Of a stretch of DNA of 64,000 nucleotides, positions 1 through 64,000 are shown piece by piece. Source of the stretch: Roseomonas sp. OT10 (GTDB lineage: Bacteria > Pseudomonadota > Alphaproteobacteria > Acetobacterales > Acetobacteraceae); NCBI RefSeq assembly GCF_020991085.1, contig NZ_CP087719.1:2686001-2750000 (forward strand). Reading direction: 5' to 3'. Made by a program: the position numbers and the translations under genes. The notes under the pieces were generated by a model. That model had not been told where the DNA came from. It was given only the letters and a program-made list of their open reading frames with translations, and made no database searches. Positions within the stretch are counted from its first letter, which is position 1. Each line of letters begins with the position of its first letter.

Positions 1-552
1 CGCTTCTTCCGTCGCCGCGCGGCCGAGGGCATGTCCCCGGCCATGGCCGGCGCCGCCCCCGCCGGCCGGGCCCCGCCGAACGCCTATGCCCGCGAGGCCA
101 TGGCGGGCGGCTCGGCAGGGGGCGGCATGGCCGCGGCCCGCAGCGCCCCGGTCCAGGTCGGGCAGGCGGATTTCCAGGCCTTCGAGCGGATGCTGGTGGA
201 CATCAACGCGGCCTGGTCGCGCGGCGACATGGCGACGCTGCAGCGCCTCGCCACCCCGGAGATGGCGCGCTACTTCGCCGGCGACCTGCAGGACCTCGCC
301 GCCCGTGGCTGGAGCAACGAGACACGCGACGTCCGGCTGGAGTCCGGTGACTTGGCGGAGGCGTGGAACGAGCAGGGGCTGGACTACGCCACCGTGGCGA
401 TGCGCTTCTCGCTGGTCGACGTGACCCGCGACGCCCAGGGCCGCGTGGTGGAGGGCGATCCGGAGACGCGCCAGATGGTGACGGAGCTCTGGTCCTTCGT
501 CCGCCGCCCGGGCCAGCCCTGGCGCCTCTCGGCGATCCAGCAGGCCCGCTGA
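1..552 (+). CDS. Tim44-like domain protein, 5' partial
   Basis: The frame is open to the left edge (it reads RFFRRRAAEG before the first Met codon at 31), so this is the C-terminal part of a longer gene. The last ~120 residues look like the Tim44-like/MlaC-fold domain: FERMLVDINAAWSRGD, then TPEMARYF, then a Val/Leu-rich strand region ending TELWSFVRRPGQPWRLSAIQQ. Bacterial Tim44-domain proteins usually carry an N-terminal signal or membrane segment followed by a Gly/Phe-rich linker. The Arg-rich and Gly/Ala-rich start seen here fits that linker. The exact role in bacteria is poorly defined (membrane association, cell envelope). The gene is followed 26 bases later by a strong terminator. Confidence 0.8.
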   Translation, partial: RFFRRRAAEGMSPAMAGAAPAGRAPPNAYAREAMAGGSAGGGMAAARSAPVQVGQADFQAFERMLVDINAAWSRGDMATLQRLATPEMARYFAGDLQDLAARGWSNETRDVRLESGDLAEAWNEQGLDYATVAMRFSLVDVTRDAQGRVVEGDPETRQMVTELWSFVRRPGQPWRLSAIQQAR

Positions 553-578
553 GTCCGCGGCCTGCCGACAAAAGGAAA

Positions 579-606
579 GCGGCCCGGTCCCCCGGGCCGC
601 TTTTTT
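579..606 (+). terminator. Rho-independent terminator after the Tim44-like gene
   Basis: A GC-only hairpin, GCGGCCCGG / CCGGGCCGC with a short C-rich loop (579-600), is followed directly by six T residues (601-606). It lies 27 bases after the stop codon of the Tim44-like gene. An A-rich stretch on its left side means it may also work for the minus-strand lipoprotein gene that ends at 634. Confidence 0.9.
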
Positions 607-633
607 CATGACCGCCTGGGCCGGTGACGGGGT

Positions 634-927
634 TCAGCGGCGGTTCTGGCGACCCTGCCGGTAGCCCTGCTCGAAGGCGCGGTCCTGGGCGCGCTGCGAC
701 TGGTCCCACAGGTAGCCGCCGGCGGCGCCGGCCCCCGCCCCGATCAGCGCGCCCCAGCCGGCATTGCCGCTGAAGGAACCGGCGATGCCGCCGATGGCGG
801 CGCCCCCCAGGGCGCCCGTGCCGACCCGGCGCTGGCTGTCGTTCATGCCCTCGCAGGCCCCCAGCGACAGGGCCGCCAGCAGCGGCAGGGCAAGGCGGGT
901 GGTGCGGATGCTCATCATGCTCCTCAT
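634..927 (-). CDS. Glycine-zipper lipoprotein
   Basis: This is a 97-residue lipoprotein. The N-terminus is a signal peptide with lipobox LGAC (Cys at about residue 25), preceded by a Leu/Ala core. The mature part is a Gly/Ala-rich glycine-zipper segment (GTGALGGAAIGGIAG, then ALIGAGAGAAGGYLW) followed by a charged Gln/Arg-rich tail. This is the architecture of small outer-membrane-associated YMGG/Gly-zipper lipoproteins. Family members are envelope proteins of unclear mechanism. Alternative starts exist at Met4 and Met5 of the reading used here. It lies just downstream of the Rap1a/Tai-like gene on the same strand (12-base gap). Confidence 0.8.
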   Translation of the reverse strand: MRSMMSIRTTRLALPLLAALSLGACEGMNDSQRRVGTGALGGAAIGGIAGSFSGNAGWGALIGAGAGAAGGYLWDQSQRAQDRAFEQGYRQGRQNRR

Positions 928-939
928 CTCGGCCCCCCC

Positions 940-1353
940 TCAACGGCCACGGCGCGACGGCGCGGCCGCCGCGGGGCAGGGATAGGTGGCCTGGGCCCAG
1001 CGCAGCAGCCCGTCCAGCGGCGCTTCCGAGCCGTATTGCGGGTTCTGTCGCATCCACTGCCCGAAGGCGACGCCCGACTGCGCCACCGTCGGCGGCGGGT
1101 TGGGCAGGCAGAACAGCGGCGCCTGCCGCCCCCCCGCCGGGTGCAGCGCCGCATGGTACTGGCCCATCGCCGTCAGGTAGCCCTGGCAATAGGCAATGGC
1201 CTCCAGCCGGGGCACGCCCGTCGTCTCCGCCAGGCAGATGGCCCCAAGCTCCCCCGCCGTGGTCGCGGCGGTGGGCGTTCCGACCTGTGCCTGCGCGGGC
1301 GCGGCGAATCCCAGGGCGGCGGATAGCAGCGCCGCTCCACAGATCATTCGCAT
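940..1353 (-). CDS. Rap1a/Tai family secreted protein
   Basis: This 137-residue protein has a cleavable signal peptide (hydrophobic core to about residue 20, AQA-Q site). The mature domain has conserved Cys residues in the pattern ICLAE...AYCQGY...LFCLP...TYPCP, which matches the Rap1a/Tai immunity-protein-like fold of small disulfide-containing periplasmic proteins. In Serratia, Rap proteins neutralise type VI amidase effectors. Many alphaproteobacterial homologues have no nearby effector, and none is visible here, so immunity is not implied. The start is supported by a GGGAGAA ribosome site a few bases upstream. Confidence 0.7.
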   Translation of the reverse strand: MRMICGAALLSAALGFAAPAQAQVGTPTAATTAGELGAICLAETTGVPRLEAIAYCQGYLTAMGQYHAALHPAGGRQAPLFCLPNPPPTVAQSGVAFGQWMRQNPQYGSEAPLDGLLRWAQATYPCPAAAAPSRRGR

Positions 1354-1549
1354 GGTGTCGCGTTCTCCCTGTTACCAACGGACGCCACGCTACGCCGGGG
1401 CCGCGGGTGCGCGAACCCCATCGACGGGGAAGTGAGCGAATTGCCGGCGCCGCCGGTGACCGAAGGCGGGACCTGCCCATGCCACGGACACCTCACGCCG
1501 CCGGCCCGGAGCAGGCGCAGGCGCAGGCGCGCGCCCCGGGCCATGGCGG

Positions 1550-4485
<2,936 letters not shown>

Positions 4486-4489
<4 letters not shown>

Positions 4490-4866
4490 GCGCCCTCGGA
4501 CTCCACGAACGCGGCATAGCCCGCCGCATCCAGCAGCGCGTCGATCTGCGACGCATCGGAGGGCTTGATGCGGAAGAACCAGCCTTCCGCCTCCGGCTCG
4601 CGGTTGATCAGCCCGGGATCGCCGGAGACCGCCTCGTTCACCGCCGTCACCGTGCCGGAGATGGGCGCGTAGATGTCGGAGGCGGCCTTCACGCTCTCCA
4701 CCACCGCCACCGTGTCGCCGGCCTCGACCTCGCGGCCGACCTCCGGCAGGTCGACGAAGACGACGTCGCCCAGCGCCTCCTGGGCATGGTTGCTGATGCC
4801 GACGAGGAACTCCCCGCCCTCGGCGCGGACCCATTCGTGGCTGGTGGTGTAGCGGATATCGGACAT
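4486..4866 (-). CDS. gcvH: Glycine cleavage system H protein
   Basis: This 126-residue lipoyl carrier shuttles the aminomethyl intermediate between GcvP, GcvT and the lipoamide dehydrogenase. The lipoyl-lysine motif [12 protein letters not shown] is present with the modified Lys near residue 60. The N-terminal [11 protein letters not shown] and [23 protein letters not shown] are standard for the family, and the length is normal. It lies 31 bases downstream of gcvT and overlaps gcvP by four bases (ATGA), so the two are translationally coupled. Confidence 0.97.
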
Positions 4867-4897
4867 GCGGGTCTCTCCGGGAATCTCGGGGCGCGGT

Positions 4898-6016
4898 TCA
4901 GGCGGCCGCCGTGCCGCGGCGGTAGCGGTGCGGGACGAAGGGCATGGGGGCGATCCGGGCGGCGATCGGCTTGCCGCGCACCGGCAGTTCGACGGCGGTG
5001 CCGTCGCGGGCGGCGGCGCGGCGGACGTAGCCCATGGCGACGGGGGCCCCCAGGGTGGGGCCGAAGCTGCCCGAGGTCACCTCGCCCACCGTCTCGCCGC
5101 CGATCACGATCGGGGTATGGGCGCGCGCGGGCTGCCGCCCCTCCACGGCGAGACCGACGCGCAGCCGGGCGGGGCCGTGGTCCAGCTCCGCCCGCACGCG
5201 CCCGGCGCCGCGGAAGTCCCAGTCCATGCGGCGGCGCTTGCCGATGGTCCAGACGAGGTTCGCCTCGACCGGGCTGGTCGTCTCGTCCAGGTCGTTGCCG
5301 TAGAGGCAGAGCCCCGCCTCCAGCCGCAGCGAATCCCGCGCCCCCAGCCCGGCCGGCACGACGCCCGCCGCCAGCAGCGCGTCGGCAAGCGGCACCGCTC
5401 CCTCGGCCGGCAGGCCGATCTCGTAGCCGTCCTCGCCGGTATAGCCGGAGCGGCTGACCAGGGCGGGGTGGCCGGCGAGGGTGACCTCCGCCACGCCCAT
5501 GAAGGGCAGCGTCGCCACCTCCGGCGCCAGGGTGGCCAGCGCCGCCTCCGCCCCCGGCCCCTGCACCGCCAGCAGCGCGCGGTCGCGCAGCGGGCGCAGC
5601 GTCACGGCGGCCGGCAGGATCGCGGCGATGGCCGCCTCGTCCAGATGCTTGCGCGAGGCGTTCAGCACCAGGAACAGCCGCTCCGGCCCCAGCCGCGCCA
5701 CCATGAAATCGTCCAGGATGCCGCCCGCTTCCGTCATCAGCACGCCGTAGCGCTGGCGGCCGGGCTTCAGCCCCTGCACCTCGGCGGGGGTCAGGGTCTC
5801 CAGCACCGCCGCCCCGGCCTCGCCCAGCAGCTCCGCCTGGCCCATGTGGGAGACGTCGAACAGCGCGGCGCCGGTGCGGCAGGCGGCGTGCTCGGCGATG
5901 ATGCCGGATGGGTACTGCACGGGCATGCGGTAGCCGGCGAAGGGCACCATCCGCGCGCCCTGGGCTTGGTGCCAGGCGGCGAGCGGGGTATCGAGCAGGG
6001 TCTCGGTGTCGGCCAC
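4898..6016 (-). CDS. gcvT: Aminomethyltransferase (glycine cleavage T protein)
   Basis: GcvT transfers the one-carbon unit from aminomethyl-lipoyl-GcvH to tetrahydrofolate, releasing ammonia. The 372-residue frame starts at GTG 6016, which is preceded by a perfect GGAGGA five bases upstream. Longer readings of the frame run into the riboswitch and are rejected. Conserved features are [17 protein letters not shown], the SHMGQAEL segment, [34 protein letters not shown] and the C-terminal T-protein barrel domain. It is the first gene of the gcvTHP operon, with a tandem glycine riboswitch in its leader. Confidence 0.96.
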
Positions 6017-6063
6017 GCATCCTCCTTCGCGCCGCGGGAATCGCGGCGACCGGAACGTGGCCC

Positions 6064-6257
6064 CCCTCTGTCCTGTGACCTGAGAGATTCGGCGGCGCCG
6101 CCGTGGCAGGGCCGCCTTACTCCGTCGGTGCCCCCGCCGCCCGGTCCGGGCGGCGCGGTCTTTCCAGAGGCCCCTCCCCCGCGCGGTCCATCGGCCTGAG
6201 CGTTTCCGGGGGCCGGTTGCGCCTTCGGCGGGGGGCACGCCCCACTCTCCCGCGCGG
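6064..6257 (-). promoter_or_regulatory. Tandem glycine riboswitch (gcvT RNA element)
   Basis: Read on the minus strand, the leader of gcvT contains two glycine aptamers in a row. The first has GGGAGAG, then GCCGAAGGCGCAACC and AAACGCTCAGGCCGATGGACC. The second has CTCTGGAAAGACCG, then GCACCGACGGAGTAAGG and AATCTCTCAGGTCACAGGACAGAGG. These are the conserved core pieces of the family (GAGAG, a CCGAAGG-type core, CTCAGG, GGACAGAG). The element ends about 48 bases before the GTG of gcvT. Known members are mostly ON switches that let gcv expression rise with glycine. The expression platform here is probably translational because no terminator is visible. Confidence 0.95.
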
Positions 6258-6447
6258 GATCAGCGGGGCGCCCAACTTGCACGCCGGCCGGGGCGCTGTC
6301 CACGGCACGCCGCGCCGGTCCCATCCGGGCGCGACGCGCCGGCCACACCGCCGGGCGCAACGGCGGCGGGCCGCAACCGGGGGCCGCCGCGCCGGTTGAG
6401 ACGCCGCCGCGCCGGCCCCGGGGGGGGCGCGGCTGAACCGGGGATGC

Positions 6448-8280
6448 ATGACACTCGACCAGGGGCTGGCCTTCGGGCTGATGGCCGCGACCATCGGCCT
6501 GTTCGTCTGGGGGCGCCTGCCCTACGACCTCGTCGCCCTTGCGGCCCTGCTCGCCGGGCTGCTGCTGGGGTTGGTGCCGGCGGAGAAGGCCTTCTCCGGC
6601 TTCTCCGACGACGTGGTGGTGATCGTCGCCGCGGCGCTGGTGGTCAGCCATGCCGTCGCGCGCTCCGGGGCGGTGGAGGTGATGCTGCGCCCCGTCGCGC
6701 CGCGCCTGACCACGGTGGCGATGCAGGTGCCGGTGCTGGCCGGCGCCACCATGCTGCTGGCCATGGTCACCAAGAACGTCGGCGCGCTGGCCATCCTGAT
6801 GCCGGTGGCGATGCAGATCGCGCGTCGCACCGGCACCTCGCCGGGGGCGCTGCTGATGCCGATGTCCTTCGCGGCGATGACAGGCGGCGTGGTCACGCTG
6901 GTCGGCACCGCGCCCAACATCATCATGTCGCGCGTGCGCGAGCAGATGACGGGCGAGCCCTTCCGCATGTTCGACTACACCCCCGTGGGGCTGGGCATCT
7001 GCGCCGTCGCGCTGCTCTTCCTCGCGGTGGGCTGGCGGCTGCTGCCCGGCGGCCGGCGCGGCGGGGCCTCGATGGAGGCGGCCTTCACCATCGGCCACTA
7101 CACCGTCGAGGCGGGGCTGCCGGAGGGCAGCGAGGCGGCCGGCAGGACCGTGGCCGAGCTGGAGGCGATGGCGGAGGGGGAGGTGCGCGTCTCCGCCATC
7201 CTCCCGCCCGGCGACGCGGCGCCCGGGAAGCCGGACGGGGGGCGGCCACCCGGGGAATCCGGTCCGCCCACGCCCGACCGGGTGCTGCGCGCCGGCGAGA
7301 CCCTGCTGCTGCGCGGCGAGCCGGCCGAGCTGGAGCGACTGGTCTCCCAGGCGGGGCTGCGGCTCGGCGAGGACACCGTCCGCCGCGAGGACCCTGACAC
7401 GGAGCAGGACGACATGCAGGTGATCGAGGGCGTGGTCACGGCGGAGAGCCCGCTGGTCGGCCGCAGCCCCTCCGCCCTCTCGCTGCGCAGCCGGCACGGC
7501 GTCTCCCTCCTGGCGGTCAGCCGGCGTGGGACGCAGCACATCCGCGAGGCCCTGTCGCGCCTGCGCCTGCGGACGGGCGACGTGGTGCTGCTGCGCGGTC
7601 TGGCCGCGACCATGCCGGAAAACCTGGGCGAGATCCGGGTCCTGCCCCTGGCCGAGCGCGACATGGCGCTGGGGCGCGGGCGGCGCTCCTGGATTCCGCT
7701 CGGCGTGCTGGCCGGCGCCATGGCGCTGGTGGCGGCCGGCGCCCTGCCGGTGGCGGTCGCCTTCTTCGGCGCGGTGGTGGCGCTGCTGCTGCTGCGGGTG
7801 ATGACGACGCGCGAGGCCTACGAGGCGGTGGACTGGCCCGTGGTCGTGCTGCTGGCCGCGCTGATCCCCGTCTCGGGAGCCATCGAGCGGACGGGCGGGA
7901 CGGAGCTGCTGGCCGGCTGGCTCGACGCCGTGCTGGGCGGGCTGCCGGGGATGGTGGCGCTGGGCGCGACCATGCTGGCGGCGATGGCAGTCACGCCCTT
8001 CCTCAACAATGCCGCCACTGTGCTGGTGATGGGCCCGATCGCGGCCAGCCTCGCCAGCAAGCTGGGGCTGAACCCCGACCCCTTCCTGATGGCCGTGGCG
8101 CTGGGAGCGGCGAGCGATTTCCTCACCCCCATCGGCCACCAGTGCAACACCCTGGTGATGGGGCCCGGCGGCTACCGCTTCGGTGACTACGCCCGGCTCG
8201 GCCTGCCGCTCTCGCTCCTGGTGCTGGCGGCGGGGGTGCCGCTGATCGCCTTCTTCTGGCCTCTCGCCGCAGCGCGATGA
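6448..8280 (+). CDS. SLC13/DASS-type permease with internal RCK_C (TrkA-C) domains
   Basis: This 610-residue membrane protein has an N-terminal transporter half (many hydrophobic segments, motifs TKNVGALAILMP and TLVGTAPNIIMSRVRE). A soluble insert of about 200 residues follows with two RCK_C-like modules (GRTVAELEA..., LVGRSPSALSLRSRHGVSLLAVSR). The C-terminal transporter half carries TPFLNNAATVLVMGP and TPIGHQCNTLVMGPGGY. This is the arrangement of SLC13-like permeases such as the SAC1/SdcS-related group with TrkA-C insertions. Substrates in the family include sulfate and dicarboxylates, and the substrate here cannot be told. It lies divergent from the gcv riboswitch region. No strong ribosome site precedes the ATG. 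Confidence 0.85.
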   Translation: MTLDQGLAFGLMAATIGLFVWGRLPYDLVALAALLAGLLLGLVPAEKAFSGFSDDVVVIVAAALVVSHAVARSGAVEVMLRPVAPRLTTVAMQVPVLAGATMLLAMVTKNVGALAILMPVAMQIARRTGTSPGALLMPMSFAAMTGGVVTLVGTAPNIIMSRVREQMTGEPFRMFDYTPVGLGICAVALLFLAVGWRLLPGGRRGGASMEAAFTIGHYTVEAGLPEGSEAAGRTVAELEAMAEGEVRVSAILPPGDAAPGKPDGGRPPGESGPPTPDRVLRAGETLLLRGEPAELERLVSQAGLRLGEDTVRREDPDTEQDDMQVIEGVVTAESPLVGRSPSALSLRSRHGVSLLAVSRRGTQHIREALSRLRLRTGDVVLLRGLAATMPENLGEIRVLPLAERDMALGRGRRSWIPLGVLAGAMALVAAGALPVAVAFFGAVVALLLLRVMTTREAYEAVDWPVVVLLAALIPVSGAIERTGGTELLAGWLDAVLGGLPGMVALGATMLAAMAVTPFLNNAATVLVMGPIAASLASKLGLNPDPFLMAVALGAASDFLTPIGHQCNTLVMGPGGYRFGDYARLGLPLSLLVLAAGVPLIAFFWPLAAAR

Positions 8281-8723
8281 CAGCCCAGCCCCGAACTCAT
8301 ACGGACGGCGCGATGGCGTGGGGTGCGCCCGTGGCCCGGGGGCAAGGCTCCACCTCGCCCCCGTACCCCCACTCCGCCAGGACCCTGCGGGCCCTGGACC
8401 CGATGCGTGCTGCCGCGGGACAGCCTGATACGGGGTCGAGGCGCCGAGGAGCATGGCTCCTCGGCGGGTACGGCCGCCGCCCGCGCGGACGCCTTTGGAG
8501 CTTTTCCGGACTCCCGCCTGTCCGCGCGCTCCCTGGGTTCAGCCCGGAGGCTGACGGCAGCCACGCAGCGCCAGACTCCCAGCGGGGTCCGGGGCCCGCT
8601 TGTGGCCCCGGCAGGGAAGGGTCCGGGACGGGGATCGACGCACGGCGTCGATGCCGTAGGCCGGCGTCCCCTCCCGGTCCGCCGTCCGAACACGCAGAAT
8701 AACGGGTCATCCCGCCGGCGGGA
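8281..8723. other. Gene-free GC-rich interval with strong hairpins
   Basis: I see no credible gene in these ~440 bases. It contains a near-perfect 11-bp hairpin with a 3-base loop, CGCCGAGGAGC / GCTCCTCGGCG (8442-8466). Near 8580-8615 there is GGGTCCGGGGCC facing GGCCCCGG. On the minus strand 8320-8400 reads as GGGCCC/GGGTCCTGG-type GC-rich palindromes. This style resembles the dispersed intergenic palindromic elements of high-GC alphaproteobacteria, but no second full copy can be shown in this window. The interval separates convergent genes (permease on plus, phosphatase on minus), so some of the hairpins may act as terminators. Confidence 0.5.
8442..8466. repeat. 11-bp inverted repeat (hairpin)
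   Basis: CGCCGAGGAGC, loop ATG, GCTCCTCGGCG: a perfect inverted repeat between convergent genes. There is no T-tract on either side, so it is not a classical intrinsic terminator. Confidence 0.8.
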
Positions 8724-9305
8724 TCAGGCCTCCGGCAGCGCCACCCAGCCATGGCGCAGCGCCCGGTCGGCGCGGCCGAAGGCATAGCGGCAGCCCTGCC
8801 CCGGCTGGTCCAGGCCGCGGGAGATGGGGCGGCCGGACAGGGCGGCGAGCAGCAGCGCCCCCACCCCGCCATGCGCCACGATCGCCACGTCCCCCGGGGG
8901 TGCCGCGGCCAGCACGGCCTCGACGGCCGCCAGCACCCGCGCCTGGGCGTCGGCTGCCCGCTCCCAGCCGCGCACGGAATCGTGCGGCCGGGCGAAGAAG
9001 GCATCGGCCACCTGCTCGAACTCCTCGCGCGGCAGGTAGCCGGTGGCGCTGCGGTCGTTCTCGCCCAGGCCAGGATGCACCCCCACCCCCAGCCCCAGCG
9101 CGCCGGCCAGCAGCCCTGCCCCCTCGATCGCCTTGGTCTCCGTGCTGGCCCAGACGGAGGCGATCCCCGCCAGCTCCGGCAGCGCCGCCGCGGCGCGCAT
9201 GCGGGCGATGGCGCGGGGCGAGAGGCGCCAGCGGGTGATCTCCCGCCCCGGCTCGATCTCGACCTCGGGGTGGGAGATCCAGTGGACCGTGGCCGCCGGG
9301 CTCAG
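8724..9305 (-). CDS. Histidine phosphatase family protein (non-canonical start)
   Basis: This is a phosphoglycerate-mutase/histidine-phosphatase-like protein of the divergent alphaproteobacterial type. The first ATG in frame is at 9200, but strong family sequence continues upstream: HWISHPEVEIEPGREITRWRLSP (read 9284 to about 9216), which carries the nucleophilic-His region equivalent to the RHG motif. The second catalytic His is in IVAHGGVGALLL. No ATG, GTG or TTG exists in this upstream stretch. The only near-start codon is CTG at 9305, which overlaps the stop of the preceding lipoprotein gene as CTGA, analogous to the ATGA overlaps seen elsewhere in the window. The start is therefore uncertain (CTG 9305, or ACG/GTC near 9290-9287). 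It is probably co-transcribed with the lipoprotein gene. Confidence 0.75.
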   Translation of the reverse strand: MSPAATVHWISHPEVEIEPGREITRWRLSPRAIARMRAAAALPELAGIASVWASTETKAIEGAGLLAGALGLGVGVHPGLGENDRSATGYLPREEFEQVADAFFARPHDSVRGWERAADAQARVLAAVEAVLAAAPPGDVAIVAHGGVGALLLAALSGRPISRGLDQPGQGCRYAFGRADRALRHGWVALPEA

Positions 9306-9910
9306 CGCGGGCCGCGGGCGCGGTTCAGCGCCAGCTCCTCCGGCGTCAGGACGAAGCCCAGCAGCACGGTGCGGGTCGCGGCCTCCTGCGGCGGGCCGGG
9401 GATGCGGATCGACAGCTCCTCGCTGCGCAGGGTCAGGCGGCTGACATTGTTGGGGAACTCCACCGGCACGGCGAAGGAGGCGCGGCTGAGGACCTGGGTC
9501 TCGTCGCCCGTCACCACGGCGACCATGTAGGGGATCTGGGCCGTCCGCCCGACCGCGGCCGGGCCGCGCTCCACCGTCATGCCCAGGGTCAGGGTGACGT
9601 CCAGCCCCTGCCGGCCGGGGCCGTAGTCACACTTGGCCTGGAAGCCGGTCAGCCGGCCGTCCAGCTCCAGCCCGGTCAGGTCGCGGGCGCCGCCCCGGAA
9701 GCGGGTCAGGTCCGCCGCCTCGCCCAGCAGCGCCACCCGCGGGCAGGGCGCGGTCACATTGGCCAGCAGGTCCCGGCTGGAGCCGCCGCAGCCCGCCAGG
9801 GCCAGCCCCGCCCCGGCCAGCAGCGCCATGGCCCCCGCGCGCCGCCCCCGCCGCCCGGCCCCCGCGCCGGATGCTCCCTGCGCCGCCGCGACGCCGCTAC
9901 GCTCTGCCAT
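9302..9910 (-). CDS. Lipoprotein of unknown function
   Basis: This 202-residue protein has an N-terminal Arg-rich region, a hydrophobic core and the lipobox LAGC (Cys near residue 45). The mature part is beta-rich with no domain I can name. Notable stretches are [24 protein letters not shown] and [20 protein letters not shown]. Two Cys residues in the mature part could form a disulfide. The start at 9910 is supported by GGGGGAGT about 7 bases upstream; the longer open frame upstream is antisense to ispH. It is divergent from ispH (100-base shared promoter region) and runs into the histidine phosphatase gene. Confidence 0.75.
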
Positions 9911-10010
9911 GCTGTACTCCCCCTGTCCCCCGGGCGCATCGGCCGCTAGGTTGCGCCGAGACCACCCCCGGGACCATCTCCCGGTGCCTGCCGCCACGAA
10001 CTGGCACGAG

Positions 10011-11018
10011 ATGATGCCCGACGCCAACCTGCCGACCGACTGTTCCGACCTGCCCGCGAACCCGGCCGAAGGCCGCTCCCGGCCGCCGCTCCGCGTCCTG
10101 CTCGCCGGCCCGCGCGGCTTCTGCGCCGGGGTGGACCGGGCGATCAAGATCGTGGAGGAGGCGCTGGCCCGCCACGGCGCGCCCGTCTACGTGCGGCACG
10201 AGATCGTGCACAACCGCTTCGTCGTGGAGCGGATGGAGGCCATGGGCGCCGTCTTCGTCGAGGAGCTGGACGAGATCCCCGATGACGGCCAGCCGGTGGT
10301 CTTCTCCGCCCATGGGGTGCCGAAATCCGTCCCCGACGACGCGCGGTCGCGGAACATGTTCTACCTCGACGCGACCTGCCCGCTGGTCAGCAAGGTCCAC
10401 CGCGAGTCCGAACGCCACCACGGGCATGGCCGCCATATCCTGCTGATCGGCCATGCCGGCCATCCGGAGGTGATCGGCACCATGGGCCAGCTTCCCCCGG
10501 GCGCGGTGACGCTGGTGGAGGATGTCGGGCAGGCGCAGGTGGTGACGGTGCCGGAGGGGCCGCTGGCCTTCACCACCCAGACCACCCTTTCGGTCGACGA
10601 CACGGCGGAGATCGTCTCCGTCCTGCAGTCGCGCTTCCCCGCCCTGGTCGGGCCGACCAAGGAGGACATCTGCTACGCCACCACCAATCGCCAGGCGGCG
10701 GTGAAAGCGATCGCCGAGCGGTCGCAGCTGATCGTGGTGGTGGGCGCGCCCAACTCCTCGAACTCCGTGCGCCTGCGCGAGGTGGCGGAGCGCGCCGGCT
10801 GCCCGCGCGCGGTGCTGGTGCAGCGCGGCCGCGACCTGGACCCGGGCCTGGCGGACGGGCTGTCGGTGGTGGGCATCACGGCCGGCGCCAGCGCGCCGGA
10901 GGTGCTGGTGGAGGAGGTGCTCGGCCGGCTGCGCGAGCGCTTCGACGTCGCCATCGAGGAGGTGATCGTCGCCGAGGAGCGGATCACCTTCAAGCTGCCC
11001 GCCGCCCTCCAGGCCTGA
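10011..11018 (+). CDS. ispH: 4-hydroxy-3-methylbut-2-enyl diphosphate reductase
   Basis: IspH is the last enzyme of the MEP isoprenoid pathway. It reduces HMBPP to IPP and DMAPP using a [4Fe-4S] cluster. All three cluster Cys are visible: [26 protein letters not shown] and [10 protein letters not shown]. Other family motifs are [39 protein letters not shown] and [14 protein letters not shown]. The 335-residue reading starts at the ATG-ATG pair 10011/10014, giving about 27 residues before the conserved domain, slightly longer than usual. It is followed by thrB after 49 bases. Confidence 0.96.
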
Positions 11019-11067
11019 GCGTCCCGCCCATGCGCCCGTTCCGAATGCCCCGCACCGAACAGAGCTG

Positions 11068-12027
11068 ATGGCCGTCTATACCGACGTGTCGCCGGAGGCG
11101 CTGGACGCCTTCCTGGCCCCGTATGACATCGGCGCCGCCGTGGCGCTGCATGGCATCGCCGAGGGGGTGGAGAACAGCAACTTCCTCCTCGACACCACCA
11201 CCGGGCGCTACGTCCTCACCCTCTACGAGAAGCGGGTGAACCCGGCCGAGCTGCCCTGGTTCCTCGGGCTGATGCGCCACCTCGCCGCGCGCGGCGTCGC
11301 CTGTCCCCTGCCGGTCGCGGCCCGCGACGGCGAGGCGCTGCGGGAGCTGGCCGGGCGGCCGGCGGCGATCTGCACCTTCCTGCACGGCCATGGGCTGACG
11401 ATGCCGACCGTCGCGCAATGCGCCGCGCTGGGCACCGCCCTGGCCGGGCTGCACGCGGCCGGGCGCGACTTCGCCATGGAACGGCCGAACAGCCTGGGGC
11501 CCCAGGCCTGGGCGCCGCTGCTGCATGGCTGCCGGGAGGGCGAGGAGCCGCATCCCGGCCTCTGCGACGAGATGGAGGAACGGCTGGGCCGCATCCTGGA
11601 CGCCTGGCCGGCGCCGGGGACGCTGCCGCGGGGGCAGATCCATGCGGACCTGTTTCCCGACAACGCCTTCTTCCAGGGCGATGCGCTGACGGGGATGATC
11701 GACTTCTACTTCGCCTGCACCGACCTGCTGGCCTATGACCTCGCCATCTGCATCAACGCCTGGTGCTTCGAGCCCGATCTGCGCTTCGACCCGGCGCGCG
11801 CGGCCGCGATGACCGCTGCCTACGAGGCGGCGCGCCCGCTCTCGCCCGCCGAGCGCACGGCGCTGCCCGTGCTCTGCGCCGGCGCGGCGATGCGCTTCCT
11901 GCTGACGCGGCTCTACGACTGGACGCACACGCCGCCCGGCGCGCTGGTCACGCGCAAGGACCCGCTGGAGTACCTCGCGCGGCTGCGGCACTTCGACGAA
12001 GAAAGGATCGCGGCGCATGCCGGATGA
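11068..12027 (+). CDS. thrB: Homoserine kinase (APH-fold, type II)
   Basis: This enzyme phosphorylates homoserine in threonine biosynthesis. The 319-residue protein belongs to the aminoglycoside-phosphotransferase-fold homoserine kinases of alphaproteobacteria rather than the GHMP type of E. coli. It shows [25 protein letters not shown] at the nucleotide-binding end, [13 protein letters not shown] (the HxDxxxxN catalytic loop) and [10 protein letters not shown] (the metal-binding Asp). The gene sits between ispH and rnhA, overlapping rnhA by 11 bases. This ispH-thrB-rnhA order is common in Rhodospirillales and supports the call. Confidence 0.95.
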
Positions 12028-12469
12028 GCAGCCGGACGCGGTGGAGATCTGGACCGATGGCGGCTGCAAGCCCAACCCCGGCCCCGGCGGCTGGGCCGCG
12101 ATCCTGCGCTACGGCACGCATGAGCGGGAGCTGAGCGGCGGCGCGCCGAAGACCACCAACAACCGCATGGAGCTGACCGCCGCGGCCGAGGCGCTGGAGG
12201 CGCTGAAGCGCCCCGCCCGCGTCGTCGTCCACACCGACAGCGAGTACGTGCGCAACGGCATCTCCCGCTGGGTCAATGGCTGGGTCCGCAACGGCTGGAA
12301 GAACGCGGCGAAGGAGCCGGTCGCGAATTACGAGCTGTGGCAGCGCCTGCTCGCCGCCGCCAAGCCGCATGCGATCGAGTGGCGCTGGGTGCGCGGCCAT
12401 GCCGGCGATCCGATGAACGAGCGCGCCGACGCGCTGGCGACGGCAGCGCGGATCGCGCTGGAGCGGTAG
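12017..12469 (+). CDS. rnhA: Ribonuclease HI
   Basis: This 150-residue enzyme degrades RNA in RNA-DNA hybrids. The catalytic acids are all visible: Asp in [14 protein letters not shown], Glu in [13 protein letters not shown], Asp in [11 protein letters not shown] and Asp in [11 protein letters not shown]. The basic-protrusion helix region [13 protein letters not shown] is also present. Its ATG lies inside the end of thrB, so the two are translationally coupled. It converges with mccA, and a hairpin covers both stop codons. Confidence 0.97.
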
Positions 12470-12484
12470 GGGCCCGCCCCTACC
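12465..12484. terminator. Bidirectional hairpin covering both stop codons of rnhA and mccA
   Basis: GGTAGGGG / CCCCTACC with a CCCG loop forms a perfect 8-bp stem. The TAG stop of rnhA (12467-12469) and the TAG stop of mccA on the other strand (12482-12480) lie in opposite arms. There is no T-tract, so termination strength is uncertain, but this is the only structure between the two convergent genes. Confidence 0.55.
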
Positions 12485-14489
12485 CGGCCGCTTCGGCCGT
12501 CAGCGAGACCAGCTCGACGCCCTCCTCCACCATCTCGCCCACGGTGGCGCGAAGCGTGGCGACGGTGCCCTCAGCCGGGGCGCGGAGGGTGATCTCCGTC
12601 TTCATCGCCTCCAGCACGACCAGGGGGGCGCCCCTGGCGACGGCATCGCCCACGGCGACCAGCACGCGCACCACCCGGGCGGGGATCGGGGCCACCACGC
12701 GGTCGCTGCCCACCGTATCGGCGCGGGGCGGGGCGAGCGGATCGATCCGGCGCAGCGCGTGGTTGCGGCCGTCGAGGATGACGGTCAGCTCCTCGCCCTG
12801 CCGCACCACGCGCAGGCGGCGCGACACCCCGTCCAGCGTCAGGCGCAGCGCCCCGTCCGGCTCCGGCGCGGCGTCGGCCAGGACAGGGCCGCTGGGGAGG
12901 TCGAGGCGGACCGGCCCGGCCTCCCGCACATGGGCGCGGATCGTGACCGTCGCGCCGTCGCGGGAGAAGGTCAGGTCCTGCCAGCCCTCGCCGTTCAGGC
13001 GCCAGGCATCCAGCACCGCCCAGGGGGAATGCGGGTCGCCGGAGCCCTTCGTCGCGGCGGCCAGCGCCGCGCGCTCCGCGTCGAGCACGGCCAGCGCGGC
13101 CGCGGCCCAGATCGCCGGCTCGGCCTCGGGCGCCGTGGCGGGGGGCGAGAGCAGGCCAGGGTGGCGGGCCAGGAAGCCCGTATCCACCCCGCCGGCGGCG
13201 AAGTCCGGATGCGCCACGGTGGCGCGCAGCAGGTCGAGGTTGGTGCGCACGCCCACCACCTCGTACTCCGCGAGCGCGTTCGCGAGCCGGCGTAGCGCCG
13301 TCGCGCGGTCCGGCCCGTGCGCGATCAGCTTGGCGATCATCGGGTCGTAATAGGGGGTGATGGCATCGCCCGCGCGCACGCCCGTATCCACCCGCACCCC
13401 GCCGCCCTCGCGCGGCTGGCGCAGGTGCAGCAGCGTGCCGGTGGAGGGGCGGTAGTCCTCCGCCGGATCCTCGGCGTAGAGCCGTGCCTCGATGGCGTGC
13501 CCCTCCAGGCGCAGCGCCCCGGCGGCCAGCAGCGGCTCGCCGGCGGCGACGCGGAGCTGCCACTCCACCAGGTCGAGGCCGGTGACCATCTCCGTCACCG
13601 GGTGCTCCACCTGGAGCCGGGTGTTCATCTCCATGAAGTAGAAGGCGTCGCCCTCGGCGATGAACTCCACCGTGCCGGCGCCGACATAGCCCACGGCGCG
13701 CGCGGCGGCGCAGGCGGCTTCGCCCATGGCGGCGCGGCGGGCGGGGTCCATCCCCGGGGCGGGCGCCTCCTCCAGCACCTTCTGGTGGCGGCGCTGCACG
13801 GAGCAGTCGCGCTCGAACAGCGAGACGGTGCGGCCGTGCGTGTCGGCGAAGACCTGGATCTCGATGTGGCGCGGGCGGGTCAGGTACTTCTCGACCAGCA
13901 CGCGCTCGTCGCCGAAGGCGGCCAGCGCCTCGCGCCGGGCGGCGGCGAGGGAATCCGCGAACTCCTCCGCCCGCTCCACCACGCGCATTCCCTTGCCGCC
14001 GCCGCCGGCACTGGCCTTGATGAGCACGGGGAAGCCGATGCGCCCCGCCTCCGCCGCCAGCAGCGCCGGGTCCTGGTCCTCGCCGTGATAGCCGGGGACG
14101 AGGGGGACGCCGGCCGCGGCCATCAGCGCCTTGGACGCGGCCTTGGAGCCCATGGCGCGGATGGCGTCCACGGGCGGGCCGATGAAGGCGATGCCCGCCC
14201 CGGCGCAGGCGGCCGCGAAATCGGCGTTCTCGGAGAGGAAGCCGTAGCCGGGATGGATCGCCTCCGCCCCCGAGCGCCGCGCCGCGTCGAGGATGCGGTC
14301 GATCCGCAGGTAGCTCTCCCGCGCCGGGGCGGGACCGATCGGCCAGGCCTCGTCGGCCAGCGCGACGTGGCGGGCGCGGGCATCCGCCTCGGAATACACC
14401 GCGACGGTCGCGATCCCCAGGCGCCGCGCGGTGGCGATGACGCGGCAGGCGATCTCGCCGCGATTGGCGATGAGCAGCTTGCGGAACAT
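12480..14489 (-). CDS. mccA: Methylcrotonyl-CoA carboxylase biotin subunit (alpha)
   Basis: This is the biotin carboxylase/biotin carrier subunit that makes carboxybiotin for 3-methylcrotonyl-CoA carboxylation in leucine breakdown. The 669-residue protein begins [18 protein letters not shown]. It has the ATP-grasp Gly-rich loop KASAGGGGKGM, EMNTRLQVEHPVTE and a C-terminal biotinyl site LEAMKTEITLRAP. The start ATG 14489 shares its A with the TGA of the upstream hydratase gene. The subunit alone could also be read as propionyl- or acetyl-CoA carboxylase alpha; the ivd-mccB-hydratase neighbours favour the methylcrotonyl assignment. Confidence 0.93.
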   Translation of the reverse strand: MFRKLLIANRGEIACRVIATARRLGIATVAVYSEADARARHVALADEAWPIGPAPARESYLRIDRILDAARRSGAEAIHPGYGFLSENADFAAACAGAGIAFIGPPVDAIRAMGSKAASKALMAAAGVPLVPGYHGEDQDPALLAAEAGRIGFPVLIKASAGGGGKGMRVVERAEEFADSLAAARREALAAFGDERVLVEKYLTRPRHIEIQVFADTHGRTVSLFERDCSVQRRHQKVLEEAPAPGMDPARRAAMGEAACAAARAVGYVGAGTVEFIAEGDAFYFMEMNTRLQVEHPVTEMVTGLDLVEWQLRVAAGEPLLAAGALRLEGHAIEARLYAEDPAEDYRPSTGTLLHLRQPREGGGVRVDTGVRAGDAITPYYDPMIAKLIAHGPDRATALRRLANALAEYEVVGVRTNLDLLRATVAHPDFAAGGVDTGFLARHPGLLSPPATAPEAEPAIWAAAALAVLDAERAALAAATKGSGDPHSPWAVLDAWRLNGEGWQDLTFSRDGATVTIRAHVREAGPVRLDLPSGPVLADAAPEPDGALRLTLDGVSRRLRVVRQGEELTVILDGRNHALRRIDPLAPPRADTVGSDRVVAPIPARVVRVLVAVGDAVARGAPLVVLEAMKTEITLRAPAEGTVATLRATVGEMVEEGVELVSLTAEAAG

Positions 14490-15279
14490 CACCGCCCTCT
14501 CCACGCCGGCTCGCGGCGTTCGAGGAAGGCGGTCACGCCCTCCCGCCCCTCCTCCGAGGCGCGGCGCTGCGCGATGCGCCGTGCCGTCTCCGCGCCCAGC
14601 GCGGCATCCACCGCGCGGCCCTCGGCCAGGAAGGCCAGCGCCTTGGCCTCCGCCTGGGCCTGCGGGGCGCTGGCGAGCAGCGTCGCCAGCATCGCCTCGC
14701 CCGCCTGCGCCAACCCGTCCGGCGGCACCACCTCGTGCACCAGCCCGATCTCGCGCGCGCGCGCGGCGGGGATCACCTCGGCCGTCACCATGTAGCGCCG
14801 CGCCTGGCGGGCGCCGATGGCGTTGACGACATAGGGGCTGATGGTCGCGGGGATCAGGCCGAGCCGCACCTCGCTGAGGCAGAAGCTCGCCCGCTCGCTG
14901 GCCAGCACGATGTCGCAGCAGGCGACCAGCCCGACGCCGCCGCCATAGGCCGCCCCCTGCACCAGCGCGACGACCGGCTTGGGCAGGCGGTCCAGCGCGT
15001 GCAGCATGGCGGCGAGGCAGCGCGCATCCGCCTCGTTCTCCTCCGCACCATAGGTCGCCATGCGGCGCATCCAGTCGAGGTCGGCGCCGGCCGAGAAGGA
15101 TTTTCCGGCGCTCGCCAGCACCACCGCCCGCACGCCGGGATCGGCGCCGAGCCGGATGAAGGTGTCCGTCAGCGCGGCGATCAGCGCGTCGTCGAAGGCG
15201 TTGTGCCGTTCCGGGCGGTTCAGCGTGACGGTGGCGACGCCGCGGGGGTCGAGGCTTTCCAGCAGGGCCGACATGGGCG

Positions 15280-15283
<4 letters not shown>
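14489..15283 (-). CDS. liuC: Methylglutaconyl-CoA hydratase (enoyl-CoA hydratase family)
   Basis: This 264-residue crotonase-fold enzyme is predicted to hydrate 3-methylglutaconyl-CoA to HMG-CoA, the step after methylcrotonyl-CoA carboxylase. The oxyanion-hole segments are [14 protein letters not shown] and [34 protein letters not shown] and [15 protein letters not shown] are characteristic of the AUH/LiuC group. It overlaps mccB by four bases (ATGA) and abuts mccA, so the three are tightly coupled. Function is inferred from family plus operon position. Confidence 0.9.
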
Positions 15284-16886
<1,603 letters not shown>

Positions 16887-16887
<1 letters not shown>

Positions 16888-18056
16888 CACGCCGTCTCGG
16901 CGAAGAGCTCGCGGCCGATCAGCATGCGGCGGATCTCGCTGGTCCCCGCGCCGATCTCGTAGAGCTTGGCGTCGCGCAGCAGGCGGCCGGTGGGATACTC
17001 GTTGATGTAGCCGTTGCCGCCCAGGCACTGGATCGCCTCCAGCGCCATCCAGGTCGCCTTCTCGGCGGCGTAGAGGATGGCGCCCGCCGCGTCCTTGCGC
17101 GTGGTCCGGCCGCGGTCGCAGGCGCGCGCCACCGCGTACACGTATGCCTTACACGCGTTCAGCGTGGTGTACATGTCCGCCAGCTTGCCCTGCATCAGCT
17201 GGAACTCGCCGATCGCCTGGCCGAACTGCTTCCGCTCGTGGACATAGGGAACGACCACGTCCATGCAGGCCTGCATGATGCCCAGCGGCCCGGCGGCGAG
17301 CACGGCGCGCTCGTAGTCCAGCCCGCTCATCAGCACGGCCACGCCGCGCCCCTCGGCGCCGAGCACGTTCTCCTCCGGCACCTCGCAGTCCTGGAAGACC
17401 AGCTCGCCCGTGTTGGAGCCGCGCATGCCCAGCTTGTCCAGCTTCTGCGCCACCGAGAAGCCGGCGAAGCCCTTCTCGATCAGGAAGGCGGTGATGCCGC
17501 GCGGGCCGGCGGCGGGATCGGTCTTGGCGTAGACGACCAGCGTGTCCGCCTCCGGCCCGTTGGTGATCCACATCTTGCTGCCGTTCAGCACGTAGCGGTC
17601 GCCGCGCTTCTCCGCGCGCAGCCGCATGGACACCACGTCGGAGCCGGCGCCCGGCTCGCTCATCGCCAGCGCGCCGACATGCTCGCCGGAGATCAGCCTG
17701 GGCAGGTAGCGGCGCTTCTGCTCCTCCGTGCCGTTGCGGTGGATCTGGTTGACGCAGAGGTTGGAATGCGCGCCGTAGCTGAGCCCGACCGAGGCGGAGG
17801 CGCGGCTGATCTCCTCCATCGCCACGACATGGTCGAGATAGCCCATGCCGGCGCCGCCGTATTCCTCGCCGGCGGTGATGCCCAGCACGCCGAGATCGCC
17901 GAACTTGCGCCAGAGATCGGCGGGGAAGTCGTTGTCGCGGTCGATGGCGGCGGCGCGGGGGGCGATCTCGGCGGCGGAGAAGGCGGCGACCTGCTCGCGC
18001 AGGGCATCGGCCGTCTCGCCCAGGTCAAAATCCAGGCCGGTGGCGCTGTTCCGCAT
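16887..18056 (-). CDS. ivd: Isovaleryl-CoA dehydrogenase
   Basis: This FAD-dependent acyl-CoA dehydrogenase converts isovaleryl-CoA to 3-methylcrotonyl-CoA in leucine degradation. The 389-residue protein has [37 protein letters not shown] and [17 protein letters not shown], where the Glu is the catalytic base of the IVD group. [21 protein letters not shown] and [15 protein letters not shown] follow. The start 18056 has an excellent GGAGGAG ribosome site; the frame stays open to 18134 without a better start. It is the promoter-proximal gene of the liu operon, divergent from a TetR regulator. Confidence 0.96.
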
Positions 18057-18123
18057 CGCCGCTCCTCCAGGCTCCGGCTTCGGCTGCCGGGCATTACCGG
18101 AAACGAACGTATGGCCGTTAATT

Positions 18124-18135
18124 CTTGCGCGCAAG
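18124..18135. promoter_or_regulatory. Palindromic candidate operator between ivd and the TetR gene
   Basis: CTTGCGCGCAAG is a perfect 12-bp palindrome in the 118-base divergent spacer. About 25 bases away the AACG-TATGGC-CGTT arrangement is a second partial inverted repeat. TetR proteins bind such palindromes, and a divergent TetR/liu arrangement commonly means autoregulated repression. The site is a prediction only. Confidence 0.45.
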
Positions 18136-18174
18136 CCTTTCCTCGCCTAGCGTCGCCGGACAGGGAGTTCCGCG

Positions 18175-18810
18175 ATGGCCCGCACTGCCGGCTCGAACGG
18201 CCCGCGCACCGCCGCCGCCATCCGCCGCGCCGGACTGCGCCTGATCCACCGCCACGGCTTCGAGGCGATGAGCCTGCGGGCGCTCGCCGCCGAGGTGGGG
18301 CTGCGGCCGGCCTCGCTGTACAACCACTTCCCGACCAAGCAGGCGCTGCTTTCCGGGCTGATCCAGGACCACATGGAGAGCCTGCTGGCCGAGACGCGCG
18401 CCGCGTTGGCGGCGGCCGGCCCGGAGCCGGAGGCGCGGCTGCGGGCCTTCGTCGCACATCACGTCGCCTATCACCTGGAACGACGGGCGGAGGTTTTCGT
18501 CGCGAACTTCGAGCTGCGCGCGCTCGAGCCCGCGAACCACGCGCGAATCGTGGTCCTGCGGCGGGAGTACGAGGGGCTGCTGATCGCCCTGCTGGAGGAG
18601 GGCGGCTTCGACATCCCTGACCCCCGTATCACCGCCTATGCCGTGCTGGCCATGCTGACCGGCGCCTGCACCTGGTACCGCCCGGACGGGCGGCTGGACC
18701 GGGCGGCGGTGGTCGCGCTGCACACCGACCTCGCCCTGCGGCTCTGCCCACCCACAGCCCGGGCGCGCGTCGCGCCGTCCTACCCCGCCGCCGTGGCCGC
18801 CGCGTCGTAG
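18175..18810 (+). CDS. TetR/AcrR family regulator, likely of the liu operon
   Basis: This 211-residue protein has an N-terminal HTH (AAIRRAGLRLIHRHGFEAMSLRALAAEVGLRPASLYNHFPTKQ split over residues ~14-55) with the typical SLYNHFPTK recognition-helix ending. An alpha-helical ligand domain follows. It is divergent from ivd and is therefore the likely repressor of leucine degradation. In betaproteobacteria a TetR regulator (LiuQ) controls this pathway, but whether this protein is orthologous cannot be told. A GGGAG ribosome site precedes the ATG. The last 31 bases overlap the end of the convergent hypothetical gene. Confidence 0.88.
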   Translation: MARTAGSNGPRTAAAIRRAGLRLIHRHGFEAMSLRALAAEVGLRPASLYNHFPTKQALLSGLIQDHMESLLAETRAALAAAGPEPEARLRAFVAHHVAYHLERRAEVFVANFELRALEPANHARIVVLRREYEGLLIALLEEGGFDIPDPRITAYAVLAMLTGACTWYRPDGRLDRAAVVALHTDLALRLCPPTARARVAPSYPAAVAAAS

Positions 18811-19130
18811 CGTGCCGCGCCGTGGACGTGGCCATTGGCCGCATGGCCATTCGTCCCGGGTGGCATCGGCGGCTCCGCGGCCACCAGCGGCGGCACCACG
18901 ATCGGCTCGGGGCGTTCCGGCGGGGCGAAGGGCTTGCGGGCCGGGCGGCGTTGCAGCGACCAGTTGGCCTGCAGCCGCACCTCCGGGTTGGGGATGGTCC
19001 AGCAGGCGCCGTCGGCATCCAGGAAGACCACCCACATGAGGTGGCTCTCCGGCCCGTAGTCGATCACGAAATGGGCGAGTCCCGGACCGCGGACCGTGTC
19101 CATCGGCAGGGGTGGGTTCAGTTGCAGCAT
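18780..19130 (-). CDS. Hypothetical protein
   Basis: This 116-residue protein of no recognised family begins MLQLNPPLPMDTVRGPG. The N-terminal ~65 residues form a compact core (AHFVIDYGPESHLMWVVFLDADGACWTIPNPEVRLQ split by a few residues) that reads like a small beta-domain. The C-terminal half is Pro/Ala-rich and probably disordered. Similar short proteins with the phrase 'FVIDYGPE..LMWVVFLD..G.CW..PN..VR' occur, in my recollection, in acetic-acid-bacteria relatives, but I cannot assign a function. The start was chosen where the conserved core begins; it is 68 bases downstream of the threonine-synthase-like gene. Confidence 0.6.
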   Translation of the reverse strand: MLQLNPPLPMDTVRGPGLAHFVIDYGPESHLMWVVFLDADGACWTIPNPEVRLQANWSLQRRPARKPFAPPERPEPIVVPPLVAAEPPMPPGTNGHAANGHVHGAARYDAAATAAG

Positions 19131-19198
19131 CTGGCGTCCCACGGGGGTCGGTTGCGTGCCCCCGTTGCCAGGATGTTCGGGTCGCCCCGCCGCTTCGG

Positions 19199-20323
19199 CT
19201 AGAGCGCCACGCCGCACAGTTCCGCGATGCGCGGCGTCGCCTTCAGCCCCGTGCCGGTGAGCAACAGCACGGTGGTCTCCCCCGCCCCGATCCGCCCCGC
19301 CGCGCGGAGCTGCGCGAAGGCCGCCGCCGCCTGGGCGCAGGTCGGTTCGACGTAGAGACCGCGCCGGGCGAGGTCGAGCGTGGCATCGCCGATCGCCGAC
19401 TCCGCGACCATGGCCGCCCCGCCGCCGCTCTCCCGCAGGGCGACCAGGACCTCCGGCAGGCGGATCGGCTGGGCGATCGCGGTGCCCTCCGCCATGGTCG
19501 GGCGCGGCTCCGCCGGCGGGGCGCCCAGCGCGGCGCGGGCGATGGGGGCGCAGTTCTCCGGCTGCACGGCGAAGAGCCGGGGCAGCCGGTCGATCTGCCT
19601 GGCGCGCAGCAGCTCGGAGAAGCCGATCCAGCAGCCCAGCACGTTGGAGCCGGCGCCGCAGGGGATGATCACGTTGTCCGGCGCGCGGAAGCCGAGATCC
19701 TCCCACAGCTCGTAGGCGAGCGTCTTGGTGCCGTGCAGGAAGAAGGGGTGCCAGTTGTGGCTGGCGTAGAAGATGTCTCGCGCCTGGGCGAGTGCGGCAT
19801 CGGCGCAGTCCTGGCGGCTGCCGGGGACCAGCTCGATCTCCGCCCCCGCCGCGCGGGACTGCACCGTCTTGGCCGGCGAGGTGGAGGCGGGGACCAGGAT
19901 CTTCGCCCGCATCCCCCCGGCGGCGGCATAGGCGGAGATGGCCGCGCCGCCATTGCCCGAGGAATCCTCCAGCACATGCGCCACCCCCTGGTCGCGCAGC
20001 AGCGAGAGCATCACCGAGGCGCCGCGATCCTTGAAGGAGGCGGTGGGCATGAACCACTCGCACTTCAGCAGCGCCGTGCCGCCCGGAATCTCCCGCTCCA
20101 GCAAGGGGGTGCAGCCCTCCCCCATCGTGATCGGTGCCGCGGGCCGGAAGGGCAGGGCAGCGGCATAGCGCCAGATCGAGCGCTGCGTCCGGTCGATCTC
20201 CTCCCGCCCGATGCCCGGCAGGTCGGTCAGCAGCAGCGGCTCCCCGCCATCGCCGCACCAGCGCGGGGTATCGAGCGGCCAGGTCCGGCCGGAGCGGGGG
20301 TCGAGATAGGCGGGCGTGGTCAT
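19199..20323 (-). CDS. Threonine synthase-like PLP-dependent enzyme
   Basis: This 374-residue fold-type II PLP enzyme has the PLP-lysine motif SFKDRGASV, the phosphate-binding loop SSGNGGAAISAYAA and a C-terminal LLLTGTGLKATP segment. An N-terminal stretch, YLDPRSGRTWPLDTPRWCGDGGEPL, resembles the start of thrC-type proteins with a Cys-containing head. This group is annotated as threonine synthase or as threonine/serine-dehydratase-like. The true substrate is not certain because the homoserine kinase gene is elsewhere in the window. The start 20323 (MTTPAYLDP) was preferred over the Met 14 codons upstream because the family begins there. Confidence 0.8.
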   Translation of the reverse strand: MTTPAYLDPRSGRTWPLDTPRWCGDGGEPLLLTDLPGIGREEIDRTQRSIWRYAAALPFRPAAPITMGEGCTPLLEREIPGGTALLKCEWFMPTASFKDRGASVMLSLLRDQGVAHVLEDSSGNGGAAISAYAAAGGMRAKILVPASTSPAKTVQSRAAGAEIELVPGSRQDCADAALAQARDIFYASHNWHPFFLHGTKTLAYELWEDLGFRAPDNVIIPCGAGSNVLGCWIGFSELLRARQIDRLPRLFAVQPENCAPIARAALGAPPAEPRPTMAEGTAIAQPIRLPEVLVALRESGGGAAMVAESAIGDATLDLARRGLYVEPTCAQAAAAFAQLRAAGRIGAGETTVLLLTGTGLKATPRIAELCGVAL

Positions 20324-20503
20324 GCGGGGCGCAGCCTGTCCCCGGCGCGGCGCGGCGGCAAGCACCGGCCGGCGCCGCCCAGCCAGTCGCGACGGGCGGC
20401 ATTCAGCGCGGCCGCGAGGCGCGTGCCCGCCTGCGCCAGGGCGGCACCATGGCGCGGCGTCGCCCGGCGATGGGCCTCGAAGCGCTCCGCCTTGCCGGCC
20501 GCC

Positions 20504-22894
20504 CTACCGCCCGAGCAGCGCCTGGGCGCAGGCGTCCAGGATGCTGTCCGCATCCAGACCATAGGCCGCGTAGAGGTCGGGGATGTCGCCCGCCTGCCCG
20601 AAGCGGTCCACGCCCAGCGGCACCACGCGCTGCCCGCGCACCGCGCCCATCCAGGCATGCGCCGCCGGATGACCGTCCAGCACCGTCACCAGCGCGGCAT
20701 CGGCCGCCAGCGGGGCGAGCAGGCGCCCGATCGTGGAATCTCCCCCCTCCCCCGTCCGCGCGGCACGCCGGCTGGCCAGCCAGTCCGCATGCAGCCGGTC
20801 CGGGCTGGTGATGGCGAGCAAGCCGGCGCCAGGCTCCTCCTCCGCCAGCAGGTCGAAGGCGGCGCGGGCCTCGGGGGCGACGGGACCCTGATAGGCGATG
20901 GCGAGGCGCGCGCCCGGCGCCGGCGGCACCACCCAGTAGCCGCCGGCCACCACCGCCGCCGGGTCCAGGCTGCGCCGCGGCTGCTCCAGGCCGCGGGTGG
21001 AGAGACGCAGCCAGACCGCCGATCCGTCCGGCACCTGCATGTGCGCGAAGGCCCAGCGCATCAGGATCGCGAGCTCGTCCGCATGCGCCGGCTCGAAGCA
21101 GGCGAGCCGGTCCTGGGCCATGCCCAGCAGCGGCGTGTTGACCGACTGGTGCTGCCCGCCCTCCGGCGCCAGCGTCAGGCCCGATGGCGTGGAAACCAGC
21201 AGGAAGCGGCTGTCCTGGTAGCAGGCGTAGATCAGCGCATCGAGGCCGCGGTTCACGAAGGGGTCGTAGACGGTGCCCACCGGCAGCAGCCGCGCCCCGT
21301 GCAGCCGGTCCGCCAGCCCCAGCGCGCCGAGCACCAGGAACAGGTTCTGCTCGGCGATGCCCAGCTCGACATGCTGCCCCTCCGGCGACATGCCCCAGCG
21401 TTGCGCGCTGGCCAGCTTGGCGTCGCGGAAGACGTCGTTCTTCAGGTGGCGGTCGAAGATGCCGCGCCGGTTCACCCAGGGGCCGAGGTTGGTGGAGACG
21501 GTGACGTCCGGGCTGGTGGTGACGATCCGCCCGGCCAGCGGCGCCATCTCCTCCTGTCCACGCCCGATGCCCGCCAGGATCTCGCCGAAGGCCGCCTGGG
21601 TGGAGAGGCGCCGCCCCTCCGGCACGGACGGCACGGGGAAGCTCTCCGGCACCGGCACGGCGGGGGCGGCGAGGCTGCGGCCCTCGGGCGAGAGCGGGGT
21701 GGCGAAGGGCACGGCGGCGAGGAAGTCGCGCAGCTCCGCCTCGGGGATGTCGAGCCCCTCGAAGGGGTCCCACTCATGCCCCTCGCGGATGTTCATCGCC
21801 ACGCGGAAGGCCTCCATCTGCTCCCGCGTCATCAGCCCCGCATGGTTGTCCTTGTGGCCGGCGAAGGGCAGGCCCATGCCCTTCACCGTATAGGCGATGA
21901 AGCAGGTGGGCTGGTCGCCCTCCGCATCCTGGGCGCGGAAGGCCTCCAGCAGCGTCTCGATGTCGTGGCCGCCGAGATTGGTCATCAGCGCCGCCAGCTC
22001 GTCGTCGGTCAGCGGGTCGAGGATGGCGCGCACCCCCTCCTCGCGTCCCAGCTCGGCCAGCAGCGCGGCGCGCCAGGCGGCGCCCCCCTGGAAGGTCAGC
22101 GCGGCGTAGAGGCTGTTGGGGCAGTCGTCGATCCAGCGGCGCAGCGCCTCGCCACCCGGGCGGGCGAAGGCGGCCTGGAGCTTCCGCCCGTATTTCAGCG
22201 TGACGACGTTCCAGCCCATGTCGCGGAACAGCCCCTCGATCCGGCCGAAGAGGCGGTCGGGGACGACGCTGTCCAGGCTCTGGCGGTTGTAGTCCACCAC
22301 CCACCACACGTCGCGGATGTCGTGTTTCCAGCCCTCCAGCAGGGCCTCGTAGATGTTGCCCTCGTCCAGCTCCGCATCGCCCACCACGGCGACGTGCCGG
22401 CCGCGCGGCATCCCCTCCCGCGCCAGCCCGTGCAGGTGGACGTAGTCCTGTACCAGCGCCGCGAAGGAGGCGAGCGCCACGCCCAGCCCGACGGAGCCGG
22501 TGGAGAAATCCACCTCCGCCCCGTCCTTCACCCGGCTGGGATAGGGCTGGATGCCGCCGAACTGGCGCAGCGTCGCCAGCCGCTCCCGGTCCTGCCGCCC
22601 CAGCAGGTAGTTGATCGCGTGGAAGACCGGCCCCGCATGCGGCTTCACCGCCACCCGGTCCTGCGGCCGCAGCGCGTCGAAGTAGAGCGCGGCGAGGATC
22701 GAGACCGCCGAGGCGCAGGAGGCCTGGTGCCCACCCACCTTCAGCCCGTCCCGGTTGGGCCGGATGTGGTTGGCGTGGTGGATCATCCAGGCGGAGAGCC
22801 AGAGGAGCTTGCGCTCCAGCGCGTGGAGGATCTCCAGGCGCCTGGCCTCGTCGGCGGGGCGGGACAGCGCGCGCGGTCCGGCGGTGACATTCAT
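20504..22894 (-). CDS. Transketolase/AceE-like thiamine-diphosphate enzyme
   Basis: This 796-residue protein resembles the homodimeric pyruvate dehydrogenase E1 (AceE) and transketolase. The N-terminal ThDP domain has HHANHIRPNRDG, KVGGHQASCASAVSILAALYFDALRPQDRVAVKPHAGP and the metal-binding VVGDAELDEGNIYEALLEG. The second domain has TTSPDVTVSTNLGPWVNRRGIF and QHVELGIAEQNLF. A C-terminal transketolase-like domain includes VLDGHPAAHAWMG. It is shorter than AceE (~887), and no E2 or E3 gene is adjacent, so the acceptor and physiological reaction are unclear. The start is supported by GGGGGAGG upstream. It is 96 bases downstream of malonyl-CoA decarboxylase. Confidence 0.85.
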   Translation of the reverse strand: MNVTAGPRALSRPADEARRLEILHALERKLLWLSAWMIHHANHIRPNRDGLKVGGHQASCASAVSILAALYFDALRPQDRVAVKPHAGPVFHAINYLLGRQDRERLATLRQFGGIQPYPSRVKDGAEVDFSTGSVGLGVALASFAALVQDYVHLHGLAREGMPRGRHVAVVGDAELDEGNIYEALLEGWKHDIRDVWWVVDYNRQSLDSVVPDRLFGRIEGLFRDMGWNVVTLKYGRKLQAAFARPGGEALRRWIDDCPNSLYAALTFQGGAAWRAALLAELGREEGVRAILDPLTDDELAALMTNLGGHDIETLLEAFRAQDAEGDQPTCFIAYTVKGMGLPFAGHKDNHAGLMTREQMEAFRVAMNIREGHEWDPFEGLDIPEAELRDFLAAVPFATPLSPEGRSLAAPAVPVPESFPVPSVPEGRRLSTQAAFGEILAGIGRGQEEMAPLAGRIVTTSPDVTVSTNLGPWVNRRGIFDRHLKNDVFRDAKLASAQRWGMSPEGQHVELGIAEQNLFLVLGALGLADRLHGARLLPVGTVYDPFVNRGLDALIYACYQDSRFLLVSTPSGLTLAPEGGQHQSVNTPLLGMAQDRLACFEPAHADELAILMRWAFAHMQVPDGSAVWLRLSTRGLEQPRRSLDPAAVVAGGYWVVPPAPGARLAIAYQGPVAPEARAAFDLLAEEEPGAGLLAITSPDRLHADWLASRRAARTGEGGDSTIGRLLAPLAADAALVTVLDGHPAAHAWMGAVRGQRVVPLGVDRFGQAGDIPDLYAAYGLDADSILDACAQALLGR

Positions 22895-22990
22895 CGGGCG
22901 CCTCCCCCCTTTGGTCTCGTGGGGGGATCATACAGGCCGGGCCCCGCGATGCCAGCGGGCCGGCCGCCGGAGGGCGGGAGGCGCCGGCGC

Positions 22991-24388
22991 TCAGCCCTCC
23001 TTCGCCAGCCGCCGCAACGCGCTCGCCGCGGCGCGCTTGCCCTCGCCGGCATAGGCCTCGTGGTTCTGCTCGATCCGGGCCGGGTCGTAGAGGTAGTTGA
23101 CCATCAGCCCCAGGCTCTCGCGCAGCCCCTTCTCCGACACGTCGCCGCGCGGGTTGATCCGCTCCACCCTGGCGCCGTTGGAGAGGTGGAAATGCGCCAC
23201 CGGGTCCTTGGCCCGCTGGCCGCCGCCCGACCGCTCCTCGATCAGGTAGCGGGCGCAGAGCCGCACCAGCACCGGCTCCGCCACCGCCGCCAGCGGGTCG
23301 CGCAGGGGGTTGCGGCGGCCGAGCATCGCCTGAAAGGCGGCGAGCGCATCGGGCGTGCCCGGCGTGGCCTCCACGATGGCCGCGGCCTCCTCCTCCGTCA
23401 GCAGGGCCGCGCCCTGCTGCTCCAGTGCCGTGTCCAGCCAGCGGCGGAAGCCGGGGATCGGCGAGAGGGTGGCGAAGGTCTTGAGGTTGCGGAACTCGGC
23501 CGACAGCTCCGCCACCACCTGCTTGATCAGGAAGTTGCCGAAGGAGATGCCGTCCAGCCCGCGCTGGCAGTTGTTGATGGAGTAGAAGATCGCCGTGTCC
23601 GTCCCGCGCGGGTCCAGCACCGGCGCCTTCTCGTCCAGCAGCGCCTGGACCGAGCCGGCGAGGCCCTGCACCAGCGCGACCTCGACGAAGATCAGCGGCT
23701 CGGCCGGCATGCGCGGGTGGAAGAAGGCGTAGCAGCGCCGGTCCGAGTCGAGCCGGTTCTTCAGGTCGCGCCAGGTGCGGATGCGGTGCACCGCCTCGTA
23801 GCCGACCAGCCGCTCCAGCAGCGAGGCGGGCGAGGACCAGTCGATCCGCCGCAGTTCCAGGAAGCCCAGGTCGAACCAGCTGGCGAGCAGCCCGCGCAGG
23901 TCGTGGTCCAGCGCCCGCAGCAGCGGGTCCTCCCGCGTGTGGCGCAGCAACTCGGCCCGCAGGTCGACGAGGAACTTCATCCCGTCCGGGATCGAGGTGA
24001 ACTGCGTCAGCAGCCGGATGCGCGGCGGCTCCAGCGCCCGGCGCAGCCCGGCCTTGGCGACGGCGCGCTCCGCCGGGTCCTCGGCCTCGCTGACCCGCTG
24101 CATGGCGGCGCGCACCGCGTCCATGTCGGAATCGAAGCGGGCCAGGGTGCAGAGGAACTCCACCCGCCCCGCCTGGTCCCGCGACAGGTAGTCCTGCGCC
24201 AGCCGCGCCGCGCGCGCCCGGGCGGAGATCTCCCCGCCGCGCCCGCCCAGGCAGGCCCGCATCTGGTCCGCGAGGTCGGGAGGCGCTTCCTCCCGCGACA
24301 CCGTCGCGGCCATGTCGCGCCACAGGTCAGAGACGCGTCGCCAGGCCCGGTCGAAAAAGCCGGATTCCGCGACGGCAACGTCGGACAT
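22991..24388 (-). CDS. Malonyl-CoA decarboxylase
   Basis: Predicted to convert malonyl-CoA to acetyl-CoA and CO2. The 465-residue protein has an N-terminal helical tetramerisation domain (roughly residues 60-170) and a C-terminal GNAT-like catalytic domain. Family segments are TSIPDGMKFLVDLRAELL, YEAVHRIRTWRDLKNRLDSDRRCYAFFHP, IFYSINNCQRGLDGISFGNFLIKQVV, FATLSPIPGFRRWL and VAHFHLSNGARVERINPRGD. The start at MSDVAVAESGF (24388) was chosen with GGAAGGGAAG upstream; the frame runs 21 codons further without a better site. Bacterial homologues (matA/mcd) occur in malonate metabolism, but no malonyl-CoA synthetase is adjacent here. Confidence 0.93.
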   Translation of the reverse strand: MSDVAVAESGFFDRAWRRVSDLWRDMAATVSREEAPPDLADQMRACLGGRGGEISARARAARLAQDYLSRDQAGRVEFLCTLARFDSDMDAVRAAMQRVSEAEDPAERAVAKAGLRRALEPPRIRLLTQFTSIPDGMKFLVDLRAELLRHTREDPLLRALDHDLRGLLASWFDLGFLELRRIDWSSPASLLERLVGYEAVHRIRTWRDLKNRLDSDRRCYAFFHPRMPAEPLIFVEVALVQGLAGSVQALLDEKAPVLDPRGTDTAIFYSINNCQRGLDGISFGNFLIKQVVAELSAEFRNLKTFATLSPIPGFRRWLDTALEQQGAALLTEEEAAAIVEATPGTPDALAAFQAMLGRRNPLRDPLAAVAEPVLVRLCARYLIEERSGGGQRAKDPVAHFHLSNGARVERINPRGDVSEKGLRESLGLMVNYLYDPARIEQNHEAYAGEGKRAAASALRRLAKEG

Positions 24389-24468
24389 GCAGTGCTTCCC
24401 TTCCGCAGTTCGGCGCCCGATTCGGGTCGGTCCTGAAATCCGCGGCAACATACCGTGAGCCCGAAGGC

Positions 24469-25944
24469 TCAGGCCAGGGCTTCCGCCATGGCACGGGGGA
24501 TACCGGCGATCACGTCTTCCGCAACCACCCCCGGCCCGGTCGGGGCGGCGGCCCCATGCACCCAGACGGCGGCGCAGGCGGCCTCGAAGGCAGGCAGGCC
24601 CTGGGACAGGAAGGCGGCGGCGATGCCCGACAGCACGTCGCCCGTCCCGGCCGTGGCCAGGCTCGGCGGGGCATTGGCATTGATCGCCACACGGCCATCG
24701 GGCGAGGCGATGACCGTATCGCTGCCCTTCAGCACGACCACCGCGCCCGTCTCCTGCGCCGCGGCCCGCAGCGCGGCGGGGCGGTCCTCGCCGGGCGGCC
24801 CGAAGACGCGCGCGAACTCGCCCGCATGCGGCGTCAGGATCGCCGCGCCCCGCAGCGCGGCGGGATCGCCGGCGCAGGCGGTCAGGCCGCCGGCATCCAC
24901 CACCACGGGCAAGCCGGAATCCAGCACGGCGCGCAGCAGCTCGCCGGTACGCTCGTCCGCCGCCAGCCCGGGGCCGAGGACCCAGCCGCGCTCCCGCCCG
25001 CCCGCCAGCAGCGCCTGCGCCGGCGGGTCCGCCACGATCAACCCCGCCTCGGCCGTGCCGCGGAGCAGGAAGGCGGCGCCGGGCGAGGTGGCCGCCAGGG
25101 TCACCATGCCCGCCCCCGCACGCCGCGCCGCGGCCGCCGCCAGCCTGGCGGCCCCCGGCATGGACGGCCCCGCCGCCACCACGACATGGCCGCGCGCATG
25201 CTTGTGGGTGGCGGCATCGGGAACGGGCACGCGCCAGAGGGCGGGGCCGTTGGCGAAGCAGTCCAGGCCCAGCCCGGCCAGCACGGCATCCGGCAGGCCG
25301 ATGTCATGGCACTCGACCTCGCCGCACAGCGCCCGGCCCGGCAGCAGCAGATGGCCCGGCTTGCGCCGCACGAAGGTGACGGTCGCCGCAGCCGGAGACA
25401 CCTTCCCACGCGGCTGCCCGGTGGCGCCGTCCAGGCCGCTGGGCACGTCCACCGCCAGGATCGGCCCGCCCGAGGCCGCCAGCACCGCCGCGACCGAATC
25501 ATTGAGCGGTCGCGACAGCCCGGCGCCGAAGACGGCATCGACCACCAGCCGGGCGCGGCCCGCCTCGGCCGCGGCGAAGGGAACCACGGGTCCCCGCCAG
25601 CGGGCGGCGGCGGCCGCGGCGGGTCCTGCCGAAGGCGGCGCCAGGGCGGCCACCGCGACGGGCCAGCCTTCCTGAGCGAGAAGCCGGGCCGCGACCCAGC
25701 CATCGCCGCCATTGTTGCCCGGCCCCACCAGGACCAGGGTCGGACGCGGCCGCCAGCGGCACCGGATGGAACGGGCGACCGCCCGTCCGGCATTCTCCAT
25801 CAGCCGGTCGAGCGGCACCCCGGCGGCCCGGTCGGCGCCGGCGGCCTGCTCCGGCGTCAGCAGCTCGGGACGGAAGCGCTCGCTCCGCGGCTCAGATCCA
25901 GCGGCGCGCCTCGCGGCGGGCGTCCTTGGCAACGACTCGCGCAT
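24469..25944 (-). CDS. nnr: Bifunctional NAD(P)H-hydrate epimerase / ADP-dependent dehydratase
   Basis: Nnr repairs hydrated NAD(P)H: the YjeF_N domain epimerises NAD(P)HX and the C-terminal carbohydrate-kinase-like domain dehydrates it with ADP. The 491-residue protein has LLTPEQAAGADRAAGVPLDRLMENAGRAV, LVGPGNNGGDGWVAARLL and VVDAVFGAGLSRPL (N domain). The C domain has HKHARGHVVVAAG, ILTPHAGEFARVFG, VVLKGSDTVIASPDGRVAINANAPPSLATAGTGDVLSGI. The epimerase signature begins only ~30 residues after the first usable ATG, at 25944. That ATG lies inside the 3' end of the upstream SDR-fusion gene, a 53-base overlap. Confidence 0.93.
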   Translation of the reverse strand: MRESLPRTPAARRAAGSEPRSERFRPELLTPEQAAGADRAAGVPLDRLMENAGRAVARSIRCRWRPRPTLVLVGPGNNGGDGWVAARLLAQEGWPVAVAALAPPSAGPAAAAAARWRGPVVPFAAAEAGRARLVVDAVFGAGLSRPLNDSVAAVLAASGGPILAVDVPSGLDGATGQPRGKVSPAAATVTFVRRKPGHLLLPGRALCGEVECHDIGLPDAVLAGLGLDCFANGPALWRVPVPDAATHKHARGHVVVAAGPSMPGAARLAAAAARRAGAGMVTLAATSPGAAFLLRGTAEAGLIVADPPAQALLAGGRERGWVLGPGLAADERTGELLRAVLDSGLPVVVDAGGLTACAGDPAALRGAAILTPHAGEFARVFGPPGEDRPAALRAAAQETGAVVVLKGSDTVIASPDGRVAINANAPPSLATAGTGDVLSGIAAAFLSQGLPAFEAACAAVWVHGAAAPTGPGVVAEDVIAGIPRAMAEALA

Positions 25945-28117
25945 CGCGAAGCAGGCTACCGCTCCGACCCCGGATTTCATCCACCAGATCCTGGGCCAGC
26001 TGCCGCGCCTCCTCCGCCGTGCGGCGGGCCTGCTTGCGGGTGCGGCGGCTGAACAGGCCGGCGGCCCGGTCCTCCGCCTCATGCAGCAGCGACGCGGCGG
26101 CATCGCGCACCTGCCCGGCGCGGGTGGTGGCCTCCTCGCGGCCACGGCCGAACAGCGACTCGCCGCGTTCGCGCGCCTCCTCCAGCAGGGAGCGGGCGCT
26201 GTCGCGGACCTCGTCGATCCTGGACGCGGCCTGCTTCCGCCCGGCGCGGCCGAAGAGCCAGCTCCCCTGGTCGCGCAGGTCGTCGAGGAAGGTCCAGGCG
26301 GCATTGGCCAGCCAGCTCCCGCGCGACGCGACCTCCCGCCGTCCCTGCCGGGCGAGGGAGCGGCCATGGTCCAGCGCATCCTCCGCGCGATGCCAGCCGC
26401 GGTCGAGCAGCTCCTCGGCATCCTTGCGGCCGCGGCGGAACAGGCCCTGGCCGTGCTCGGCCGCGTCGTCCATGTAGTCGCGCCCCCGGTCCGCCAGGTC
26501 CTCCGCCGCACGGCGGCCCCGCCCGAACAGGCTCCAACCGCGATCCGCCACGTCCTCGGCATAGCCGCGGCCACGCTGCACGGCCGCCTCCGCATCCTTG
26601 CGTCCACGGCGGAACAGGGACCAGCCGTGATCGGCCACCTCCTCCACCTGGCCGCGGCCCCGGTGCAGCGCCTTCCGGGCCTGCTTGCGGCCACGCCGGA
26701 ACAGCGACCAGCCCTCGTCGGCCGCGTCCTCCGCGTAATGACGCCCACGCGCCGCCAGATCCTCCGCGGCGTGGCGGCCGCGATCCAGCATGTCCTCGGC
26801 ATCGCGGTGGCCGCGGCGGAGCCAGCCGCGCCCGCGCGAGGCGGCGTCCTCCGCCAGCCCACGGGCCGCATCGCCCAGGTCGTGGCCGCGGGAGCGGGCC
26901 TCCTGCAACAGCTCCCAGGCGGAGTGCCGCGCCTGCTCGGCCCGTGTCATCGCCCGGCGGGCGGGGCGAGAGCGGAACAGCCCATGCCCGCGCGAGCGTG
27001 CCTCGTCCGCCAGGGCGACGGCCGCCTGCTTCGCCTGCAACGCGGTGGAGCGCGCCTGCTTGCGGGTCTCGCGCCCCACCAGCCGGTCATAGGCGTTGCG
27101 GTTCTGCCGCAGGCCATAGGCCAGCCCGAGGCCGAGCGCCGCCACCCCGACCACCACGCCGGCGGTGCCGAGCGGGTTCATCTGGGCCTCCAGCAGCAGC
27201 GAGGTGCGACGCGGCGCGCCGGCGATGACCCCGCTGGTCTCCGCCAGGTCGGCACGGGGCTCGTAGAGGTTGTCGGCGCGGTCGGCGCGGCGCGGCGTCC
27301 GGGTCGTCTGCGAGGCATAGCCGACCTGCTCCATGACGTAGTCCGTCAGGCGCGGGAAATGGTTCCCGAGCAGGGCGATGGCATAGCCACCCATGCCGAC
27401 CACCAGCGTGCGCGGGGCATATTCGCAGGCGTGCAGGATGGCCCGCCCCACCACGCGGGGATGGTAGACCGGAGGCGGCAGGGTGGGGCTGGGCGCATCG
27501 GTCAGGTTGCGCGCGTGGTCGGGAAACAGGGTGTCCGTCGAGGAGGGCTTGATCAGCGTGACCAGCACGGGATGCCCCCCCTGCTCGAACTCCATGCGGA
27601 AGACGTCGGTGATGCCCTTCACCGCATGCTTCGCGGCGGAGTAGGTGCCCTGGAGCATCATCGCCCGGTCCGACAGCACCGAGCCGACGTTCACGATCAC
27701 CCCGCCGGTCTGCTTGAGATGCCGGGACGCGACCAGCGAGCCGTTCACCACGCCCCAGTAGACCGTGTCGAAGAGCCGCTTCTGGTCCTCCAGCGGCGTC
27801 TCCTCGACCACGCCATAGGTGGAGACGCCGGCATTGTTCACCCAGGAGTCGAAGCCGCCGAAGGCTTCGACCGTCCGGCGGGAGGCCTCCTCCAGCGCCT
27901 TCAGGTCGCCGACATCGGCGACCGCGTATTCCGCCCGCGTGCCGCGTCCGCGCAGCTCGTCCCGCAGGGTGCGCAACGCATCCTCGTTGCGGGCCACCAG
28001 CATCACCGAGGCGCCACGCTCCGCCGCCATGCGCGCGGTGGCGAGGCCGATGCCGGAGGTGGCGCCGGTGATCACGAGGACCTGGTCGCTGATGGGCTTG
28101 AGGCGTGGGCTGGCCAT
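25892..28117 (-). CDS. Short-chain dehydrogenase fused to a membrane helix and a long charged repeat domain
   Basis: This 741-residue three-part protein has an N-terminal SDR domain (1-~290) with VITGATSGIG (residues 15-24), NNAG (94-97), the catalytic Ser in NVGSVLSD (~146) and YSAAK (Tyr159, Lys163). A hydrophobic segment at ~315-336 (GTAGVVVGVAALGLGLAYGL) is probably one membrane helix. Residues 352-741 are a strongly charged Arg/Asp/Glu/Ala repeat domain: two 34-residue units (352-385, 386-419), a run of 29-residue units (421-449, a half unit 450-460, 461-489, 490-518, 519-547, 548-576, ~577-600), then three more 34-residue units (626-659, 660-693, 694-727). The units look like amphipathic helices (xAEDxADxGWSLFRRGRKxAE). 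The SDR part is a normal oxidoreductase of unknown substrate; the tail function is unknown. The start has GCGGAG upstream. Confidence 0.9.
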   Translation of the reverse strand: MASPRLKPISDQVLVITGATSGIGLATARMAAERGASVMLVARNEDALRTLRDELRGRGTRAEYAVADVGDLKALEEASRRTVEAFGGFDSWVNNAGVSTYGVVEETPLEDQKRLFDTVYWGVVNGSLVASRHLKQTGGVIVNVGSVLSDRAMMLQGTYSAAKHAVKGITDVFRMEFEQGGHPVLVTLIKPSSTDTLFPDHARNLTDAPSPTLPPPVYHPRVVGRAILHACEYAPRTLVVGMGGYAIALLGNHFPRLTDYVMEQVGYASQTTRTPRRADRADNLYEPRADLAETSGVIAGAPRRTSLLLEAQMNPLGTAGVVVGVAALGLGLAYGLRQNRNAYDRLVGRETRKQARSTALQAKQAAVALADEARSRGHGLFRSRPARRAMTRAEQARHSAWELLQEARSRGHDLGDAARGLAEDAASRGRGWLRRGHRDAEDMLDRGRHAAEDLAARGRHYAEDAADEGWSLFRRGRKQARKALHRGRGQVEEVADHGWSLFRRGRKDAEAAVQRGRGYAEDVADRGWSLFGRGRRAAEDLADRGRDYMDDAAEHGQGLFRRGRKDAEELLDRGWHRAEDALDHGRSLARQGRREVASRGSWLANAAWTFLDDLRDQGSWLFGRAGRKQAASRIDEVRDSARSLLEEARERGESLFGRGREEATTRAGQVRDAAASLLHEAEDRAAGLFSRRTRKQARRTAEEARQLAQDLVDEIRGRSGSLLRDARVVAKDARREARRWI
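25937..27064 (-). repeat. Coding tandem repeats (34- and 29-residue units) in the SDR fusion protein
   Basis: The DNA encoding residues 352-727 is a tandem array. The 29-residue units (26390-26857) share AED-A---G-SLFRRGRK-A---L-RGR. The flanking 34-residue units share RKQA------A--A-SLL-EA--RG-SLF-R. Units within each class are diverged in sequence but keep exact length, pointing to ancient duplication followed by selection on spacing. One 11-residue half unit (450-460) breaks the register once. Confidence 0.85.
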
Positions 28118-28172
28118 GGAAAGTCTCCGCTCGTCGGGTCGTGAACGCCGCGACGCGACGGAGGTTTGCAGC

Positions 28173-28224
28173 GCCGCAAGGGAGGGCGGGCGCCGCCCCT
28201 CCCTTGCGGCCCCTCCCTTGCGGC
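28173..28224. terminator. Inverted repeat downstream of the SDR-fusion promoter and superoxide dismutase region
   Basis: GCCGCAAGGGAGG (28173-28185) pairs with CCTCCCTTGCGGC (28198-28210), and a second copy of the right arm follows at 28212-28224. It lies between the start of the SDR fusion and the start of the next repeat-free stretch, near the -35 to -100 zone upstream of the SDR ATG, so it could equally be a regulatory structure. There is no T-tract on either strand. Confidence 0.45.
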
Positions 28225-28258
28225 CCGGGTCGGCGGTCCCGGCCCGGGAACCCGGCAG

Positions 28259-29005
<747 letters not shown>

Positions 29006-29131
29006 CACGCGGTTCCTCCTGCGGTTCCAGGACCGGCAGATGGCCCCGCCCCGGCGGCGCGCCAGGGGGGGGCCCGCCTGCATCCCCCCTCCCCCGGCGC
29101 TCCCGCGCGGGGGATCGCCGGAGGCGGCCGG

Positions 29132-30130
29132 TCACTCCGCCCGGATCCCGGCCTCCCGGATCAACCCCTCCCACTTCCGCGTCTCGGCGGCGACGAACGC
29201 GGCCGCCGCCTCGCGGCTGCGCTGGTCCGGCGGCGGGATCTCCACCCCGAGCGCCGCCAGCTTCTCCTGGACCGCGCCATCGGCCAGCACCCGGCCGATG
29301 GCGGCGTTCTGCGCGTCCAGCACGGCCGGGTCCGTGCCGGCGGGGGAGAGGACGGCGTTCCAGGTCGTCGCCTCGAAGCCCGGGACCGTTTCCGCCACGG
29401 TGGGCAGTTCCGGCAGGGCGGAGGACCGCCGCGGCCCCGTGGTGGCGAGGCCGCGCAACGCCCCCGCCTTCACCTGCGCCGCGCCGGTCGCCACGCTGTC
29501 CATCACCAGCGCCACCCGGCCGGCGAGGAGGTCCACCACCGCCGGCCCGGTGCCGCGATAGGGGATGTGCTCGGTGCGGATGCCCGTCATCGACTTCAGC
29601 AGCTCCACCCCCAGGTGGGAGGAGCCGCCGACGCCGCTGCTGCCATAGGGCTGCGCATCCCGGCGCAGCGCCGCCAGCAGGGACGGCAGGTCGCGATACG
29701 GGCTGTCGGGCGGCACCAGGATCACCATCGGCACCACGCCGACCAGCGCCACCGGAGCGAAGTCCGCCGCCGGGTCGAAGGTCAGGCGGCCGCCGTGCAG
29801 CGCGCGGTGGACGGCGTGCACCACCGTCGTGAACAGCAGCGTGCTGCCGTCCCTGGGGGCCCGCGCCACCGCCTCGGTGCCCGGCAGGGCGCCGCCGCCC
29901 CCGCGATTCTCCACCACCACGCGCTGCGGCAGGTCACTGGACAGCCGCTCCGCCACCAGCCGCGCCACCGCATCGGTGGGGCCGCCGGCGGCATAGGGCA
30001 CCACCATCCGCACCGGGCGGTCCGGCCAGGCGGCCTGCGCCCGGCCGGGGCGCGGGACGAGGGCGGGGATGGCGAGCCCCGCGGCTAGCAGGCCACGGCG
30101 CGGCAGGCGTCCGGCGTGGGACGGGTTCAT
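29132..30130 (-). CDS. Bug-type (tripartite tricarboxylate transporter) solute receptor
   Basis: This 332-residue periplasmic binding protein of the Bug/TctC family has a Tat-like signal (LPRRGLLAAGLAIPALV...AQA). The hallmarks are WPDRPVRMVVPYAAGGPTDAVAR, VVENRGGGGALPGTEAVARA, YGSSGVGGSSHLGVELLKSMTG and HIPYRGTGPAVVDLLAG. Its ATG overlaps the stop of the upstream ABC permease (ATGA), so it is the last gene of the ABC operon. Bug receptors usually partner with TctAB; none is present, and its placement in a Pot-like ABC operon is unusual. Confidence 0.92.
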   Translation of the reverse strand: MNPSHAGRLPRRGLLAAGLAIPALVPRPGRAQAAWPDRPVRMVVPYAAGGPTDAVARLVAERLSSDLPQRVVVENRGGGGALPGTEAVARAPRDGSTLLFTTVVHAVHRALHGGRLTFDPAADFAPVALVGVVPMVILVPPDSPYRDLPSLLAALRRDAQPYGSSGVGGSSHLGVELLKSMTGIRTEHIPYRGTGPAVVDLLAGRVALVMDSVATGAAQVKAGALRGLATTGPRRSSALPELPTVAETVPGFEATTWNAVLSPAGTDPAVLDAQNAAIGRVLADGAVQEKLAALGVEIPPPDQRSREAAAAFVAAETRKWEGLIREAGIRAE

Positions 30131-30897
30131 GGCGTTCTCCTCCTCAGCCAGGCCACCGCTGCGAGGAGCAGCGCGGCCAGCACGATCATCAGCGTGGCGG
30201 CGGCGGCGATGGTCAGGCTGATCTGGTCGTTCAGCCCGGAGAACATCTGCCGCGGCAGCGTGCGCTGTGCCGGGCCGGAGATGAACAGGGCGATCACCAC
30301 CTCGTCCAGGGAGGTCGCGAAGGCGAAGAGGGCGCCCGCCGCCACCCCGGGGGCGATCTGCGGCAGCACCACCCGGCGGAAGGCCAGCGCCGGCGAGGCG
30401 CCGCTGGCCGCCGCGGCCCGCAGCTGGGTGGCGTCGAAGGGCGCGAGCGCGGCGGAGACGGTGGTGACCACGAAGGGCGCCCCCAGCGCGGCATGGGCCA
30501 GGATCAGCCCCAGATGCGTGTTCACCAGCCCGATCGGCCCGAAGGCCAGCAGCAGCGAGACGGCGACCACGATGGCCGGCACCACCAGCGGGGCCATCAG
30601 CACCGCCAGCACCAGCATCCGCCCCGGGAAGCGCGCCCGCCACAGGCCGAAGGCCGCCAGCGTGCCGAGCGCCGTCGCCAGGGCCGAGGCCGCGGCGCCG
30701 ATGCCCAGGCTGTTCCACAGCGCCGGCATCCAGAAATCCGAGGAGACGAAGTCGGCGTACCAGCGCAGCGACAGCCCCGGCAGCGGATAGGTCAGGAAGG
30801 CGCCGGCGGAGAAGGACAGCGGCACGATGGCGGCGATGGGCGCCAGCAGGAACAGGATCACCGACAGCCCGAAGGCCCAGAGGAGGACGCGCCCCAT
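30127..30897 (-). CDS. ABC transporter permease (PotC-like)
   Basis: This 256-residue inner-membrane permease has about six hydrophobic segments and the EAA-type loop RAAAASGASPALAFRRVVLPQIAPGVAAG, which contacts the ATPase. The N-terminal LSVILFLLAPIAAIVPLSFSAG and segments such as LVVPAIVVAVSLLLAFGP fit PotC/AfuB-like permeases of the polyamine/iron ABC group. It begins 1 base after the upstream permease and overlaps the Bug receptor. The substrate cannot be read from sequence; polyamine-type organic cations or related acids are typical. Confidence 0.9.
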   Translation of the reverse strand: MGRVLLWAFGLSVILFLLAPIAAIVPLSFSAGAFLTYPLPGLSLRWYADFVSSDFWMPALWNSLGIGAAASALATALGTLAAFGLWRARFPGRMLVLAVLMAPLVVPAIVVAVSLLLAFGPIGLVNTHLGLILAHAALGAPFVVTTVSAALAPFDATQLRAAAASGASPALAFRRVVLPQIAPGVAAGALFAFATSLDEVVIALFISGPAQRTLPRQMFSGLNDQISLTIAAAATLMIVLAALLLAAVAWLRRRTP

Positions 30898-30898
30898 C

Positions 30899-32098
30899 TC
30901 AGGCCACCCGCGTCCTCTCGAAGCCGACGAGCTTCGCGTAGAGTCCGACCACCACCGCCACCGAGGCCAGCAGGATGACGGAGAGCGCTGCCGCCAGCCC
31001 CCAGTTCACCGTGCGGTTGGCATAGAAGCCGATGAAGTAGGGCAGCATCTGGTCGTTGGGCCCGCCCAGCAGCGCGGGGGTCACGTAGAAGCCCAGCGCC
31101 TGCACGAAGACCAGCAGGCACCCCGCCCCCACCCCGGGCAGGGACAGCGGCAGGATCACCCGCCGGAAGCTGCGCCAGGGCGAGGCGCCCAGGGACTGGG
31201 CCGCCGCCGGCAGCCGCCGGTCCATCCCGCGCAGCGCGCCGTAGATCGGCAGCACCATGAAGGGCAGCAGGATGTGCACCATCGCCGCCAGGACGGCGCC
31301 GCGGTTGAACAGCAGCGCCATCGGCTGCTCGATCGCGCCGACGCCCAGCAGGGCGCCGTTCACGATGCCCTCCTTCTGCAGCAGCACCCACCAGGCCGCC
31401 GTGCGCACCACCAGGCTGGTCCAGAAGGGCAGCAGCACCCCCGCCAGCAGCCAGGGCGCCACGCGCGGCGGGGCGGTGGCGATCAGCCAGGCAAGGGGAT
31501 AGGCGACCAGCAGGCAGAGCAGCGTCGCCAGCGCCGCGATCCACAGGGTCCGCAGCATCACGTCGCGGAACACCGCCTGGTCGGCCGGCACCGCCACGAC
31601 CTCCCCCGCCGCGTCACGCCGCAGGTCCAGCGCCGCGAGCAGGTTCAGGTCGGAGACCGGCCCGCCGGCGCGCCGGATCGCCGCCCAGGTGGCCGGCCGG
31701 TCCCATTCGGGGCTGGCAGTCTGCACCGTCCAGCGCGCCGGGGCGGTCGGGTCGGCCAGCCGACGCGCCGTGCTGGGCAGGATGCTGCGGAAGCCGGGGA
31801 TGTCGGCGGCCAGCCGCGCGGCGGCCCGGGCGATGCGGCCGCCGCCGGATTCCATGTCCAGCCGCCGTGCCTCCCGCAGGTCGGCGGCCAGGGCCTCGAA
31901 GACCGGGTCGCCCGGCGTCGCCGCCCCGTCCCAGCCGCGCAGCGCGGCGAGGGTGCGGGGCATGACCGCCGCCACCTCCTCCTCCGCCACCGCGCGCCAG
32001 AGGAACTGGCCGATCGGCGCGACGAAGACCAGCAGCAGGAAGAGCAGCAGCGGCGCGACCAGCGCCGCCGCGCCCAGCTTCGCCCGCGCGCCGCTCAG
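30899..32098 (-). CDS. ABC transporter permease (PotB-like), predicted CTG start
   Basis: This inner-membrane permease has the EAA loop AAAQSLGASPWRSFRRVILPLSLPGVGAG and several membrane helices. A large periplasmic stretch of about 110 residues lies between the first helix and the core. The first helix, AALVAPLLLFLLLVFVAPIG, lies upstream of the first GTG (31990), which has no ribosome site and would remove this helix. A CTG at 32098 has a textbook GGAGG five bases upstream, right after the stop of the binding-protein gene, giving 399 residues. No ATG, GTG or TTG is available in between. I therefore take CTG 32098 as the start, with the GTG 31990 start as the conservative alternative. Confidence 0.8.
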   Translation of the reverse strand: MSGARAKLGAAALVAPLLLFLLLVFVAPIGQFLWRAVAEEEVAAVMPRTLAALRGWDGAATPGDPVFEALAADLREARRLDMESGGGRIARAAARLAADIPGFRSILPSTARRLADPTAPARWTVQTASPEWDRPATWAAIRRAGGPVSDLNLLAALDLRRDAAGEVVAVPADQAVFRDVMLRTLWIAALATLLCLLVAYPLAWLIATAPPRVAPWLLAGVLLPFWTSLVVRTAAWWVLLQKEGIVNGALLGVGAIEQPMALLFNRGAVLAAMVHILLPFMVLPIYGALRGMDRRLPAAAQSLGASPWRSFRRVILPLSLPGVGAGCLLVFVQALGFYVTPALLGGPNDQMLPYFIGFYANRTVNWGLAAALSVILLASVAVVVGLYAKLVGFERTRVA

Positions 32099-32108
32099 GA
32101 CCGCCTCC

Positions 32109-33155
32109 TCAGCGCGCCAGCCAGTTGTTGAAGCGCTGGTTCAGCGTGTCGAGGTTGTCCAGCCAGAAGCGGTCGCTGATCTCCAGCGCCCCCTGGGCGT
32201 TGGCCGGGGAGGTGGGCAGGTTTGCCAGTACGTCCGGGGCGATGTGGGCGTTCGCCTCCCGCGCCGTCACGCCATAGGCGATGCGGGGCGGCAGTTGCGC
32301 CTGCACCTGCGGGTCGCCGGCGAAGCGGAGGAACTCCAGCGCCCGGGCGCGGTTCGGGCTGCCCCGCATGATCACCCAGGAATCGAGCGTGTAGAGGTTG
32401 CCCGGCCAGGCGATGCCGAAGTTGCGCCCCTCGGACCGGTTCGCGGCGTCGATGCGGCCGTTGTAGGCGACGGTCATCGCCACCTCGCCCGAGGCGAGGA
32501 GCTGCGGCGGCTGCGAGCCGCGCTCCCACCAGACGATGTCGCGCTTGATGGTGTCGAGCCTGCGGAAGGCGCGGGCGATCCCCTCCTCCGTCGCCAGCAG
32601 GCGGTAGACGTCGCCCGGCGCCACGCCGTCGGCCAGCAGCGCGATCTCCAGCGTGGTCTTGGGGCCGCGCCGGAAGGCGCGCTTGCCGGGGAAGCGCTGG
32701 GTGTCGAACATGTCCGGCCAGCCGGCCGGGCCGCTGGGCATGCGGGCGCGGTCGTAGCCGAGCACGAAGGAGTAGAGGATCGTCCCCACCCCGCACTCGT
32801 TCACCGCCTGCTGGATGTAGTGGTCCTGGCCGCCGATGGCCGGCCAGTCGATCTTCTCGAACAGCCCCTCCTCGCAGCCGAGCAGCAGCTCCTCGCTCTC
32901 GACCTGCACCACGTCCCAGTTGTTCGCGCCGGACTGGATCTTGGCGCGCAGCACGCCCACGCCGCCGTCCCAGGTCTCCTCCAGCAGGCGCTGGCCGCTG
33001 CGCTGCTGGAAGGGGCGGAAATAGACCTCGCGCTGGGCATCCTGGTAGGCGCCGCCCCAGGAGACCACGGTCAGGTCGCGCTGCTGGGCCTCCGCGGCCC
33101 CGGCCAGCGACACGCCCAGCGCGGCCGCGGCCGCCATCATCGTCCTGCGTAGCAT
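32109..33155 (-). CDS. ABC transporter substrate-binding protein (PotD-like)
   Basis: This 348-residue periplasmic binding protein has a signal peptide MLRRTMMAAAAALGVSLAGAAEAQ. The mature chain starts DLTVVSWGGAYQDAQREVYFRPF, the opening of family-1 extracellular binding proteins for polyamines and related compounds. WDVVQVESEELLLGCEEGLFEKIDW and GSPNRARALEFLRFAGDPQVQAQL support this. It sits between the ATPase and the permeases, 11 bases before the CTG start of the first permease. Confidence 0.9.
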   Translation of the reverse strand: MLRRTMMAAAAALGVSLAGAAEAQQRDLTVVSWGGAYQDAQREVYFRPFQQRSGQRLLEETWDGGVGVLRAKIQSGANNWDVVQVESEELLLGCEEGLFEKIDWPAIGGQDHYIQQAVNECGVGTILYSFVLGYDRARMPSGPAGWPDMFDTQRFPGKRAFRRGPKTTLEIALLADGVAPGDVYRLLATEEGIARAFRRLDTIKRDIVWWERGSQPPQLLASGEVAMTVAYNGRIDAANRSEGRNFGIAWPGNLYTLDSWVIMRGSPNRARALEFLRFAGDPQVQAQLPPRIAYGVTAREANAHIAPDVLANLPTSPANAQGALEISDRFWLDNLDTLNQRFNNWLAR

Positions 33156-33291
33156 CTTGTTCCGTTCCCCATCCGCGCGGCGAGGCTAGAGCAGATCGCG
33201 GGCGCCTGGAATCGGCCCGCCGCGGGAAGATGCCCGGAAAGCCGCCGCCGGGGCGGATTTCCCCGCGCCGGCACCCGGCCGGCGGCGGGAA

Positions 33292-34401
33292 TCAGGCCCC
33301 AGCCTCCGCCGCCGGGAAGGCGATGGCATGGGCCGGGTCCCAGGCCAGCGCGGCCGGGCCGTCCGGCGCCGGCAGCGGCCCGCCCCCGGCGGGGCGGCGC
33401 GCCACCACCTCCCCCCCCACCCCGATGGCGAGGCGCAGGCGGACGTGGTCGCCCTGGAAGATCGCCTCGACCAGCCGGGCGGCGATGCTGTCCTCGCCTA
33501 GCTCCTCGGCCGCGACCGGGGCGACGGCCACGCGCTCGGGGCGGATCATGACCAGGCAGGGATCCCCCGGCCCCAGCCCCGCGGCGAGGCGGCAGGACAC
33601 CTCCGGCCCGCAATCCAGGCGGATCCGCGCCTCCTGCCCCTCGGCGGCCAGGACCATGCCGGGCAGGCGGTTGTTCTCCCCCACGAAGCCGGCCACGAAG
33701 GAATCGGCCGGCCGCTCGTACATCTCCCGCGGCGCGGCGAGCTGGCGGATGCGGCCGCCGCGGAAGACGGCGATGCGGTCCGACAGCGTCAGGGCCTCCG
33801 ACTGGTCGTGGGTGACGAAGAGCATCGTCACCCCCAGCTCCCGGTGCAGGCGCCGGATCTCGAACTGCATCTCCTCGCGCAGCGCCTTGTCCAGCGCGCC
33901 CAGCGGCTCGTCCAGCAGGACGATGGGGGGTTCGAAGACCAGCGCACGGGCGAAGGCCACCCGCTGCTGCTGCCCGCCGGAGAGCTGGGACGGGCGGCGT
34001 TCGCCCAGGCCGGACAGCCGCACCATGTCCAGGGCGCGGCGGACGCGGCTGTCGCGCTCCCGCCTCGCCACGCCGCGCACCTCCAGCGGGAAGCCGATGT
34101 TCTCGGCCACGCTCATGTGCGGGAACAGGGCATAGGACTGGAAGACCACCCCGATCCCCCGCTTGTGCGGCGGCAGGCGGGCGATGTCGCGCCCCTCCAG
34201 CAGGATGCGGCCGCGGCTGGGCTGCTCGAAGCCGGCCAGCATCATCAGCGTCGTCGTCTTGCCCGAGCCCGAGGGGCCGAGCAGGGTCAGCAGCTCGCCC
34301 CGCTCCACCACCAGGTCCAGGTCGCGCACCACCGTCACGGCCCCGTAGGACTTCTCCACGCCCTCGAAGCGGACGAGACCGTTGGCGGCGGGTTCTGTCA
34401 T
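33292..34401 (-). CDS. ABC transporter ATP-binding protein (PotA-like)
   Basis: This 369-residue ATPase has Walker A GPSGSGKTT, Q-loop VVFQSYALFPHMSVAENI, signature LSGGQQQRVAFARAL, Walker B VLLDEPLGALD, switch His in FVTHDQSEAL and a C-terminal TOBE domain (residues ~280-360). It heads the minus-strand operon ATPase - binding protein - two permeases - Bug receptor. This composition matches polyamine/putrescine-type importers. An ATG 137 bases upstream of the binding protein leaves a normal gap. Confidence 0.95.
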   Translation of the reverse strand: MTEPAANGLVRFEGVEKSYGAVTVVRDLDLVVERGELLTLLGPSGSGKTTTLMMLAGFEQPSRGRILLEGRDIARLPPHKRGIGVVFQSYALFPHMSVAENIGFPLEVRGVARRERDSRVRRALDMVRLSGLGERRPSQLSGGQQQRVAFARALVFEPPIVLLDEPLGALDKALREEMQFEIRRLHRELGVTMLFVTHDQSEALTLSDRIAVFRGGRIRQLAAPREMYERPADSFVAGFVGENNRLPGMVLAAEGQEARIRLDCGPEVSCRLAAGLGPGDPCLVMIRPERVAVAPVAAEELGEDSIAARLVEAIFQGDHVRLRLAIGVGGEVVARRPAGGGPLPAPDGPAALAWDPAHAIAFPAAEAGA

Positions 34402-34569
34402 GCCGCACAGGGTGTTGCGGCCCGGCCGGGGGCGTCAATCCGCCCCGTCCGGCGGGACCGCCCCGCCGCCCCGGCCGGATGGCCGCGCACTTCTGCCTCG
34501 GGGCGGAATCTGGTCTACAGACGATGCCCCGGCCGGCGCCACGCACCGGGCCAAGGATGAGGAAGCGGC

Positions 34570-35589
34570 ATGTCGGACACCCCGGAACCCAGCATCATCG
34601 CCAAGGTGGAGGGGGCCGCGGGCACCATCCTGATGAACCGCCCCCGGGCGCTGAACGCCCTGGACCAGGGCATGATCGACGGGATCGCCGAGGCGCTGGC
34701 CCGCTTCCGCGACGACCCGGCGGTGAAGCTGGTCATCCTGGAAGGCGCCGGCGGCCGCGCCTTCTGCGCCGGCGGGGACGTGCGGAGCATCCGCAACGCG
34801 GCCGTCGCGCGCGACGACGCCACGGTGCGCCGCTTCTTCGCCGCCGAATACGCCGTGAACCGCGCCATCGCGGAATTCCCCAAGCCCTGGATCAGCCTGA
34901 TCGACGGGGTCTGCATGGGCGGCGGCATCGGCGTCTCCGTCCATGGCAGCCACCGGGTGGTGACGGAGCACGCGCTGCTGGCCATGCCGGAGACGGCGAT
35001 CGCCCTCTTCCCCGATGTCGGCACCTCCTACGTGCTGCCGCGCCTGCCGCATGCCCTGGGCAACTGGCTGGCCCTGACCGGCGCCCGGCTGAAGGGCGGC
35101 GAGGCGGTGGAGGCGGGGCTGGCCACGCATTTCTGCCCGCGCGCCGACCTGCCCGCGCTGCGCGCCGCGCTGCTGGACGGCGATGCACATGCGGTCGCGA
35201 CGCACAGCCACCCGGTCGATCCCGGCGCCGTCACGGCTCAGGCCGGGGAGATCGAGCGCTGCTTCGGCGGCGGCACGGTGCCGCGCATCCTGGAGGCGCT
35301 GGAGGGCGAGGACACGGGCTGGGCGCGCGAGCAGATCGCCATCCTGCGCCGCATGTCCCCCACCAGCCTCTGCGTGACGCGCGAACTGCTGCGGCGCGGC
35401 GGCGGCCACACCCTGGCCGACTGCCTGGCCATGGAGCTGGCCCTGACCGGCCCCGTCACCCGCCACCCGGACTTCGCCGAGGGCGTGCGGGCGGTGCTGG
35501 TGGACAAGGACAACGCCCCGCGCTGGTCGCCCGCTTCGCTGGAGGAGGTCGATCCGGCGGCGATCCGGGCGATGTTCGCGGCGGGCTGA
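34570..35589 (+). CDS. 3-hydroxyisobutyryl-CoA hydrolase-like protein (enoyl-CoA hydratase family)
   Basis: This 339-residue crotonase-fold protein of the HIBCH group carries GTILMNRPRALNALDQGMI, GRAFCAGGDVRSI, DGVCMGGGIGVSVHGSHRVVTEHALLAMPETAIALFPDVG (the long Gly-rich and Glu/Asp-bearing region typical of the hydrolases) and LTGARLKGGEAVEAGLATHF. In valine breakdown such enzymes hydrolyse 3-hydroxyisobutyryl-CoA. Its length (339) also fits this subgroup, not the ~260-residue hydratases. The gene stands alone, divergent from the ABC operon and followed by the ureohydrolase gene after 143 bases. Confidence 0.9.
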   Translation: MSDTPEPSIIAKVEGAAGTILMNRPRALNALDQGMIDGIAEALARFRDDPAVKLVILEGAGGRAFCAGGDVRSIRNAAVARDDATVRRFFAAEYAVNRAIAEFPKPWISLIDGVCMGGGIGVSVHGSHRVVTEHALLAMPETAIALFPDVGTSYVLPRLPHALGNWLALTGARLKGGEAVEAGLATHFCPRADLPALRAALLDGDAHAVATHSHPVDPGAVTAQAGEIERCFGGGTVPRILEALEGEDTGWAREQIAILRRMSPTSLCVTRELLRRGGGHTLADCLAMELALTGPVTRHPDFAEGVRAVLVDKDNAPRWSPASLEEVDPAAIRAMFAAG

Positions 35590-35732
35590 CCGCACGGCGC
35601 GCCGCCCGCCCGGACAACCCGGGACCGCGCCGGCGCCCGGCCCGTCCTGGCCCGGCCCGCTTTCCTCGGCCTGCCCTGGTCCGGTCGGCGACGGCGGCGC
35701 AGGATGCGCCCCGGCCGGATCGGAGGGCGAGG

Positions 35733-36797
35733 ATGGACCAGGACCGGCTGCGGGCACTGCGCGAGAAGTACGGCGAGGCCCGGGGTGGCGACATCTTCGA
35801 CCCGCATTTCCGCCGCGTCGCCGATTCCGTCTTCCAGGGCGAGAGGCGCGCCCTGCCCTACACCTCCCCCGCCACGCTGCTCGCCGCGCCCTTCCTGGCC
35901 GCGCCGGTGCCGGCGGAGGCGGGGCTGGACATCGCGCTGATGGGGGTGCCGATGGATCTCGGCGTCACCAACCGCTCCGGCGCGCGCTTCGGCCCGCGCG
36001 CGGTGCGGGGCGTCGAGCGGATCGGGCCCTATGAGCACGTCCTCCGCCTCGCCCCCTTCGACGGCTGCCGCGCGGCCGATGTGGGGGACGTGCCGCTCTC
36101 CTCGCGCTACGACGTCGGCGCCTGCCATGCCGATATCGAGACGGCGGTGCGCGGCTGGGTCGAGGCGGGGACGGTGCCGCTGGTGGTCGGCGGCGACCAC
36201 TCCATCAGCCAGGCGATCCTGCGCGCCGTGGGGCGCGACCGGCCGGTGGGGATGATCCACATCGACGCGCATTGCGACACCTCCGGCCCCTTCGAGGGCT
36301 GCCGCTTCCACCATGGCGGTCCCTTCCGGGCGGCGGTGCTGGACGGGGTGCTGGACCCGCAGCGGGTGATCCAGATCGGCATCCGGGGGGCGGCGGAGTA
36401 CCTGTGGGAGTTCTCCTTCGACAGCGGCATGACCGTGGTGCACGCGGAGGAGTTCGCGGAGCGCGGCGTGGCGGAGGTGCTGGCCCAGGCGCTGGCGGTG
36501 GTGGGGGACGGCCCGACCTACATCAGCTTCGACATCGATTCCGTCGATCCCGGCTTCGCCCCCGGCACCGGCACGCCGGAGGTGGGCGGGCTGGCCCCGC
36601 GCGAGGTGCTGGCGCTGCTGCGCGGCCTCTCCGGCGTGGACGTGGTGGGCGCCGACGTGGTGGAGGTGGCGCCGCAATACGACGCTACCAGCAACACCGC
36701 CCACATCGCGGCGCAGGTGCTGTTCACCGAGTTCTGCCTCGCGCGGCTGGCGCTGGACCGGCGGAAGGCGCGCGGGGCGGGCCGGGGCGCCGGCTGA
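35733..36797 (+). CDS. Agmatinase-family ureohydrolase
   Basis: This 354-residue binuclear-Mn ureohydrolase carries the metal ligands in VVGGDHSI, HIDAHCDTSGPFEGC and ISFDIDSVDPGFAPGTGTPEVGG. NRSGARFGPRAVRG is the usual N-terminal block. Family members are agmatinase, guanidinobutyrase and guanidinopropionase. The pair His-Asp-Ala-His-Cys-Asp and the C-terminal VEVAPQYDATSNTAHIAAQVLFTEFC favour the agmatinase/guanidino-acid group, but the substrate is not fixed. The start ATG 35733 has CGGAGGGCGAGG just upstream; the frame stays open for >1 kb upstream only because of base composition. Confidence 0.92.
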   Translation: MDQDRLRALREKYGEARGGDIFDPHFRRVADSVFQGERRALPYTSPATLLAAPFLAAPVPAEAGLDIALMGVPMDLGVTNRSGARFGPRAVRGVERIGPYEHVLRLAPFDGCRAADVGDVPLSSRYDVGACHADIETAVRGWVEAGTVPLVVGGDHSISQAILRAVGRDRPVGMIHIDAHCDTSGPFEGCRFHHGGPFRAAVLDGVLDPQRVIQIGIRGAAEYLWEFSFDSGMTVVHAEEFAERGVAEVLAQALAVVGDGPTYISFDIDSVDPGFAPGTGTPEVGGLAPREVLALLRGLSGVDVVGADVVEVAPQYDATSNTAHIAAQVLFTEFCLARLALDRRKARGAGRGAG

Positions 36798-36911
36798 CCG
36801 GGCTGCCGCGCCAGCGGGACGGGTCGGGCCATCCTGTCGGCCATCCATCGCGACGGGCGGCGACTCTTCCCGGGACGTGGCATCGCGCGGGGGCGACGCG
36901 CGCTGTCCGCA

Positions 36912-37358
36912 TCAGCGGCCCCCGGATGGCGCTGCCGGGTCCGGGCGATGGGCGGCGCGCGCCCGGGCATGCCGCGCGAAGCCGTCGAGCACGGATTGCC
37001 AGTCCCGCCGCTGCTCCTCCACGGAGGGTTCGGGCTCGGCCTCGAAGGTTTGCCGGACGAGCACGCCTGCTCCGGCCTCCCGGAACTCCACGCGCACCAT
37101 CCGGGCCGCGTCCGTGCGCCAGGCGATGATCCGCATGGGCTGGACGTCGGTATAGGTCGCACCGAAGTCGGCGCCGGCCCCGCCATGCCGGGGCTCGATA
37201 CGAAGCTCGAGCCGGCCGCCGACCCTGAGATCGTTCGCGGCCCTTGTCGTGCGCCAGGCATCGGAGGCGTCCCAGGCCAGGATGTCGTCCGGATCGTTGA
37301 ACGCCCGCCAGACCGTCTCAATCGGGGCGGCGATGAAGGCTTCGACGGTGATCCACAT
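36912..37358 (-). CDS. SRPBCC family (AHSA1-like) protein
   Basis: This 148-residue START/Bet v1-fold protein begins MWITVEAFIAAPIETVWRAFNDPDDILAWD, the classic first strand and helix. LRVGGRLELRIEPRHGGAG, ATYTDVQPMRIIAW and VLVRQTFEAEPEPS follow. The family binds hydrophobic ligands or acts as co-chaperone-like AHSA1 proteins; no specific role can be given. The start was placed at the conserved N-terminus (37358), although the frame is open for 29 more codons upstream. It is convergent with the agmatinase-like gene. Confidence 0.85.
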   Translation of the reverse strand: MWITVEAFIAAPIETVWRAFNDPDDILAWDASDAWRTTRAANDLRVGGRLELRIEPRHGGAGADFGATYTDVQPMRIIAWRTDAARMVRVEFREAGAGVLVRQTFEAEPEPSVEEQRRDWQSVLDGFARHARARAAHRPDPAAPSGGR

Positions 37359-37878
37359 GGATCGGCTTCCAACCCCCGGGGGCGCGTTCGCGGCGGATCG
37401 GACCACCCGGACGACCCTTGCCGAACGCTCCTCGAAGGGATGCACGGGATGCCGCCGTCACGGGCCATGAGTCCAGGCCCCTAACGTTTCGTCAGAGCTT
37501 TACGCGCCATCCTGGACGAAAAGGCCTGGAAGTCCTGGAATGTCCAGCGCCAGAGCGTGCCTCTGACGACGTCAACGGCCAGCGCAGCCCTTCAGGCCAT
37601 GCCGCCCCGGGATGCGGAGGAGGGAAGGCTCGTCAGCCCAGCCGTAGAGCCCGACCGGGCCTCGGGGCCCTCTCCCTCGACGGGCGAGGAAAGGGCCGAC
37701 AAGGCCGGGCGAGGCTTCCGAAGGGATCGCCACCGCGACGCGCGGCCGGCCCCCCGGCGAGGGCCGGAGCCGGCCTGCGGCCCCGGCGGAGGGGACGAGG
37801 CCCGGCGCCGGCGCGCCCTCCCCCCCCCGGGGAACGATCGCCACGCCAGGTCGGGTCAGGCGCCCGGGGCTGGCGCGC
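37359..37878. other. Intergenic interval without a gene
   Basis: About 520 bases between the SRPBCC gene (start) and the flavin-oxidoreductase gene (stop). I see no coding sequence that I would support. It is less GC-rich around 37480-37560 (aacgtttcgtcagagctttacgc), which may hold the SRPBCC promoter. Around 37740-37830 there are GC palindrome fragments such as GGCCGG / CCGGCC like those at 8300-8600. Confidence 0.5.
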
Positions 37879-38901
37879 TCACCGCCAGCCGAGCGCCGGG
37901 GCGACGTGCTTCAGGATCGCCTCGATGGTGTGGGCGCAGTACTCCACCCCGAGCTGGTTCGGCACGGTCAGCAGCAGCGTGTCCGCCTCGGCGATCGCCT
38001 CGTCCTCGCGCAGCTGCGCGATCAGCGCCTCCGGTTCGGCGGCGTAGCTGCGGCCGAAGATGGCGCGGGTGCGCTCATCGATGAAGCCGATCGAATCCTT
38101 CTCCTCGCCGCCGCGCCCGAAATACATCCGGTCGCGGTCGTCCATCAGCGCGAAGATGCTGCGGCTGACGGAGACGCGCGGCGCGCGCTCGTGCCCCGCC
38201 TCCTTCCACGCCGCGCGGAAGGCGCGGATCTGCGCCGCCTGCTGCACGTGGAAGGGCTCGCCCGTCTCGTCGTCCTTCAGGGTGGAGCTTTGCAGGTTCA
38301 TCCCCAGCTTCGCCGCCCAGACGGCGGTGGCGTTGGAGCTGGAGCCCCACCAGATGCGATCCCGCAGCCCCGCCGAATGCGGCTCCAGCCGCAGCAGGCC
38401 GGGCGGGTTGGGGAACATCGGGCGCGGGTTGGGCTGGGCGAAGCCCTCGCCGCGCAGCAGGTCGAGGAAGACCTCCGTGTGCCGCCGCGCCATGTCGCTG
38501 GCATCCTCGCCCTCGGCGGGGCGGAAGCCGAAGTAGCGCCAGCCGTCGATCACCTGCTCCGGCGAGCCGCGGCTGATGCCGAGCTGCAGCCGCCCGCCCG
38601 CGATCAGGTCGGCGGACCCCGCATCCTCGGCCATGTAGAGCGGGTTCTCGTAGCGCATGTCGATCACGCCCGTGCCGATCTCGATGCGCTTCGTCCGCGC
38701 GCCCACGGCGGCGAGCAGCGGGAAGGGCGAGGCGAGCTGGCGCGCGAAGTGGTGGACGCGGAAATAGGCGCCGTCCGCCCCCAGCGCCTCGGCCGCCTCG
38801 GCCAGTTCGATGGATTGCAGCAGCACGTCGGAGGCGGAGCGCGCCTGGGACTGCGGCGAGGGTGTCCAATGGCCGAAGGAGAGGAAGCCGATCTTCTTCA
38901 T
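37879..38901 (-). CDS. LLM class flavin-dependent oxidoreductase
   Basis: This 340-residue luciferase-like monooxygenase begins KKIGFLSFGHWTPSP. It has GADGAYFRVHHFARQLASPFPLLAAVGARTKRIEIGTGVIDMRYENPLYMAEDAGSADLIAGGRLQLGISRG (in pieces across residues ~40-115) and GSSSNATAVWAAKLGMNLQSS. The overall pattern fits F420/FMN-dependent LLM enzymes that oxidise small organic substrates. Neighbours do not identify a substrate. The ATG at 38901 begins at the family's natural N-terminus. Confidence 0.88.
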   Translation of the reverse strand: MKKIGFLSFGHWTPSPQSQARSASDVLLQSIELAEAAEALGADGAYFRVHHFARQLASPFPLLAAVGARTKRIEIGTGVIDMRYENPLYMAEDAGSADLIAGGRLQLGISRGSPEQVIDGWRYFGFRPAEGEDASDMARRHTEVFLDLLRGEGFAQPNPRPMFPNPPGLLRLEPHSAGLRDRIWWGSSSNATAVWAAKLGMNLQSSTLKDDETGEPFHVQQAAQIRAFRAAWKEAGHERAPRVSVSRSIFALMDDRDRMYFGRGGEEKDSIGFIDERTRAIFGRSYAAEPEALIAQLREDEAIAEADTLLLTVPNQLGVEYCAHTIEAILKHVAPALGWR

Positions 38902-39044
38902 GGGGTGTCTCGCAGGCCGGTCGTGCGGCGGAAGGAGGGCGGCCAGGGGCCGTGATTGTGTCCCAGGTGGCGACGCCCTTGCCGCCCGTCACCCCAGGGC
39001 ACCGGCCGGGCAGCCATGCACCGCCTTCCCTGCTCCCCCCGCCC

Positions 39045-40022
39045 CTATTCCACCCGGATGCCCGCCTTCTGCACCACCTCGCGATAGCGGGCGGCCTCGC
39101 TCGCCATGAACGCGGCGAACTCGGCCGGGGTGGTCGGTGCCGGCTCCAGCGTCTGGGCGCGGAACTTCTGGACCGTCTCCGGCAGGGCGAGGAAGCGCCG
39201 GGTCTCCACCGCCACCTTCTCCACCACCGGCGCCGGCAACCCGGCCGGACCCAGCAGCCCGTGCCAGGAGGCCATCTCCGTCCCCGGATACCGCTCCACC
39301 AGCGCCGGCAGGTCGGGCCAGTCCGCCAGCCGGTGCGGCATGGTGGTGGCCAGCGGCCGCAGCCGACCCTCTCGCACCAGCTGGGTGGAGGTCGCGACCG
39401 TGTCCACCATCGCCTCCACCGTCCCGGCCAGCAGCGCCTGGAGCGCGGGGGAGCCGCCGTTGAAGGGCACATGCGTCATGCGGATGCCGGCGCGCAGCAG
39501 GAACATCTCCATGGCGAGGTGCAGCGAGGTGCCCACCCCGGAGGAGCCGAAGTTGATCGCCTCCGGCCGCGCCTTCGCCGCCGCGACCAGCCCGTCCACG
39601 TCCCGCACGTCCAGCTTCGCCGGGTTCACCAGCAGCCAGCACGGCGTCACCACCAGGTTGGAGATCGCCGTGAAATCCTTCACCGGATCGTAGGGTAGCC
39701 GCCCCGGCTGCACCGCCGGCAGGATCGCATTGGCCGCGATGTTGCCCATTCCCAGCACGCTGCCGTCCGCCGGCGCCTTGGCCAGCACGTCCACCCCGAT
39801 GGAGGAGCCGGCACCGGGCCGGTTCTCCACCACGAAGGGCTTGCCGAAGGCGCCCTGGAGATGCGCGGCCAGCATCCGCCCCACGATGTCGGCGGCCCCG
39901 GCCGGCGGGAAGGGCACGATGAAGCGCACCGGCCGATCGGGCCAGGACTCGGCGGCCCGGGCGATGGCCGGCATGGCGAGGGCGGGCAGCATCGCCCCCA
40001 GGCGGCGACGGGTGATGGGCAT
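39045..40022 (-). CDS. Bug-type solute receptor
   Basis: This 325-residue periplasmic binding protein has a signal peptide (RRRLGAMLPALAMPAIARAAE). The Bug hallmarks are WPDRPVRFIVPFPPAGAADIVGR, FVVENRPGAGSSIGVDVLAKAPADGS, FGSSGVGTSLHLAMEMFLLRAG and VPFNGGSPALQALLAG. It is divergent from the DapA-like/enolase-superfamily pair (118-base spacer), so it probably binds the sugar acid or related compound these enzymes degrade. No TctA/TctB membrane genes are nearby. Confidence 0.92.
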   Translation of the reverse strand: MPITRRRLGAMLPALAMPAIARAAESWPDRPVRFIVPFPPAGAADIVGRMLAAHLQGAFGKPFVVENRPGAGSSIGVDVLAKAPADGSVLGMGNIAANAILPAVQPGRLPYDPVKDFTAISNLVVTPCWLLVNPAKLDVRDVDGLVAAAKARPEAINFGSSGVGTSLHLAMEMFLLRAGIRMTHVPFNGGSPALQALLAGTVEAMVDTVATSTQLVREGRLRPLATTMPHRLADWPDLPALVERYPGTEMASWHGLLGPAGLPAPVVEKVAVETRRFLALPETVQKFRAQTLEPAPTTPAEFAAFMASEAARYREVVQKAGIRVE

Positions 40023-40140
40023 GGACGGTCTCTCCCGTGGGGGCCGTGCCTCGGGCCGGCCCTGCTTTGCCGGGCAGTCTGGACGCAGCCCCCGGAGCGG
40101 CGCAACGGTGGCGCGAACCATTGTGGGAGGAATGAGGACG

Positions 40141-41109
40141 ATGCCGGAACGGGTGATCCCCCATGGCGTGCTGCCGGTGCTGCCCACCCCCTTCGGCGAG
40201 GACGGCGCGCCGGACCAGGCGGCCTTCCTGGCGCTCGCGGACTTCGCCCTGACCTCCGGCGCGGACGGCGTCGTCTACCCGGGCATGGCGAGCGAGGTGG
40301 AGACGCTGACGCCCGAGGAACGCGCCGCCATGGTCGCCGCCCTGGGCCGGCACCTGGGCGGGAAGACCCCCTTCATCGTCGGCGCCTCGGATGCCGATCC
40401 CGCCCGCGCCGCCGCCCGCGCGGCGGAGGGACGCGCGGCCGGCGCCATCGCCGCCATGGTGATGGCCCCGCCCGGCGCCGGGCGCGAGGTGGCGAGGCAG
40501 GCCGCCTATTTCCGCGCGGTGGCGGCGGGCGTGCCGGGCATGGCGCTGATGCTGCAGAACGCCCCGCCGCCCAACGGCGCCGGCCTTTCGCCCGAGGAGG
40601 TGGCCGCCGTCTGCGCCGAGGTTCCCGCGATCCGCACCGTGAAGGAGGAGACGCTGCCCTGCGGCCAGCACGTCTCGCGCATCCTGGCGGCGACCGGCGG
40701 GCGGCTGGACGGCGTGCTGGGCGGCGCCGGCGCGCGCTTCGTGCTGGACGAGCTGGCGCGCGGGGCCAGCGGCACCATGCCGGCCGTGGAGATCGTGGAC
40801 GCGCATGTCGCGCTGTGGCGCGCCTGGGGCGCCGGCAACCAGGCGGAGGCGCGGCGCATCTACGACGCGACGCTGCCGCTGCTGTGCTTCCAGATGGTCT
40901 TCCGCGTGCGCGCGACGAAGGAGGTGCTGCGGCGGCGCGGGTTGCTGGCGCACACCGCCGCGCGCGCGGCGGGGCCGAAGCTGGACGAGGGCGACCAGAT
41001 GGAGATCGGCCAGCTCCTCGCCACCGCGGCGCCGGTGCTGCCGGGGCCGCCGCCGCAGGGGAGCGCCGCGGCCGCGTCGATGGCGCCCAGCGCGGCGCCG
41101 CTGTCGTGA
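40141..41109 (+). CDS. Dihydrodipicolinate synthase family protein
   Basis: This 322-residue class-I aldolase-type TIM barrel of the DapA/NAL family has HGVLPVLPTPFGEDGAPDQ, the Gly-rich strand-loop GADGVVYPGMASEVETLTPEERA, GLSPEEVAAVC and the Schiff-base Lys region AIRTVKEETLPCG. Members include DapA, 2-keto-3-deoxy sugar acid aldolases and 5-dehydro-4-deoxyglucarate dehydratase. With a mandelate-racemase-family dehydratase directly downstream (GTGA overlap), a sugar-acid pathway role is more likely than lysine synthesis. The start 40141 has GGAGG upstream; ATG 40132 is an alternative. Confidence 0.87.
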   Translation: MPERVIPHGVLPVLPTPFGEDGAPDQAAFLALADFALTSGADGVVYPGMASEVETLTPEERAAMVAALGRHLGGKTPFIVGASDADPARAAARAAEGRAAGAIAAMVMAPPGAGREVARQAAYFRAVAAGVPGMALMLQNAPPPNGAGLSPEEVAAVCAEVPAIRTVKEETLPCGQHVSRILAATGGRLDGVLGGAGARFVLDELARGASGTMPAVEIVDAHVALWRAWGAGNQAEARRIYDATLPLLCFQMVFRVRATKEVLRRRGLLAHTAARAAGPKLDEGDQMEIGQLLATAAPVLPGPPPQGSAAAASMAPSAAPLS

Positions 41110-42317
41110 CGGTCCCGGCGCCGGAGGCGGGCGCGCTCGGCACGGTCGGGCACAGCGGCGACCGCATCGCCCGGCTGGAATGCTTCGTGATCGAAGTGCC
41201 GCGCGAGACGCCCTATCTTGGCCCGCTGCGCGCGGGCGAGGCGGTGAACCGGCGCGGCTACCTGGTCCGGCGCGGCAACCGGACGCTCTACCCGACCAGC
41301 GACCGCTCCGTGCTGCTGCGCGTCACCTCGCGCGACGGGGCGGTGGGCTGGGGCGAGACCTACGGCATCGTCGCCCCGCGCGCGGTGGTGGAGATCGTCG
41401 AGGACGTGCTGGCCCCCGTGCTGGAGGGCGCGCCGGTGGATGCGCCGGCCGCGCTGCATGACGCGCTCTACGACCTGATGCGGGTGCGCGGCTTCTTCGG
41501 CGGCTTCTACGGCGACGCGCTGGCGGCGGTGGACATCGCGCTGTGGGACCTGCTGGGCCGGCGGCTGGGCGTGCCCGTCTCCGCGCTGCTGGGCGGGCGG
41601 CGGCAGGCCACCGTGCCGGCCTACGTCTCCGGCCTGCCGGCGGCGACGCTGGAGGCGCGCTGCGACCTCGCGCGCGACTGGGTGGGGCGCGGCTTCCGGG
41701 CGGTGAAGTTCGCGGCGGCCGTCGCGGATGACGGGGCGGAGGCGGAGATCGCCGCCCTGCGCCGCGCCCTGGGCGAGGGGCCGGAGATCATGGCCGACCT
41801 GCACTGGCGCCACACGGCGCCGGAGGCGATCCGGCTGATCCGCCGCATGGAGGCGCACCGCCTCTCCTTCGCCGAGGCCCCCTGCGCGCCCGAGGACATC
41901 GAGGGCCAGGCGCTGGTGGCGCGCGGCATCGGCGTGCCGCTGGCGCTGGGCGAGGAGCTGCGCACCGTGCACGAGTGGCTGCCGCGCTTCGAGCGGCGCT
42001 GCGTCGGCGTGGCGCAGCCGGAGATGGGCCGCACGGGCATCACCGAGTTCCACCGGATCGGCGTGCTGGCCCAGGGCTTCGGCGCCACCGTCGCGCCGCA
42101 TGCCAGCATCGGCGTGGGCATCTTCCTCGCCGCCAGCCTGCAGGCGGCGAGCACGCTCGACCGGCTGACCTGGCACGAGTACCAGCACAGCGTCTTCGAT
42201 GCGAAGCGCGGCTTCCTCGACGGGGACATGGACTGCGCCGCCGGCTTCTACACGGTGCCGACCGGCCCCGGGCTGGGCGTGGCGCCGACGGCCGAGGCGC
42301 TGCGCCACGCCGCCTGA
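41106..42317 (+). CDS. Mandelate racemase / muconate lactonizing enzyme family protein
   Basis: This 403-residue enolase-superfamily protein starts at GTG 41106, overlapping the DapA-like gene as GTGA. The N-terminal capping domain is followed by a barrel with DLHWRHTAPEAIRLI, SFAEAPCAPEDIEG, LALGEELRTVHEW and APHASIGVGIFLAAS (Asp/Glu/Glu metal ligands and the His of the acid sugar dehydratases). It shows sequence similarity to the sugar acid dehydratase branch. Together with the aldolase and the Bug receptor it suggests uptake and breakdown of a sugar acid; the exact substrate is not readable. Confidence 0.88.
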   Translation: MTVPAPEAGALGTVGHSGDRIARLECFVIEVPRETPYLGPLRAGEAVNRRGYLVRRGNRTLYPTSDRSVLLRVTSRDGAVGWGETYGIVAPRAVVEIVEDVLAPVLEGAPVDAPAALHDALYDLMRVRGFFGGFYGDALAAVDIALWDLLGRRLGVPVSALLGGRRQATVPAYVSGLPAATLEARCDLARDWVGRGFRAVKFAAAVADDGAEAEIAALRRALGEGPEIMADLHWRHTAPEAIRLIRRMEAHRLSFAEAPCAPEDIEGQALVARGIGVPLALGEELRTVHEWLPRFERRCVGVAQPEMGRTGITEFHRIGVLAQGFGATVAPHASIGVGIFLAASLQAASTLDRLTWHEYQHSVFDAKRGFLDGDMDCAAGFYTVPTGPGLGVAPTAEALRHAA

Positions 42318-42319
42318 CC

Positions 42320-42360
42320 GATAAGCAGTTTCGATGCGGCCCTGAGCATTTTCGCCCTGG
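42320..42360 (+). promoter_or_regulatory. Predicted LysR-type site upstream of pobA (copy a)
   Basis: ATAAGCAGTTTCGAT (42321-42335) has the LysR T-N11-A geometry flanked by AT on both sides. TGAGCATTTTCGCC starts 22 bp after the first base of the box (42343). The same two-part arrangement occurs upstream of the isochorismatase and dioxygenase genes. It ends about 70 bases before the pobA ATG, the usual place for an activator site pair. Confidence 0.65.
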
Positions 42361-42426
42361 CCAGGGGCGGCCGGGCGGGACCACCTTGCCGCCCGGCAGG
42401 ACAGGGACCGGTGGGTGACGGGGACC

Positions 42427-43602
42427 ATGCGGACACAGGTGGGCATCATCGGCGCGGGCCCGGCGGGGCTGTTCCTCGCGCATCTGCTGAAGGCGCGCGG
42501 CATCGAATCCGTCATCCTGGAAGGCCGCAGCCGCGCGCATGTCGAGGGCCGCGTGCGCGCCGGGGTGCTGGAGCCGGGAACGGTGGACACCCTGGCACGG
42601 CTGGGGCTGGATGCGCGGCTGCGGCGCGAGGGCCTGGTGGACAGCGGGCTGGACATGCGCTTCCGCGGCCGGACCATCCACCTCGACCTGCCGGGCCTCA
42701 CCGGCAGGTCGGTCATGATCTACGGCCAGCAGGAGGTGGTGAAGGATCTGGTCGCGGCCCGCATCGAGGCGGGCGATCCGTTGCTGTTCGACGCGCCGGC
42801 CACGGCGATCGAGGGGATCGACGGCCCCCGGCCACGCATCCGCTACGAGCAGGCGGGCGAATCCCGCTGGCTGGATTGCGACGTCGTCGCCGCCTGCGAC
42901 GGCTATCACGGCATCGGCCGGGCCTCCGCGCCGCCGGGGGCGCTGACCAGCTACGAGCAGAGCTACGGCTTCGCCTGGCTGGGCGTGCTGGCGCGGGCGC
43001 GGCCGATGGCCGACATGACCTATTCGAACAGCGACCGCGGCTTCGCGCTGTGCAGCCGGCGCTCCATGAGCGTCTCCCGCCTCTACCTCCAGGTGCCGGC
43101 GGAGGAGCGGCCGGAAGACTGGTCCGATGCGCGCTTCTGGGACGAGCTGCACGCCCGGATGTTCGATGCGGACCGCAGCGAGATCGCGGAGGGAGAGATC
43201 TTCCAGCGCGACCTGGCGAAGCTGCGCGCCTTCGTCGGCGCCCCGATGCAGCACGGCCGGCTGTTCCTCGCCGGCGATGCCGCGCATATCGTCCCGCCGG
43301 CCGGGGCGAAGGGGCTCAACATGGCGGTGGCGGATGTCCGCGTGCTGGCCGACGCGCTGGAGGGTTTCTGCCGCCGCGGCGACACCGCCGGGCTGGAGGG
43401 GTACTCGGCCCGCTGCCTCGACAGGGTCTGGAAGGCCGTGCGCTTGTCCAGCGCGTTGACCGGGCTGCTGCACCGCTTCGACGAGCACACGCCGATGCAG
43501 CGCAACCTCCAGCTCGCCGAGCTGGAATACATCGCCGGCTCGCCCGCGGCGCAGGCCAGCATCGCCGAGCAGTATGTCCGCCTGAACGAGGTGACGGACT
43601 AG
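42427..43602 (+). CDS. pobA: 4-hydroxybenzoate 3-monooxygenase (PobA-like flavoprotein hydroxylase)
   Basis: PobA converts 4-hydroxybenzoate to protocatechuate using FAD and NADPH. This 391-residue protein has the FAD-binding GIIGAGPAGLFLAHLLKARGIESVILEGRSR, the NADPH-region Arg in RVRAGVLEPGTVD and the DG motif VVAACDGYHGIGRAS. The C-terminal FAD motif is RLFLAGDAAHIVPPAGAKGLNMAVADVRVLADAL (read in parts). Length matches family members (~390-394). The start was placed at ATG 42427 (the GTG at 42415 is an alternative). Its stop codon TAG spans the left boundary of the IS element. It carries a LysR-type site upstream. Confidence 0.92.
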   Translation: MRTQVGIIGAGPAGLFLAHLLKARGIESVILEGRSRAHVEGRVRAGVLEPGTVDTLARLGLDARLRREGLVDSGLDMRFRGRTIHLDLPGLTGRSVMIYGQQEVVKDLVAARIEAGDPLLFDAPATAIEGIDGPRPRIRYEQAGESRWLDCDVVAACDGYHGIGRASAPPGALTSYEQSYGFAWLGVLARARPMADMTYSNSDRGFALCSRRSMSVSRLYLQVPAEERPEDWSDARFWDELHARMFDADRSEIAEGEIFQRDLAKLRAFVGAPMQHGRLFLAGDAAHIVPPAGAKGLNMAVADVRVLADALEGFCRRGDTAGLEGYSARCLDRVWKAVRLSSALTGLLHRFDEHTPMQRNLQLAELEYIAGSPAAQASIAEQYVRLNEVTD

Positions 43603-44365
43603 GTCGTGGACTCATAAGATTTGAGCCACAGACGTGTTGAGGCGAGGAGAATGGCGGCGAGGAAGTTGCGCGCGAGCTTGTCGAAGCGGGTGGCGATGCG
43701 CCTGAAGTGCTTGAGCTTGCAGAAGAAGCGTTCGACCTGATTGCGTTGACGGTAGAGGGTCGGATCGACGGAGCGCTGTATCTTCCGGTCCCGCTGGGTC
43801 GGGATATGGGCGCAGCCTCCGCGATCCCGAACCAGATCGAGGATGGCCTGCGCGTCATAGCCCCGGTCAGCGACAAGGGCTTGGGCGGGCGGCAGGCCGT
43901 CGATCAGGGCCTCCACGGCGGCCTTGTCTGAGGCTTGTCCAGCCGAGAGCACGATCCGCAGCGGCAATCCATCCTGGTTCACCAGGACGTTGATCTTGGT
44001 GCTCAGTCCTCCACGAGAACGGCCGATGGCGTGATCCGGGCCCCCTTTTTTCCACCGGCGGCATGCTGGTGGGCCCGGATGATGGAACTGTCGATCAGGT
44101 GCAGGGATTGAGGCGATGTTGCCGCCAGAGCCTCAAAGACCCGCAGCCAGACCCCGGCCTTCGCCCACCGGTTGTAGCGATTGTAGATCGTGGTGGAGGG
44201 ACCATAGCGGCTCGGCAGGTCCCGCCATGGCGAGCCTGTTCGCAGCACATAGAAAATCCCGTTGATCACCCGACGATCGTCCACCCGGGCCACCCCGCGG
44301 GGCTTGTTCGGCAGCAACGCCTCAATCAACCGCCACTCCGCCTCGCTCAAATCGTACCTCGCCAT
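43599..44365 (-). CDS. IS5-family transposase, two frames joined by a predicted -1 frameshift
   Basis: The first frame runs from ATG 44365 (MARYDLSEAEWRLIEALLP, AGGAGC upstream) to a stop at 44003. It contains the first catalytic Asp in LHLIDSSIIRAHQH. The second frame (down to 43599) contains the second Asp in ALVADRGYDAQ and the Glu in QVERFFCKLKHFRR. In between lies A6G5 (minus strand GGAAAAAAGGGGG, A-run at 44051-44046). A slip of -1 on A-AAA-AAG joins KKGARITP... to KKGGPDHAIGRSRGGLSTKINVLVNQDG, restoring a continuous DDE transposase. Its TAG stop (43601-43599) comes from the flanking CTA of the target site. The gene is probably intact and frameshift-controlled rather than broken. Confidence 0.85.
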
Positions 44366-44433
44366 CCAAGGCTCCTTCCCAGAGACTTGAATCAGCCTCC
44401 CGCTCAACCAGCAAGCTTTATGAGTTCAGAACC
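43602..44433 (-). mobile_element. IS5-family insertion sequence (~832 bp)
   Basis: The ends are imperfect inverted repeats: left GGTCGTGGACTCATAA (43602-43617) and right, on the minus strand, GGTTCTGAACTCATAA (44433-44418), 13 of 16 identical. Both ends are flanked by TA, within CTAG at both sides (43599-43602 and 44433-44436), so the target duplication is 2 bp (TA) or up to 4 bp (CTAG). The element carries one frameshifted transposase gene. Size, IRs and CTAG/TA target fit the IS427/IS1031-like group of IS5. It was inserted on the pobA stop codon, between pobA and the LysR gene. Confidence 0.92.
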
Positions 44434-44519
44434 TAGACGGATCGCCGGAGGACGGCGTCCGGCACCCTGGGATGCCAGGACATCCCCGGCGGAAGCTCCG
44501 AACCGGCGGCCCCGGTCCG

Positions 44520-45719
44520 CTACAGGCTGCCCACCGCGCGGATGCTGTCCATCAGCAGCCGCGCCGCCAGGGACGGACTGCTGGCCGAGCGTTGCAGGAA
44601 GCCGATGTCGCGCCGCGTCTCGGGCAGCTCCAGCGGCAGGACCACGAGGCTGCGCGCCTCCAGCTCGTGCTGGAACAGGTGCGGCGAGACGGCGGTGACC
44701 AGGTCGCTTTCGCGCAGCAGCCCCAGGGTGATGGTCAGGTCCGTGGTCTCCACCGCGACCCGTGGCTCCGCCAGGCCGCGCAGGCGCAGCACCCCCTCCA
44801 GCAGCTCGCGGGTCGGCGTGCCGTGGGGCGGCAGGACCCAGCGCGCCTCCGCCAGGGCCGGCAGGCCCAGCGGCCGCATCCGGCCCATCGGATGACCGGC
44901 CCGCGCCACCAGCGCCATCCGGTCCTCCGTGATGACCTCCCGCGCCAGGCCGATCGTGTGCTCCGGCGGGCGCAGGGCGCCGAGGAGGAAGTCGATGTCG
45001 CCCGCGCGCAACCGGGCGGCGAGGTGCTCGAAGCTGCCCTCCACCGTGGTCACGGTCAGGTTCGGGTGGCGTTCCTGCATGCGGATGATGGCCCGCGGCA
45101 GCAGCCGGTTGCGGCCCAGCGAGAGCGTCCCGACCGTGACGCGCCCGGCCATGGCGCCGCGCAGCAGGCCGATCTCCGCCTCCGCCGCCCGGATCTCGGC
45201 CAGCGCCCGCCGGACATGCAGGGCGAGCAGCGCCCCGGGCGGCGTGGGCTGCAACCCGGCCGGCGAACGGACGAAGACCTCCATGCCCAGGCCCAGCTCC
45301 ACCTCCCGCAGCGCCTGGCTGACCGCCGGCTGCGAGATCGCCAGGCTGTCCGCCACGGCGCCCATGTGGCGCTGCTCCACCAGCTCGACGAAGGCCAGCA
45401 GGCGCAGGCGGCCCAGGGCGAGGGAGAAGATCGGCGCCTGCGGGTTCCAGCCGGCCGGCGCGCCGGCCGCGGCGATGCCCTGGCGGGCGTTCTCCATCTC
45501 GGCGAAGGCCCGCTCCACCCGGTGCAGCAGGGTGCGGCCGGGGGTGGTCGGCAGCATGCCCTGCGGCCGCCGCTCGAACAGCTCCACGCGCAACTCGCGC
45601 TCCAGCTCCTGGATGGCGCGGGTGACGGCCGACTGGGCCCGCCGGAGCACGCCGCTGGAACGCACCACGCTGCCCGACCGGGCCACGGCCAGGAAGGCGC
45701 GCAGGTGCTTGGGATTGAC
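44520..45719 (-). CDS. LysR family regulator with two tandem HTH domains
   Basis: The reading from 45719 (VNPKHLRAFLAVARSG) has two LysR-type DNA-binding modules. HTH1 (residues ~1-62) contains SSGVLRRAQSAVTRAIQELER and ELFERRPQGMLPT. HTH2 (~98-162) contains MGAVADSLAISQPAVSQALREVE and EVFVRSPAGLQPT. A LysR effector domain (~190-399) follows: GRVTVGTLSLGRNRLLPRAI, IDFLLGALRPPE, WVLPPHGTPTREL. No ATG, GTG or TTG lies in frame at the natural N-terminus (codon 45719 is GTC). An ATG at 45724-45722 is one frame off, as if one base were lost after it. The first in-frame GTG is 45686. It could use a non-standard start, carry a mutation or sequencing error, or start at 45686. Likely regulator of the aromatic genes on both sides. 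Confidence 0.8.
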   Translation of the reverse strand, partial: VNPKHLRAFLAVARSGSVVRSSGVLRRAQSAVTRAIQELERELRVELFERRPQGMLPTTPGRTLLHRVERAFAEMENARQGIAAAGAPAGWNPQAPIFSLALGRLRLLAFVELVEQRHMGAVADSLAISQPAVSQALREVELGLGMEVFVRSPAGLQPTPPGALLALHVRRALAEIRAAEAEIGLLRGAMAGRVTVGTLSLGRNRLLPRAIIRMQERHPNLTVTTVEGSFEHLAARLRAGDIDFLLGALRPPEHTIGLAREVITEDRMALVARAGHPMGRMRPLGLPALAEARWVLPPHGTPTRELLEGVLRLRGLAEPRVAVETTDLTITLGLLRESDLVTAVSPHLFQHELEARSLVVLPLELPETRRDIGFLQRSASSPSLAARLLMDSIRAVGSL

Positions 45720-45771
45720 GGCATAGGGTCCTGGCGGCGTGGTCCCGTCTCCTGGCAGGGGCGGCCGCCGA

Positions 45772-45815
45772 GATAAGGCTTTTCGATGGCGGTGTGAACA
45801 GTTTCGCCTGGGCAG
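45772..45815 (+). promoter_or_regulatory. Predicted LysR-type site between the LysR and isochorismatase genes (copy b)
   Basis: ATAAGGCTTTTCGAT (45773-45787) is an AT-N11-AT box. TGAACAGTTTCGCC starts at 45795, 22 bp from the start of the box. It lies in the spacer between the dual-HTH LysR gene (minus) and the isochorismatase-fold gene (plus), the expected location for an autoregulated LysR operator. Confidence 0.7.
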
Positions 45816-45905
45816 AGGGCGCCGGCCGCGGAAATCTCCCGGCACGGGCGTGGCCAGGGCCACCCGGCGCCCCCCCCCCGATGCCCCCCCTGACGGAGCG
45901 AGACC

Positions 45906-46610
45906 ATGACGGAACCCGCCCCCTACGAGATGCCGGCCTACGTGATCGACCGCGTGATGAAGAAGCGCGGCCGGCTGCGGGTCTTCGAGAGCTTCGAGCC
46001 GGCGCGTTCCGCCCTCGTCGTGGTGGACATGCAGGCCTTCTACGTGACGGACGTGCCGCCCGCCGTCGCCATCATCCCCAACATCAACCGCCTTGCCCGC
46101 GCCTTCCGCGAGCGCGGCGGCACCGTGGCCTGGGTGAAGATGACGGCCGGGCGGAACGGGGAGAGCCTGTGGCCCCTCTACCACGACTACTTCTTCACCC
46201 CGGCCAATGCCGCCCGGCACCGCGACAACCTCACCCCCGGCACGCCGGGGCACGAGTTGCACCCCGATCTGGAACCGCTGCCCGGGGATATCGTGGCGGA
46301 GAAGTCGCGCTTCAGCGCCTTCCTGCCGGGCAAGTCGGACCTGCCGGAGAAGCTGGCCGCGCGCGGCATCACCAGCGTCGCGATCACCGGCATGCTGACC
46401 AACTTCTGCTGCGAAACCTCGGCACGGGATGCGATGATGCTGGACTACCACGTCGCCATGGTCTCCGACGCCAATGCCGCGCGCTACGACGAGGACCACA
46501 ACGTCGGCTTCACCACCGTCTTCCAGAGCTTCGGCGACGTGGTGACCACGGAGGAGATGATCGGCCTGCTGCACGGCGCGGAGGGCGGGGCCGGGGCGGC
46601 GCGGCGATAA
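45906..46610 (+). CDS. Isochorismatase-fold cysteine hydrolase
   Basis: This 234-residue hydrolase carries the catalytic triad of the family: Asp in LVVVDMQAFYV, Lys in VAEKSRFSAFL and Cys in TGMLTNFCCETSARDAMMLDYHV. The family hydrolyses amide or ester bonds in compounds such as N-carbamoyl amides, maleamate and nicotinamide. In this aromatic-acid region an amide/ester-type substrate is plausible, but nothing fixes it. The start ATG 45906 has GGAGCGAGACC upstream. It is first in the long plus-strand run, preceded by a LysR-type site and followed by a second copy overlapping its stop. Confidence 0.88.
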   Translation: MTEPAPYEMPAYVIDRVMKKRGRLRVFESFEPARSALVVVDMQAFYVTDVPPAVAIIPNINRLARAFRERGGTVAWVKMTAGRNGESLWPLYHDYFFTPANAARHRDNLTPGTPGHELHPDLEPLPGDIVAEKSRFSAFLPGKSDLPEKLAARGITSVAITGMLTNFCCETSARDAMMLDYHVAMVSDANAARYDEDHNVGFTTVFQSFGDVVTTEEMIGLLHGAEGGAGAARR

Positions 46611-46650
46611 GGCTTTTCGATGCCGCCTTTCCGGTTTTGCACCAGCCAGC
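46606..46650 (+). promoter_or_regulatory. Predicted LysR-type site upstream of the LigB-LigA dioxygenase gene (copy c)
   Basis: ATAAGGCTTTTCGAT (46607-46621) is identical to copy b and begins in the stop codon of the isochorismatase gene (TAA 46608-46610). A weaker second part, TTCCGGTTTTGCAC, begins 22 bp after the box start (46629). It is about 135 bases before the dioxygenase ATG. Confidence 0.65.
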
Positions 46651-46754
46651 CCGACGGGCTTGCCCGAAGATCGCCTCGGGGGGGAAGGTAGCAGTGGATC
46701 GCCAGCAACGCCCCGCCGGGTAGGCGGGGGACAGGTTCAGGAGGACATCGCCCC

Positions 46755-47981
46755 ATGGCCAGGATCATCGGCGGGATCGGCACCTCGCACGTGCCCACGA
46801 TTGGCGTGGCCTACGACAAGGGAAAGCAGGACGTCCCGGACTGGGCGCCGCTGTTCCGGGGCTACGAGCCCGCCCAGCGCTGGCTGGCGGAGAAGAAGCC
46901 CGACGTCCTGGTGTTCTTCTACAACGACCACCTGAACGCCTTCTTCTACGACCTCTACCCCACCTTCGCGATCGGCGTGGCGCCCAGCTACGACGTGGCG
47001 GACGAGGGCGCGGGCCGGCGGCCCCTGCCGCTGCTGCCAGGCCACCCCGGCCTGTCCACGCATATCGCCGAGTGCCTGGTGAACGAGGAGTTCGATCCGG
47101 CCGTCTTCCAGGACCGCCCGCTGGATCACGGTGTCTTCTCGCCCCTGCCGCTGCTCTGGCCGCACAAGGAGGGCTGGCCGGGCGCGGTGGTGCCGATCGA
47201 GGTGAACGTCGTGCAGTACCCGCTGCCGACGCCGATGCGCTGCTTCAAGCTGGGCCAGGCACTGCGCCGGGCCATCGAATCCTACCCCGAGGACCTCTCC
47301 GTGGTGGTGGTCGGCACCGGGGGCCTGTCGCACCAGATCCATGGCGAGCGCACCGGCTACAACGACACCGAATGGGACATGCGCTTCATCGACCTGATCG
47401 AGAAGGATCCTATGACGCTCGCCCGGATGCGGCACGTCGACTACATCCGCCTCGGCGGCGCCGAGAGCGTCGAGGTCATCATGTGGCTGGCGATGCGCGG
47501 CGCGCTGAGCGACGACATCGAGAAGGTCCACCAGAACTACTACCTGGCCACCACCACCGCCATGACGGTGCTGGTCTTCGAGGAGCGGGGCGACGCCCCG
47601 GCGGTGGTCCCGCACGCGTCGGGCAACCCGCAGCTGACCGGCATCCAGGACATCGAGGGCACCTATGCCTTCGACATTCCCACGGGGCGGGAGCGGCTGC
47701 GGCTGAACCGCTTCTTCTGGAACATGAAGGACCCCGGCTTCCGGGACGCCTTCCGCGCCGACGAGCGCGGCGCCTGCGCCGCGGCCGGTCTGACGCCGGA
47801 GGAGACGGAGCTGGTGCTGCGGCGCGACTGGCTGGGCCTCGTGCAGAACGGCGCCAACTTCTTCGTGCTGGAGAAGTTCGCCCGCCTCGTCGGCCGCTCG
47901 AACCTGGAGGTCTACGCGGATATGCGCGGCGAGAGCTTCGAGGAATTCCTGGCGACGCGGCAGGTGCCCGGCGCCCGCTGA
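46755..47981 (+). CDS. Gallate-type extradiol dioxygenase (fused LigB and LigA domains)
   Basis: This 408-residue class III extradiol dioxygenase opens the ring of gallate or protocatechuate. The N-terminal ~280 residues are the LigB catalytic domain: His12 (GTSHVPTIG), His59 (YNDHLNAFF) and a Glu near 240 (AESVEVIMW) are the Fe ligands; His125 and His193 (GLSHQIHGE) are further conserved His. The last ~100 residues are a LigA-type small subunit (RLNRFFWNMKDPGFRDAF, LVQNGANFFVLEKFARLVG). This one-chain arrangement is that of gallate dioxygenases (DesB/GalA) rather than the two-subunit LigAB, so gallate is the likely substrate. It has a LysR-type site upstream and LigJ/LigK/LigI genes downstream. 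Confidence 0.92.
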   Translation: MARIIGGIGTSHVPTIGVAYDKGKQDVPDWAPLFRGYEPAQRWLAEKKPDVLVFFYNDHLNAFFYDLYPTFAIGVAPSYDVADEGAGRRPLPLLPGHPGLSTHIAECLVNEEFDPAVFQDRPLDHGVFSPLPLLWPHKEGWPGAVVPIEVNVVQYPLPTPMRCFKLGQALRRAIESYPEDLSVVVVGTGGLSHQIHGERTGYNDTEWDMRFIDLIEKDPMTLARMRHVDYIRLGGAESVEVIMWLAMRGALSDDIEKVHQNYYLATTTAMTVLVFEERGDAPAVVPHASGNPQLTGIQDIEGTYAFDIPTGRERLRLNRFFWNMKDPGFRDAFRADERGACAAAGLTPEETELVLRRDWLGLVQNGANFFVLEKFARLVGRSNLEVYADMRGESFEEFLATRQVPGAR

Positions 47982-48011
47982 CCAGCCGTTTCGATGAGAG
48001 GAGCAAGCGAC

Positions 48012-49220
48012 ATGTCGTCTTCCAGCCTGCCTGCGGCGCCAACGGGACGGCGCGCCCTCCTCCTCGGCGCGGCGGGGGCGGCGACCCTGCCGCTGCCGCG
48101 CCCCGCCCTGGCGCAGGAGCGGAAGTTCGTCCTCGGCGTGGTCCTGCCCCTCTCCGGCCCCTTCGCCGACCAGGGCCGGCACTACGATGACGGCATCAAG
48201 CTGTTCCAGAAGCTCCACGGCACCAAGGTCGGCAACCTGACGGTGGAGACGGTGGTCCGGGACGACCAGGGACCGGGGTCCGGCGACCTCGCCCGACGGC
48301 TGACGCAGGAGTTGATCCAGCGCAGCCGGGCGGAGGCGATCCTGGGCTACAGCTTTACCCCCAACGCCATGGCCGCCGCCAGCCTGCTGACCGAGGCGAA
48401 GCGGCCCGGCATCATCGTCAATGCCGCGACCTCCGTCCTGACCGAACGGTCGCCCTACTTCAGCCGCGTGTCGCTGACCCTGCCGCAGCTCGCCGCCACG
48501 CTCGGCAACTGGGCGGCGAAGAAGGGGCTGAAGAGCGTCTATACCATCGTCTCCGACTACGCGCCCGGCCTCGATGCCGAGACCTGGTTCACCCGCGCCT
48601 TCGAGGCGGCCGGCGGCAAGGTGATCGGCGGCGCGCGCACGCCGGTGACGGCCATGGAGTACTCCCCCTTCCTGCAGCGCGCGATGGAGGCGAAGCCGGA
48701 TGGCGTCTTCGGGTTCAATCCCGGCGGCGACGTCTCCGTCGCCTTCATGAAGCAGACGCGGGAGCGCGGCCTCACCCAGTCCGGCATCAAGCTGATGGTG
48801 ACGGGGGACGTGGTGGACGACAACCTGCTGCCGGCCATGGGCGATGCGCTGGAAGGCGTCATCTCCGCGCTGAACTACCAGGTGGAGCTGGACAACCCCG
48901 CCAACCGGCGCTTCCTCGCCGGCCTGCGCGAGATGTCGGGCCCCGACGTCACGCCCAGCTACCGCACGGTCCAGAGCTATGACGGCATGGCGCTGATCTA
49001 CCACGCCCTGCAGCAGACCGGCGGCAAGACGGATGCGGACTCCCTGATGGGGGCGATCCGCGGCGCGCGGATCGACAGCCCCCGCGGTCCCTTCACCATC
49101 GACCCCGCCACCCGCGACATCGTGCAGAACATCTACATCCGCGAGGGACGCAAGGTGGACGACCGCTGGGCCAACATCGCCATCGAGACCTTCGAGGCGG
49201 TGAAGGACCCAGCCAAGTAA
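48012..49220 (+). CDS. Branched-chain-type ABC transporter substrate-binding protein
   Basis: This 402-residue periplasmic binding protein of the LivK/family-5 type has a Tat-like signal (GRRALLLGAAGAATLPL). The mature chain begins KFVLGVVLPLSGPFADQGRHYDDGIKLF, with VEMVVRDDQGPGSGDLARR-like and SYRTVQSYDGMALIYHALQQT segments. The AGGAG upstream of 48012 fixes the start; ATG 47994 is an alternative. Aromatic acids are frequent cargo of such importers in proteobacteria, fitting its place behind the dioxygenase gene. Confidence 0.9.
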   Translation: MSSSSLPAAPTGRRALLLGAAGAATLPLPRPALAQERKFVLGVVLPLSGPFADQGRHYDDGIKLFQKLHGTKVGNLTVETVVRDDQGPGSGDLARRLTQELIQRSRAEAILGYSFTPNAMAAASLLTEAKRPGIIVNAATSVLTERSPYFSRVSLTLPQLAATLGNWAAKKGLKSVYTIVSDYAPGLDAETWFTRAFEAAGGKVIGGARTPVTAMEYSPFLQRAMEAKPDGVFGFNPGGDVSVAFMKQTRERGLTQSGIKLMVTGDVVDDNLLPAMGDALEGVISALNYQVELDNPANRRFLAGLREMSGPDVTPSYRTVQSYDGMALIYHALQQTGGKTDADSLMGAIRGARIDSPRGPFTIDPATRDIVQNIYIREGRKVDDRWANIAIETFEAVKDPAK

Positions 49221-49223
49221 GGC

Positions 49224-50087
49224 ATGTCGGGTTTGCTCACCGTCCTGGCCGACGGCATCGCCTATGGCATGCTGCTCTTCCTCTTCTCCATCGGCCTGTC
49301 GGTGACGCTCGGCCTGATGCGCTTCATCAACCTCGCCCATGGCGCCTTCGCCATGTGCGGGGGCTATGTCGCGGTGATGCTGCTCAACGGGCTGGGCATC
49401 CCCTTCCTGCTCACCCTTCCCCTGGCGGCGCTGGCCACCGCGGCGATCGGCCTCGTGCTGGAACGCTCCGTGATCCGGTACGTCTACCCCATGCCGGAAC
49501 TGCAGCAGGTGCTTTTCTCCATCGGCCTCGCCTTCGCCGCCGGGGCGGTGGCGAACATCCTGTTCGGGCCGCAGCAGCAGCCCATCCTGCTGCCCGGCTG
49601 GCTGACCGACCGGGTGGAGGTGGCGGGCATCGCCATCACCGGCTACCGCCTCTTCGTGCTGCTGCTCGGCCTGCTCGCGGCCGGGTCGCTGGCGGCGCTG
49701 TTCGGGCTGACCCTGTTCGGGGCGCGGGTCCGCGCGGCGGTGGACAACCGCCGCGCGGCGGAGGGCGTGGGCATCGACGTGGACCGGCTCTTCGCCACCA
49801 CCTTCGCCCTGGGGGCGGGCTTCGCCGGGCTGGGCGGGGCGCTGGGGGTGGGCTTCCTCGGCCTCGATCCCACCTTCCCGTTCAAGTACCTGGTGATCGT
49901 GCTGATGGTCGTCGCGATCGGCGGGCCCGGCTCGATCCTCGGCTCCTTCGTCGCCGCCGTCGGCCTGGGCGCCGTCGACGCGCTGTTCAAGTACCTGGTG
50001 CCGGAGCTGGGCGGCTTCGTGATCTACGGCCTGCTGGTGCTGATGATGCTGCTCTTCCCACGCGGCCTCGCGGGGCGGCCGGCATGA
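49224..50087 (+). CDS. Branched-chain-type ABC transporter permease (LivH-like)
   Basis: This 287-residue inner-membrane permease has about eight hydrophobic segments, beginning TVLADGIAYGMLLFLFSIGLSVTLGLMRFINLAHGAF, with the ATPase-contact stretch RAAVDNRRAAEGVGIDVDRLF. AIGGPGSILGSFVAAVGLGAVDALFKY is typical. It starts 3 bases after the binding-protein stop and overlaps the next gene by ATGA. Confidence 0.93.
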   Translation: MSGLLTVLADGIAYGMLLFLFSIGLSVTLGLMRFINLAHGAFAMCGGYVAVMLLNGLGIPFLLTLPLAALATAAIGLVLERSVIRYVYPMPELQQVLFSIGLAFAAGAVANILFGPQQQPILLPGWLTDRVEVAGIAITGYRLFVLLLGLLAAGSLAALFGLTLFGARVRAAVDNRRAAEGVGIDVDRLFATTFALGAGFAGLGGALGVGFLGLDPTFPFKYLVIVLMVVAIGGPGSILGSFVAAVGLGAVDALFKYLVPELGGFVIYGLLVLMMLLFPRGLAGRPA

Positions 50088-51031
50088 GGGCGATCCGCCC
50101 CCCCGTGGGGCTCGCGCTGCTGGCCATGGCGCTCGCGGCCTACTTCCTGTTCCCCGACTACCTGACCCTGATGGCCAGCCTCTTCATCCTGGTCATCTTC
50201 GCCCTGTCCTACGACCTGCTGCAGGGCCATGCCGGCGTCGTCTCCCTGGGCCATGCGGTGTTCTTCGGGATCGGCGCCTACACCACCGCCATCCTCGGCG
50301 GGCGCGGCCTGACCGAGCCGGTGCTGGGCCTGCTGGCCGCGCTGCTGGTCAGCGGCGCCATCGCCCTGGCCCTGACGCGCCTGGTGGTGGTGGGCAACGA
50401 CCTGACGCGGCTGCTGGTGACGCTGGGCATCGGCTTCCTGTTCCACGAGGCCGCCAACCAGGCGCGCGGCCTCACCGGCGGGGCCGACGGGCTCTCGGAC
50501 TTCTCCATGGGGCCCGTGCTCGGGCTGTTCCGCTTCGACTTCATGGGCGAGACGGCCTTCTTCTACACCCTGGCCGTGCTGGCCCTGGTCTATGCCTTCC
50601 TCTGGCGCCTCACCGCCTCGCCCTTCGGCCTCGCGCTGCGCGGCATCCGCGAGAACGTGCGGCGGATGCCGGCCATCGGTGCGCCGGTCGGGCGGCACCT
50701 CGCCACCGCCTACACCATCTCGGGCGGCATCGCCGGCCTCGCCGGGGCCCTGCTGGCGCAGACCAGCAGCTTCGCCTCGCTGGACATGCTTGGCTTCGAG
50801 CGCTCGGCGGAGGTCGTGATGATGGCGACGCTGGGCGGCACCGGCAGCCTGCCCGGCGTGGTGGTGGGCGCCGCCGGCTTCGGCTACCTCAAGGACGCAC
50901 TCTCGGCGATGAGCCCGCGCTACTGGCACCTGGGCATCGGCATCGTGCTGATGCTCTCGGTCTTCCTGCTGCGCGGCGGCATCGCCGGCGCGGCGACGGC
51001 GCTGCTGCGCCGGCTGCGGGGCCGGGCATGA
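50084..51031 (+). CDS. Branched-chain-type ABC transporter permease (LivM-like)
   Basis: This 315-residue permease has the LivM-typical core LSYDLLQGHAGVVSLGHAVFFGIGAYTTAIL, RGIRENVRRMPAIGAPVGRHLATAYTISGGIAGLAGALLAQ (the loop to the ATPase) and ATLGGTGSLPGVVVGAAGFGYLKDAL. It overlaps LivH-like and LivG-like genes by ATGA at both ends, showing translational coupling. Confidence 0.93.
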   Translation: MRAIRPPVGLALLAMALAAYFLFPDYLTLMASLFILVIFALSYDLLQGHAGVVSLGHAVFFGIGAYTTAILGGRGLTEPVLGLLAALLVSGAIALALTRLVVVGNDLTRLLVTLGIGFLFHEAANQARGLTGGADGLSDFSMGPVLGLFRFDFMGETAFFYTLAVLALVYAFLWRLTASPFGLALRGIRENVRRMPAIGAPVGRHLATAYTISGGIAGLAGALLAQTSSFASLDMLGFERSAEVVMMATLGGTGSLPGVVVGAAGFGYLKDALSAMSPRYWHLGIGIVLMLSVFLLRGGIAGAATALLRRLRGRA

Positions 51032-51789
51032 CCCCGGCCATCGAGACCGACGCGCTCACCCTGCGCTATGGCAGCTTCACCGCCGTGGATGCCGTGTCGC
51101 TGCGCGTGGCCGCCGGCGCCAGGCACGCGCTGATCGGACCGAACGGCGCGGGCAAGACCTCGCTGGTGCATGCGCTGACCGGCAGCGTCGCGGCCGGCTC
51201 CGGCCGCATCCGCATCGGGGGCGAGGACGTCACGGCGCTGGACCAGCCCGCCCGGGTGCGCCGCGGGCTGGCCCGCACCTTCCAGATCAACCAGCTCTTC
51301 CGCGGTCTGACGGTGCTGGAGAACGTCGCGCTGGCCATCTTCGAGCGCGAGCGCAAGACGCGCGTCTTCTGGCGCTCCGCCGCGGCCGACCGCGCCGTGG
51401 CCGAGGAGGCGCGGGCGCATCTGGATTTCGTCCACCTCGCCGACCATGCGGAGCGGCCGGTCCGCTCCCTCCCCTATGGGCTGCAGCGGCTGGTGGAGAT
51501 CGCCATCGCCCTGGCGACGCGGCCGCGGGTGCTGGTCCTGGACGAGCCGGCGGCCGGCGTCCCGGCGGCGCAGAGCGAATCCATCTTCGAACGCATCCAC
51601 GCCCTGCCGCGCGACCTCACCCTGCTCTTCGTCGAGCACGACATGGGGCTGGTCTTCCGCTTCGCCGAGCGGATCACCGTCCTGGTCGGCGGCCGGGTGA
51701 TGACGGAGGGCAGCCCGGCCGAGATCCAGGCGGACGAGCGGGTGCGGGAGGTCTATCTCGGCCGTCGGGGGCACCATGCCGCTGCTTGA
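51028..51789 (+). CDS. Branched-chain-type ABC transporter ATPase (LivG-like)
   Basis: This 253-residue ATPase has Walker A GPNGAGKTS, the QINQLF motif typical of LivG, signature region SLPYGLQRLVEIAIAL (degenerate), Walker B VLVLDEPAAGVP and switch His FVEHDMGLVF. The signature is altered from LSGG to LPYG, which is the usual form in this subfamily. It overlaps the next ATPase gene by 14 bases. Confidence 0.93.
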   Translation: MTPAIETDALTLRYGSFTAVDAVSLRVAAGARHALIGPNGAGKTSLVHALTGSVAAGSGRIRIGGEDVTALDQPARVRRGLARTFQINQLFRGLTVLENVALAIFERERKTRVFWRSAAADRAVAEEARAHLDFVHLADHAERPVRSLPYGLQRLVEIAIALATRPRVLVLDEPAAGVPAAQSESIFERIHALPRDLTLLFVEHDMGLVFRFAERITVLVGGRVMTEGSPAEIQADERVREVYLGRRGHHAAA

Positions 51790-52471
51790 GGTGGAGGGGC
51801 TGACCGCCGGATACGGCGAGGCCGTGGTGCTGGAGGGGCTGAGCCTGGCCATCGAGGATGGCGAGGGGCTTGCGGTGCTCGGCCGCAACGGCGTCGGCAA
51901 GACCACGCTGATGCTGGCCATCATGGGCCACGCCCGGCGCTTCGGCGGGGCGTTGCGCTGGCAGGGGGAGGAGTTCGGCACGCGCCCTGCCTGGGCCCGC
52001 ACGCGGATGGGGCTGGGCTGGGTGCCGCAGGAGCGGGACATCTTCCCCTCGCTGACGGTGGAGGAGAACCTGCTGGTGGCGCGCCGCCCCGGCCCCTTCG
52101 ACCTCGCCGCCGCCTATGACCTCTTTCCCCGGCTGCGCGAGCGCCGGCGCAATCCCGGCGACAAGCTCTCCGGCGGCGAACAGCAGATGCTGGCGATCGG
52201 CCGGACACTGATGACCAACCCGCGGCTGCTGCTTCTGGACGAGCCCTTCGAGGGCCTGGCGCCCGTCATCGTGGAGGAGCTGGAGGCGACGCTCCGCCGC
52301 CTCCGGGCGGAAAAGGGCTTCGCCACCGTCATCGTGGAACAGCATGCCGAGGACGCGCTCGCGCTCAGCGACCGGGCCGTCGTGCTGGACCGCGGCAGGA
52401 TCGTGCTGCAAGGCCGCTCGGCCGACCTGCTGGCGGATTTCGAACAGGTGCGGCGATGGATCTCCGTATGA
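51776..52471 (+). CDS. Branched-chain-type ABC transporter ATPase (LivF-like)
   Basis: This 231-residue ATPase has Walker A GRNGVGKTT, GLGWVPQERDIFPSLTVEENLL, signature KLSGGEQQMLAIGRTL, Walker B LLLLDEPFEGLAP and VIVEQHAEDAL. It is last of the five-gene Liv-type importer (binding protein, two permeases, two ATPases). The next gene begins inside its end. Confidence 0.94.
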   Translation: MPLLEVEGLTAGYGEAVVLEGLSLAIEDGEGLAVLGRNGVGKTTLMLAIMGHARRFGGALRWQGEEFGTRPAWARTRMGLGWVPQERDIFPSLTVEENLLVARRPGPFDLAAAYDLFPRLRERRRNPGDKLSGGEQQMLAIGRTLMTNPRLLLLDEPFEGLAPVIVEELEATLRRLRAEKGFATVIVEQHAEDALALSDRAVVLDRGRIVLQGRSADLLADFEQVRRWISV

Positions 52472-53301
52472 CCCGATCCCCGGCCGGACCGATGGCCGAC
52501 ACGCTGGCGGAGATGACCGCCCCCGCCCTGCGCGCCGCGGCGGAACGCGGCGCCGTGGCGCTGCTGCCGGTGGGCGTGATCGAGTGCCATGGGCCGCACC
52601 TGCCGGTCGGCACGGACGCCTTCATCGCCCTCGCCCTGTGCCGGGCCACCCGCGACCACCTGGCGGCCGCGGGGGGCGAGGCGGTGATCGCGCCGCCCTA
52701 CACCTGGGGCATCAACGGCATCCTGGCGGACTTCCCGGGCAGCTTCCGCATCCGGCCGGAGACGGCGGCGGCGCTGTTGCGGGACGTGATCGACTCCCTG
52801 CTCGACAACGGCTTCCGCCAGGTGCTGGTGGTCAGCCACCACGGCGACCGGCTGCACAACGAGATGGTGCGCGACGTCCTGATGGCCCTGCACGACGAGG
52901 GCCGGGTCGGGGCACGCTGGCTCTACGCGCCCTTCCGCTGGCGCCTCTACGGCCGCATCGGACTGACCGGGCAGGAGCCGATCTGCGTGCCCTGGGAACC
53001 CGTCCCGGCCATGGAGGGTTTCCGCCTGACGGGCCTGCTGGGCGTGCACGCGGATGAGTACGAGACGGCGGCCATGGTCCGCTACCACCCCGAGACGGTG
53101 GACTACGATGCGCTGCGCGGCCTGCCGCCGACGCGGCTGACCGAGGCGGACCTGGCGGAATGGCGGCAGGGCGCCGAGGCGGCCCGGCGGCTGACGCCGG
53201 ACGGCTATTTCGGCGCGCCGAACCCGGTCGATCCCGACCTCTGGCGGCATTACGACGAGACGGCGCGGGTGATGGCGGCGGCGCTGGCGGCGGGACGCTG
53301 A
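52468..53301 (+). CDS. Creatininase family protein
   Basis: This 277-residue metal-dependent amidohydrolase has the signature VGVIECHGPHLPVGTDAFIALALC (Glu, His, Asp ligands), VVSHHGDRLHNEM and LGVHADEYETAAM. Family members include creatininase and other amidohydrolases or dehydratases; its substrate here is unknown. The chosen start is the ATGA overlap with the ATPase stop (52468); an in-frame ATG at 52456 would add four residues. Its position in the operon hints at an amide substrate taken up by the preceding importer. Confidence 0.88.
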   Translation: MTRSPAGPMADTLAEMTAPALRAAAERGAVALLPVGVIECHGPHLPVGTDAFIALALCRATRDHLAAAGGEAVIAPPYTWGINGILADFPGSFRIRPETAAALLRDVIDSLLDNGFRQVLVVSHHGDRLHNEMVRDVLMALHDEGRVGARWLYAPFRWRLYGRIGLTGQEPICVPWEPVPAMEGFRLTGLLGVHADEYETAAMVRYHPETVDYDALRGLPPTRLTEADLAEWRQGAEAARRLTPDGYFGAPNPVDPDLWRHYDETARVMAAALAAGR

Positions 53302-53345
53302 CGGGGCCCTTGCGCCGGGGCGCGGCCGGGCCGATCACCCTGGCC

Positions 53346-54347
53346 ATGCCGCGCCGCTATCTGGACCAGCGCCTGAAGCTCTCCCTGCTCCGCGTGGCGG
53401 AGGCGCTGAACGCCCATGGCAGCCTGCTGCGCGCCTCCGCCGCGCTGGGGGTGGGGCAGCCCGCCCTGACGCGCAGCCTGCGGGAGCTGGAGGAGATCGT
53501 CGGCACCCCGCTCTTCGAGCGCCATGCCCGCGGCGTGCGGCCCACCCAGGCGGGGATGGCCATCATCCGCCTGGCCCGGCGGGTGCGGGCGGAGCTGCAC
53601 CGCGCCGAGGAGGAGCTGGACACGATCGGCGGCGAGGGCACGGTGGCGGTGGGCGTGCTGCCCGTCTCCGCAGTGGGCGTGCTGCCAGGGGTGCTGCTGC
53701 GGCTGAAGGCCACCCATCCCGCCATCCGTCTGCGCCTGGAGCAGGGCCGGACGGAGGAGCTGCTGCCCCTGCTGGCGGAGCGGGAGATCGACCTGGTGGT
53801 GGGGCGGCTCTACCCGACCGCCACGCCCGACGGCTTCGTGCGCGAGGCGCTGTGGGAGGAGCCGATCTCCCTCCTCGCCCGGGCCGAGCACCCGCTGCTG
53901 CGGCGGGAGGCACCGCTGAGCGTGGCGGATCTGGCGCCCTTCGAGTTCGTCCTGCCGACCATGAGCCAGCGCGTCGGGCAGGAGATCGAGCATTTCCTGA
54001 CCCTGCTGGGCCGGCTGCCCGAGGCGTCCCTGCGCTCCTCCTCCTACGGGCTGCTGCGGGAGATGCTGCTGGCGACCGACTGCATCGCCGTCATGCCGCG
54101 GCTGATGATGGTGGGCGACCTGCTGCGCGGCACGCTGCGGGTGCTGCCGCTGCAGCCGCCGGCGCCCCCGCGGCCGGCCGGGCTGGTGCTGCCCGCCGGA
54201 GGGGCGCCATCCCCGGCGGCGGCGGCCTTCATCGCCTGTCTGCACGAAACCATCGCCGAGATCACCGCGCGCGGCTTCGCCGATATGCCGGAAGTTGATA
54301 GCTCAACCCATAAAAGCGATAAGACATCCCTTCCCCGGCGTCGGTAG
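53346..54347 (+). CDS. LysR family regulator (internal to the aromatic operon)
   Basis: This 333-residue regulator has an HTH: LLRASAALGVGQPALTRSLRELEEIVGTPLFERHARGVRPTQAG in pieces over residues ~30-75. The effector domain has GTVAVGVLPVSAVGVLPGVLLRLKATHP, EREIDLVVGRL, SLLARAEHPLLRRE and FEFVLPTMSQRVGQEI. This is the PcaQ/GbpR-like branch of LysR. It lies on the same strand as its neighbours, 44 bases after the creatininase-family gene and 23 before the VOC gene, so it may be cotranscribed. The start is the first in-frame ATG after the amidohydrolase stop. Confidence 0.9.
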   Translation: MPRRYLDQRLKLSLLRVAEALNAHGSLLRASAALGVGQPALTRSLRELEEIVGTPLFERHARGVRPTQAGMAIIRLARRVRAELHRAEEELDTIGGEGTVAVGVLPVSAVGVLPGVLLRLKATHPAIRLRLEQGRTEELLPLLAEREIDLVVGRLYPTATPDGFVREALWEEPISLLARAEHPLLRREAPLSVADLAPFEFVLPTMSQRVGQEIEHFLTLLGRLPEASLRSSSYGLLREMLLATDCIAVMPRLMMVGDLLRGTLRVLPLQPPAPPRPAGLVLPAGGAPSPAAAAFIACLHETIAEITARGFADMPEVDSSTHKSDKTSLPRRR

Positions 54348-54370
54348 AAGCGGCTCCGAGAGGAAACCCC

Positions 54371-55387
54371 ATGCACCCGCCGGAGCCGATCCTGGACATC
54401 GCCCATCTGGGGCATGTCGAGCTGCTGACGCCGAAGCCCGAGGAATCCCTTCGCTTCTTCACGGCCGTCATGGGCATGACGGAGAGCGGGCGGCAGGGCG
54501 ACAGCGTCTTCCTGCGCGGCTGGGACGACTACGAGCGCTACTCGCTCCAGCTCACCGCCTCGACGACCTCGGGCCTCGGCCACGCCGCCTTCCGCGCCCG
54601 CAGCCCGCAGGCGCTGGAGCGCCGCGTCGCCGCCCTGCGCGCGGACGGGGCGGAGGTGACGCCGCACGAGGGGAGCCTCGGCCACGGCACCGGCTGGCGC
54701 TTCCGCGACCCGGACGGGCACGTCTTCGAGCTGTATTACGACACGGAGTGGTACCAGGCGCCGCCCGACCGCCGCCCCTCGCTGAAGAACCAGGCGGAAC
54801 GCTACCCCGCGCGTGGGGTGAACGTGCGGCGGATCGACCACTTCAACTGCCTCGCCGTCGACGTGCGCGCCTGCCGCGCGTTCTTCCAGCGCAACCTCGG
54901 CCTGCGCTGCACGGAGCGCATCGAGCTGGACAGTGGCGAGGAGGCGGGCATGTGGCTCACCTCCAACAACAAGTCCTACGACTTCGCCTTCACCAAGGAG
55001 GCGCACGGCGTCCCCGGCCGCTTCCACCACGTCACCTTCGCGCTCGATAGCCGCGAGGCGGTCCTGCAGGCCGCCGACGCCTTCCTCGAGGCGGGCGTCT
55101 TCATCGAGACGGGGCCGCACAAGCACGCGGTGCAGCAGACCTTCTTCCTCTACGTCTACGAGCCCGGCGGCAACCGCGTCGAAGTGGCCCATGCCGGCGC
55201 GCGGCTGATCCTCGCCCCCGACTGGAAGCCGATCACCTGGACGGAGACGGAGCGGAAGAAGGGCCAGGCCTGGGGCCTGAAGACCATCGAGAGCTTCCAC
55301 ACCCACGGCACCCCGCCCCTTCCGGGCCGGCACGGCGACGGGGTGGTGGCGGATGACGACCTGGCAGGGGACGGCATCGCCTCCTGA
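54371..55387 (+). CDS. Two-domain VOC (catechol 2,3-dioxygenase-like) protein
   Basis: This 338-residue vicinal-oxygen-chelate protein has two betaalphabeta modules. Metal ligands are His in VRRIDHFNCLA, His in GRFHHVTFALD and Glu in NRVEVAHAGAR; an N-terminal module opens ILDIAHLGHVELLTP. The arrangement matches type I extradiol dioxygenases such as catechol 2,3-dioxygenase. Its presence next to a class III dioxygenase gives the region two different ring-cleaving enzymes. A ~40-residue C-terminal tail past the second module is Asp/Gly-rich. Confidence 0.85.
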   Translation: MHPPEPILDIAHLGHVELLTPKPEESLRFFTAVMGMTESGRQGDSVFLRGWDDYERYSLQLTASTTSGLGHAAFRARSPQALERRVAALRADGAEVTPHEGSLGHGTGWRFRDPDGHVFELYYDTEWYQAPPDRRPSLKNQAERYPARGVNVRRIDHFNCLAVDVRACRAFFQRNLGLRCTERIELDSGEEAGMWLTSNNKSYDFAFTKEAHGVPGRFHHVTFALDSREAVLQAADAFLEAGVFIETGPHKHAVQQTFFLYVYEPGGNRVEVAHAGARLILAPDWKPITWTETERKKGQAWGLKTIESFHTHGTPPLPGRHGDGVVADDDLAGDGIAS

Positions 55388-55447
55388 GGCGAAGCCCCCA
55401 GACGGGACAGCGGGCCGGCACGGCCGGACAGCATGGGAGGACAGCGG

Positions 55448-56470
55448 ATGATCATCGACTGCCACGGCCACTACACCACCGCCCCCGCCGCGCACGACGC
55501 CTGGCGCGAGATGCAGAAGGCCGCCTTCAAGGCGGGCGGCGACGTGGACCCCGCCTATCCGGAGATCTCCGACGACGAGATCCGCGAGACCATCGAGAAG
55601 AACCAGCTCCGCCTGCTGCGCGAGCGCGGCGCGGACCTGACCATCTTCTCCCCCCGCGCCTCCACCATGGCGCACCACGTGGGCAACGAGGCGGTCAGCC
55701 AGGCCTGGACCCGCCGCTGCAACGACCTGATCAAGCGCGTGGTGGAGCTCTACCCGCAATACTTCGTGGGCGTCTGCCAGTTGCCCCAGTCGCCCGGCGT
55801 CTCCATCGCCCATTCCATCGCGGAGCTGGAGCGCTGCGTGACGGAGCTGGGCTTCATCGGCTGCAACCTGAACCCCGACCCCTCGGGCGGGCTGTGGTCC
55901 GGCCTGCCGCTGACCGACCGCTCCTGGTACCCCTTCTTCGAGAAGATGGTGGAGCTGGACGTGCCGGCGATGATCCACGTCTCCGGCTCCTGCAACTGCA
56001 ACTTCCACGCGACCGGCGCCCACTACATCAACGCCGACACCACCGCCTTCATGCAGTTCCTGGAAGGCGACCTGTTCCGCGACTTCCCAACGCTGCGCTT
56101 CGTCATCCCGCATGGCGGCGGCGCCGTCCCCTACCACTGGGGCCGGTACCGCGGGCTGGCGGACATGCTGAAGCGCCCGCCGCTGCGCGAGCACGTGATG
56201 AGGAACGTCTTCTTCGACACCTGCGTCTACCACCAGCCGGGCATCGACCTGCTGTTCCGGGTGATCGACATCGACAACATCCTGTTCGGCTCGGAGATGG
56301 TCGGCGCGGTGCGCGGGATCGACCCGGAGACGGGCTTCCACTTCGACGACACCAAGCGCTACGTCGACGCCCTGGCCATCTCCGCCGAGGACAAGCACAA
56401 GGTCTTCGAGGGGAACGCCCGCCGGGTCTATCCGCGGCTCGACGCCATCCTGAAGGGGCAGGGCCGGTGA
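55448..56470 (+). CDS. ligJ: 4-oxalomesaconate hydratase (LigJ-like amidohydrolase)
   Basis: This 340-residue amidohydrolase-superfamily protein begins MIIDCHGHYTTAPAAHDAWR, a LigJ/2-amino-... type N-terminus with the His-x-His metal site. Downstream are FVGVCQLPQSPGVS, GCNLNPDPSGGLWSGLPLTDRSWYP, PAMIHVSGSCNCNFH, FVIPHGGGAVPYHWGRYRGL and ILFGSEMVGAVRGID. LigJ hydrates 4-oxalomesaconate to CHA in the gallate/protocatechuate 4,5-cleavage path. SD GGGAGGACAGCGG supports ATG 55448. It overlaps the aldolase gene by GTGA. Confidence 0.9.
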   Translation: MIIDCHGHYTTAPAAHDAWREMQKAAFKAGGDVDPAYPEISDDEIRETIEKNQLRLLRERGADLTIFSPRASTMAHHVGNEAVSQAWTRRCNDLIKRVVELYPQYFVGVCQLPQSPGVSIAHSIAELERCVTELGFIGCNLNPDPSGGLWSGLPLTDRSWYPFFEKMVELDVPAMIHVSGSCNCNFHATGAHYINADTTAFMQFLEGDLFRDFPTLRFVIPHGGGAVPYHWGRYRGLADMLKRPPLREHVMRNVFFDTCVYHQPGIDLLFRVIDIDNILFGSEMVGAVRGIDPETGFHFDDTKRYVDALAISAEDKHKVFEGNARRVYPRLDAILKGQGR

Positions 56471-57144
56471 GTCTCATCCGCCGCAACCCCCCGCGCGTCG
56501 CGCCGGAGCTGGCCGCGCGCTTCGCCCCCTACGGCACCGCCACCATCCACGAGGCGCAGGGGCGGCGCGGCTGCTTCGCCTCCCACATGCGCCCGGCCTG
56601 GCCGCGGGCGAAGGCGATGGGCAGCGCCGTCACCGTCTCCATCGCGCCGGCCGACAACTGGATGATCCATGTCGCGGTGGAGATCTGCCGCCCCGGCGAC
56701 CTGCTGGTGGTCGCGCCGACCTCTCCCTCCGACGCCGGCTATTTCGGCGAGCTGCTGGCCTGCTCGCTCGCGGCGCGCGGCGTCGTGGGGCTGGTGATCG
56801 AGGCGGGCTGCCGCGACGTCGCCGCGCTGGAGGAGATGCGCTTCCCTGTCTGGTCGAAGGCGATCTCCCCCCAGGGCACGGTGAAGGAGACGCTGGGCTC
56901 GGTGAACGTGCCCATCGCCATCGCCGGGCAGCTCGTGAACCCGGGCGACCTGGTCGCGGCCGACGACGACGGCGTGGTGGTGGTGCGGCGCGAGGAGGCG
57001 GAGAGCGTCCTCGCCGCCTCGGAGGCGCGCGAGCGCAAGGAGGAGGCCACGCGCGCCCGGCTGAAGGCGGGCGAGCTGGGCCTCGACATCTACGGGATGC
57101 GGGAGGCGCTGGCGAAGAAGGGGCTGCGCTACGAGGATGCCTGA
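56467..57144 (+). CDS. ligK: 4-carboxy-4-hydroxy-2-oxoadipate aldolase (LigK/GalC, RraA family)
   Basis: This 225-residue RraA-fold aldolase splits 4-carboxy-4-hydroxy-2-oxoadipate to pyruvate and oxaloacetate, ending the gallate pathway. It starts at GTG 56467 within the LigJ stop (GTGA). Family segments are TATIHEAQGRRGC, GSAVTVSIAPADNWMIHVAVE, PGDLLVVAPTSPSDAGYFGELL and GLVIEAGCRDVAALEEM (the catalytic Arg-Asp). VNPGDLVAADDDGVVVVRREEA follows. It overlaps the next gene by 8 bases. Confidence 0.9.
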   Translation: MSLIRRNPPRVAPELAARFAPYGTATIHEAQGRRGCFASHMRPAWPRAKAMGSAVTVSIAPADNWMIHVAVEICRPGDLLVVAPTSPSDAGYFGELLACSLAARGVVGLVIEAGCRDVAALEEMRFPVWSKAISPQGTVKETLGSVNVPIAIAGQLVNPGDLVAADDDGVVVVRREEAESVLAASEARERKEEATRARLKAGELGLDIYGMREALAKKGLRYEDA

Positions 57145-57985
57145 GCCCGTCACCCTGCGCGCCGCCATCGGCCGCTACAAGCACAGCGCCCCGGTGCTGG
57201 ACGGCGCCGTGACCTCGCCCCTGCTGCGGATCGAGGATGCGGGGATCAAGCCGGTCAACCGTGCCTTCGCGCCGATGGTGCGGGAGGGGCGCTTCGACCT
57301 CTCGGAGATGGCGATCGCCACCTTCCTGATGGCGAAGGAGGCCGCCCGCCCGCTGGTGCTGCTGCCGGTGGTGATGGCCGCGCGCTTCCAGGAGGGCGCG
57401 CTGCTCTGCCGCGCCGACAGCGACCTGCGCGGCCCCGCCGACCTGCGTGGCCGGCGCGTCGGCGCGCGCGCCTACAGCCAGACCACGGGGATGTGGCTGC
57501 GCGGTACGCTGGCCGAGCACGGCGTGCCGGCCGATGCGGTGCGCTGGATCACCTACGAGGACGCGCACGAGCCCGGCTATCGCGACCCGCCCTTCGCGGA
57601 GCGCGCCCCGGCCGGGGCGGACATGCTGGCGATGCTGCGCGACGGCTCGCTGGACGCGGCGGTCTTCGGCAACGACCTGCCGGAGGGCGAGAGGCTGCGC
57701 ACGGTCTTCCCCGACCCGGCGGCGGCCGGCGAGGCGTTCCGCGCGCGGCACGGCTTCGTCCCGGTGAACCACCTGCTGGTGCTGCGCCACGACGTGGCGG
57801 ACGCCCATCCGGAGATCGCGCCGGAGATCGTGAGGCTGTTCGGCGGCATCACCCCGCCCGGCGGCCGCGCCGGCCTCGCCCCCGCCCTCACCCTCGCCAG
57901 CGAGTTCTGCGCGGCGCAGGGCCTCACCGCGCGTGCCCTGACCCTGGCGGAGATCTGGGACGGCACGCCGGACAGCGTCGCCTGA
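57137..57985 (+). CDS. 4,5-dihydroxyphthalate decarboxylase-like protein
   Basis: This 282-residue protein has the opening RYKHSAPVLDGAVTSP, then FAPMVREGRFDLSEMAIATFLM, FQEGALLCRADSDLRGPADLRGRRVGARAYSQTTGMWLRG (parts) and NHLLVLRHDVADAHPE. This pattern matches the 4,5-dihydroxyphthalate decarboxylase (Pht5) family, which resembles periplasmic binding proteins in fold. In phthalate degradation such enzymes make protocatechuate, the substrate of the 4,5-cleavage path. The protein has no signal peptide, favouring an enzyme over a receptor. Confidence 0.8.
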   Translation: MPEPVTLRAAIGRYKHSAPVLDGAVTSPLLRIEDAGIKPVNRAFAPMVREGRFDLSEMAIATFLMAKEAARPLVLLPVVMAARFQEGALLCRADSDLRGPADLRGRRVGARAYSQTTGMWLRGTLAEHGVPADAVRWITYEDAHEPGYRDPPFAERAPAGADMLAMLRDGSLDAAVFGNDLPEGERLRTVFPDPAAAGEAFRARHGFVPVNHLLVLRHDVADAHPEIAPEIVRLFGGITPPGGRAGLAPALTLASEFCAAQGLTARALTLAEIWDGTPDSVA

Positions 57986-58008
57986 CAAGAAGAACCGGAG
58001 AGAACGCC

Positions 58009-59001
58009 ATGATCGACCGCCGGGCCCTGGTTGCCCGAACCCTGGGGGCCTCGGCCTTCGCCGCCGCCCTCGCCGCCCCCCGCCTGCTGCGGGCGCAGCA
58101 GGCCTGGCCGAGCCGGCCGATCCGGCTGGTCGTGCCCTTCACCCCCGGCGGCAGCACGGACATCCTGGCCCGCGCCATCGCGGCCGAACTGCCGGAAACC
58201 CTGGGCCAGACCGTCGTGGTGGAGAACCGCGGCGGCGCCGGCGGCACCATCGGCACGGAGGTGGTCGCCCGCTCCGCGCCGGACGGCCACACGCTGATGA
58301 TGGGCCATATCGGCACGCTGGCGGTGAACCCGACACTCTACCCGAACCTGTCCTTCGACACCGCCACCGCCTTCGACCCGGTGGTGCTGGTGGCGGTGGT
58401 GCCGAACGTGCTGGTGGTCCATCCCAGCATCCGCGCGCAGAACGTCGCGGAGTTCATCGCGCTGGCCAAGGCGAAGCCCGGCTCGATCACCTATGGCTCG
58501 GGCGGCAACGGCTCGGCCGCGCACATCGCCATGGTCGCCTTCGCCATGGCGGCGGGGATCACGCTGGAGCACATCCCCTATCGCGGCACCGCGCCGATGA
58601 TGACCGACCTGATCGCCGGCACCATCGGCGCGACGCTGACGGGTGGCCCGCCCGCGCTGCCGCCGGTGCGCGCCGGGCAGCTCCGCGCGCTGGGCGTCTC
58701 CTCGCTCACCCGGCTGGGCTCGGCCGCCGACATCCCGACCATCGCCGAGACGGCCTTGCCGGGCTTCGAGGCGGTGCAGTGGTACGGCCTCGTCGCCCCC
58801 GCCGGCACGCCGCGCCCGATCATCGAGCGGCTGAACCGGGAATGCGCGCGCATCCTGACCGGCGAGAGGCTGCGCCCGCGCCTCGCCGCCGAGGGGGCGG
58901 AGGCCTCGCCCGGCACGCCGGAGGCCTTCGGCGCCTATATCGCCAGCGAGCGCGAGCGCTGGGGCAAGGTCGTGCGCGCGGCCGCGCTGAAGGCGGACTG
59001 A
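58009..59001 (+). CDS. Bug-type solute receptor
   Basis: This 330-residue periplasmic binding protein has a Tat-like signal (RRALVARTLGASAFAAAL...LRAQQ) and mature hallmarks WPSRPIRLVVPFTPGGSTDILAR, VVVENRGGAGGTIGTEVVARSAPDGH, YGSGGNGSAAHIAMVAF and HIPYRGTAPMMTDLIAG. It follows the decarboxylase-like gene and precedes a second Bug gene, LigI and a dehydrogenase, so an aromatic acid such as phthalate or gallate is a plausible ligand. No TctA/TctB membrane genes lie nearby. Confidence 0.92.
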   Translation: MIDRRALVARTLGASAFAAALAAPRLLRAQQAWPSRPIRLVVPFTPGGSTDILARAIAAELPETLGQTVVVENRGGAGGTIGTEVVARSAPDGHTLMMGHIGTLAVNPTLYPNLSFDTATAFDPVVLVAVVPNVLVVHPSIRAQNVAEFIALAKAKPGSITYGSGGNGSAAHIAMVAFAMAAGITLEHIPYRGTAPMMTDLIAGTIGATLTGGPPALPPVRAGQLRALGVSSLTRLGSAADIPTIAETALPGFEAVQWYGLVAPAGTPRPIIERLNRECARILTGERLRPRLAAEGAEASPGTPEAFGAYIASERERWGKVVRAAALKAD

Positions 59002-59132
59002 GCGGCATGGCGCAGGCTGGTGGAGGCGTCGGACCGGGGGGACAAGGCAGGGCCTTTCCCCCCGGGGTGACCCACGGCACTACGAATCCAGAGACGCGGG
59101 CGCGCCGAAGGCACGCCACGGGAGGAACAGGC

Positions 59133-60110
59133 ATGCATCATCCCTTCAACCGACGCACGCTGTTCGGCGCTGCCGCGGCGCTGGCCGCCCCCGCGACGCT
59201 GCGCGCGCAGGCGGCCTGGGCGCCGTCGCGGCCGATCCGCATCATCGTGCCCTTCGCGGCCGGGGGCGTCGCGGATCTGACGGTGCGCACGGTGGGCAGC
59301 AAGCTGTCCGAGCGCATCGGCCAGCCGGTGGTGGTGGACAACCGCCCCAGCGCCGGCGGCATCGTCGCGGCGCAGCAACTGTTCGGCGCCGCGCCGGACG
59401 GGCACACGCTGATGGCGGCCACCAACGGCACCGCGATCAGCCGCAGCCTGTTCCGCAACCTGCCCTTCGACCCGCTGCGCGACCTGGCGCCCGTCGTCAC
59501 GCTGGGCGCCTTCCCCATCGCCGTGCTGGTCGCGCCGAACGGCGCGCCGGACATGGCCACCCTGCTCGCCCGGCTGCGGGCGGAGCCGGGCAAGCTGAAC
59601 ATCGGCACCATCGCGGCGGGCAGCACGCAGAACCTCTCGGCCGAGCTGTTCAAGATCCGCTCCGGGACGAAGGCGGAGACCATCGCCTTCCCCGCGACGC
59701 CGCAGGCGGTGACCGCCCTGCTGCGCGGCGACGTTGACGCGGTGTTCGAGATCACCGCGCCCGTGCTGGGGCAGATCGGCGCCGGCGCCCTGCGCGCCGT
59801 CGCCGTCACCACGGCGACCCGCGCGGCGACCATGCCGGCCGTGCCGACGTTGCAGGAGGCGGGCGTGCCGGATTACGACGTCGCCTCCTGGAACGCGCTG
59901 GTCGCCAGGACCGGCACGCCGCCGGAGGTGGTGGCGGCGCTGAACGCGGCGGTGAATGCCGTGCTGGCGGAGGCGGGAACGCGCGAGGTGCTGGCGGCCT
60001 CGGGCATCGAGGTGCGCGGCGGTACGCCGGAGGCGATGGGCCAGCTCCTGGCCACGGACACGGCGCGCTGGGCCGAGGTGATCGAGAAGGCGGGGATCGA
60101 GAAGCAATGA
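59133..60110 (+). CDS. Bug-type solute receptor
   Basis: This 325-residue second receptor of the pair has a signal peptide (RRTLFGAAAALAAPATLRAQ). Core motifs are PSRPIRIIVPFAAGGVADLTVR, VVVDNRPSAGGIVAAQQLFG and IGTIAAGSTQNLSAELF. Sequence differs clearly from the first Bug protein, so they may bind different ligands. GGAGGAACAG upstream supports ATG 59133. It overlaps LigI by four bases (ATGA). Confidence 0.92.
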   Translation: MHHPFNRRTLFGAAAALAAPATLRAQAAWAPSRPIRIIVPFAAGGVADLTVRTVGSKLSERIGQPVVVDNRPSAGGIVAAQQLFGAAPDGHTLMAATNGTAISRSLFRNLPFDPLRDLAPVVTLGAFPIAVLVAPNGAPDMATLLARLRAEPGKLNIGTIAAGSTQNLSAELFKIRSGTKAETIAFPATPQAVTALLRGDVDAVFEITAPVLGQIGAGALRAVAVTTATRAATMPAVPTLQEAGVPDYDVASWNALVARTGTPPEVVAALNAAVNAVLAEAGTREVLAASGIEVRGGTPEAMGQLLATDTARWAEVIEKAGIEKQ

Positions 60111-61000
60111 GCGAACGCGTCATTCCCGGCTGCAAGGGCCCTGACCCGGACACCCGCACCCCGCGCTACAAGGCTCCCCCGGGCGCCTGCGACGCGCATT
60201 GCCACATCTTCGGCCCGGCCGCCGTCTTCCCCTATGCGGCGGACCGCGCCTACACCCCGCCCGACGCGCCCTATGAGGGGCTGCGGCGGCTGCACGACAT
60301 CCTGGGCATCGAGCGCGCGGTGATCGTCCACGCCTCCTGCCATGGCAGCGACATGGCGGTGACGCTGGACGGCATCGCCCGCTCCGGCGGCCGCTACCGC
60401 GGCGTGGCGGTGGTCGATCCGGGCGTGACGGAGGCGGAGCTGGCACGGCTGCACGCGGGCGGCATCCGCGGCGTGCGCTTCAACTTCGTCCGCCACCTCG
60501 GTGGCATGCCGGACATGGCCTTCTTCGAGCGGGTGCTGGCGCAGGTGGAGCCGCTGGGCTGGCACGTGGTCCTGCACCTCGATGCACAGGACGTAGTGGC
60601 GCTGGCGCCACGCATCGACGCCATCCGCATCCCCTTCGTGATCGACCACATGGGCCGGGTGAAGGCGAAGGGCGGGCTGGAGCAGCCGGCCTTCCAGAGC
60701 CTGCTCGGGCTGATGCGCAACCCGCTGGCCTGGGTGAAGATCTGCGGCGCGGAGCGCGTCTCCTCCGAGGGCGCGCCCTTCCGCGACGCGCTGCCCTTCG
60801 CCCGCGCCCTGGTCGGCGTGGCGCCGGACCGGGTGCTGTGGGGCACGGACTGGCCGCACCCCAACATCGCGGGCGACATGCCCAATGACGGCGACCTGCT
60901 CGACCTGCTGGCCGAGGCGGTGGAGGACGAGGCGACGCGCCACCGCATCCTGGTCGACAACCCGACGCGGCTCTACTGGAACGACGGAGAGAGCGCATGA
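60107..61000 (+). CDS. ligI: 2-pyrone-4,6-dicarboxylate hydrolase (LigI-like)
   Basis: This 297-residue amidohydrolase begins MSERVIPGCKGPDPDTRTPRYKAPPGACDAHCHIFGP, which includes the AHCHIFGP metal-binding His. RGVRFNFVRHLGGMPD, HVVLHLDAQDVVALAPRI, FVIDHMGRV, VKICGAERVS and LWGTDWPHPNIAGDMPND complete the LigI pattern. LigI opens 2-pyrone-4,6-dicarboxylate to 4-oxalomesaconate. ATG overlaps the Bug stop and its stop overlaps the next ATG, so the end of the operon is tightly coupled. Confidence 0.92.
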   Translation: MSERVIPGCKGPDPDTRTPRYKAPPGACDAHCHIFGPAAVFPYAADRAYTPPDAPYEGLRRLHDILGIERAVIVHASCHGSDMAVTLDGIARSGGRYRGVAVVDPGVTEAELARLHAGGIRGVRFNFVRHLGGMPDMAFFERVLAQVEPLGWHVVLHLDAQDVVALAPRIDAIRIPFVIDHMGRVKAKGGLEQPAFQSLLGLMRNPLAWVKICGAERVSSEGAPFRDALPFARALVGVAPDRVLWGTDWPHPNIAGDMPNDGDLLDLLAEAVEDEATRHRILVDNPTRLYWNDGESA

Positions 61001-61878
61001 CCGGTCCTATCACGATCATCGGCTTCGGCGAGGTCGGCAGCATCTTCGCCCGCGACCTGAAGGCGAAAGGCGTGGAGCGGATCACCGCCTGGGACATCGC
61101 CTTCGCCGACCCGCACAGCAAGGCGAGCCGCAACGCGCAGGAGGTGGGCGTCACGGTCGCACCGGACGCCGCCGGCGCCGTGCGGGGCGCGGGGCTGGTG
61201 ATCTGCGCCGTCACCGCCGGCTCCGACCTCGATGCCTGCCGCGCCGCCGCCCCCGGGTTGTCGCACGGGCCGCTCTTCGTGGACGTGAACTCCGTCTCCC
61301 CCGGCACCAAGCGGGCGGCGGCGGAGATCGTCGAGGCCGCCGGCGGCCGCTACGTCGAGGCGGCGGTGATGACCAGCGTGCCGCCCAAGGGACTCGCCTC
61401 GCCCATCCTGCTGGGCGGGCCGCACGCTTCGGCCTTCGCCGATCTCGGCACGCCGCTGGGCATGGCGCTGACGGTGTTCTCGCCGGAGATCGGCCGCGCC
61501 TCCTCGGTGAAGATGTGCCGCAGCGTGATGATCAAGGGGCTGGAGACTCTGACGACGGAATGCATGCTCGCCGCCCGCCGCTACGGGGTGGAGAAGGAGG
61601 TGCTCGCCTCCCTCGCCGACACCATCCCGCATCCGGACTGGGCGGACCTGGCGCGCTACGTCATCAGCCGCCCGCTGATCCACGGCCGCCGCCGCGCGGA
61701 GGAGATGCGCGAGGTGGCGCGCACCGTGGCGGAGGTGGGGGTGGACCCGATCCTCTCCGGCCCCATCGCCGAGCGCCAGGACTGGTCCGCGAAGCGCGGC
61801 GCGACCCTGTCGAAGGAGGTGCTGGCGACGAAGGACCTCGACACGCTGCTGGACGCGGTGCTGGCCTCGGATCGCTGA
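60997..61878 (+). CDS. NAD(P)-dependent dehydrogenase of the 6-phosphogluconate-like type (DUF1932)
   Basis: This 293-residue protein has an N-terminal Rossmann domain (TIIGFGEVGSIFARDLKAKGVERITAWDI) with VICAVTAGSDLDACR and VDVNSVSPGTKRAAAEIV (beta-hydroxyacid dehydrogenase-like). The C-terminal DUF1932 domain contains SSVKMCRSVMIKGLETLTTECMLAARRYGV. It closes the plus-strand run, directly after ligI. The cluster has LigI, LigJ and LigK but no recognisable LigC (CHMS dehydrogenase), so a role in oxidation of a ring-cleavage product is a reasonable guess, not established. Confidence 0.85.
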   Translation: MTGPITIIGFGEVGSIFARDLKAKGVERITAWDIAFADPHSKASRNAQEVGVTVAPDAAGAVRGAGLVICAVTAGSDLDACRAAAPGLSHGPLFVDVNSVSPGTKRAAAEIVEAAGGRYVEAAVMTSVPPKGLASPILLGGPHASAFADLGTPLGMALTVFSPEIGRASSVKMCRSVMIKGLETLTTECMLAARRYGVEKEVLASLADTIPHPDWADLARYVISRPLIHGRRRAEEMREVARTVAEVGVDPILSGPIAERQDWSAKRGATLSKEVLATKDLDTLLDAVLASDR

Positions 61879-61889
61879 GGCAGCCGGCC

Positions 61890-61920
61890 CCGTGCCGGTC
61901 GCGACCGGCACGGCTTCTCC
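61890..61920 (+). terminator. Hairpin terminator after the aromatic run
   Basis: CCGTGCCGGTCGCGACCGGCACGG is a perfect 24-bp palindrome (61890-61913), followed by CTTCTCCTTTCC, a pyrimidine-rich rather than pure-T tail. It is 11 bases after the stop of the dehydrogenase and marks the end of a ~16-kb plus-strand gene run. Confidence 0.65.
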
Positions 61921-62109
61921 TTTCCGCTGACCCATGGCGGCGCGGCCTGCACGCCGGCAGGCCCGTTCCGGGAGGAGGCGCTGCGGCATCCACGCCGTGG
62001 CGACGGCCGGCTACCGGACTGCGGCAGGGCGGGAGCGGGGCCGAGGCGGCTGGCCCGTGGCGCGCGGCAGGGCACCCCGGCCAGGGTCCATCGATCGGGC
62101 GGGAGCTGA

Positions 62110-62432
62110 TGTCCGCGGCGGGATTCGAACCCACGACCCCAGGATTCATCCCACTTCGGCTTTCGCCGCCGCGCGGCCGGTGCATGTCCCCGGCCGGCGT
62201 TCGTGGTCTGGACTGTCCCTTCACCCTAGGTCGCCGGCGCGAACCGTCAGCCCTTAGGTGCCGCCCGTCCAGTCTCTACACCTTCCCGGTCGCCCGGGCT
62301 TGGCTCGGGATCGGCGTGGGGAAGACCCCCGGCGCTTTCCCCGACTTTGAGCGGATCCGCCGTCCCGTTTCCATGGACGACGCCCAGTTCGAACAAGGAA
62401 TCCTGTGCTCTATCCTGCTGAGCTACGCGGAC
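62110..62432 (-). tRNA. tRNA-Arg(CCU) interrupted by a group I intron
   Basis: On the minus strand exon 1 (62432-62396) is GTCCGCG-TA-GCTC-loop-GAGC followed by anticodon stem CAGGA and TTCCT. Exon 2 (62146-62110) is AA-TCCTG, variable GGGTC, T-arm GTGGG-TTCGAAT-CCCGC, acceptor CGCGGAC and a discriminator A. All arms pair when exons are joined (acceptor GTCCGCG/CGCGGAC, D stem GCTC/GAGC, anticodon stem CAGGA/TCCTG) and the anticodon is CCU. The spliced length is 74 bases; CCA is not encoded. The intron (62395-62147, 249 bases) sits directly after the anticodon CCU. Confidence 0.95.
62147..62395 (-). ncRNA. Group I intron (about 249 nt) in tRNA-Arg(CCU)
   Basis: The intron begins after U of CCU and ends with G (GGGATG before AATCCTG), the group I rule. 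Core motifs are visible: the R-type GTAGAGACTGGACGG and the S-type AAGGGACAGTCCAGACC (conserved P7 pairing). The size and anticodon-loop position match the small self-splicing introns known in alphaproteobacterial tRNA-Arg(CCU), such as in Agrobacterium. It carries no open frame for a homing endonuclease. It should self-splice to give functional tRNA. Confidence 0.92.
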
Positions 62433-62626
62433 GACCAGTCTGCCGGGACGGCGCCCAGGAAATGTCCCTGGGCAAGCCGGCGCCGGCGCTGCCGTCATAC
62501 CGGAACCGCCGCCAGGGTGGCAAGGCAGCCGCCCGGGCGTGTTGCGCCGCCCCCTCGCGGCGGCTAGAAGCGCCGCTTCCGCGCGCCCGGTCGGCATCGG
62601 GCGGCCCGACCACGAAAGCCCACCCG

Positions 62627-62857
62627 ATGAAGCCCGACATCCACCCGGACTACCACGAGATCACCGTCATCATGACCGACGGCACCACCTTCAAGACCCG
62701 CTCCTGCATGGGCAAGGAGGGTGACACGCTGCGCCTGGACATCGATCCGAAGTCCCACCCGGCCTGGACCGGCCAGCAGCGCGTGATCGACACCGGCGGG
62801 CAGATCGCCAAGTTCAACAAGAAGTTCGCCGGTATCGGCGCGCGCAAGAAGGCCTGA
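62627..62857 (+). CDS. rpmE: 50S ribosomal protein L31
   Basis: This 76-residue ribosomal protein begins [45 protein letters not shown]. This is the zinc-lacking alphaproteobacterial form (only one Cys), with [16 protein letters not shown] near the C-terminus. It sits divergent from the tRNA-Arg gene and upstream of the Hsp20 gene. Confidence 0.95.
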
Positions 62858-62895
62858 GGGCCAGCGGCCACCCTTCGGCCGCTCCCAGCCGTCCG

Positions 62896-62928
62896 GAAGC
62901 CGGGTCGCCGCAGGGCGCACCCGGCTTC
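62896..62928. terminator. Possible terminator after rpmE
   Basis: GAAGCCGGGT pairs with ACCCGGCTTC, a perfect 10-bp stem with a 13-base loop that can itself fold. It lies 39 bases after the rpmE stop. No T-run follows, so termination is uncertain. Confidence 0.45.
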
Positions 62929-62989
62929 GTGCTGTCCGGGCCCCGCTCTCCCGCGGCCGCCACCGCGCCGGCCGGGGACCGGCGGATGT

Positions 62990-63018
62990 CTTGAAACCGC
63001 CCTGCCCCCCGCCCATCT
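62990..63018 (+). promoter_or_regulatory. Sigma-32-like heat-shock promoter upstream of hsp20
   Basis: CTTGAAA (62990-62996), a 14-base spacer, then GCCCATCT (63011-63018), close to the CTTGAAA - CCCCATNT consensus. It is 135 bases before the Hsp20 ATG. Sigma-32 (RpoH) controls small heat-shock genes in alphaproteobacteria, so the match is biologically sensible. Confidence 0.6.
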
Positions 63019-63152
63019 CGGACCTGTCGGCGGTGCCCCGAGCGGGGCTGCCGGCGCGGACCGGACGGTTCCCGGCGTCGCCCATAGCGGGGCGCCAGAG
63101 CGAATCCCGGCCCGCCGTCATGAACGAACCTTGCTGATGAGGAGGTTCCCTG

Positions 63153-63641
63153 ATGAGTGCCCTCGACTTCTCCCCGCTGTTCCGCACCGCCATCGGCTTC
63201 GACCGCATGGCCCGCCTGGTGGATGCCGCCCGCGCGGCGGATGCCCCCTCCTACCCGCCCTACAACATCGAGCGCACGGGCGATGACGCCTATGTGCTGA
63301 CGATGGCCGTGGCAGGCTTCGGCCCCGACGACATCGAGATCACGTCCCAGGACAACGTCCTGACGGTCTCGGGCAAGGCGCCGCAGGCCGAGGAGGGCCG
63401 CCGCTACCTGCACCGCGGCATCGCCGGCCGGGCCTTCGAACGCCGCTTCGTCCTGGCGGATCACATCCAGGTGCAGGGCGCCGACCTGCAGAACGGCCTG
63501 CTGCACGTGGCCCTGAAGCGTCTGGTGCCGGAGGCCCTCAAGCCCCGCCGCATCGCGATCGGCTCTGCCCCGATGGCCCAGAAGACCCTGGAGGTCGAGG
63601 CGGCCAACGAGCAGGACGCCGGCCAGGCCCAGGCGGCGTGA
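63153..63641 (+). CDS. Hsp20 family small heat-shock protein
   Basis: This 162-residue alpha-crystallin-domain chaperone begins SALDFSPLFRTAIGFDRMARLVD, the IbpA-type N-terminus. The core domain has YPPYNIERTGDDAYVLTMAVAGFGPDDIEIT and GRAFERRFVLADHIQVQGADLQNGLLHVALKR (parts). It binds unfolded proteins in the cytoplasm. AGGAGG lies 7 bases before the ATG. A sigma-32-like promoter lies upstream and a strong terminator follows. Confidence 0.93.
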   Translation: MSALDFSPLFRTAIGFDRMARLVDAARAADAPSYPPYNIERTGDDAYVLTMAVAGFGPDDIEITSQDNVLTVSGKAPQAEEGRRYLHRGIAGRAFERRFVLADHIQVQGADLQNGLLHVALKRLVPEALKPRRIAIGSAPMAQKTLEVEAANEQDAGQAQAA

Positions 63642-63674
63642 CCTGACGCCATCCCGGGGCAGAGCACCGGAAGG

Positions 63675-63704
63675 AGGCCGGCGGAACGATCCGCCGGCCT
63701 TTTT
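63675..63704 (+). terminator. Rho-independent terminator after hsp20
   Basis: AGGCCGGCGGA / TCCGCCGGCCT, an 11-bp stem with ACGA loop, followed by TTTTT (63700-63704). It is 34 bases after the Hsp20 stop codon. Confidence 0.92.
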
Positions 63705-63908
63705 CATGCCGACTCGCGCGCCGGGCGCACCGGTTCCGCGACGACCGTCTTTGACCGGGGGCGCCCCCCTCTCTATATCCAGCCCGACCCCTTGGCGGGG
63801 GGTGCCCTGCGGCCCGCGGGTGTGCCGTCGGGACCGACGCGCAGCCCCCTCGCCGCTTCGAACCTCTCTCCCGCGCGGTCGCCCCGCGGACCCGAAGGCT
63901 CCACACCC

Positions 63909-64000
63909 ATGTCCACTCCCCTGATGCCCAAGGCCACCGCGGTGTGGCTGATCGACAAGACCTCCCTCACCTTCGACCAGATCGCGGACTTCGTGGGGAT
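63909..64000 (+). CDS. Cell cycle regulator TrcR-like (DUF1013), 3' partial
   Basis: The right-edge open frame begins MSTPLMPKATAVWLIDKTSLTFDQIADF and is cut by the window end. This is the conserved N-terminal segment of the DUF1013/TrcR family, found only in Alphaproteobacteria, where TrcR binds RNA polymerase and affects cell-cycle genes. It starts 204 bases after the hsp20 terminator. Only the first ~30 residues are visible. Confidence 0.88.
   Translation, partial: MSTPLMPKATAVWLIDKTSLTFDQIADFVG

Follow-up and report, generated by a model that had tools for sequence, protein, structure and literature searches.

An 11-residue repeat tail behind the anchor of a Roseomonas SDR: a candidate amphipathic helix for lipid surfaces

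Why should a membrane-anchored SDR continue for hundreds of charged and repetitive residues behind its hydrophobic segment? The question is raised by one open reading frame in the window, the 64,000-nucleotide stretch of Roseomonas sp. OT10 analysed here. This frame (25892..28117, minus strand; 741 amino acids plus stop, ATG start) encodes an SDR domain, a hydrophobic anchor and an amphipathic repeat tail. The answer proposed below, read from sequence and given an even chance of being right, is that the tail would be a giant amphipathic helix on a lipid surface, tethered to a PRK07109-type SDR by its anchor.

The SDR gene and its anchor

The succession of SDR, hydrophobic segment and charged repeat tail up to residue 741, as given in the preliminary description, was confirmed within a single frame of 741 residues. 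The same order is kept in one open frame in 15/15 genomes of the genus, which rules out a frameshift or an assembly fusion and disposes of the concern that SDR and tail might always be separate proteins in homologues. A long frame on the plus strand (25712-28144) was rejected as antisense to a gene with homology support. Both neighbouring genes run in the same direction as the SDR gene. Upstream lies a gene for an Fe/Mn superoxide dismutase (28259..29083, minus strand), which also adjoins a tail-less relative at locus L180. The downstream gene, encoding YjeF_N plus NAD(P)H-hydrate dehydratase (24469..25944, minus strand), has its likely but uncertain start at 25944, which would set its first codons within the 3´ end of the SDR gene. 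These redox neighbours invite the guess that the SDR substrate may be a lipid-derived carbonyl.

The hallmarks of SDR enzymes are the nucleotide motif TGxxxGxG, catalytic S, Y and K, and a tetrad N-S-Y-K. The SDR domain of the window protein (residues 6-328; 27134..28102, minus strand) carries TGATSGIG, S146, Y159 and K163, with V119 at the tetrad Asn position, and was aligned to structure 2jah. It passes the NF005495/PRK07109 subfamily model with 336.8 bits over residues 6-328 (cut-off 264). The three catalytic residues are invariant in both alignments used (17/17 in A1; 35/35 in A3, which leaves out L092, a locus with stops), and the Asn column holds N in 15/17 and 28/35 sequences, respectively, with V in three of the latter, the window protein included. 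Since Asn is common at this position but not universal in the subfamily, V119 leaves the PRK07109 membership standing.

The hydrophobic anchor (residues 318-336, TAGVVVGVAALGLGLAYGL; 27110..27166, minus strand) comprises 19 residues with a mean Kyte-Doolittle value of 1.85. Named relatives were sampled as the first 60 of 80 named loci, the 20 last listed being left out. A C-terminal segment with a Kyte-Doolittle value of at least 1.5 is present in 44/59 complete members of this sample, which are tail-less and come from several phyla. None of the 60 exceeds 390 residues from the match start, one of them ending at a contig end. The window protein thus shares SDR domain and hydrophobic segment with its subfamily, but continues for 396 residues where the named relatives end soon after the anchor. 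The architecture was at first described as unfamiliar; this stands for the tail, which is unusual, but not for SDR and anchor, which represent a widespread subfamily. The 19 matching plasmid records lie entirely within residues 3-315 and cover no more than 42% of the protein, and no paper on the subfamily under the name PRK07109 was found among the open-access papers searched. In the 15 genus proteins, the 20 residues that follow the anchor hold 5-7 K/R, compared with 2 ahead of it; by the positive-inside rule, the cytoplasmic part would then be the tail and not the SDR, a point against the proposed explanation.

Repeats and helical period of the tail

The tail of the window protein (residues 346-741, 396 amino acids; 25895..27082, minus strand) contains one proline and carries a net charge of +19 (K+R minus D+E; 68 acidic and 87 basic residues). 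It includes a block of 29-residue repeats (residues 431-600; 26318..26827, minus strand), an N-terminal lag-34 pair (residues 353-416; 26870..27061, minus strand; 14/30 identical in the best stretch) and C-terminal repeats at lags 33 and 34 (residues 627-741; 25895..26239, minus strand), read from lag identity counts. Exact periods of 34 and 29 residues had been reported, with the 34-residue blocks flanking almost symmetrically. The period of 29 is indeed far beyond chance (71/182 positions identical over residues 430-640, z 13.2 against 300 shuffles), but that of 34 is not exact and the symmetry was not borne out: lag 52 (z 5.0) exceeds lag 34 (16/60 identities, z 4.2) at the N-terminal end, and lag 33 (20/69, z 4.8) exceeds lag 34 (15/68, z 3.1) at the C-terminal end. 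This scheme also overlooked a base unit of 11 residues: lag 11 is the second strongest over residues 337-741 (86/394, z 7.5), 29 resolves into 11+7+11, and congeners carry 11-mers. Within the 29-mer block, 32/66 of the residues identical at lag 29 are encoded by different codons, which indicates that the protein sequence is kept while the DNA drifts.

Tail lengths in the genus (n=15) range from 175 to 396 residues, and the window tail shares 32-37% identity with those of its congeners. The elementary 11-residue unit forms plain 11-mer tails in 11/15 members, with 29-mers in the remaining 4/15. In the 11-mer clade, tails of 206, 217, 228, 228, 239, 250, 283 and 327 residues are all 8 modulo 11 (8/11 members), and successive units are spaced by exactly 11 residues in 116/121 cases. 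The consensus, taken from 132 units picked by iterated profile and covering 57% of the residues of L005-L015, has G at position 3 (92%), L at position 6 (52%), Y/F at position 7 (97%) and A at position 10 (92%), with R at positions 11 (98%) and 2 (64%).

Taken over whole genus tails, the hydrophobicity maximum corresponds to 3.61-3.67 residues per turn. All 11 tails of the 11-mer clade have it at 98.2-98.3 degrees (3.66-3.67 residues per turn), and the four tails of the 29-mer clade at 98.8-99.6 degrees. The power of the peak is 15.8-45.3 in these 15 tails, which are related and not independent samples, and the highest value among 300 shuffles per tail is 13.1. The window's 29-mer block reaches a power of 23.4 at 99.2 degrees per residue (shuffle maximum 11.0); a helical peak is missing from residues 346-430 (power 3.4) and 601-640 (3.1). 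In a control over the window's open frames, the antisense of the SDR gene provided 5/7 top segments, including the two highest, so that a strong hydrophobic peak can arise from the repetition of the DNA by itself. Recent tandem duplication, seen in the tails of L008 and L011, adds to this caveat on peak strength. The 29-mer tails of L002-L004 also show a second, lesser peak within the beta range (power 9.7-12.5). A left-handed heptad coiled coil was rejected, the 7/2 power being at most 1.4 in 15/15 tails, and proline-free runs extend over 118-356 residues.

On a helix of 3.67 residues per turn, the 11-mer consensus forms one stripe (L, A, G and Y/F) with the Arg of positions 2 and 11 flanking it. 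Class A amphipathic helices place basic residues at the edge of the stripe and acidic ones opposite. Basic residues lie nearer to the stripe than acidic ones (p < 0.05) in 12/15 genus tails, the exceptions being L001 (the window tail, p 0.17-0.18), L013 (0.15) and L015 (0.21). By segment, the window tail gives p 0.012 for residues 431-600, a block picked after the whole tail had failed this test, 0.053 for residues 431-640 and 0.17 for residues 641-741. The genus tails have a mean hydrophobicity of -0.06 to 0.05 and mean moments of 0.31-0.36, which fall among those tabulated for 11-mer lipid helices in PMC5889406 (apoA-I 0.39, Plin3 0.35, alpha-synuclein 0.30, Plin4 0.257).

Known helices and related extensions

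When the 15 tails were scanned against family models at E up to 0.5, with six of them also scanned singly, 24 families were matched by any tail. The apolipoprotein family (PF01442) matches 9/15 tails (best E 2.8e-9), the window's own tail not being among them at this threshold; singly, L002 scores 35.5 bits and L011 15.4, against a gathering cut-off of 90, and the other four are unlisted. Apolipoproteins A1/A4/E resemble the genus tails in their 11/22-residue amphipathic repeats and, for 12/15 tails, in the basic residues nearer the stripe, but are separated from them by these scores and by the rarity of proline in the tails. The initial idea of an apolipoprotein-like lipid-surface helix keeps in its favour the 11-mer, the single-period stripe and the 12/15 basic flanks, but not homology to PF01442.

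No perilipin model was found among the 24 families matched. According to PMC5889406, perilipin 4 also sets an 11-residue unit in longer repeats (33 residues in Plin4; 29 or 22/33/44/55 here) and shares the 3-11 helix geometry, the low mean hydrophobicity and the many tandem copies; its charged fraction of 0.15 and aromatic fraction of 0.002 differ from the 0.36-0.46 and 0.048-0.120 of the genus tails, which are moreover bacterial and fused to an SDR and an anchor. The sequences indicate that the likeness to apolipoproteins and perilipin is one of shared design, not of shared ancestry. Two weak PDB sequence matches to the tail (E 0.015 and 0.38) were read as chance. Among the best open-access matches, taken by titles and abstract starts, no report of an SDR with such an anchor and repeat tail was found.

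Charged extensions at the same point after the anchor occur in three lineages of the class: 15/15 genomes of the genus (g1), 3/21 of g68, and nine loci of g164 (13 genomes searched). On a tree covering g1 and g68, with g164 outside it, the two are separated by tail-less relatives. In g164, 9/9 loci read have the first anchor, then a charged extension and, behind it, a second hydrophobic segment, as expected if the extension stays at the membrane. For five of these nine extensions the peak lies at 98.4-99.1 degrees and is reached by no more than 2 of 300 shuffles; that of the other four (L211-L214) is unremarkable, 13-146 of 300 shuffles reaching it, and the two g68 tails have peaks that are not above all shuffles. 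The relatives' counts leave out L184, L188, L218, L219, L221, L223 and L225 as apparent wrong frames; of 20 regions fetched, L162 and L166 gave no usable row, L144 and L150 were in the wrong frame, and L220 was left out.

Searches with the tails themselves were insensitive: those with the window and L008 tails failed to recover the tails already known in G003 and G004. Among 200 family genomes the window tail matched two, both of the same genus, and the L008 tail seven, five of them outside the genus (L115-L119). On reading, L115 and L118 proved to be another kind of short tandem repeat and L119 an unrelated reading frame, and these were rejected as homologues; L116 and L117 were counted neither way. 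Of 289 class genomes, the L011 tail matched a single one, that of the window itself. It is possible, if doubtful, that in one bacterial class, presumably the Alphaproteobacteria, anchored SDRs have become membrane-coating proteins on repeated occasions by acquiring a giant amphipathic helix behind the anchor, its length tuned in steps of 11; such a protein would keep a redox enzyme flat against the lipid and would be an enzyme-linked counterpart of perilipin 4 or the apolipoproteins.

The proposed helix and its alternatives

According to the favoured explanation, a giant amphipathic alpha-helix of one steady period would have been added after the anchor of a C-terminally anchored SDR. On contact with lipid, the tail may fold into a long helix (some 26-59 nm, were it helical throughout) and lie flat along the surface of the membrane or of a storage granule, like the helices of apolipoproteins and perilipin 4. 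The oxidoreductase would in this way be kept at the lipid surface, and the tail would perhaps cover or stabilise that surface under oxidative or lipid stress.

The tail could instead be a right-handed hendecad coiled coil through which the SDR oligomerises, forming a stalk or spacer that projects from the membrane, which we consider unlikely. The core of such coils occupies positions a/d/e/h, and in the 11-mer this spacing is matched by G at position 3, L at 6, Y/F at 7 and A at 10. The order of segments is also that of the peripheral-stalk b subunit of ATP synthase, a hydrophobic segment and then a long hendecad helix, and ATP synthase b models weakly match the window tail (E 0.0043, 17.1 bits), 2/15 genus tails (ATP-synt_B, best E 0.11) and one g164 extension (17.2 bits, cut-off 28). 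However, all these scores are far under the cut-off, and the long units of the genus tails, unlike the b stalk, contain Gly, 92% at its place inside the stripe. Arg on both flanks suggests that identical helices should repel each other, and the second hydrophobic segment of g164 implies that the extension there is no free stalk.

Another proposal, less probable again, is that the tail coats polyhydroxyalkanoate or lipid granules, with the SDR bound to the granule by a phasin- or perilipin-like tail. A class I PHA synthase is above cut-off in 15/15 genus genomes, although its presence by itself says little. Phasin (PF05597) weakly matches 8/15 tails, but the single-tail scores of 21.0, 20.6 and 18.1 bits remain below the curated cut-off of 28.8. 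An SDR on lipid droplets has an animal precedent in HSD17B13, as stated in PMC10449848. Against this proposal, a similar anchor occurs in the tail-less relatives of several phyla counted above.

Improbable, too, is a LEA-like or DUF883/ElaB-like stress shield that would protect the membrane and gain order only on drying or under oxidative stress. The 11-residue units, the Gly and the high charge would suit it, but no LEA model (that of LEA group 3 is named LEA_4) is among the families matched by any of the 15 tails, so that the LEA-like character first suggested is not supported at the family level. DUF883 proteins (ElaB, YqjD; PF05957) also set a charged helix beside a membrane segment, and two congener tails, L008 (31.9) and L011 (33.6), are above the cut-off of 25.4, with L006 at 25.3 and L012 at 14.0. 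The model is unlisted for L002 and L013, scanned singly, and for the window tail; in a repeat protein, the whole-protein DUF883 score is expected to sum the copies. The genus proteins have the reverse order (anchor before helix), are far longer and carry an enzyme, and no strongly hydrophobic segment of the kind required by the C-terminal anchor of DUF883/ElaB was found after the 15 g1 tails (highest 19-residue hydropathy in the remainder, 1.01). ElaB maintains membrane integrity in oxidative stress, according to PMC6389858, and the window gene lies between superoxide dismutase and NAD(P)HX repair genes, but superoxide dismutase was present in the fetched flanks of only 3/6 relatives.

Finally, a tail with no lipid role, either a repeat expansion that is neutral or almost so or a nucleic-acid binder rich in Arg, would agree with the fast divergence of the tail, its variable copy number and the period in antisense frames, but is highly improbable given the frame kept with its tail in 15/15 genomes, the codon drift beneath kept residues, the conserved stripe among variable positions and the acidic residues that largely offset the basic ones.

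To our knowledge, most descriptions of very long amphipathic helices of 11-mers concern animal proteins of lipid droplets and lipoproteins; here, such a helix would sit fused to a bacterial enzyme. The genus tails would offer a natural length series with which to ask what governs the attachment of a weakly hydrophobic helix to bacterial membranes, and why an SDR needs such a helix. This would give the PRK07109 subfamily a testable role at the membrane.

Domain order and its conservation in the genus

The window protein (L001) is encoded on the minus strand at 25892–28117 by an open reading frame of 741 residues. In a profile search, residues 6–328 scored 336.8 bits for the NCBIfam SDR family PRK07109 (NF005495), whose cut-off is 264, and Pfam adh_short was also matched. 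The sole solved sequence at E within 1e-20 of the protein was clavaldehyde dehydrogenase (2jah). The SDR motif TGATSGIG is found together with S146, Y159 and K163, and Val119 (27761–27763) aligns with an Asn of 2jah that presumably completes the SDR tetrad. Among close relatives this column holds Asn in 15 of 17, and among wider ones in 28 of 35, Val being found in two other wider relatives. Given the Val at tetrad position 119, the window SDR may be altered in its activity.

The SDR domain is followed by a hydrophobic anchor, residues 318–336 (mean Kyte–Doolittle hydropathy, KD, 1.85), and by a tail, residues 346–741, which is 39% charged and contains one proline. The gene was found in all 15 genomes of the genus, and in each of the 15 proteins (520–741 aa) a single frame spans SDR, anchor and tail. 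At least four congeners carry a second PRK07109 protein that has no tail (L122, L123, L125 and L147), and L124, from a further congener, has an early stop.

Upstream of the SDR gene, in the same direction, lies a gene for an Fe/Mn superoxide dismutase (SOD). Downstream, overlapping or abutting, is a gene combining YjeF_N and NAD(P)H-hydrate dehydratase; malonyl-CoA decarboxylase (22991–24451, minus strand) and then a transketolase/pyruvate dehydrogenase E1-like protein (20504–22894, minus strand) are encoded further downstream. Among six loci of relatives, SOD was found in three: it adjoins the gene of the tail-less relative in L180, and in L176 and L178 its distance is about 7.6 kb. The flanking DNA retrieved for L177, L179 and L181 lacks it. 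Because SOD adjoins the L180 relative too, L016/L180 is suggested to be a tail-less counterpart of the window gene. For a redox role, the SOD neighbourhood offers thin evidence.

Repeat units and the hydrophobic stripe

Scoring of residue identity at different spacings (lags) gave 71 identical residues out of 182 at lag 29 in residues 430–640 of the window protein (z 13.2), in agreement with the 29-residue period of the preliminary description. The exact, nearly symmetric 34-residue periods that it also proposed did not hold: the N-terminal part of the tail contains one lag-34 pair, with lag 52 outscoring 34 there, and lag 33 fits the C-terminal part better than lag 34. In L001–L004 (the 29-mer clade) lag 29 ranks first, followed by 58, 40, 69, 11, 33, 51 or 4, and in the 11 congeners L005–L015 (the 11-mer clade) the top lags are multiples of 11, with L012 also high at 18, 40, 51 and 62. 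Since 29 = 11+7+11 and 18 = 11+7, we take both clades to share one building rule.

An iterated profile found 132 11-mer units in L005–L015, covering 57% of their residues, with successive units spaced by exactly 11 in 116 of 121 cases. The consensus has R at position 2 (64%), G at 3 (92%), L at 6 (52%), Y/F at 7 (97%), A at 10 (92%) and R at 11 (98%), percentages that are biased high because the units were picked by the profile itself. Eight tail lengths in this clade (206, 217, 228, 228, 239, 250, 283 and 327) all equal 8 modulo 11, the remaining ones being 175, 198 and 198; slippage of whole units at the DNA level could be as much the source as selection. L008 shows recent tandem duplication of 55 residues, with codons shared at 137 of 148 identical residues, and L011 of 44 residues, with codons shared at 105 of 125. 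In the 29-mer block of the window tail, 32 of 66 identical residues differ in codon, so these repeats look old and maintained as protein sequence.

A Fourier scan of hydrophobicity across each whole tail, with 300 shuffles per tail, placed the peak at 98.2–98.3 degrees per residue throughout the 11-mer clade (11 of 11 tails; 98.2 corresponds to 11/3 residues per turn) and at 98.8–99.6 degrees in the other four tails (29/8 = 99.3). Peak power, the strength of this period, was 15.8 in the window tail and 22.0–45.3 in the other 14 tails, with a shuffle maximum of 13.1; L002–L004 display an additional smaller peak (9.7–12.5) at 160–180 degrees. Within the window tail, the 29-mer block 431–600 alone reached 23.4 at 99.2 degrees and residues 641–741 gave 13.6 at 97.3 degrees, while no helical peak was detected by the scan in residues 346–430 and 601–640. 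As a control, 478 segments of 200 residues from 169 open frames across the 64-kb window were scanned. The seven top segments all came from this locus, the next best scoring 9.8, which marks the locus as exceptional. It does not show selection on the protein, since five of the seven, including the two highest, belong to the antisense frame (sense frame, 15.8 and 15.1).

On a helix of 3.67 residues per turn, positions 6, 10, 3 and 7 of the 11-mer form a single stripe about 100 degrees wide, flanked on both sides by Arg, with mostly acidic positions opposite. Domain order, period and the composition of this stripe can be read directly from the proteins. When the stripe was set from nonpolar residues only, it had basic residues as nearer neighbours than acidic ones in 12 of the 15 genus tails (p < 0.05), the exceptions being L013 (0.15), L015 (0.21) and the whole window tail (0.18). 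By segment of the window tail, 431–600 passes (0.012), 431–640 just misses (0.053) and 641–741 fails (0.17).

Extensions in other lineages

None of the 60 named relatives examined (80 fetched) extends beyond 390 residues from the start of the match, one of them being truncated by a contig end. A hydrophobic segment (KD of at least 1.5 over 19 residues) follows residue 265 in 44 of the 59 complete ones and is absent in 15. In the family, a PRK07109 match at E 1e-60 is present in 83 of 200 genomes. The C-termini examined come from 18 of 20 regions and from 28 of 30 loci that were in frame; just two of them, both of the genus g68 (448 aa), have an anchor followed by an 11-residue repeat tail. The PRK07109-type SDR L159 (G168:C80) continues in frame past its anchor for about 100 residues of another kind, which resemble a small domain of their own, possibly one of monooxygenase type. 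Proteins with long five-residue repeat runs (ATFSG-type; L115 and L118) were met by chance in the tail search.

A search of the genus recovered the g68 tailed form in 3 of 21 genomes, each time at full coverage. Lag 11 is highest in both tails (identity 0.33–0.34), and their hydrophobic peaks (6.1 and 6.5) were equalled or exceeded by some shuffles. In a tree of 33 SDR sequences, from which g164 was left out, the two tailed clades of the genus, 29-tail (100/99) and 11-tail (94/97), group with the tail-less L160 and L173 (99/95); the order inside this group lacks resolution, so a single and a double gain of the tail in the genus are indistinguishable. The g68 tails are placed far away, beside the tail-less L171. 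An independent gain in g68 is likely, not proven, because the tree tool flags long branches at its join; the window row itself is also long.

In g164, a genus in another family of the class, a search of 13 genomes at E 1e-70 gave nine with loci L207–L215, one partial match that was left out and three without a match. In all nine loci, SDR and anchor are followed by a charged extension (about 50–100 residues) and then by another hydrophobic segment (KD 1.52–1.74). The extensions of L207–L210 and L215 peak at 98.4–99.1 degrees, with 0–2 of 300 shuffles as high; those of L213, L211, L212 and L214 are not distinctive (13, 86, 96 and 146 of 300 shuffles equally high). L217, from the genus g456, looks by eye like the g164 form, only its first segment reaching the 1.5 threshold.

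The tail as a candidate lipid-surface helix

The best supported reading, as far as sequence can tell, is that the tail would form a lipid-surface helix, amphipathic and very long, joined to the SDR through the anchor. The anchor would supply membrane residence, and the helix would contribute a long, weak contact that depends on its length. Folding, lipid binding, membrane side and benefit of the tail are what we infer. A right-handed hendecad coiled coil, whose a/d/e/h spacing is matched by 11-mer positions 3, 6, 7 and 10, is the chief rival reading; however, Arg on both flanks of the stripe and the second hydrophobic segment past the g164 extension argue against it. An ordinary left-handed coiled coil is disfavoured, since heptad-angle power does not exceed 1.4 in any of the 15 genus tails.

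For comparison, perilipins, alpha-synuclein and apolipoproteins contain 11-mer helices that are described as 3-11 helices (PMC5889406); in alpha-synuclein and apolipoproteins their folding is lipid-dependent (PMC5889406). The mean hydrophobic moment of the genus tails in 22-residue windows is 0.31–0.36, compared with 0.257 for Plin4, 0.30 for synuclein, 0.35 for Plin3 and 0.39 for apoA-I (PMC5889406); the values for the genus tails were computed on the Fauchere–Pliska scale and not with the program of that study. The genus tails are more charged than Plin4 (0.36–0.46 of residues versus 0.15; PMC5889406). Weak profile matches (E up to 0.5) to several helical families among the 15 tails included YtxH (10), Apolipoprotein (9), DUF883 (8) and Phasin (8), and in six congener tails scanned singly the sole family over its cut-off was DUF883, in two tails. 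We read these matches as common composition and period, not family membership. A class I PHA synthase is above cut-off in all 15 genus genomes.

No signal sequence is discernible in the SDR, which should therefore be cytoplasmic, and a single span would then place the tail in the periplasm. Contrary to a periplasmic tail, 5–7 basic residues follow the anchor and 2 precede it.

The architecture is conserved, and it joins a known SDR subfamily to a tail that is the unusual part. As an SDR the protein is ordinary; if the lipid reading holds, it would be surprising to specialists in lipid-binding helices.
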